A program made the position numbers and the translations under genes. DNA of 34,271 nt from assembly GCA_903892045.1 (NCBI GenBank), contig CAITGX010000179.1, forward strand, positions 1-34,271, in the 5' to 3' direction. The first letter of the stretch is position 1, and the number at the start of each line of letters is the position of its first letter. Below are positions 1-34,271 of this stretch, piece after piece. This DNA is from an uncultured Planctomycetota bacterium (lineage in GTDB: Bacteria; Planctomycetota; UBA1135; GCA-002686595). The notes under the pieces were generated by a model. It saw nothing but the letters and a program-made list of their open reading frames with translations. It was not told the DNA's origin and made no database searches.

Positions 1-1200
1 CGCGGCCGCGGGGTGGCGCTGTGTCCACTTGACCGCACGGCGCGCGAAGGTCGGCGGCCGAGCCTCGATGGGACGAAGCGCGAGCACGTGGCCGAGGTCG
101 CGCGCGAGATCGCCCGCGCTCGGGTAGCGACGGGCGGGATCTCGCTCCAACGCCTTGGCGCAGATGACCTCGATGTCTGCGGGCACGCCGCGGTTGCGTG
201 TGCGCAGCGGGGGCGCGTCAGCGTCGAGCACGGCCATGCGCACCGCGTTCTCGCCTGGCTTCACGAACGGGTGGCGCAGCGCGAGCAGCTCGTAGAGCGT
301 GATCCCGAGCGCATACACGTCGGTCGCGGGCATGACCTTGGCACTCTCGCCGCGAAACTGCTCCGGTGCCATGTAGGCGAGCGTGCCGAGCTGGGCGCCG
401 GAGCCCGTGAGCTTCGCGGAGTCCTCGAGCGCCGCCAGTCCGAAATCGCACAGCCGCACGCGGCCATCCGGAGACAGCAGCACGTTGGACGGCTTGATGT
501 CCCGGTGCAGCACTCCGCGCTGATGGGCGTGTTGGAGCGCTTCCGCGAGCGATTGCACCATGCGCACGCAGGTCTCCGTCCAGCCACGCGCGAAGAACTC
601 CTCGTTCCACGGCACGCGCGCGTCGTCGCCATGCAGCCTGCTTGCGAGCAGCGCGCGCACGTCGGCCCCCGACAGCTGCGAGGGCTCGCGTCCCGACAAC
701 GCGCTCACGATCACGTCGAGCGAGCAGCCCTCGACATACTCCATGGCGAGGTAGGGCACTCCGCCGTGCTCGCCGGCCGTGAGCACGCGGACGATGCCCG
801 GATGATCGAGCCGCGCCACCGCCTGCGCCTCGCGCAGGAAGCGTGCGCGCACGTTGCCGAGCACGAGCTGCTCGGCGCGCACGAGCTTGAGCGCGACGCG
901 CCGACCGACGCTCTTCTGCTCGGCGAGGAACACGACGCCCATGCCGCCCTGCCCGAGCCGCTCGAGGATGCGGAAGTCGCCGATCTCGTGGGGCGTCTCG
1001 CCGGCGGACGACGGCGACCACAGCCCGCGCGAGACGAGCGCTTCCACGCGCCGACGCAGCTCGCTCGCGTGCTCGGGAGCGCTCGCGCACAGGTCCGCGA
1101 GCACGCCCGGAGCGCTGGCGGGATCGCTCTCGGTGCGATCGAGGTACGCGAGGACGAGCTCCTCGATCGGATCGTCCTCGTGGGGGCTCACGTCCTTCAT
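1..1200 (-). CDS. Serine/threonine protein kinase, C-terminus truncated by window edge
   Basis: Reverse-strand translation from ATG at 1200 (MKDVSPHEDDPIEELVLAYLDRTES...) contains the glycine loop LGQGGMGVVFLAEQ, catalytic HRDIKPSNVLL, CDFGLA and LAYMAPEQF. Frame stays open to base 1. Not in the supplied ORF track, probably because it has no stop in the window. Confidence 0.93.
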   Translation of the reverse strand, partial: MKDVSPHEDDPIEELVLAYLDRTESDPASAPGVLADLCASAPEHASELRRRVEALVSRGLWSPSSAGETPHEIGDFRILERLGQGGMGVVFLAEQKSVGRRVALKLVRAEQLVLGNVRARFLREAQAVARLDHPGIVRVLTAGEHGGVPYLAMEYVEGCSLDVIVSALSGREPSQLSGADVRALLASRLHGDDARVPWNEEFFARGWTETCVRMVQSLAEALQHAHQRGVLHRDIKPSNVLLSPDGRVRLCDFGLAALEDSAKLTGSGAQLGTLAYMAPEQFRGESAKVMPATDVYALGITLYELLALRHPFVKPGENAVRMAVLDADAPPLRTRNRGVPADIEVICAKALERDPARRYPSAGDLARDLGHVLALRPIEARPPTFARRAVKWTQRHPAAA

Positions 1201-1351
1201 GGTGGGTGCGTCCGATGGTGGGCGAGCGCAGGTCGCTTGCAAGGCGCACGGCAGCGCGCGCCGCGAGCTTCATCGGATCTTCACAATCCTAGCGCGGGGC
1301 ACCGCACTTGGACCGCTTGCTCGAGCACCTCGCGCATCGTACGACGAGCGC

Positions 1352-1897
1352 ATGAATGCACGCCTCCTGCTCCTTGCGCTCGCGCACCTTCCGCTCGTTG
1401 CCTGCCGCGAGGGCGTCGCGCCCGGCTCGCTCGAGGAGCGTCCCACGGCCGAGTCCGACGTCCCGCAGGAGGTGCAGCTCGCCGCGGCGAAGCTGTGTGC
1501 GCGGATGGGCAAGACCAGCGTCCAAGGCTGGGCTTGGGACAGCGAGGACAGGAACTGGGAAGTTGCCGTCGTCGGTCTCGCGCGCGAGGCGGAGCTCGAC
1601 CTGCTGCCCGATGGCTCGTTCTCGGAGCTCGAGCTCGTCTACACGCTCGCCGAGCTCGACGCCGCGCTGCCGGACGTCGCCACGCAGGTCCGCTCGCGTG
1701 TCGGCGAACGCAACGTGAAGATCGAACTCTCGCTGCGGCGCGTCGAGCATCTCGACACGCTTCCCGAGCTCCCCGCCGCGTGGAAGCTCGATGGCGTCGT
1801 GCTCGAGTTCCAGGGCGAGGGCCGCGGCGATCACGAGCTCGACGCGCGCGGTCTGGTGCTCACGCACCCGGTCGACGATCACGACGCCGCGAAGTGA
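1352..1897 (+). CDS. Hypothetical lipoprotein
   Basis: MNARLLLLALAHLPLVAC signal peptide with LVAC lipobox; in-frame part of ORF 854..1897; internal ATG at 1352 fits the secretion signal. Confidence 0.75.
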   Translation: MNARLLLLALAHLPLVACREGVAPGSLEERPTAESDVPQEVQLAAAKLCARMGKTSVQGWAWDSEDRNWEVAVVGLAREAELDLLPDGSFSELELVYTLAELDAALPDVATQVRSRVGERNVKIELSLRRVEHLDTLPELPAAWKLDGVVLEFQGEGRGDHELDARGLVLTHPVDDHDAAK

Positions 1898-1904
1898 CGC
1901 TGCG

Positions 1905-3854
<1,950 letters not shown>

Positions 3855-3964
3855 GGCGGGGCTCCGAGGGGTGCGGCGCACGGGGCGACCGCGCGCGGCG
3901 GGGAACCCTAGCCGCCGAGCGAGCATCTCGCCAGAGCCGCAGGACGGACGTCGTGGCAGCGCGC

Positions 3965-4597
3965 CTAGCCGGTGGCGCGGGGCGGCGAGCCGATGCGGCT
4001 TGCGAGCGCGGACACGGAAAACGCCGTGCCCGCGAGGAAAAAGCCGGGCAGCCAGCCCGCCAGCAAGCTCCCCAGCAGCTGCGCGCCGTCGGCGAAGGCT
4101 TCCTCGGGCGGACTGTCCATGGACTGCCACGCGCCGTATCCCATGTGAGTCCCGAGGAACAACTCGAGCCAGAAGACGAGCACGCCCAGCCCGAGCAGTC
4201 CGTAGCGGACGACCCAGTGACCGAGCCGAGCGGCACATGCACCGGCGACAAGAACCAGCGGCAACCCGTACAGCAGGTGGAGGCAGAATACCTGATGGAA
4301 GGGGAGCGAGCTCTCGCTCGCGGAGGCGTAGAGCGCGCCCACGAGCGCGAGCCCGCAGGTCGCTGCGATCGCTGCGGCGCGCCGCAGCTCGCCCAAGCGC
4401 TCCTCGAGGAGCTCGCTCTCGCAGCGTCGTGCGTGAGCCTCCTCGTCCCCGAAGCGGTGCGCCGCCTCCGCATCGGCCTGCTCGGGCGCGAGCCCCTGCG
4501 CGACCAGCGCCGCGCGGCACTCGTCGCGATGGACGCGGAACTCCTCGCGGATCTCCGTGCAGGCGCGCGGTCCGGCGATCCACCTCACGAGGCCCAT
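3965..4597 (-). CDS. Integral membrane protein with N-terminal HAAS/permease-prefix-like helical segment
   Basis: N-terminus [37 protein letters not shown] resembles the E-x(n)-H-x(n)-G-x-x-x-E-x-A-x(n)-FGD pattern of PadR-associated HAAS / permease-prefix domains, followed by several hydrophobic segments. Overlaps padR by 13 bp. Confidence 0.75.
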
Positions 4598-4968
4598 GCC
4601 GCGCCTCCGAGGTCGGCGGGAGCCACGCTCGACGCCAGCGCCGTGGTCACGGCACTGGAAACCGCCTTCCAGCGCGCGGTGTCGAGCTCGAGACGTCGGC
4701 GGCCCGCGGTGGTGAGCGAGTAGAAGCGCGCCTTGCGGTTGTTCTCGCTCGTCCCCCAGGTCGCCCGCAGCTGGCGCAGTCGCACGAGGCGGTGCAGGGC
4801 CGGATAGAGCGAGCCTTCCTCGACGAGCAGCGCGCCGGAGCTGCGCTGCTTGATGTCGTGCGAGATTCCGTAGCCGTGGCGCGGCTCCTGCGAGACGCTG
4901 CGCAGGATCAGCAGCTCGAGCGTGCCCGAGGGCAGCTCGTGCGAGTCGCTGGCGGAGTGGATCGGCAT
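4585..4968 (-). CDS. PadR family transcriptional regulator
   Basis: [83 protein letters not shown] is a canonical PadR winged-HTH. Start taken at ATG 4968 (MPIHSASD), preceded by AGGGGAAG; the longer ORF to 5022 begins inside a palindrome. Confidence 0.92.
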
Positions 4969-4980
4969 GGCGAGCGCTTC

Positions 4981-4997
4981 CCCTTGCGGCGCAAGGG
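4981..4997. promoter_or_regulatory. Palindrome 1 (CCCTTGC-GGC-GCAAGGG), candidate PadR operator
   Basis: Perfect 7-bp arms with 3-nt spacer, 12 bp upstream of the padR ATG; matches palindrome 2 at 15/17 positions. Confidence 0.7.
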
Positions 4998-5013
4998 AAG
5001 TATGGCAGTACCT

Positions 5014-5030
5014 CCCTTGCAACGCAAGGG
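5014..5030. promoter_or_regulatory. Palindrome 2 (CCCTTGC-AAC-GCAAGGG), candidate PadR operator
   Basis: Perfect 7-bp arms with 3-nt spacer; centre is 33 bp from the centre of palindrome 1. Confidence 0.7.
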
Positions 5031-5065
5031 GAAGGGGCGCGACCGTCTGCGCCGGTGAGCGCTGC

Positions 5066-5932
5066 TCAGCGTGGGGCGGAGCGCTCCAGACCCTCGAGCG
5101 CGCCCACGCAGGCGCGTTGGACGCGCTCCGAAACGGCGTCGAATCCGGGGAGCGGCGCGAGGGACGTCTCGTCCATGTAGAGCGCGCGCTGGACCTCGAC
5201 CATCAAGGCGGACACGCGCGGGTCACGCCGGTAGCGGGCGAGAGGAACGAGCGCTCCGGAGAACGGGCGGTCGACCTCGACGGACCAACCGGCGGCCTTG
5301 AACTCCGCGACGAAGGCGTCGCGCAGTGCGGGTGCCGTATGAAAGGAATCGGTCCCGATGCAGATGTCGGGGCGAGGCGCGCTCCGCTCCTCGAACGGCA
5401 AGGGCGCCCGGGGGAAGCTGTGGCAGTCGATCACGAGGCAGCGTCCATGCTCGGCGAGCGCGCGTTCGACGGCCGACGCGAGCCGAGCGTGGTGCGGCAC
5501 ATAGAACTCCGCGAGCAGGCGCGTGCGTGTGCTCGCGTCGAGCGCATGGCGCAGCCGCTCGCCATTCGACGTCCGCTCGTAGATCACGCCGAGTCCTCTG
5601 CGAGCCATGGGCTCACGTTCGTCGTCGACGAAGCGCTCGACGTCCACGACGATCCTGCTCGCCTGCGCGCGAACGCACGCGCACGTCTGGCCAGCGGCGT
5701 ACAGTCGGAAGGTGTGATGGTCCGTGAGCCGTCCGAGCTCGCGCGCAAGCTCGGCATCGTCGACCGCGAACTGCGGTCGCGTCCACTCAGGAATCTCCGT
5801 GGAGTCGTGTGGAACGTGCAGCACGACCCAGTCGGGCAGTGAGTCGGGGGCGGATCGGGAGGTCGACGCGTTGGGGTGGCTCGTGCTCACACGTCCATGT
5901 TCGACCGCGCGCCGGCGTACGGGAGTCGGCAT
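5066..5932 (-). CDS. N-formylglutamate amidohydrolase-like protein
   Basis: WVVLHVPHDSTEIPEW..., LTDHHTFRLY, RIVVDVERF, VIDCHSFPRAPLPFE, RPDICIGTD, VDRPFSGALVPLARYRRDPRVSALMVEVQRALYMDE: N-formylglutamate amidohydrolase family pattern. Occupies the C-terminal end of a mostly spurious 2007-aa ORF; start at ATG 5932 or 5941. Confidence 0.85.
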   Translation of the reverse strand: MPTPVRRRAVEHGRVSTSHPNASTSRSAPDSLPDWVVLHVPHDSTEIPEWTRPQFAVDDAELARELGRLTDHHTFRLYAAGQTCACVRAQASRIVVDVERFVDDEREPMARRGLGVIYERTSNGERLRHALDASTRTRLLAEFYVPHHARLASAVERALAEHGRCLVIDCHSFPRAPLPFEERSAPRPDICIGTDSFHTAPALRDAFVAEFKAAGWSVEVDRPFSGALVPLARYRRDPRVSALMVEVQRALYMDETSLAPLPGFDAVSERVQRACVGALEGLERSAPR

Positions 5933-5964
5933 GTGTGTCATGCCCGACGAACGCAGCGCGACTC

Positions 5965-8058
5965 TCAGCTTTCGACGCGCACGCGCATGTCGACGGCGCA
6001 CAGGCCGTCGGGGAAGGCGAGCGCGGGGTTCAGCTCGAGCTCGGCGATCTCGGGGTGGTCGACCGCGAGCTGGGAGAGGCGCTGGATGAGGTCGACGAGG
6101 GCGGCCTCGTCGATGCCGGCCTGGCCGCGGACGCCGGCGAGGATCGGCCAGCCCTTGATCTCGCGCAGCAGCTCGCGCGCGCGCACGTCGCTCACGGGGC
6201 ACAGCGCGAACGAGACGTCCTTGAGAACCTCGACGTAGATGCCGCCGAGCCCGAACATCAGCACCGGCCCGTAGCTTGGGTCCTGCGTGAAGCCGACCAC
6301 GACCTCGCGACCACCCTTCAGCATCTTCTGGATGTTGACGCCCTCGGCCTCGGGGTGGCGCAGCTTCTCGAACGCCGCGCGCACGGCGGCCTCGTCGGCG
6401 AGGTTCAGGAGCACGCCGCCGACGTCGGACTTGTGGGGGATCGAGGGCGCCGAGAGCTTGGCGACCACCGGATAGCCGACCTTCGCCGCGATCGCGACCG
6501 CTTCCTTCGGCGTGCGCGCGAGGCCGCCGGGAACCGCGGGAATCCCGTAGGCGCGCGCGAGCTCGCGCCGCGCCTTCACTCCCAGCCAGCCGGGCTTGAG
6601 TGCCGCGCGCGCAGCGGCGACGTCGACGCGGAAACGGCGCACCTTGCCTTCGGGGCGCGCGAGGATGCGACGGCGCTCGTCGAGCGCAGCGAGCGCGCGC
6701 ACGGCGGACTCCGGGTAGAGGTACACGGGCACCCAGTCCTGCGCGGCCTCGCTCGAGATCGCGCGCAGCACCTCGTCGCGGGCCATGAAGCAGCCGACGA
6801 CCGGCTTGCGCGAGCCGCGCGCGGACTCGAACACGGCGCGCGCGACCGCGACGGCGTCGTGCGTGATCGGGGGCACGAAGATGACGATCACTTGGTCGAC
6901 GTTCGGGTCGCGCAGCAGCACGGCGAGCGCCTCGCGGTAGTGCTGCTCGGTCGCGCCCGCGACCATGTCGACGGGGTTCTGCACGCTCGCCTCGGGCACG
7001 AGCAGCGCCCGCAGCGCCGCGCGCGTGTCCTCGCCGAGCTGCGCCATCGCGAGGCCCGAGCCGACGATCGCGTCGGTGGCGAGGATCGCGGGACCGCCGG
7101 CGTTCGTGAGCACCGCCGTGTGCGGACCGGCGGGCAGCGGCAGCTTGGAGAGCGCGAGCCCGACGTCGAAGAGCTCCTCGACGGAATTCACGCGCTGCAC
7201 ACCGCATTCCTTGAGCAGCGCGTCGGCCGCGACATCGGCTCCCGCGAGCGAGCCGGTGTGGCTCGAGGCCGCGCGCGCGCCCGCGCTCGAGCGCCCGGCC
7301 TTGACCGTCACGAGCGCCTTCTCGCGGCTCACGCGCCGGGCGGTCGGCACGAACTTGCGCGGATTGCCGAAGCTCTCGAGGTACAGCAGCACGCAGCGGA
7401 TCGAGGCGTCCTCGCTCCAGTATTCGAGCAGGTCGTTCGCGCTGACATCCGCGCGGTTGCCCATCGAGACGAACATCGCCACGCCGAGCGAGAGGTGGTC
7501 GGAGTGAGCGAGGATGGCCTCGCCCATGGCGCCCGACTGCGACACGAACGCCACGGGACCCGACTTCGGAAAGCTGCGCGAGAACGAGGCGTTGAGGCGC
7601 ACGTCGGCTTGCGCGTTCTGGATACCCATGCAGTTGGGGCCGACGAGTCGCATGCCGTGCTTGCGCGCGAGTCGCACCAGCCGCTCCTCGACCGCAGCGC
7701 CCTCGGGGCCGGTCTCCTTGAAGCCGGCGGTGATGATCACGACGGCGCCGACGCCCTTGCGGGCGCAGTCGGCGAGCGCGCGCGGCACGAGCGCCTTGGG
7801 GACGGTCACGATGGCGAGATCGACGGCGTCCGGGATCGCGGCGACGCTCGAGTGGCACTTGATCGAGTGCAGCACGTCGGCGTGCGGGTTGACCGGGAAG
7901 ACCTTGCCCTCGAAGCCGCCCGTGACGAGGTTGTGAAGCACCTGCCAGCCGATCGAGCCGGGGCGGCGCGAGGCGCCGATGACGGCGACGGCGCGCGGAC
8001 GGAAGAGACGGTCGAGATCGCGCGGTGCGCGGCGGGGAGTCGCGAGCTTGCGTGCCAT
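5965..8058 (-). CDS. Acetate/acyl-CoA ligase (ADP-forming), fused alpha-beta type
   Basis: LFRPRAVAVIGASRRPGSIGWQVLHNL (CoA-binding), GPNCMGIQN, ASSHTGSLAGAD (catalytic His region), C-terminal ATP-grasp VGYPVVAKLSAPSIPHKSDVGGVLLNL. Start MARKLATPRRAPRD at 8058. Confidence 0.92.
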   Translation of the reverse strand: MARKLATPRRAPRDLDRLFRPRAVAVIGASRRPGSIGWQVLHNLVTGGFEGKVFPVNPHADVLHSIKCHSSVAAIPDAVDLAIVTVPKALVPRALADCARKGVGAVVIITAGFKETGPEGAAVEERLVRLARKHGMRLVGPNCMGIQNAQADVRLNASFSRSFPKSGPVAFVSQSGAMGEAILAHSDHLSLGVAMFVSMGNRADVSANDLLEYWSEDASIRCVLLYLESFGNPRKFVPTARRVSREKALVTVKAGRSSAGARAASSHTGSLAGADVAADALLKECGVQRVNSVEELFDVGLALSKLPLPAGPHTAVLTNAGGPAILATDAIVGSGLAMAQLGEDTRAALRALLVPEASVQNPVDMVAGATEQHYREALAVLLRDPNVDQVIVIFVPPITHDAVAVARAVFESARGSRKPVVGCFMARDEVLRAISSEAAQDWVPVYLYPESAVRALAALDERRRILARPEGKVRRFRVDVAAARAALKPGWLGVKARRELARAYGIPAVPGGLARTPKEAVAIAAKVGYPVVAKLSAPSIPHKSDVGGVLLNLADEAAVRAAFEKLRHPEAEGVNIQKMLKGGREVVVGFTQDPSYGPVLMFGLGGIYVEVLKDVSFALCPVSDVRARELLREIKGWPILAGVRGQAGIDEAALVDLIQRLSQLAVDHPEIAELELNPALAFPDGLCAVDMRVRVES

Positions 8059-8176
8059 GAAGCTGCTGTTGTAAGTCGCGGGCTCGAAGGAGGACGCACC
8101 GCACAAGAGCGTACGGGTGCGGTATGCTCGTGGAGGCACCTCGCGCGCCCACTCCGACGCCCGCTCCACGACGCAC

Positions 8177-9673
8177 ATGTCCCGCATCGCCTTCGTCCTG
8201 ACGACCTGCCACGAGTTCGAAGGGGTCAAGGTGCTCTCCTCGGTGCTGAAGCAGCACGGGCACCAGACGGATGCCTTCATCACGAGCGAAGAGCGCGACT
8301 ACTACCAGGCCATCGCGGACTTCCGGCCCGACGTGGTCGCGATCTACGCCACGACCGGCCAGCACGAGTGGCCCTACCCGTACATCCGGCGCTGGAAGCA
8401 GCTCAACCCGAAGCTGAAGGTCGTGATGGGGGGGCCGCATCCCAGCCATGACCTCGAGCCGCTCGAGCACGTCGACGTGATCGACGCGACCATCAAGGGC
8501 GAGGCCGAGTACGCGATGCTCGAGCTCGTCGAGGCGTGGGCGAAGGGCGAGAGCATCGAGCTCATCCCGAACGTCGCCTACCGCGGGCCCGGAGGCGTGC
8601 CGGTGCAGAACCCGATCCGGCCGGTGATCCAGGACCTCGACACGCTGCCGTTCCCGGACGTCGACATCTTCTACAAGTACCCGTTCCTGCGCTCGAAGCG
8701 CGTGCTGCAGGTGCACGCGAGCCGCGGCTGCCAGAACTCGTGCACGTACTGCTCGGTCGGCACGATGAAGAAGGACTGGGTCAGCGGGAAGAAGGGCGAG
8801 AAGTTCAACCGCACCAAGTCCGTCGACTACCTGTGCGACGAGATCAACGACGTGCTCGCGCGCTATCCGGGCTTCCGGATGATCAACTTCGGCGACGCGG
8901 CCCTGAACATGTACTCGGGCTGGCTGCAGGAGTTCGCGGAGAAGTGGCCGGTGCGCGTGGGCCTGCCGTTCGCCTGCAACATCAACATCAACTACCTCGA
9001 CGAGGACGACATCATCGCGCTCAAGCGCGCGGGCTGCGTGTCGGTCCAGTTCGGGCTCGAGTCCGGCAGCGAGGACGTGCGGCTCAAGATCTACAAGAAG
9101 GGCTACACCGACGACGTCGTGTTCGGGATCCCGCCGCTCCTGCGCAAGCACAAGCTCACGTTTCGCACGAACAACATCATGGGCTCGCCGGCGGAGACGC
9201 TCGACGACATGTTCGAGACCGTGCGCGTGAACAAGAAGATCCAGCCCAACGGCTGCACCGTGCTGATCTACCGCTCGTTCCGCTCGACGGTGCTCGGCAA
9301 GGAAGACTTCGAGCTCGGCCGTCTCGACGAGGGCAAGGACATCGGGCCGTCGATCCAGCACGACTCGAACATGATCCGCGAGGACGTGCGCGAGGTCGTC
9401 AACCTCCAGAAGCTCTTCAACGTCGCCGTCTACGTGCCCTTCGGCATGCCGCTCGTGCGGGCGCTGATCCGCCTGCCGCGCAACCGGGTGTTCGAGGTCA
9501 CCCAGCTCTCGTTCCTGTGGTACCAGCACGCGGTCGTGTCGGGCTATGGCATGCTCGACGACTTCCTGCTGGGCCTGAAGAACCTGCGCAATATCTTCCA
9601 GCCGACCCGCCGCAAGCCCGCCGGACGCAGCCTCGCGGCGCGCATGGAGACGGGCGTCGAGACCACCGTCTAG
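8177..9673 (+). CDS. B12-binding-type radical SAM protein
   Basis: N-terminal Rossmann-like segment (MSRIAFVLTTCHEFEGVKVLSSVLKQHGHQTDAF...KVVMGGPHPS) followed by RGCQNSCTYCSVG (CxxxCxxC [4Fe-4S]-SAM motif) and FGLESGSEDV. Confidence 0.9.
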   Translation: MSRIAFVLTTCHEFEGVKVLSSVLKQHGHQTDAFITSEERDYYQAIADFRPDVVAIYATTGQHEWPYPYIRRWKQLNPKLKVVMGGPHPSHDLEPLEHVDVIDATIKGEAEYAMLELVEAWAKGESIELIPNVAYRGPGGVPVQNPIRPVIQDLDTLPFPDVDIFYKYPFLRSKRVLQVHASRGCQNSCTYCSVGTMKKDWVSGKKGEKFNRTKSVDYLCDEINDVLARYPGFRMINFGDAALNMYSGWLQEFAEKWPVRVGLPFACNININYLDEDDIIALKRAGCVSVQFGLESGSEDVRLKIYKKGYTDDVVFGIPPLLRKHKLTFRTNNIMGSPAETLDDMFETVRVNKKIQPNGCTVLIYRSFRSTVLGKEDFELGRLDEGKDIGPSIQHDSNMIREDVREVVNLQKLFNVAVYVPFGMPLVRALIRLPRNRVFEVTQLSFLWYQHAVVSGYGMLDDFLLGLKNLRNIFQPTRRKPAGRSLAARMETGVETTV

Positions 9674-9718
9674 GCGCCCGCCCCCGCTTTCGGCGGAGCG
9701 TGCTAGACTTCGACTGAC

Positions 9719-11356
9719 ATGTTGCTCTCCCAGATCGCGACGGGAGCGGCCCTGCTGCCGCTTCTGGCGTCGTCGGGAGCCCGGCCCACCGAGGCGCTCG
9801 GGCTTCCGTCGGCGTCGCTGGCGCCGCCCGGCAACGTGCTCGTGATCACTCTCGACGACGTGGGCGTCGACCTGATCGGCGCCTACGAGAGTTGGTACGT
9901 GTCCCAGGGGCGCGAGCGCGGCCAGCCCGCCAACACCCCGGCCATCGACAGCCTGCTCGCCGCGCAGGGCATCCTCTTCACGGAGTGCTGGACCGCTCCC
10001 ATGTGCACGCCGAGTCGCGCACGACTCCTCACCGGCAAGTACGGGATGCGCAGCGGCATCGGCGCCGTGCTCAAGGAGACCGAGACCTCCGGCTACCTCA
10101 ACCCCGGCCTCCAGCCGAGCGAGCTGACCCTGCCGCAGCTGCTGCGCACCGGGCCCTCCTCGTACACCTCGGTCGCGGTCGGCAAGTGGCACCTCGTCGA
10201 CTCGCCCCTGCGCGCCACGCTCCCGGCCCATCCGCTCGGATCGCCCACCGGCACGTGGTTCGATCGCTACGCGGGCGCGATGTTCAACCTGCAGAACGCC
10301 CAGCCCGGTGGCGGCACGAACGTCTACTCGAGCTGGATCAAGACGTACTGCTCGTTCCTCGACCCGAACGTCGCGCCGTGCCCGAGCGGCATGCCGCCCT
10401 GCGATGTGCTGAAGTTCGCGCCGCCGGTGACGAACTACGTGACGGTCGACACGACCGACGATGCGCTCGCGATGGTCGCGACGCTGCCCGAGCCGTGGTT
10501 CCTGTACGTCGCCTACAACGCGGTCCATGCCCCGGTGCACGACATCCCCGCCGGGATGCCGTCGACCCAGTGCGGGAGCTACCTTCCCAACTTCTCGCCC
10601 TGCTATCCGGGCGTGACGCCGAGCTTCGCCTCGCGCGTGCGCTGCATGATGGAGGAGCTCGACAACCAGATCGGGCGACTGCTGTGCGCGGTCGATGCCG
10701 GGGACACGACGGTGATCCTGATCAGCGACAACGGGACGGACCCCAACGGCCTCGTCCCGCCCCACGACCGCTCGACGGCCAAGGGCACGATCAAGGAAGG
10801 CGGCATTCGCGTGCCGATGATCGTCCGCTCTCCGCTGCAGGGCCCGGGAACGCCCGGCCGCGTCTCGCGCGCGCTGGTGAGCTCGACCGACGTGTTCGCC
10901 ACGGTGGCAGCGATCGCGGGCATGTCGCTCCCGACGGGGGCGGCGCCGGACTCCGTGTCGATGCTGCCCTACATCACGGGCTTCCAGGGGAGCGTGCGCA
11001 AGTTCGTCTACAGCGAGAACTTCTTCCCGAACTTCGAGCCCGACCCGGTCACGGGCGGCCCGCCGGCGAACTACGTCACCAACCGCCATGTGCAGGCCAT
11101 TCGCGAGCAGCGCTTCAAGCTCGTGCGCCGCACGGATCGCAACCAGAACGGCGGGAACACCTTCACGGTGACGGAGGAGTTCTATGACCTCCAGCAGGGT
11201 GGCCCGCCGGATCCCGTCACGGGCGGGCCGACGCCGGACTGGTTCGAGGAGAACGACCTGCTGCTCTCTGGCCAGCCCCTCGCGGCGCGCGCTCAGCGCG
11301 CCCTGCAGGTGCTGCGCAACCGGCTCGATACCCAGTACCCGTCGATCTGTCGCTGA
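9719..11356 (+). CDS. Secreted sulfatase (arylsulfatase family)
   Basis: VLVITLDDVGVDL metal-binding start, MCTPSRARLLTGKYGMRSG sulfatase signature (Cys-type), VGKWHL, LISDNGTDPNG, N-terminal hydrophobic signal. Confidence 0.92.
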   Translation: MLLSQIATGAALLPLLASSGARPTEALGLPSASLAPPGNVLVITLDDVGVDLIGAYESWYVSQGRERGQPANTPAIDSLLAAQGILFTECWTAPMCTPSRARLLTGKYGMRSGIGAVLKETETSGYLNPGLQPSELTLPQLLRTGPSSYTSVAVGKWHLVDSPLRATLPAHPLGSPTGTWFDRYAGAMFNLQNAQPGGGTNVYSSWIKTYCSFLDPNVAPCPSGMPPCDVLKFAPPVTNYVTVDTTDDALAMVATLPEPWFLYVAYNAVHAPVHDIPAGMPSTQCGSYLPNFSPCYPGVTPSFASRVRCMMEELDNQIGRLLCAVDAGDTTVILISDNGTDPNGLVPPHDRSTAKGTIKEGGIRVPMIVRSPLQGPGTPGRVSRALVSSTDVFATVAAIAGMSLPTGAAPDSVSMLPYITGFQGSVRKFVYSENFFPNFEPDPVTGGPPANYVTNRHVQAIREQRFKLVRRTDRNQNGGNTFTVTEEFYDLQQGGPPDPVTGGPTPDWFEENDLLLSGQPLAARAQRALQVLRNRLDTQYPSICR

Positions 11357-11472
11357 GCGCCGCGCGCCTGCGCACCATGTCGGGGCGCACCGGGCCGCTT
11401 GTCGCGCTCGCTTCTCGCCGCGCCCCGGACCATGAGTCTCCGCGGGGCTCGCTTGCCTCGCAGGAGAGTTCC

Positions 11473-12090
11473 ATGCGCCACTCGTCGCAACTGGCTGTCG
11501 CCGCGTTCCTCGTCTCGTCCCTGTGCAGCGCCTGCGCCTTTGGAGACCGCCACGTGCGGCTCGAGTACCCGCCGCCGGGACCGGAAGCCGTCGCGGCCGT
11601 GCCGGCGAGCGCGCCGCTCGCTGCTCGCACGATCCATCTCGGCGTCTTCACGGACCAGCGCGCCGAGCGCGGCCGCATCGGGGAGGTCCGCAACGGGTGG
11701 GGCATGCACACCGCGGACGTGGTGGCCGAGAACGACGTCTGCGAGTGGGTGCGCGAGGCCGTGCGCACCGAGCTCGAGCGGGCGGGCTTCCACGTCGCCC
11801 TCGACTGCCCCGCGCCCGGCGGGCTCGAGCTGCGCGGCGAGGTGCTGCGCGTCCACTGCGGTGCCTACATGAGCTACGAAGGCGAGGTGCAACTCTCCGG
11901 CGAGCTCCGTCGCGACGGCGCGGTCCTCGGTCGCTACCCGGTGAGCGGCAAGGGCAGTGCGGGGACCAACTGGGGTGCCACGGAGAAGGGCTATGGCGAG
12001 ACGCTCGCTCTCGCCCTGCAGGCGGCCGCGCGTCGGCTCTCGAGCGAGCTCTCGAACGGCCTGCGCACGAGCCTGAATCCGGTCCCGTGA
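11473..12090 (+). CDS. Hypothetical lipoprotein
   Basis: MRHSSQLAVAAFLVSSLCSACAFGDRHVRLEYPPPG; lipobox-like C; in-frame ATG at 11473 of ORF 11377..12090. Loosely resembles YajG-type lipoproteins (not verified). Confidence 0.75.
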   Translation: MRHSSQLAVAAFLVSSLCSACAFGDRHVRLEYPPPGPEAVAAVPASAPLAARTIHLGVFTDQRAERGRIGEVRNGWGMHTADVVAENDVCEWVREAVRTELERAGFHVALDCPAPGGLELRGEVLRVHCGAYMSYEGEVQLSGELRRDGAVLGRYPVSGKGSAGTNWGATEKGYGETLALALQAAARRLSSELSNGLRTSLNPVP

Positions 12091-12101
12091 GGCAGGCCGT
12101 G

Positions 12102-12127
12102 GGCGCGGGGCCCCTTCGCCCCGCGCC
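12102..12127. terminator. Candidate bidirectional terminator hairpin
   Basis: GGCGCGGGGC-CCCTTC-GCCCCGCGCC: perfect 10-bp stem and 6-nt loop between convergent genes ending at 12090 (+) and 12128 (-). No T-tract. Confidence 0.6.
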
Positions 12128-13444
12128 TCAGCGCTCGGAGCGCGCCTTGGCGCCGTTGCGGCGCCCTGAGTCCACCTTCGCGACGTCCACCTTCGCAACG
12201 TCGGCGAGGGCGGACTTGAGGTCCGAGATGATGTCGCTCGGGCTCTCGAGGCCGATCGAGAGGCGCACTGCGCCGCCCTGCTTGCCGTAGGAGCTGTGCG
12301 TCATGCTCGAAGGCAGCTCGATCAGCGTCTTGGTGTGTCCGAGCGAGACGGCCAGCGTCACCGAGTAGGCCGAGCGCGCCAGCGAGTCGATGAACGCTTC
12401 CGGTTCCACGCGCTCCGCATCGAGCTCGAAGTAGATCATGTTGCCCGGCGCGAAGTCGCCGTCGAAGTCGACGAGCTGGCGCTCGGCGAGCTCGCGCTGG
12501 GGGAAGCTCGGCAGGCCGGGATACAGGACGCGCGCGACGGCGGGCTGCTTCTCGAGCCAGGCGGCCACCTTGCGCGCGGTGAACTGCTGGCGCTTGAGCC
12601 GCAGGGCCAGCGTCGGAAGCCCGTAGACGAGGATCGCCCACGCGGCCTTCGACGAGAGGATCCCGCCGAAGTCCTTGCGATAGAGCAGGAGCCGCGCGTG
12701 CAGCGCCTTGGGGCAGATCACCGCGCCGCCGAGCTCGGTCCCGAAGCCCCCGAGGTTCTTGGTGAGCGAGTGCAGCACGACGTCCGCGCCGAGCGCGAGC
12801 GGGCGCTGTCCGAACGGAGTGGCGAAGGTGTTGTCGATGAAGATGAGCAGCTTGCGGTCCTCCGCGCGCCCGGCGTTGAGCTCGTCGACCAGCTTGCGCA
12901 GCGCGCGCACGTCGATGAGCTCCAGCGTCGGGTTCACGGGCGACTCGAAGTACAGGACGCGCGTGCGCTCGTTCACGGCCGCGCGCACGGCCGCGAGGGC
13001 GTTCATGTCGACGCGCTTCACGCCGATGCCCTGGCGCGGGTACCAGTTCTCGAACAGCGAGTGCGTGCAGCCATAGAGCACGGGGTGCGCGACCACCTCG
13101 TCGCCGGCCTTCAGCGTGCAGCCGAGTGCCGCGGAGATCGCGGCCATGCCGGACGCGAACGTGACGCAGCTCTCGCCCTGCTCGATCTCCGCCAGCTCGC
13201 CCTCGAGGATCGAGCGCGTCGGCTCGTCGAGGCGGTCGTAGATGTAGACCGGCGTCTCGCCGACGTCCGTCACGAGCTGTCCGAACTCCTGAAAGCCGCG
13301 TGCGCCGCGCTTGGCGGAGTCGAGGCGGTAGGTGGTCGAGCTCGAGAGCGGCGGAGTCACGTGGTGGGAGAAGTCCCACTTGGCCGAGTGCTCGGGGCCG
13401 TGGACGAGGCGGGTCGTGACCTTGTACTGCTGCTTCTTCGCCAT
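12128..13444 (-). CDS. Cys/Met metabolism PLP-dependent enzyme (cystathionine gamma-synthase / methionine gamma-lyase family)
   Basis: TRLVHGPEHSAKWDFSHHVTPPLSSSTTYRLDS, VTFASGMAAISAALG, IDNTFATP, PLP lysine region HSLTKNLGGFGTELGGAVI, LSIGLESPSDIISDL. Start ATG 13444 preceded by GAGGAG. Confidence 0.92.
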   Translation of the reverse strand: MAKKQQYKVTTRLVHGPEHSAKWDFSHHVTPPLSSSTTYRLDSAKRGARGFQEFGQLVTDVGETPVYIYDRLDEPTRSILEGELAEIEQGESCVTFASGMAAISAALGCTLKAGDEVVAHPVLYGCTHSLFENWYPRQGIGVKRVDMNALAAVRAAVNERTRVLYFESPVNPTLELIDVRALRKLVDELNAGRAEDRKLLIFIDNTFATPFGQRPLALGADVVLHSLTKNLGGFGTELGGAVICPKALHARLLLYRKDFGGILSSKAAWAILVYGLPTLALRLKRQQFTARKVAAWLEKQPAVARVLYPGLPSFPQRELAERQLVDFDGDFAPGNMIYFELDAERVEPEAFIDSLARSAYSVTLAVSLGHTKTLIELPSSMTHSSYGKQGGAVRLSIGLESPSDIISDLKSALADVAKVDVAKVDSGRRNGAKARSER

Positions 13445-13536
13445 GGAATGCTCCTCGGCACGCGGAGCGTGCAACAGGAGACTGTAGTCCATGCAGCGCT
13501 CGCGACGCCGCTACGAACTCCTGCGCAGGATTCCGC

Positions 13537-14637
13537 TCAGGGCTGGATCGTGAAGCGCAGCGCGTCGCTCGCAGCGAACGAACCCGCGGCATTCTGCGGG
13601 TCGCGCAGGTGCCACTGTGCATTCACGACCGCGCCCGCGGCCAGGCGAGCGTCGAGGCCCGCCGCGATGCGTGCGTTGAAGTCGAGTGCCGCGCTCGCGC
13701 CGCAGCCTGCGGGACCGCCGCCCGCCGTGAGTTGCACGGCCGAGCGCGTCAGCGGTGTCGCGAGGCAGAGCGTCCCGCCGAGGAACGGCGTCGTCGCGGG
13801 ACCGCTGAGCGTGTAGACGAGCGAGCAGGCGCGCGCGGCCGGAGCCTGCGAGAGCGCGACGACGAAGCCGGCGCCCGCGCTCGCGCTCGGGCTGCCGGAC
13901 CAGCCGATGGTGGCCGCGCAGCCGCCGCCGGTGGCGCGCGGGCTGCAGTAGCTGCCGACGAGCGGCGGAGTGAAGTCGACGACGAGCGTCGGCCACTCCG
14001 CGGGATCCGCGGACTCGCGCGTCCCGAACACCTTGGTGGTCTGCGACACGGTCTCGACGTCGAGCTTGAGCAGCCAGCCGAAGTTCGAGCCCGGAGCGTC
14101 CAGCCAGCCCTGCACGTCCGCGACAGCAGCAGCGGTCGAGGGCCAGGTGTGGAGGCCGAGCTGGTCCACGGCGAGCACGGCGCTCGCGCTGGCGGTGAAG
14201 TCGCCTCCCGGCGTGGTCCAGTTCGAGCTCGGGAAGAAGCGCTGCAGCCACGTCGCGTCCCCGGGCTGCGCGGGAGCACCTTGCCCGCTGCTCGTGCTCG
14301 ATGCGCCTTCGCCCCAGTCCGCCAGCACGCGGTGCACGCGCACGTTGCGCGGGCCCGTGTTGCCGGACGGGTTCGCCAGCACGAGCTGCACGGAGTTCAC
14401 GACCGAGCCCGCCGGAACCAGCGCGGCGATGTCGAAGCGCACGAGGCCGCGTCGGATGGGGGCGCTCGAGCTGCCTCCCGAGCGACCGACGATCATCACC
14501 GGGCCCGAGCCGTTGCCGATCGAGCCCGAGGCGTCATTCCAGAGCGTCGTGTCGCGCACCGCCGTGAGGGAGAGGACATCGGCGCGCGCCGACCCCGCGA
14601 GGGCGACGAGCGCCCAGGCGAGGGCGGTGCGGATCAT
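13537..14637 (-). CDS. Secreted DNRLRE-domain protein with Cys-containing C-terminal module (paralog A)
   Basis: Signal peptide MIRTALAWALVALAGSARA; ADVLSLTAVRDTTLWND...RRGLVRFDIAALVPAGSVVNSVQL...NVRVHRVLADWGEG; C-terminal YC-GC-GGTLC module. Confidence 0.83.
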   Translation of the reverse strand: MIRTALAWALVALAGSARADVLSLTAVRDTTLWNDASGSIGNGSGPVMIVGRSGGSSSAPIRRGLVRFDIAALVPAGSVVNSVQLVLANPSGNTGPRNVRVHRVLADWGEGASSTSSGQGAPAQPGDATWLQRFFPSSNWTTPGGDFTASASAVLAVDQLGLHTWPSTAAAVADVQGWLDAPGSNFGWLLKLDVETVSQTTKVFGTRESADPAEWPTLVVDFTPPLVGSYCSPRATGGGCAATIGWSGSPSASAGAGFVVALSQAPAARACSLVYTLSGPATTPFLGGTLCLATPLTRSAVQLTAGGGPAGCGASAALDFNARIAAGLDARLAAGAVVNAQWHLRDPQNAAGSFAASDALRFTIQP

Positions 14638-14647
14638 GGCGCGAGCT

Positions 14648-15754
14648 CTAGGGGTAGATGTAGAAGCGCAGGGCGTTGGACAGGTTGGTGGTGAAGGTCG
14701 CGGCGGGGTCGCGGCTCCAGTACTGGGCGCACACGAGGCGGCCGACCGAGAGCTGCGGGTCGAGACCCGAGGCGATGCGCACGTTGAAGTCGTAGCTGTA
14801 GCTGCCGGTGCAGTCGTTGGCCGGAGTGGCGCTGCCGCCCGAGTTCTGTGCGATCGTGCGCAGCACGGGGGACTGCACGCACATCGTGCCGCCCTGGAAC
14901 GGCGCCGAGGCCGGACCGAAGGTGCCGTAGAACAAGAGGCCCGACTTCTGGTTGAGCGTGTTCGAGAGCGTGATCAGGAAGCCGGAGCCGGCGTTGAAGT
15001 CGGCGCTGCCGCTCGAGCCGATGGCCGGTACGCAGCCCAAGCTGTTGGTCTTCGCCGTGCAGTAGGGCGTCGGCGGCGGAGGCGTGTAGGTGACGATCAG
15101 CTGCGGGCGGTACTGCGCGAGGCTCTCGCGCGTCTCGAACTGCTTGGCCGACTTCGCGCCGCTCTCGGGACCGCGCACGGCCCAGCCGAAGTTCTGGTTC
15201 GGGTTGTCGATCCACGACTGCACGTCGGCGACCATCTGCGCGGTCGAGCCCCACGTGTAGTAGGCGTAGGTCGAGCCGATGCTCACCGTGGCGCTCGCAG
15301 TCGCGACGAAGTCGCCGCCCGGCGTGGTCCAGAACTGGTTGTTGTAGAACGTGTGCAGCCAAGTCGGGTCGCCGACCTGAGCGCTGTTGCCGTTGCCCGA
15401 GAAACCGACCGTGGGGCCCTCGTTCCAGCCGCGCGTCAGCTTGTGGATCGTGAAGGCCTTGGCGCCCACGACCGTCTTCGACATGTAGAGCTTGAGCTGG
15501 ACGCTCGTGACCGTGGAGCCGGCCGGGATCGAGCTCGTGTCGAAGGACACCAGCGCGCGGCGCATCGGCCAGGTCGTGTTGGCCCCGGCCTGCCCGGAGT
15601 ACATCGTCGAGCCCTTGGAGTCGGTGCGATTTCCGACCGTGTCGTTGTAGATGGTCGCGTCCTTGCTCGAGACAAGCGTGGCGACATCGGCACGGGCCTG
15701 CAGGGACAGCAGGAGCATGCACGGGACGAGGAATGCGGTGATGCGGGGGCTCAT
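14648..15754 (-). CDS. Secreted DNRLRE-domain protein with Cys-containing C-terminal module (paralog B)
   Basis: Signal peptide ...LLLSLQARA; ADVATLVSSKDATIYND...RRALVSFDTSSIPAGSTVTSVQLKLYM...FTIHKLTRGWNEG; C-terminal module aligned end-to-end with paralog A. Confidence 0.85.
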   Translation of the reverse strand: MSPRITAFLVPCMLLLSLQARADVATLVSSKDATIYNDTVGNRTDSKGSTMYSGQAGANTTWPMRRALVSFDTSSIPAGSTVTSVQLKLYMSKTVVGAKAFTIHKLTRGWNEGPTVGFSGNGNSAQVGDPTWLHTFYNNQFWTTPGGDFVATASATVSIGSTYAYYTWGSTAQMVADVQSWIDNPNQNFGWAVRGPESGAKSAKQFETRESLAQYRPQLIVTYTPPPPTPYCTAKTNSLGCVPAIGSSGSADFNAGSGFLITLSNTLNQKSGLLFYGTFGPASAPFQGGTMCVQSPVLRTIAQNSGGSATPANDCTGSYSYDFNVRIASGLDPQLSVGRLVCAQYWSRDPAATFTTNLSNALRFYIYP

Positions 15755-15813
15755 GGGGGGACTTGTAGCTCCGAGGCGCTCCCCCCAACAGTAACCCGAC
15801 CTCGAAAATCCGG

Positions 15814-16617
15814 CTACTCGAGCCCCAAGTCGGCCACTCCGTCCTCATCGAAGCCGAGGTAGTGCCCCAGCTCGTGGTACAGCGTCACCTCGATCTGCTC
15901 CGCGAGCTCGCGCCGCGAGGTGCAGGCGCGCTCCAGGTTGCGCTGGAAGAGGTGGATGGTCGGGGGAAGCTCCGGGACGCCCTCGGGATCGCGCTCGGCG
16001 AGCGAGGCGCCCGTGAACAGCCCCAGCAGGTCCGGAGGCGTCTCGCGCGGGTCGTCGCCGCACAGGGCGCGCGAGGGCATGGGCTCGACGATCACCGGCA
16101 CCTGCTCGAGCGCACTCCGGAACTCGTCGGGCAGGCGCGCGATGGCCTGCTTCAGCACGCGATCGAACTCCGACTCCGACAGCCGCTGCGGAGCCGGAAA
16201 TGACTGCGGTTCGAGCCTCTGGGCGTCGCGCAGCAGCCGGTCGGCGCGCCCGAAGTCGCCTTCGAGGTCCGCGAGCAGCGCGAGCTTGGCGAGCACGACC
16301 GGGCTCTCGCCGAGCGCCTGCGCGCGCGCGAGTTCGTCGCGCGCCGCGTCGAGCTCCCACAGCCGCAGCGCGAGCTCCGCGCGCACCAGTGCGAGCTCCA
16401 TGTCCTCGCTCGCGTCCTCTCGCCGCGCGGCCTCCTCGGCCGAGGCGCGCGCCGCGTCGAGGTCGTCGAGCGCGAGCTGCGCCGTCGCGCGCAGCACCCA
16501 CGTCTCGGCGAGCTCGTCGCTCGCGCCGCGCGCCGTCTCGAGCGCAGCCTCCGGATCGCCCGCGTCGAGCGCTTCCCAAGCGCGATCGAGCGCCGCGTAG
16601 TCCTGTTCGTGGCTCAT
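15814..16617 (-). CDS. Metallopeptidase (zincin, HExxH type) with N-terminal TPR-like region
   Basis: C-terminal VTLYHELGHYLGFDEDGV matches the minimal zincin (PF06262-like) motif; N-terminal half is Ala/Leu/Glu-rich helical (AWEALDAGDPEAALETARGA...). ATG at 16617. Confidence 0.85.
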   Translation of the reverse strand: MSHEQDYAALDRAWEALDAGDPEAALETARGASDELAETWVLRATAQLALDDLDAARASAEEAARREDASEDMELALVRAELALRLWELDAARDELARAQALGESPVVLAKLALLADLEGDFGRADRLLRDAQRLEPQSFPAPQRLSESEFDRVLKQAIARLPDEFRSALEQVPVIVEPMPSRALCGDDPRETPPDLLGLFTGASLAERDPEGVPELPPTIHLFQRNLERACTSRRELAEQIEVTLYHELGHYLGFDEDGVADLGLE

Positions 16618-16622
16618 GGCGA

Positions 16623-17069
16623 TCACTCGACCGACTGCGGGGGCGTGCGCTCGAACTTCGTGGACAGGTCGCGCAAGAGGCCCTCGCTCACGCTCTCGAG
16701 CTTCCAGCGCTCGTCGAACAGGAGCACGTAGCCGCGCGAGAGCGCCTCGAGCTCGCCGTAATCGAACGACGCGTTCACGCCCCGCGTGACGTTCACGCTC
16801 GCACCGACCTGCCATCCTTGGTGGCGATAGGCGCCGTACGCGATCGCGATCGAGTCGCCGCTGCGCTCCCAGACGAAGTTGGGTGCGCCGAGCCGCGCGA
16901 GACACTGCGCGAGGTCGCTCTCGCCGGGCACGAGGTGCTGCAGCTCGTCGGTCTGCACCGGTTCGAGCACGATGTGGCGCTCGTACTGCGCCTTCACGCA
17001 CGAACTCGCGCCGAGCGCGAGCCCGCACGCGAGGATCACTCGTGCGAGTCGACCCACGGCAGCACCCAC
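16623..17069 (-). CDS. Small lipoprotein (paralog of 17036..17419)
   Basis: MGAAVGRLARVILACGLALGASSC lipobox. Alternative GTG start at 17039 would give a GTGA overlap with the upstream stop. LG.P...(Y)...LFFDE-like pattern shared with the neighbour. Confidence 0.7.
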   Translation of the reverse strand: MGAAVGRLARVILACGLALGASSCVKAQYERHIVLEPVQTDELQHLVPGESDLAQCLARLGAPNFVWERSGDSIAIAYGAYRHQGWQVGASVNVTRGVNASFDYGELEALSRGYVLLFDERWKLESVSEGLLRDLSTKFERTPPQSVE

Positions 17070-17419
17070 TCCGAGCTCGAAGCCTGCAAGGTGGAGCCGA
17101 ACGCGGCGAGGCGGTCATACTCGTTGAAGAACAGCCACAGACGATCTTCCTGCGTGTCCGTGTTGAGCGCGGTGACCACGAACAGCGTGAGTCCCGTGCG
17201 CTTCGTGCGCTGGTGGTCATAGCGCCACGCCGAGCGCCGGCCGAGCTGCACGACCTCCATCGGTCCGCCGAGCAGCTCGAGGACTTCCGCGGAACTCAAG
17301 CCCGGACCGAGCTGGACGATGCGCTCCTCCTGCAGCGGCTGGTTGGTCGTGTCGCGAGTCAGGAAGCACCCCTGCGCGAGTGGCAGGAGCAGCAGGGCGG
17401 CGAGAGCGAACGTGCGCAT
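17036..17419 (-). CDS. Small lipoprotein, SmpA/OmlA-like architecture suspected
   Basis: MRTFALAALLLLPLAQGC lipobox; GLSSAEVLELLGGPMEVVQLGRRSAWRYDHQ...LWLFFNEYDRL. Real start ATG 17419 inside spurious ORF 17036..19936. Confidence 0.8.
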   Translation of the reverse strand: MRTFALAALLLLPLAQGCFLTRDTTNQPLQEERIVQLGPGLSSAEVLELLGGPMEVVQLGRRSAWRYDHQRTKRTGLTLFVVTALNTDTQEDRLWLFFNEYDRLAAFGSTLQASSSEWVLPWVDSHE

Positions 17420-17500
17420 GGGAGCAGAGGCTAGCAAGCGCGCGAGCGCCCAGAGTGTCCACGATGCAAAACCCGCGTTCCGCGCGTAGTCTCGTGCGCG

Positions 17501-19087
17501 ATGAAGCTGTTCGGAAACGCGGGGCTGGGTCGGCGGGCGGTGCTGGGGCTCCTGCTCGCGCTGTGGGTCGCGGCGTGTGCGGCGACCGGGGGCGAGGGGC
17601 GCGGGCGGCCGCAGGGCAGCGTGCGGCTCGTGGTGCTGCACACCAACGACATCCACGGTCAGGTGCTGCCGCGCAAGGCGACGTGGCTCGACCGCCAGGC
17701 GCCGCCCCAGATCGGCGGCCTGCCGCGCGTGGCGGGATACGTGAACGCGGTGCGGCGCGAGCTCGAGGGCACGGGCACGGAGCTGCTCGTGCTCGAGGGC
17801 GGCGACTGGTACCAGGGCACGCCGGAGGGCGGGCTCGAGCAGGGCCTGCCGTTCGTCGAGGCGCTCGCGGCCATCTCGTTCGACGCCCTCGCGATCGGCA
17901 ACCACGAGTTCGACCACTCGACGGCCAACCTCCGGCGCCTGCTCGAGGCCACCGGCGAACGCGCGGTGTGCGCGAACTTGCGCGATCCTGCGAGCGGCGA
18001 GCGCGTCTCGTGGATCGAGCCCTGGCGCATCGTCGACTGCGGGGGCCTGCGCATCGCGATCGTCGGACTGATCACGCCGGAGACACCTTCGATCTCGCAC
18101 GCCGACACGCGCGCGCTGACGTTCGTCGAGCCGGCGCTCGAGCTCGCGACGGTGAAGCGCGAGCTCGACGGCCGCTGCGACCTGATCCTGCCGCTCGCGC
18201 ACATGGGAGTCGAAGAGGCGCTGGCGACCGCGAAGGCGCACCCGGATCTGCCGCTCCTGATCACGGGCCACTCGCACACCTACCTCAAGGAAGGCAAGCG
18301 CGACGGCGCGGGTCTCGTGGTGCAGACCGGCGCCAAGGCCTCGGCGGTCGGGCGCGTCGAGCTCGAGATCGACGGCCCGAGTGCGACCGTCACTTCGGTG
18401 CGCGCGAGCCTCGTCGACCTGCTCACGGAGCCCGAGGAACAGGACCGCAATGCGAAGGTCGAGAGCATCTGCGCCGAGCTCGTCACGCGCGCGGAAGCCG
18501 ACATGAAGTGCGAGGTCGGCGAGCTCGCGGCGCCGCTCAAGGCCGGCCGCGGGCCGCTCTCCACCGTGGCCAGCAGCTGGGTCGCCGACCTCGTGCGCGA
18601 GCGCATGGGCGCCGACGTCGGCCTGCACAATCGCGGCGGGACACGCGCGGAGATCGACGCCGGCGCCGTCACCGTGCGCGAGGTCTTCGAGATGCTGCCG
18701 TTCGACAACGACGTCGTGCTGCTCGAGGTCCCGGGCAGCGTGCTCGAGGCCGTCGTCCGGGGCGCCATCGAGGGCACCGTGCACTCGGGGCTCGACTACA
18801 GCGGCATGCGCGTGTTCGTGCGTTCGCGGCAGGAGGAGGGAGCGACGCGACTGGCGTTCGTGCGCATCGAGATCGCGGGCGCGCCGCTCGAGCCGCAGAA
18901 GCTGTACCGCGTAGCGCTGAACTCCTTCCTCGCCGGGGGTGGCGACGGCTTCAAGGAACTCGCACGCTCGACGAAGCTCGCGCAGGACCCGATCCTGCTG
19001 CGCGAGCTCGCGGAGGCCGCGCTCGTGAGAGCCGGGCGCATCACGCCGCCCGCGGACGCGCGCATCGTCGAGGAGGCTCAGCCGTGA
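17501..19087 (+). CDS. 5'-nucleotidase / UDP-sugar hydrolase family lipoprotein
   Basis: LLLALWVAACA lipobox; VVLHTNDIHGQ, LEGGDWYQGT, IGNHEFDHS, ITGHSHTYL; C-terminal NRGGTRAEIDAGAVTVREVFEMLPFDNDVVLLEVPGSVL. Confidence 0.95.
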   Translation: MKLFGNAGLGRRAVLGLLLALWVAACAATGGEGRGRPQGSVRLVVLHTNDIHGQVLPRKATWLDRQAPPQIGGLPRVAGYVNAVRRELEGTGTELLVLEGGDWYQGTPEGGLEQGLPFVEALAAISFDALAIGNHEFDHSTANLRRLLEATGERAVCANLRDPASGERVSWIEPWRIVDCGGLRIAIVGLITPETPSISHADTRALTFVEPALELATVKRELDGRCDLILPLAHMGVEEALATAKAHPDLPLLITGHSHTYLKEGKRDGAGLVVQTGAKASAVGRVELEIDGPSATVTSVRASLVDLLTEPEEQDRNAKVESICAELVTRAEADMKCEVGELAAPLKAGRGPLSTVASSWVADLVRERMGADVGLHNRGGTRAEIDAGAVTVREVFEMLPFDNDVVLLEVPGSVLEAVVRGAIEGTVHSGLDYSGMRVFVRSRQEEGATRLAFVRIEIAGAPLEPQKLYRVALNSFLAGGGDGFKELARSTKLAQDPILLRELAEAALVRAGRITPPADARIVEEAQP

Positions 19088-20532
19088 TCGCGAGCCTCGC
19101 GCTCTGTGCGGCGTTGCTCCTGCCGCAGGGCTTCGACGAGCTCGCCCAGAAGTTCGTCGACAAGGACGCGCGCGTGCGGCGCGACGCGGTGATCGGTCTC
19201 GCGAAGCTCGACACGCAGCAGGGCTGGGAAAAGGTCGTCGCGGCCTTGCGCGACCCCAAGCCAGAAGTCGCGGACGAGGCGCAGCTGCAGCTCGCGGGGC
19301 TCGCGGGCGCGGCCGAGCTCGCGCTGCTCTACGGCAAGGACGCGCTCGCTTCGAAGGACGAATTCGTGCGCCTGCGCGTGGCGGAAGCGCTGGGACGACT
19401 GTCGGAAGCCCCCGATGTCGCCAGCGTGACGAAGGCGCTCGCCGACAAGGACGCGAGCGTGCGGCGCACGCTGTGCTGGTCGATCGAGCGGCTGGGGCTC
19501 GCCGGCAAGTGGAGCGCGGCGACGCCTGCGCTCGGCGAGCTGGCCCGCAAGGACAAGGACGGCGGCGTGCGCGCTGCAGCACTCGTCGCGAGTGCGACGC
19601 TGCGTGCGGAGTCGGCGGCCAGCCTCGCTGTGCTCGCGGCCGACGCGAACGCCGAGGTGCGCGCGGCGGTCGTGATCGCGGCACGCTCGATCGACGCGGA
19701 CACGGCGCATGCTCGAGCGAGCGCCGCGGCGAAGGACTCGGCGCTCGGAGTGCGCATCGTGGCCGCGGAGAGCCTCGCGGCCGCTCGCGATGCGCGGGGC
19801 GTGCGTGCGCTCGTCGACGTGCTCGAGTCGGAGAAGGAGCTGCGCGGGCGCTGGCACGCGGTGGAACTCCTGCGGCAAGTCTCGGGACTGCAGCACCGCC
19901 TCGATCCTCGGCCGTGGAAGGCGTGGGCAGCCGCACTCGCCGACGGCCCGTTGCCGGAGCCCCGCAAGCCCGAGCGGGCGGAGGAAGAGCGCAGCGTGTC
20001 GTTCGCAGGCCTGCCGATCCGCTCCGAGCGCGTGTGCTTCCTGATCGACCTGTCCGGCTCGATCTGGCAGAAGCGCGCGGATGGACGCACGCGCAAGGAG
20101 CTCGTCGACGAGGAACTCCGCAAGGCGCTCGAGGCCCTGCCCGAGAGCACGCGCTTCAACGTGATCCCGTACACGGCGATCCCAGCGCCGTGGCAGAAGA
20201 CGCTCGTGCCCGCGGAGCGCAAGAACGTCGCCAAGGCGCTCGAGTGGTTCGTGGCCCGCAAGGACACGGGCACGGGCGACCTCTGGGGTGCCCTGCAGGT
20301 CGCACTCGCCGATCCGGACGTCGACACGCTCGTCGTGCTCTCCGACGGTGCGCCCTCGGGCGGGCGGCGCTGGAACCTCGGACTGATGAAGCAGCTGTTT
20401 GCCGAGCAGAACCGCTTCCGTCGCGTCGAGCTCGACGCCGTTCTCGCGGATGCGAGCGGCCGGCTGGTGCGCGAATGGGACGAGATGTGCGCACAGAGCG
20501 GCGGGCGGACCATCGAGATCGAGCTGCGCTGA
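19084..20532 (+). CDS. Secreted HEAT-repeat + von Willebrand factor A domain protein
   Basis: GTG start at 19084 overlapping the previous stop (GTGA). HEAT-like helical repeats (DARVRRDAVIGLAKLD, DASVRRTLCWSIERLG...), then VWA with MIDAS-like VCFLIDLSGS, TGTGD, VVLSDGAPSGG. Confidence 0.88.
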   Translation: MIASLALCAALLLPQGFDELAQKFVDKDARVRRDAVIGLAKLDTQQGWEKVVAALRDPKPEVADEAQLQLAGLAGAAELALLYGKDALASKDEFVRLRVAEALGRLSEAPDVASVTKALADKDASVRRTLCWSIERLGLAGKWSAATPALGELARKDKDGGVRAAALVASATLRAESAASLAVLAADANAEVRAAVVIAARSIDADTAHARASAAAKDSALGVRIVAAESLAAARDARGVRALVDVLESEKELRGRWHAVELLRQVSGLQHRLDPRPWKAWAAALADGPLPEPRKPERAEEERSVSFAGLPIRSERVCFLIDLSGSIWQKRADGRTRKELVDEELRKALEALPESTRFNVIPYTAIPAPWQKTLVPAERKNVAKALEWFVARKDTGTGDLWGALQVALADPDVDTLVVLSDGAPSGGRRWNLGLMKQLFAEQNRFRRVELDAVLADASGRLVREWDEMCAQSGGRTIEIELR

Positions 20533-20582
20533 GCGAGGCGAGCGCGCTCCGGGGCGCGGCGTGCGGTATTCTCGTGGGCGTC

Positions 20583-23500
20583 ATGGCCCGCAGTCGGCTG
20601 CTCTTGGCGTCCCTGTTCCTCGCGTCCTGCGGAAGCGAGTCGAGCGACGCGCCGTCGAGCTCCTCGACGTCCGGCTCCACCTCTCCTGCCTCCACCCCGT
20701 CGCAGCCTTCGACTCCCGCGCTGCCGCAGCGGCCTGCGGACGTGGCCCGTGGACGCGTGAGCTCACCGCTGCCCGCGCCTGACCTCGCGGGCCCTGCCCA
20801 GTACCTGTTCGTCGATCCCGAGGTTCCGAAGGACGAGTGGAACGCGGAGAACCACGCGCGCATGGACCCGCGCGTCGATGGCTGGCCGATGGAGGCGATC
20901 CACGACGTCGTGCGTCCGCGCATGCTGGCGCTTGCGGAGCGCGTGTGGGGCGCGAGCGACGCGCCGGTCGCCGAGCTGCTCGCGCCGGAGTTCGCGGGCG
21001 CCACGGCGCTGCGCGGAGAGCTCGCGACGCTGCACGACGACGGCCAGCTCGCGGTCGAGGCGTTGAAGTCCGGAGAGCGGCCGCTCGCGCCGGTGCCGGA
21101 CTGGTCCGCGGCCTGTGCGGCGCTGCGCGGACCCTTCCGCGGGGCCAAGCCGCAGCTGCAGCTGTGGATCGAGTCCGTGCGGCCCGACGGCGCGGCCGTG
21201 GTGAGCGAGGCGCGCCTGTGCGTCTCGGCAGCTCTCGCCCCCGGTGCCGTGCAGCACAACGCGCTCTGGCGCGTGCGCTGGGTTCCGGGCGCGGACGCAG
21301 GCTCGCCGCGCGTGCAGTCGATCGAGGTGCTCGAGCTCGAGGAACTCCGTGCAGCCCGCCGCGCGTTCGGGGATCACACGGCGCGCTGGATCGGAACGCC
21401 GCCGTGGCTCGAGCGCGAGTTCCTGCATGGCCTCGGCGAGTACTACTTCCGCCAGGACAAGCTCACGGGCAACCACCTGCTCGGCGGCCATGGCCTCGCG
21501 GTGGGGGACGCCAACGGCGATGGTCTCGACGACGTGTACATGTGCACGGCCGGCGGCTTCCCGAACCGGCTTCTCCTGCAGCAGCCGGACGGCACTCTGC
21601 GCGACGGAACCAGCGAGGCCAAGGTCGCGTTGCTCGACAACACGCGCTCGGCGTTGATCGTGGACATCGACGGCGATCGCCACCGGGACCTCGTGGCCGG
21701 CGTTGGGCCCTACGTGTGGATCGCCTACAACGATGGCAGCGGCGTGTTCGGCGAGCAGCAGCTGCTCGGCAGTCCGGAGCTCGGCGAGGAGGACATCTTT
21801 TCGATGGTGGCCGGCGATCCCGACCGCGACGGAGACCTCGACCTCTACTGCTGTCGCTACGTGAAGGGCGGCATGATCGCGGGCGTTCCGCGGCCGTACC
21901 ACGACGCCCGCGGCGGGGCGACGAACCTGTACTGGCGCAACGAGGGCGCGCGCCGCTTCCGCAATGCGACCGATGAGGTCGGCTTCGGTGCAGCCAACGA
22001 TCGCTACAGCCTCGCGGCGCTCTGGCAGGACCTCGATCTCGACGGCGACCTCGACCTCTACGTCGTCAACGACTTCGGTCGCAACAACCTGTTCCTCAAC
22101 GACGGCGGCAAGTTCCGCGACGAGGCGCAGGAGCGCGGCGCCGACGACATGGCCGCGGGCATGGGCATCACGAGCGCGGACTTCGATCTCGACGGCGAGC
22201 CGGACCTGTACACCTCGAACATGTACAGCGCCGCGGGCCTGCGCACGACGGCGCAGCCCGAGCGCTTCCTCGATGGAGAGCACCGCGAGCTCCAACACCA
22301 CTTCCGGCGCCACGCCAGCGGCAACACGCTGCTGCGCGGGCTCGGCGGCGGGCGCTTCGAGGAAGTCACGGAGAAGGTTGGCGGCGCACGCGCGGGCTGG
22401 TCGTGGGGCGGGATGTTCCTCGACTTCGACAACGATCGCTACCCGGACCTGCTCGTGCCCAACGGGTTCATCAGCGCGTCGCGCTCGAAGGACGTCGAGA
22501 GCTTCTTCTGGCGGCGCGTGATCAGCCAGAGCCCGCCCGATGCGAGCGTCGACGAGGACTATCGTCGCGCGTGGGCGAGCATGCAGCAGATCGTCATGGA
22601 CGAGGGTGCCTCCTACAACGGCTGGGAGCGCAACACGGCCTTCTTCAACGTCGGAGGAACGCGACTCGTCGACGCGAGCGCCGTGGCCAGCTTCGACACG
22701 CTCGACGACTTCCGCGCGGTGGCGCGCGTCGACTGGGATGACGATGGGCGCGAGGACGCGATCGTGCGCAGCCGCACGGCGCCGCGCCTGCGCTTCCTGC
22801 ACAACCAGAGCGCCTCCGCGCATCACTTTGTCTCGCTCACGCTGGTCGGAAGCGGACTCAACATGGACGCCATCGGCGCGCGTGTCGACCTCCAGGCCGG
22901 TGGCAAGCTGGTGCGGCGCACCGTGCACGCGGGCGAAGGCTATCTGGCCCAGTCGTCGCGTCGCTTGCACTTCGGACTCGGTGCCACGGAGCGCGTCGAC
23001 TCGGTCGTCGTGCACTGGCCCGATGGCAGCGAGCAGCGCTTTGGACCGCTCGAAGCGGATGCTCGCTACGAGCTCACCCAGGGGCGAGCGGAACCGCGTC
23101 AGATCGAGCCGCGTCGCATCGCGACCTTCGCGGACCTCGATCCCGCGCCGCTCGCGGCCTCGCCCGCGCGCATCGAGCGCTTCGTGCTCGTCGAGAAGCT
23201 CCCGATGCGCGAGTTCACGCTGCCACGCTTCGATGGCACTGCGCCACGCGTCAAGGAACTCGCAGGCTCGACGCCGCTCCTGGTGACGTGGTCCGTGGAG
23301 GACGCCAACTCGCGCATGTTGCTGGAGTCGCTGGGACGACGTCTCCCCGAGTTCGACGCCGCGGGCGTGCGTCTCGTGCTCCTGTGCGTGGACGACGGTC
23401 CGAAGCTGGCGGCGGCGCGCCGCTGGCTGCAGGAGCGCGGGCTGCTGCACCTCGGTGGCCCTGCCGACGGCGCGTGGATGCAGCGCCTGCAGGTGCTGTA

Positions 23501-23804
23501 CCTCGAGGTGCTCGGCAACACGTCGCGTGCGCTCATGCCCCAGTCGCTGCTGCTCGACTCGGCGGGGCAGTGGGTGATCGGCTACGACGGCACATTCGCG
23601 GTGGACACGCTGCTCGCGGACGTGGCGGCGCTGGGAACGATCGATGCGCGCGCGCCCCAGACAGCGAAGCTCCTCGGCGGCCGCTGGGTGATGAAGTCGA
23701 GTCGCGACTGGCAGTTCCTGATCGACATCTACCGCGAGATCGGCGCCGGCGAGCTGGCCGCGATGTACGAGAGCCATCGCGCGACCCTCTCGCAGGGTCG
23801 CTAG
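20583..23804 (+). CDS. FG-GAP/VCBS repeat + ASPIC/UnbV lipoprotein with C-terminal thioredoxin-like domain
   Basis: Signal peptide ...LFLASC followed by a Ser/Thr/Pro linker; Ca-binding-like DANGDGLDD, DIDGDRHRD, DPDRDGDLD, DLDLDGDLD, DFDLDGEPD, DFDNDRYPD, DWDDDGRED; UnbV-type GARVDLQAGGKLVRRTVHAGEGYLAQSSRRLHFGLG...VVVHWPDG; thioredoxin-like tail. Confidence 0.92.
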   Translation: MARSRLLLASLFLASCGSESSDAPSSSSTSGSTSPASTPSQPSTPALPQRPADVARGRVSSPLPAPDLAGPAQYLFVDPEVPKDEWNAENHARMDPRVDGWPMEAIHDVVRPRMLALAERVWGASDAPVAELLAPEFAGATALRGELATLHDDGQLAVEALKSGERPLAPVPDWSAACAALRGPFRGAKPQLQLWIESVRPDGAAVVSEARLCVSAALAPGAVQHNALWRVRWVPGADAGSPRVQSIEVLELEELRAARRAFGDHTARWIGTPPWLEREFLHGLGEYYFRQDKLTGNHLLGGHGLAVGDANGDGLDDVYMCTAGGFPNRLLLQQPDGTLRDGTSEAKVALLDNTRSALIVDIDGDRHRDLVAGVGPYVWIAYNDGSGVFGEQQLLGSPELGEEDIFSMVAGDPDRDGDLDLYCCRYVKGGMIAGVPRPYHDARGGATNLYWRNEGARRFRNATDEVGFGAANDRYSLAALWQDLDLDGDLDLYVVNDFGRNNLFLNDGGKFRDEAQERGADDMAAGMGITSADFDLDGEPDLYTSNMYSAAGLRTTAQPERFLDGEHRELQHHFRRHASGNTLLRGLGGGRFEEVTEKVGGARAGWSWGGMFLDFDNDRYPDLLVPNGFISASRSKDVESFFWRRVISQSPPDASVDEDYRRAWASMQQIVMDEGASYNGWERNTAFFNVGGTRLVDASAVASFDTLDDFRAVARVDWDDDGREDAIVRSRTAPRLRFLHNQSASAHHFVSLTLVGSGLNMDAIGARVDLQAGGKLVRRTVHAGEGYLAQSSRRLHFGLGATERVDSVVVHWPDGSEQRFGPLEADARYELTQGRAEPRQIEPRRIATFADLDPAPLAASPARIERFVLVEKLPMREFTLPRFDGTAPRVKELAGSTPLLVTWSVEDANSRMLLESLGRRLPEFDAAGVRLVLLCVDDGPKLAAARRWLQERGLLHLGGPADGAWMQRLQVLYLEVLGNTSRALMPQSLLLDSAGQWVIGYDGTFAVDTLLADVAALGTIDARAPQTAKLLGGRWVMKSSRDWQFLIDIYREIGAGELAAMYESHRATLSQGR

Positions 23805-23873
23805 GGGCCGTCCGTGCGGGTCTGGCGTGACGCGCTTGCCTGCGCGGCGCCAATGGGGAGAATCTTCGCCCCC

Positions 23874-24707
23874 ATGAGCCTGCTCGACACTCTCTCGGCG
23901 CCTGAGGCGCTTCCCAACGGCAAGGTCCACTACCGCTCCGGCAACAGCGTCGCGCTGCTCACGCTCGTGAACCCGCCGGCGAACGGCTACTCCTACGAGA
24001 TGCTGCGCGACCTCGACGAGGCGATCCTGCGCGCGCGCTTCGACGACACCGTGCAGGTGATCGTGCTCGCGGGCGCGGGGGAGAAGTTCTTCTGCGCGGG
24101 CGCGGACATCGCGATGCTCAACCGGCTGACGCCGACGCAGAAGTACTACTTCTGCCTGCATGCCAACGAGACGCTGCAGCGCCTCGAGCGCACGCCGAAG
24201 CTCGTGATCGCGGCCCTGTCGGGCCACTGCGTCGGCGGTGGACTCGAGATCGCGCTGGCAGCGGACTTGCGGCTCGCGCGCCGTGGGTCGGGCAAGTGCG
24301 GCCTCCCGGAGGTTGCGCTGGGAGTGCTTCCGGGCACGGGCGGCACGCAGCGCCTCGCGCGCCTGCTCGGGCGCGCGAAGGCCATCGAGCTCATGACGAG
24401 CGGACGCACGTTCGACTACGACGAGGCGCTCTCGCTCGGTGTCGTCACGGAGGTCCGCGACGCGGCGGATGACGCCGCGTTCCTCGAGCTGGTTCTCGCT
24501 CACGCGAAGTCGTTCACCACGCCGGGTCGCGCGGCGATGAGCGTCGGTCACATCAAGGCCGCCGTGCACGGTGGCGTCGACCTGCCGCTCGATGCCGGTC
24601 TCGCTCTCGAGCGCGAGCTGCAGGCGAAGCTGTTCGCGTCCGCGGACGCCAAGGAAGGCATCGCGGCCTACGTCGAGAAGCGCGCGGCCCAGTTTCAGGG
24701 GAAGTGA
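23874..24707 (+). CDS. Enoyl-CoA hydratase/isomerase family protein
   Basis: FFCAGADIAMLN, HCVGGGLEIALAADLRLA, GLPEVALGVLPGTGGTQRLARLLG; both catalytic Glu positions appear retained. ATG at 23874. Confidence 0.92.
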   Translation: MSLLDTLSAPEALPNGKVHYRSGNSVALLTLVNPPANGYSYEMLRDLDEAILRARFDDTVQVIVLAGAGEKFFCAGADIAMLNRLTPTQKYYFCLHANETLQRLERTPKLVIAALSGHCVGGGLEIALAADLRLARRGSGKCGLPEVALGVLPGTGGTQRLARLLGRAKAIELMTSGRTFDYDEALSLGVVTEVRDAADDAAFLELVLAHAKSFTTPGRAAMSVGHIKAAVHGGVDLPLDAGLALERELQAKLFASADAKEGIAAYVEKRAAQFQGK

Positions 24708-24711
24708 GCCC

Positions 24712-25749
24712 ATGCAGGCGCTGCGCATCCACGCCCACGGCGGCCCCGAGGTCCTCTCGGTCGATGAGATTCCGCGTCCCGAGCCGCGCGAGGGCGAGGT
24801 GCTCGTGCGCGTGCTGGCCGCGTCGATCAACCACCTCGACCTGTGGGTGCGCCGCGGGATGCCGGGTTTTCCCGTGGCGTTTCCGCGCATCCTCGGTTGC
24901 GACGGCACGGGCGAGATCGCGGCACTCGGTCCCGGAACGAGCGGGCCGGCGGTCGGAACGAAGGTCGTCCTCGAGCCCGGCTACTCGTCGGGCAAGTCGC
25001 CGGAGGATCTCTCCGGCAATGACCACCTCGCGGCGGACTATTCGATCCGCGGCGAGCATGGCGATGGCTTCGACGCGGAGTATGTGGTCCTCCCGGCGCG
25101 CTACGTGTTCCCGCTGCCGACGGGCATCGATCCGGTGCAGGCCGCGGCCGTGCCGCTCGTGTTCCTGACGGCGTGGGGGATGCTCGTCACGCGCGCGCAG
25201 GTCGCCGCAGGCGAGACCGTGCTCGTGATCGCGGGCACGAGCGGCGTCGGCTCGGCGGGGATCCAGATCGCCAAGCAGCGCGGCGCGCGCGTGATCGCCA
25301 CGGCGGGCAGCGAGGCGAAGCTCATGCTCGCGCGTTCGCTCGGCGCCGACGAGGTCGTGGACCACTCGCGCGAGGGCTGGGACAAGGAAGTGAAGAAGCT
25401 CACGGGCGGTCGCGGCGTCGACGTCGTGTTCGAGCACGTGGGGCCCGCGACGTGGGATGCATCGGTGCGCTGCATGGCGCGCTGCGGCCGGCTCGTGACC
25501 TGCGGCGGCACGACGGGGCCCAAGGTCTCGCTGCTCTTGCCCCACGTCTTCATCAAGAACCTGACTTTCCTCGGCTCGACCATGGGGCCGCGCAGCGCGC
25601 TGCCCGAGATCTTCGAGCACGTCGCGGCGGGCCGCTTCCGGCCGGTGGTCGACCGCGTGCTGCCGCTCACGGCAGCGCGCGAGGCGCACGAGCTGCTGGA
25701 GGCGCGCAAGGTGGCCGGGAAGATCGTGCTGGTGCCCGGACTGCGCTAG
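24712..25749 (+). CDS. MDR-superfamily zinc-type alcohol dehydrogenase / quinone oxidoreductase-like
   Basis: MQALRIHAHGGPEVLSVDEIPRPEPREGEVLVRVLAASINHLD, VIAGTSGVGSAGIQIAKQRGARVIATAGSEAK, FEHVGPATWDASVRCMARCGRLVTCGGTTG. Confidence 0.92.
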   Translation: MQALRIHAHGGPEVLSVDEIPRPEPREGEVLVRVLAASINHLDLWVRRGMPGFPVAFPRILGCDGTGEIAALGPGTSGPAVGTKVVLEPGYSSGKSPEDLSGNDHLAADYSIRGEHGDGFDAEYVVLPARYVFPLPTGIDPVQAAAVPLVFLTAWGMLVTRAQVAAGETVLVIAGTSGVGSAGIQIAKQRGARVIATAGSEAKLMLARSLGADEVVDHSREGWDKEVKKLTGGRGVDVVFEHVGPATWDASVRCMARCGRLVTCGGTTGPKVSLLLPHVFIKNLTFLGSTMGPRSALPEIFEHVAAGRFRPVVDRVLPLTAAREAHELLEARKVAGKIVLVPGLR

Positions 25750-25754
25750 ATTCT

Positions 25755-25783
25755 CGCGCGCGGCCGAAACCTCGCCGCGCGCG
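25755..25783. other. GC-rich hairpin upstream of the 3-hydroxyacyl-CoA dehydrogenase gene
   Basis: CGCGCGCGGC-CGAAACCTC-GCCGCGCGCG: perfect 10-bp arms, 9-nt loop, between the MDR stop (25749) and the TTG start (25807). Confidence 0.5.
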
Positions 25784-25806
25784 CCCTTTACCGACAGGAG
25801 CAAGAC

Positions 25807-26673
25807 TTGAAGCGAGCGGAAGAGATTCAGACGGCGGCGGTGCTCGGAGCGGGCACCATGGGCCACGGCATCGCGCAGGCGCTGGCGCAGTGCGGCATCG
25901 CGACCACGCTGGTCGACCTCGATGCGGCGGCGCTGCAGAAGGGCCTCGGGGCGGTGAAGAAGAACCTCGACGTCGGCGTCGAGAAGCAGAAGGTGACGGC
26001 GGAGCAGCGCGACGCGACGCTCGCGCGCCTCTCGGGCTCGAGCGACATGGAGGCCGCTGCGCGCGGCGCCGACGTGGTGATCGAGGCCGTGCCCGAGAAG
26101 CTCGAGCTCAAGCGCTCGATCTTCGCCAAGCTCGACGCGGCCTGCCGCCCGGATGCCCTGCTCGCGACGAACACGTCGTCCCTCTCGATCACGCGCATCG
26201 CCGAAGCTTGCAAGCGCCCGGAGCGCGTGCTCGGCATGCACTTCTTCAATCCGGTGCACATCATGAAGCTCGTCGAGGTCGTGCGCGCGGAGAAGACCGC
26301 ACCCGAGGCCGCGACCTTGGCACTCGAGCTCTCGCGTCGCATGGGCAAGGATCCCATCGACGTGAAGGACTCGCCCGGCTTTGCGTCGAGCCGCCTCGGC
26401 CTCGTGATCGGTCTCGAGGCGATGCGCATGCTGGAGTCGGGCGTGGCGAGCGCCGAGGACATCGACAAGGCGATGGTGCTCGGCTACGGCTTCCCGATGG
26501 GACCGCTCAAGCTCACCGACCTCGTCGGACTCGACGTGCGCCTGTCCATCGCCGAGTACCTGACCAAGGAAGTGGGTCCGAACTTCACGCCGCCGCAGGT
26601 CCTGCGGGACAAGGTGGCGCGCGGCGAGCTCGGCAAGAAGTCGGGCAAGGGTTTCTACGACTGGAAGGCGTGA
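25807..26673 (+). CDS. 3-hydroxybutyryl/3-hydroxyacyl-CoA dehydrogenase
   Basis: TTG start preceded by AGGAG; AAVLGAGTMGHGIAQALAQCG, NTSSLSITRIAEACKRPERVLGMHFFNPVHIMKLVEVV, PMGPLKLTDLVGLD, GELGKKSGKGFYDW. Confidence 0.95.
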   Translation: MKRAEEIQTAAVLGAGTMGHGIAQALAQCGIATTLVDLDAAALQKGLGAVKKNLDVGVEKQKVTAEQRDATLARLSGSSDMEAAARGADVVIEAVPEKLELKRSIFAKLDAACRPDALLATNTSSLSITRIAEACKRPERVLGMHFFNPVHIMKLVEVVRAEKTAPEAATLALELSRRMGKDPIDVKDSPGFASSRLGLVIGLEAMRMLESGVASAEDIDKAMVLGYGFPMGPLKLTDLVGLDVRLSIAEYLTKEVGPNFTPPQVLRDKVARGELGKKSGKGFYDWKA

Positions 26674-26682
26674 GGACGAGCC

Positions 26683-27402
26683 ATGGCGGATCAGCTGGAC
26701 TGGGGTAGCGAGGCGAGCGAGCCGGTGAAGCCCAAGCGGCGCGTGCCGATGTGGGCGTGGTTCTGCGGCGGTGGCTGCCTGCTGATGCTCGTCACCTTCG
26801 TGGTGGCGAGCGTCGCGGCCGTTTCGTGCGCGAAGGAGATGGCCGACCCCGACACCCAGTGGCGGGAGCTCGAGAAGGTCGTCGCGGTCGAGACGCGGCC
26901 GGAGGGCGAGATCTTCGGCATGAAGGTGCCGTTCCAGGACCTGCGCGTGATCTCGATCCAGCAGGGCATGACCAAGGTCGACTTCATGATCGCGGGCGGC
27001 GCGCAGGCCGACGAGCTGCGCTCGCAGTTCCTCGACCCGAGCGCCGAGATGGACCTCGGACCGCTGCTCGGAAACATGGGTCGCTACGAGCCGGAAGAGA
27101 TCGTGCTCAGCGTGCAAGGCCGCGAGCTGCGCGGCATGCGCTTCGTGACGCAGAAGCCGGATGCCGCGAGCGAGTCGCAGGACACTGCCGCGCAGGACGC
27201 GAATGCGGATCCGGGCGAGATGGACCCCGGCGAGGCGATGAAGCTCGCCATGCGCCAGAGCACCGTGGCGCTCGACATCAGCCCCGAGGGCGGCACCAAG
27301 ACCGTGATCCTGCAGTACAGCCACATGGGCTCGCTCGAGAAGATCGAGGACTCGGAGGTGGTCGAGTTCCTCGCGCACTTCAAGCTCGGTGGCGGGAACT
27401 GA
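26683..27402 (+). CDS. Hypothetical single-TM protein
   Basis: MADQLDWGSEASEPVKPKRRVPMWAWFCGGGCLLMLVTFVVASVAAVSC; tightly spaced after the dehydrogenase and before the next ORF. Confidence 0.75.
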   Translation: MADQLDWGSEASEPVKPKRRVPMWAWFCGGGCLLMLVTFVVASVAAVSCAKEMADPDTQWRELEKVVAVETRPEGEIFGMKVPFQDLRVISIQQGMTKVDFMIAGGAQADELRSQFLDPSAEMDLGPLLGNMGRYEPEEIVLSVQGRELRGMRFVTQKPDAASESQDTAAQDANADPGEMDPGEAMKLAMRQSTVALDISPEGGTKTVILQYSHMGSLEKIEDSEVVEFLAHFKLGGGN

Positions 27403-27403
27403 C

Positions 27404-28087
27404 ATGGAAGCGGGCGGCATAGGACTGCGAGCGCGCACGGTCCTGTTCGCCGCATGTGCGCTCGTGTCGCTCGCGGCCCTCGGCTGGGTGCTCGCGACCC
27501 AGTCGACAGGCGGGATCGACGGCGAGGCCCGACTGGGCGAGTGGTTCGACGTGCGGCCACTCCCGGACGGCCTCGCGGTGTCCGAGGCCAGTGTCTTGCC
27601 GCGCGGGGATCTCGCGGTCGTGCTCTCGCGCGCGGATGCCGGCGAGGATCCTCCGCGCAACGACGTGCCGGAGGGGCAGGACGGCGCGGGCGACTGGGCG
27701 CCCTTCGACTGGTCCAAGGTTCCGAGCGGGGCGGTCGGCACCGCGCCGCGCGAAGTGCTCGTGGTCGAGATCGCGCCAGAGCACGCTTCGGCGGAGCTCG
27801 AGCAGCTGTTCGAGCGCGGGGAGGAGCTGCGCGGAGACTGGACCTCGGTGTCGCGCTCGGGCGGACGGCGGATTCTCGAGCGTGGCCAGCTGCGCTGGGG
27901 AACGCTCGAGGCGCCCTACGTCCTCGAGCGCGCGTTCGAGCTGGGCGGGACGTTTCGCGACACGCTGCGCGTCAATCTCACCCGCGAGCGCACGGCCCGC
28001 ATGCTCCTCGCGCGCTGGACGCGCGGCTTTCCGGCCTCGCGCGAGCCTGTGCAGCGCGTGCTGGACGCGCTCGGCCCGAAGCCGTGA
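27404..28087 (+). CDS. Hypothetical membrane-anchored/secreted protein
   Basis: MEAGGIGLRARTVLFAACALVSLAALGWVLA signal anchor; ATG at 27404, 1 nt after the preceding stop. Confidence 0.7.
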   Translation: MEAGGIGLRARTVLFAACALVSLAALGWVLATQSTGGIDGEARLGEWFDVRPLPDGLAVSEASVLPRGDLAVVLSRADAGEDPPRNDVPEGQDGAGDWAPFDWSKVPSGAVGTAPREVLVVEIAPEHASAELEQLFERGEELRGDWTSVSRSGGRRILERGQLRWGTLEAPYVLERAFELGGTFRDTLRVNLTRERTARMLLARWTRGFPASREPVQRVLDALGPKP

Positions 28088-28162
28088 ATACGCCCGTGGT
28101 CGGTGCGTAGAGTTGGACTTCGCGCTGGGCGACGACCGGAACCCGCGCGGAAGAAGAGCCAC

Positions 28163-28480
28163 ATGATCCTCAGCACCACTCCGTCCCTCGAAGGCCGTCC
28201 CATCCGCGAGTACCGCGGCATCGTCACCGGCGAGGCCATCCTCGGCGCGAACGTCTTCAAGGACCTGTTCGCCGGCATCCGCGACATCGTCGGCGGCCGC
28301 TCGGGCACCTACGAGCGCGAGCTCGGAGCGGCGCGCAAGATCGCGCTCGATGAGCTGTCGGAGGCCGCGAAGCGCCTCGGAGCCAACGCGGTCGTCGGAG
28401 TCGACCTCGACTACGAAGTCATCGGTCCGAACGGCAGCATGCTGATGGTGAGCGCCAGCGGCACCGCCGTCGTCGTCTGA
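28163..28480 (+). CDS. YbjQ/UPF0145 family putative heavy-metal-binding protein
   Basis: [87 protein letters not shown]: highly characteristic family pattern. Confidence 0.93.
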
Positions 28481-28483
28481 GCG

Positions 28484-29749
28484 CTAGCGCTTCGCCTTGC
28501 GCAGCGCGGCGGCCATGACCTCCGCGATGTGCAGCACGCGCGCCTTCACGCCCTCTCGGCGCAGTCCCGACTCCCACTGCATGTGGCAGCCCGGGTTCGC
28601 CGTGACGAGCGTGTCGGCGCCGCACGCGCGGAATGCGGCTGCCTTCTTCGCGAAGACTGCCTTGCTGTCGTCGGGGCGCAACATCGAGTAGATGCCCGCG
28701 GAACCGCAGCACGACTCGGAGTCGGGGAGCTCGACGCGCGCCGCGCCCGAACGCTCGAGCAGCGTGCGCGGCTGGGAGCGTACCTGCTGGCCGTGGCAGA
28801 GATGGCACGGATCGTCGTAGGCGAGAGTGCCGAGCTCCTTGCCGAGCGCTCCCTTCACGTCGGCCGGCATCTCGGCCGCCACGAACTCGCTGAAGTCCTT
28901 CACGCGCGCCGAGAAACGGCCCGCGCGCTCGCGCCAGGCCGCGTCGTCGGCGAGCAGGTGCGAGTAGGCCTTCATGTGCGCGCCGCAGCCTGCGCTGTTC
29001 ACCACGATCGGGCCCGAGCCACAGCGCTCGAAGTGCTCGATGGTGGAACGGGCGAGCTCGCGTGCACCCTCGATCTCGCCGTTGTGCGCGTGCAGCGCGC
29101 CACAGCAGACGTGACCCGTCGGGACCTGCGTGTCGAAGCCGATGCCCGTGAGGACCTCGACCGTCGCGCGGTTCACCCGCCCGTAGAGCTCGCGCATGGC
29201 GCAGCCCTCGAGCATCGCGACCTCGCCACGGCGCGGAGCAGTCGCCGGAGTCGTCGCGGGCAGCGGGCCGCGCTCGGACTTCGGCGGCACCGTGGGCATC
29301 TCGACCAGCGGGCGCCCCAGCTTGCCGAGGAGACGCGCGACACCGGTGCGCTGCGCGAGCCGCATCGAGCTCGCCATCCACGACAGCCAGAAGCGGCTGG
29401 GCAGCACGGTGCCAAAGCCGATGCGCCGAGCCGTGCGCGCGAGGAAGCCGCGCGGCTGGGTCTGCTCGAGGCCAGCGCGCGCCGTCTCGATCATCTCGCC
29501 AAAGCGCACGCCGGCGGGACACACGCTCTCGCAGTGGCGGCAGGCGAGGCAGAAGTCCATCTCCTCGCGGTACTGCGGATCGGTCGCCGCGAGCTGGCCT
29601 TCGGCGACGGCTCGCATGAGATAGATGCGGCCGCGCGGGCTCGACGACTCCGCGCCGGTGAGCTGGTACGTCGGGCACGTGCGCAAGCACAGGCCGCAGT
29701 GGATGCAGTCCAGGCTCTTCGCGTAGTCGACGATCTCCAGCGGCTTCAT
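28484..29749 (-). CDS. glcF: Glycolate oxidase iron-sulfur subunit
   Basis: CIHCGLCLRTCPTYQLTGAESSSPRGRIYLMRA, CLACRHCESVCPAGVRFG (two [4Fe-4S] motifs), and CCG-type motifs CCGALHAHNGE and CCGSAGIYS. Confidence 0.92.
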   Translation of the reverse strand: MKPLEIVDYAKSLDCIHCGLCLRTCPTYQLTGAESSSPRGRIYLMRAVAEGQLAATDPQYREEMDFCLACRHCESVCPAGVRFGEMIETARAGLEQTQPRGFLARTARRIGFGTVLPSRFWLSWMASSMRLAQRTGVARLLGKLGRPLVEMPTVPPKSERGPLPATTPATAPRRGEVAMLEGCAMRELYGRVNRATVEVLTGIGFDTQVPTGHVCCGALHAHNGEIEGARELARSTIEHFERCGSGPIVVNSAGCGAHMKAYSHLLADDAAWRERAGRFSARVKDFSEFVAAEMPADVKGALGKELGTLAYDDPCHLCHGQQVRSQPRTLLERSGAARVELPDSESCCGSAGIYSMLRPDDSKAVFAKKAAAFRACGADTLVTANPGCHMQWESGLRREGVKARVLHIAEVMAAALRKAKR

Positions 29750-29788
29750 GGGTGCCGGATTCTAGGGAAAGCGCGCTACATTCGCCGC

Positions 29789-30628
29789 ATGTCGATCGAG
29801 CGCATCTGGTGGGTGACGGGGGCCGTGTCCGGGCTGGGGCGAGCGATCGCGGATGCGGCGCTGGAGCGCGGCCACCGCGTGGTGGCCTTCGTGCGGCGGC
29901 CCGAGCGGCTGGACGAGTGGGTTCGCTCGAGCGCTGGACGGGCACTCGCGATCGCGTGCGACCTCGACGACTCGGCCCAGATCCAGCGAGCCAGCGAGCA
30001 GGCGCTCGAACGCTTCGGTCACGTCGACGTGCTCTGCAACAACGCCGGCTACGGGGTCCTCGGGGCGGTGGAGGAGGTCTCGGAGGCGGAGGCGCGCGCG
30101 CAGATGGAGACGAACTTCTTCGGCGCGCTCACGCTCACTCGGCTGGCGCTCGAGCCCATGCGCCGCCGGCGCTTCGGCCGGATCGTGCAGGTCTCGTCCG
30201 TGGCGGGCTTTCACGCGTCCGTCGGCTTCGGCCTCTACAACGCCAGCAAGTTCGCGCTCGAGGGCTTCTCCGAGGCGCTCGCGCTCGAGAGCGGGCACCT
30301 TGGCATTCGCGTCGTGATCGCCGAGCCCGGTCCGTTCCGCACAGGCTTCGCCGGAGACGCGCTGCGGCGAGCCGAGCGACGCATCGAGGACTATGCAACG
30401 ACGGTCGGGACCATGGAGCAGCGCATGGCCTCGCTGCACGGCTCCCAGCCGGGCGATCCGATCAAGGCGGCCCGCCTGCTCGTCGAGGTCGCGGAGCTGG
30501 ACGAGCCGCCGCTACGACTGCCGCTCGGACGCTACGCGCATGAGCGACTCGCGCAGAAGCTCGCCTGGCTCGAGCGCGACGCGAAGGCCCTGCGCGAGCG
30601 CTCGCTGCCGACCGAGTTCGGCGACTAG
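29789..30628 (+). CDS. Short-chain dehydrogenase/reductase (SDR)
   Basis: WWVTGAVSGLGRAIADAAL, NNAGYGVLGAVEEVS, QVSSVAGFHASVGFGLYNASKFALEGFSEALALE, AEPGPFRTGF. ATG at 29789. Confidence 0.93.
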   Translation: MSIERIWWVTGAVSGLGRAIADAALERGHRVVAFVRRPERLDEWVRSSAGRALAIACDLDDSAQIQRASEQALERFGHVDVLCNNAGYGVLGAVEEVSEAEARAQMETNFFGALTLTRLALEPMRRRRFGRIVQVSSVAGFHASVGFGLYNASKFALEGFSEALALESGHLGIRVVIAEPGPFRTGFAGDALRRAERRIEDYATTVGTMEQRMASLHGSQPGDPIKAARLLVEVAELDEPPLRLPLGRYAHERLAQKLAWLERDAKALRERSLPTEFGD

Positions 30629-31890
30629 AGTCCGCCGTGGAAGCGCCCGGTGGCGAACACGCCGTCGGGATCCAGGTTGCGCTGGATGGCGCGCATGAGC
30701 TCGAGGCCGGGCGCGCGCTCGCCGAACGGATCGAGCTCCACGAGCGCTGTGCGCGGCGCATTGCGCAGTGCGACGGTCGCGGAGTGCTTGGCGAGAGTTG
30801 CGCGCAGCGACCGCACGAAGGTGGCGAGCGTTGCGGACTCGCTGCAGCCACTCGCGACTTCGACATCGAGCTCGGCGATGCCAGGCTGCAGCGCGAAACG
30901 ACCGGCGATACGGGCATCGGCGAGCGCGCGCTGCACCAGCGGAGCCACGACCTCGAGGCGCGAAGGCATGCACGCGATGCGCAGGGTCGGGTGGGGAGAA
31001 TCCGCGAGTCGCTGGCGAGCGCTCGCGGCCGTGCACGCGGAGCGCGCGAGTGCGCCTTCGACGATCGTCGCGCGCGGCCAAGTCGCGAGCAGCTGGGCGC
31101 GCTCCGCTTCCACGACGGGCCGCAGCCCGAAGAGCCGCGCCGCGAGCTCGAAGCCGCCGTCGACGCGCTCGATGCCGAGCGAGACGATGCGGGCAGGGAG
31201 CGAGAGCGCCTTGCGGGACAGCGAGAGCGCGTCGGCAAGGTCACTCGAGCGGCAGGTGACGCGCAGCTCGTGCTCGGGCTCCGGGAACAGTCGCAGGGAC
31301 ACTTCCACGATCACGCCGAGGGTGCCGTGGGAACCGCAGTAGAGGCGCTGCAGGTCGAAGCCCGTGACGTTCTTCACGAGCTGGCCGCCGCTGCGCGTGG
31401 CGAGGCCATTGGCGAGCACCGTGCGCGTGCCGAGGACATGGTGGCGCACGGGCCCGAAGCGCAGTCGATCGGTCCCGGACTCGCCCGCGGCGACGACCCC
31501 GCCGATCGAGCGCTGCGCCGGCAGGGGGACGTCCGGCGTGAGGAAGTGCCCGCCCGAGCGACAGCGGCTGGCGAGCTCCTCCATCCCGAGCCCGGCCTCG
31601 ACGGTGATCGTGCCGTCGTCGGGTACATGGCTCACCACGCGCTGCAGGTTCCGCGTCGAGAGCAGGAAGTCGACGTGTCCCGGCGTCGTGCACCAGGCGA
31701 GCTTCGAGCCGCGGCCGACCGGCAGGATGCGCAACTTGTCGGTGGTCGCGAGGCGCACGAGCTCGCAGGTCTCCTCCACGCTGCGCGGCGCGGCGAGCGG
31801 CAAGGGCTCTACGTCGAGGCGCGGCTTCGCGCGCGAGATGGGCCCGACGATGGCCGCGAGGCGGCCTTCGAGTACGTCGAGCGAGGTCAT
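30625..31890 (-). CDS. glcE: Glycolate oxidase FAD-binding subunit GlcE-like
   Basis: RSVEETCELVRLATTDKLRILPVGRGSKLAW, DDGTITVEAGLGMEELA, RSIGGVVAAGESGTDRLRFGPVRHHVLGTRTVLANGLATRSGGQLVKNVTGFDLQRLYCGSHGTLGVIVEVSLRLFP; overlaps glcD by ATGA. Confidence 0.88.
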   Translation of the reverse strand: MTSLDVLEGRLAAIVGPISRAKPRLDVEPLPLAAPRSVEETCELVRLATTDKLRILPVGRGSKLAWCTTPGHVDFLLSTRNLQRVVSHVPDDGTITVEAGLGMEELASRCRSGGHFLTPDVPLPAQRSIGGVVAAGESGTDRLRFGPVRHHVLGTRTVLANGLATRSGGQLVKNVTGFDLQRLYCGSHGTLGVIVEVSLRLFPEPEHELRVTCRSSDLADALSLSRKALSLPARIVSLGIERVDGGFELAARLFGLRPVVEAERAQLLATWPRATIVEGALARSACTAASARQRLADSPHPTLRIACMPSRLEVVAPLVQRALADARIAGRFALQPGIAELDVEVASGCSESATLATFVRSLRATLAKHSATVALRNAPRTALVELDPFGERAPGLELMRAIQRNLDPDGVFATGRFHGGL

Positions 31891-33305
31891 CGCGGACGCT
31901 CCGTGCCGCGCATCTCGCGGCATGCGTGCACGGGGATCAACTTGCCCGGATTGAGGCGCCCCTGCGGGTCCCACGCGTTGCGCACGCGGCACATGGCGCG
32001 CATGTCGTCGTCGCCGAACACGAGCGACATGAACTCCTGCTTCTCGAGGCCGACCCCGTGCTCGCCCGTGAGGGAGCCGCCGGCGGCCACGACGACCTTC
32101 ATGATCTCGTCGCTCGCCTCGAGCACACGCTTCACTTCGTCGGCGTCGCGCCGGTCGTAGCTGATGTTCGGGTGCAGGTTGCCATCGCCCGCGTGGAAGA
32201 CGTTGGCGAGCTTGAGCCGCTTCTCGCGCGCGATGCGCGTCGACTCGGCGACGAGCTCGCGCAGCTTCGTGCGCGGCACGACGACGTCGGCGACGTAGAG
32301 ATCGGGCGCGATGCGGCCCATGGCGCCAAACGCGCCCTTGCGGCCAGCCCATAGCTTCTTGCGCTCGGTCGCCGAGCGCGCGCGGCGAATGTCGATCGCT
32401 CCACGGCGCTGCGCGATGGCTCGCAGCGGCGCGAGCGTCGCCTCGACCTCGACCTCGCTGCCCTCGGCCTCGACGAGCAGCACGGCCTCCGCTTCCCGCG
32501 GATAGCCTGCCGCGAACACGCTGGCTTCGACGGCTTGGATCGTGAGCCGGTCGAGGATCTCGAGCGCCGAGGGCTCGAGCCTGGCCGCGATGGCGTCGCT
32601 GACGGCGTCGCAGGCGGCGTCGAGGTCGGTGAAGATCGCGAGCAGCGTCTCGGTGACCGCGGGCGTCGGGACGAGCCGCACGGTGATCTCCGTTGCGAGC
32701 CCGAACATGCCCTCGCTCCCGACGAACAGGCCGACGAGGTCGTAGCCGAGCGGATCTGCCTGCGGCAGGGAGAGGTCGAGCACGCTGCCGTCGTCGCGCA
32801 CGATCACGAGCCCGAGGATGTGGCGCGTCGTGGCGCCGTGCTTGAAGCAGTGGGGGCCACCGGAGTTCTCGCCGACGTTGCCGCCGATCGTGCACGCGGC
32901 CTGACTCGAGGGGTCCGGTGCGTAGAACAGGCCGTGCTTCTCGACGGCCAGCGTGAGGTCGACGTTGACAACGCCAGCCTGCACGCGCGCGTACTGGTCC
33001 GCGACATTGACCTCGAGCACGTCGCGCATGCGCGCGAAGCCGACCAGCACCCCGCCCTCGACGGGAGTGGCGCCACCGGAGAGCCCGGTTCCCGCGCCGC
33101 GTCCAACGACCGGGATCTTCTCGCGGTGCAGGATGCGCATCGCGCGGGCGCACTCGTCCGTCGTGCGCGGCAGGATCACCGCGGCCGGCCGCTGGCGCAG
33201 CAATGCGAGCCCATCGCACTCGTAAGCGAGCAGGCGCGCCGGCTCGTGGATCACGCCCGCTGCGCCGAGCACGCCGCGCAGCTCGTCGATCAGCTCGCGC
33301 TTCAT
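31887..33305 (-). CDS. glcD: Glycolate oxidase subunit GlcD (FAD-linked oxidase)
   Basis: YECDGLALLRQRPAAVILPRTTDECARAMRILHREKIPVVGRGAGTGLSGGA, YAPDPSSQAACTIGGNVGENSGGPHCFKHGATTRHILGL, NVFHAGDGNLHPNISYD, GGSLTGEHGVGLEKQEFM. Confidence 0.94.
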   Translation of the reverse strand: MKRELIDELRGVLGAAGVIHEPARLLAYECDGLALLRQRPAAVILPRTTDECARAMRILHREKIPVVGRGAGTGLSGGATPVEGGVLVGFARMRDVLEVNVADQYARVQAGVVNVDLTLAVEKHGLFYAPDPSSQAACTIGGNVGENSGGPHCFKHGATTRHILGLVIVRDDGSVLDLSLPQADPLGYDLVGLFVGSEGMFGLATEITVRLVPTPAVTETLLAIFTDLDAACDAVSDAIAARLEPSALEILDRLTIQAVEASVFAAGYPREAEAVLLVEAEGSEVEVEATLAPLRAIAQRRGAIDIRRARSATERKKLWAGRKGAFGAMGRIAPDLYVADVVVPRTKLRELVAESTRIAREKRLKLANVFHAGDGNLHPNISYDRRDADEVKRVLEASDEIMKVVVAAGGSLTGEHGVGLEKQEFMSLVFGDDDMRAMCRVRNAWDPQGRLNPGKLIPVHACREMRGTERPR

Positions 33306-33307
33306 CG

Positions 33308-34271
33308 CTAGAAGTCGATCCGGCGCAGTTTCCACAGGCCCAGCGCGATCACGGCCGCGACGAACGCGAGCGTCGTTCCGATCGAGAACCACGCGTTGAA
33401 CTGCCACGGGCCACTCCAGCCGAACTTGCGGTCGTAGCTGATGGCGCCCATCTGCCGCAGTTCCTCGCTCTGGATCGCGATGCCCGCCACGAAGGCGGTG
33501 GCCGCGGTCTCGCGCTCGTTGGCGCGTCCCCAGCCTGACTCGGCGTCGTAGTCGAGCGTCACGATGCGATCTCCCACTTGCAGCACCCAGCGACGCCGCA
33601 GGCGTTTCTCGCCGCCGCGATCCTCGACCCACTCGAAGCGATCGGCGTAGCGGCCCGAGATGTCGCTGCGCACCGGGTCCGTGCCGAGCTCCTTGCGCAG
33701 CTTCTTCACGAGCGAGCTGCGGGAGCCCGTGTCGTCGAGCGACTGGGAACGCAGCGTCCAGCGCGCCTCGCCCGCACCGTCGGGATGCGCCGCGAGCCAC
33801 TGCAGGCCATCGCCGCCAAACGAGCTGCGCGGCTCGCGGCGGAAGCCGCGCGGCGCCTCGGCGACGACCAGCCCGAGCTCGGTGTCCTCGAACTCCGGCT
33901 GAGTCTCGAGGGAGCGCCGCCACGAGCGCGCGATGCGCATGGCGTCGCGCGTCTTGGGCGCGATCACGTGGTATGTGCCGAGGCCGGCCTTGAGCAGGGT
34001 GAAGGCGCCAGAGTCCTGCTCCTGCTCGGAGGACTTGCCATCGGGACCCTTGGCGGTTTCCTCGAGCACCACGAGCTGCTCCCAGCCCGCGTGCATGCCG
34101 CAGTTGACGGGCATGAAGACGAGCGTGAGCAGGATCGCGCCGATGGTGTTGCGCGTGAACACCCCGACGGTGCACGAGATCGCGTGGAAGATCGCGAAGC
34201 CGTACATCAGGGCGAGGATGCTCCACAGGAGCCCGCTGTCGAACCAGCCCGAGCTCACGGCGAGGCCGAGC
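33308..34271 (-). CDS. Membrane protein, ABC-2-permease-like fragment, N-terminus probably beyond window
   Basis: Frame is open to the window edge (LGLAVSSGWFDSGLLWSILALMYGFAIFHAISCTVGVFTRNTIGAILLTLVFM) with a soluble middle and a C-terminal TM (FNAWFSIGTTLAFVAAVIALGLWKL). Confidence 0.65.
   Translation of the reverse strand, partial: LGLAVSSGWFDSGLLWSILALMYGFAIFHAISCTVGVFTRNTIGAILLTLVFMPVNCGMHAGWEQLVVLEETAKGPDGKSSEQEQDSGAFTLLKAGLGTYHVIAPKTRDAMRIARSWRRSLETQPEFEDTELGLVVAEAPRGFRREPRSSFGGDGLQWLAAHPDGAGEARWTLRSQSLDDTGSRSSLVKKLRKELGTDPVRSDISGRYADRFEWVEDRGGEKRLRRRWVLQVGDRIVTLDYDAESGWGRANERETAATAFVAGIAIQSEELRQMGAISYDRKFGWSGPWQFNAWFSIGTTLAFVAAVIALGLWKLRRIDF

Follow-up and report, generated by a model that had tools for sequence, protein, structure and literature searches.

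Twin palindromes upstream of a planctomycete padR gene as predicted PadR operators

The padR locus and its upstream palindromes

The window, the whole 34,271-nucleotide stretch analyzed here, carries on its minus strand a padR gene (4585..4968) encoding a 127-amino acid protein with a predicted winged helix. The product scored 69.1 bits against PF03551 (cut-off 27) and 126.6 bits against TIGR03433 (padR_acidobact, NCBIfam; cut-off 101.8 bits), which places it in both families; the genome has no PF03551 gene besides padR. An AlphaFold model of PadR (pLDDT 82.8) displayed the standard winged helix of the family, comprising helices at residues 16-27, 32-42 and 51-63 (the recognition helix), a two-strand wing and a long C-terminal helix at 87-114, and the model matched the structures of LmrR, BC4206, Rv3488, a Listeria PadR-type factor and cdPadR1 (5dym). 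The end of padR overlaps by 13 bp a second minus-strand gene (3965..4597), whose 210-amino acid product has a permease-prefix/HAAS-like N terminus. This product matched the permease-prefix family NF038403 at 26.4 bits (E 4.5e-6), below the cut-off of 30, and a Pfam search of it returned zero matches. Hydrophobic stretches follow the N-terminal prefix, and the protein is apparently a membrane protein. The second genes of relatives encode a similar prefix, as judged by eye.

Upstream of padR, and on the same strand, is a formylglutamate-amidohydrolase-like gene (PF05013) with its stop at 5066. A 2007-amino acid open frame also runs from 5066 to 11089 of the window on the minus strand, antisense or out of frame across several genes; this is an effect of high GC content and not a gene.

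The 97-bp gap that separates padR (minus strand, ATG at 4968) from the formylglutamate-amidohydrolase-like gene contains two 17-bp palindromes, a proximal one, CCCTTGCGGCGCAAGGG (4981-4997, centre 4989), and a distal one, CCCTTGCAACGCAAGGG (5014-5030, centre 5022). The minus strand of 4966-5065 contains CCCCTTGCGTTGCAAGGGAGGTACTGCCATACTTCCCTTGCGCCGCAAGGGGAAGCGCTCGCCATG. The positions assigned to the pair in the earlier note were exact, and the perfect 7-bp arms, the 15/17 identity and the 33 bp between centres described there were all reproduced. The better unit for each palindrome is 19 bp, CCCCTTG-N5-CAAGGGG, with one outer base mismatched per copy (4980-4998 and 5013-5031). Read on the padR strand, the proximal candidate operator (4980..4998, minus) is TCCCTTG-CGCCG-CAAGGGG, centred 21 bp before the padR ATG, and the distal candidate operator (5013..5031, minus) is CCCCTTG-CGTTG-CAAGGGA, centred 54 bp before it. 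All four half-sites are thus CTTG/CAAG, and the proximal 19-bp site has the same position and form in relatives.

Promoter and ribosome-binding signals were then located relative to these sites. On the minus strand, a putative -35 element, TTGCGT (5027-5022), is weak and stands in the register of the TTGACA of relatives, and a putative -10 element, CATACT (5004-4999), lies between the two operators, where it was placed from the 17-bp spacing. The pair proposed earlier can indeed be read in a register conserved among relatives; its agreement with consensus is poor, however (3/6 and 4/6), and a consensus promoter scan reported none for the -35/-10 of the window. The placement of this putative -35 in the second palindrome was borne out, the TTG of the hexamer being situated in the distal left half-site. 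So was the overlap of the first palindrome with a Shine-Dalgarno-like sequence, AAGGGGAAG (4985-4977, minus), part of which lies in the proximal operator's right half. This operator overlaps both the Shine-Dalgarno-like AAGGGG and the expected transcription start.

One interpretation of such repeats is that they are chance palindromes of GC-rich DNA, or the remnant of a terminator of the upstream gene. Palindromes with 7-bp arms and a 3-bp spacer are indeed frequent in the GC-rich window, with 15 seen against 9.0 expected under a first-order Markov model, and one such palindrome alone is unremarkable there. A similar pair within 100 bp, however, occurred in only 2 of 200 Markov-simulated windows, the dyads are conserved across phyla as described below, and there is no U-tract, a terminator search of the region having found none. 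This explanation is hardly credible and, for practical purposes, is refuted by the comparative data.

When the window was scanned with three mismatches allowed, no other site with fewer than three was recovered. The 4.4-Mb genome holds three exact matches to the palindrome on two contigs, two of these being the twin itself. The third (L003; G000:C275:11693-11709) falls within a coding frame resembling aroA (EPSP synthase) and is probably a chance occurrence. A regulon beyond the padR operon was considered and rejected, given the position of this third copy and the number of near matches in the genome, which was not above that of a reversed-pattern control (24 versus 33). The motif suggested for a genome scan is infrequent genome-wide, and its twin form was found before padR only, in the scan made. 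Note that the source assembly is in fragments and 91% complete, which leaves a wider regulon conceivable.

The same data bear on the idea that a different regulator binds the palindromes, or that PadR chiefly controls other genes and regulates itself incidentally. The third exact copy could be taken in its favour, as could the ~200 sites predicted for cdPadR1 (PMC5050560). Against it are the single PadR of the genome, the near-match count given above, and the association of the twin motif with padR across differing genomic surroundings; this idea is judged very improbable.

Conservation of the dyads upstream of related padR genes

The nearest PadR homologues are from Acidobacteriota, Planctomycetota, Verrucomicrobiota and Gemmatimonadota. 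Upstream of the gene for an 82% identical PadR (L050, genome G094) are CCCCTTG-CAGCG-CAAGGGG and CCCTTG-CACTGC-CAAGGG, spaced as in the window, with different centres and different upstream DNA. The proximal palindrome of L050 has a 6-bp spacer instead of 5 bp, which is either tolerated or a sequencing or assembly difference. A 65% identical PadR (L066) is preceded by CCCCTTG-ACCAA-CAAGGGG and TCCCTTG-TTCCA-CAAGGGG, 33 bp apart. More distant PadRs have CCCCTTGACnnCTAGGGG and CCCCTAG-N5-C(T/A)AGGGG, for example at L021, L025, L053, L108 and L147. The palindromes are kept upstream of orthologues, a check suggested in the earlier note, with CTTG/CAAG held by the 82% and 65% identical PadRs and the layout held, with CTAG, by the distant ones. 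Overall, twin 19-bp dyads of the form CCCCTWG-N5-CWAGGGG were found before padR in Planctomycetota, Acidobacteriota, Verrucomicrobiota, Gemmatimonadota and Myxococcota. In these relatives the centres are 33-34 bp apart, the -35 starts inside the distal dyad, and the proximal dyad ends just before the start codon.

At least one dyad was counted in 80 of 137 homologous upstream regions (4.6 in shuffles) and at least two in 42 of 137 (0.0 in shuffles), with the consensus taken from these same homologues and the shuffles preserving base composition only. The counting rule left 57 of the 137 without a dyad. For some of these the start codon assignment or the contig end is off, and some probably use other operators. 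Distances between dyad centres peaked at 33-34 bp (27 pairs against 5.5 expected), and 19 of the 28 collected twins had a spacing of 33 or 34 bp. In 25 of these 28 twins CTTG forms the distal left half-site, usually as CTTGACA, which places the start of the -35 hexamer within the operator. CTAG predominates at the inner half-sites (21/28 and 20/28), and the proximal right half-site, commonly just before the start codon, is CAAG in 11 twins and CTAG in another 11.

More weight is given to a scan for the twin pattern in 392 genomes of the phylum, because the counting rule was derived from the same homologous sequences to which it was applied. The scan returned six places, all six directly preceding a padR, while a reversed-pattern control returned none. 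Four of the places were known beforehand, and two, in genomes of other families (G131 and G382), were first met in the scan; in both, the gene after padR again encodes a similar helical prefix, as judged by eye. When the pattern was restricted to CTTG/CAAG letters, the window alone matched in the 392 genomes, L050 having the 6-bp proximal spacer and L066 not being reported from that genome set.

In a tree the window clustered with L050, L066 and L171 (support 88), and with L050 at support 98. A protein basis for the choice between CTAG and CAAG was sought at residue 62, near the end of the PadR recognition helix, which is valine in the all-CAAG clade (window, L050 and L066) and glutamate in most others. 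This candidate was set aside, since several CTAG relatives also lack E62 and the three members of the clade represent one branch; an unrelated all-CAAG locus, L038, has R62.

Two variant forms were also observed. The loci L154, L051 and L144 have an AT-richer TACCTAG-N5-CTAGGTA, as a twin at 30 bp in L154, and this form links the GC-rich dyad to TACT/AGTA-like PadR sites. In the same bacterial family, another subgroup of more distant PadR-like genes (L039, L040, L048 and L049) has a conserved palindrome of its own upstream, approximately GAATACnnnGTATGCATACnGCGTA, which is probably the operator of that subgroup.

Probable DNA operators and a proposed autorepression

The palindromes could instead act in the mRNA, the proximal one (or both as one long stem) hiding the Shine-Dalgarno sequence or insulating padR from upstream read-through. 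Folding gave a 9-bp stem for the proximal palindrome (-13.6 kcal/mol) and a long stem for the whole region (-62.1 kcal/mol, z -6.95), and the half-sites of the distal palindrome covary with those of the proximal one (89% paired; covariation 0.179 versus 0.075 shuffled). However, a doubled palindrome always makes a long inverted repeat, so a strong RNA fold is expected anyway, and pairing of the five-base centres and linker was near the shuffled level (47% versus 41.9%). Furthermore, the distal palindrome contains the -35 and would be absent from the promoter's own transcript, the expected transcription start falling within or immediately past the proximal palindrome's left arm. A T-T mismatch in the local distal stem is tolerated in 8 of 10 cases with the half-site letters retained. 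Half-sites are conserved while spacers and linker vary freely, a combination that speaks for DNA operators rather than an RNA hairpin, and four copies of one protein half-site fit the data better than an RNA stem. A hairpin is disfavoured, though conceivable in read-through transcripts, and the RNA explanation as a whole is considered highly unlikely.

The preferred reading, to which we assign a probability of about 0.88, is that the palindromes are PadR operators, and that two dimers occupying the promoter and the ribosome-binding site autorepress padR and its HAAS/permease-prefix-like partner. This prediction agrees with the autoregulatory role proposed earlier and is supported by conservation before orthologues, by the low frequency of the motif in the genome, and by the restriction of the twin form to padR in the scans. 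It draws on the precedent of the Listeria PadR proteins, on the plan of cdPadR1 and on the signalling dyad proposed for PadR and HAAS proteins. Each 19-bp dyad would be occupied by one PadR dimer, whose pair of recognition helices would read the CWAGGG half-sites, and the 33 bp between centres (about three turns) would align the two dimers on the same face of the DNA. The -35 would lie under the distal dimer, and the transcription start and Shine-Dalgarno region under the proximal one; together the dimers would block RNA polymerase, so that padR and the co-transcribed membrane-protein gene would be repressed by negative feedback. The signal releasing PadR would probably come via the membrane partner or a small ligand, and this is the least certain step.

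A broader proposal is made tentatively and is the more doubtful of the two. Twin CWAGGGG dyads may constitute the operator code shared by a large PadR/permease-prefix group, so far untouched by experiment, in at least five phyla, with half-sites that double as promoter and ribosome-binding signals (CTTG supplying the TTG of the -35, and CAAGGGG the Shine-Dalgarno letters); PadR and operator of the window clade may then have co-evolved until all four half-sites became CTTG/CAAG. The mechanism is of an already known kind, while the GC-rich operator letters are new: in the open-licence literature searched, neither the half-site letters, nor their spread over at least five phyla, nor their overlap with the -35 and Shine-Dalgarno letters was found. 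Pairs of PadR with permease-prefix (HAAS-type) proteins occur widely in phyla that have received little study, and the papers searched gave no operator for this group. With a concrete 52-bp twin pattern that matched nothing but padR promoters in 392 genomes, binding can be tested directly and such promoters annotated. The pattern also offers a simple setting in which to follow joint changes of operator letters and recognition helix.

Comparison with known PadR systems

LmrR and the classical PadR proteins use operators of the ATGT-N8/10-ACAT type (PMC3506622, PMC4534193). The window is predicted to share with them a winged-helix PadR dimer on an inverted repeat and autorepression by more than one dimer. 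Both of its sites lack ATGT and ACAT, and the motif does differ from the classical one, as the earlier note states. For the TIGR03433 family, to which the window PadR belongs by its score above the cut-off, no operator was found in the open-licence literature searched.

PadR proteins beside HAAS-type membrane proteins have been proposed to form a signalling dyad (PMC11237479), and the Listeria regulators LftR, LstR and LltR are autorepressors of their own operons (PMC6624303). The locus may resemble these HAAS-PadR-like wHTH dyads, including Listeria LstR/LltR, in which a standalone PadR precedes a membrane protein carrying a helical prefix at its N terminus; the HAAS/permease-prefix match of the second gene in the window is below the family cut-off. 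The parts of PMC11237479 and PMC6624303 consulted gave no definition of the dyad's operators.

The closest precedent for the twin sites is cdPadR1 (CDR20291_0991 of C. difficile R20291), a PadR-s2 autoregulator that binds two TACT-N11/12-AGTA repeats in its own promoter. These repeats lie 25 bp and 52 bp before the ORF, and the more distant of them covers the -35/-10 (PMC5050560). Unlike cdPadR1, with its TACT/AGTA sites and AT-rich core, the window has GC-rich CWAGGGG half-sites, a permease-prefix-like partner gene after padR and, in its genome, no sign of a wide regulon. The dual-operator layout is present in the window, as two inverted repeats centred at -21 and -54 from the ATG with the distal one over the promoter, and is conserved in relatives. 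The outer tetramers are similarly spaced, 11-12 bp apart in cdPadR1 and arranged as CCCC-N11-GGGG in the window and TACC-N11-GGTA in some relatives, and the fold predicted for the window PadR is the same as that of cdPadR1 (5dym).
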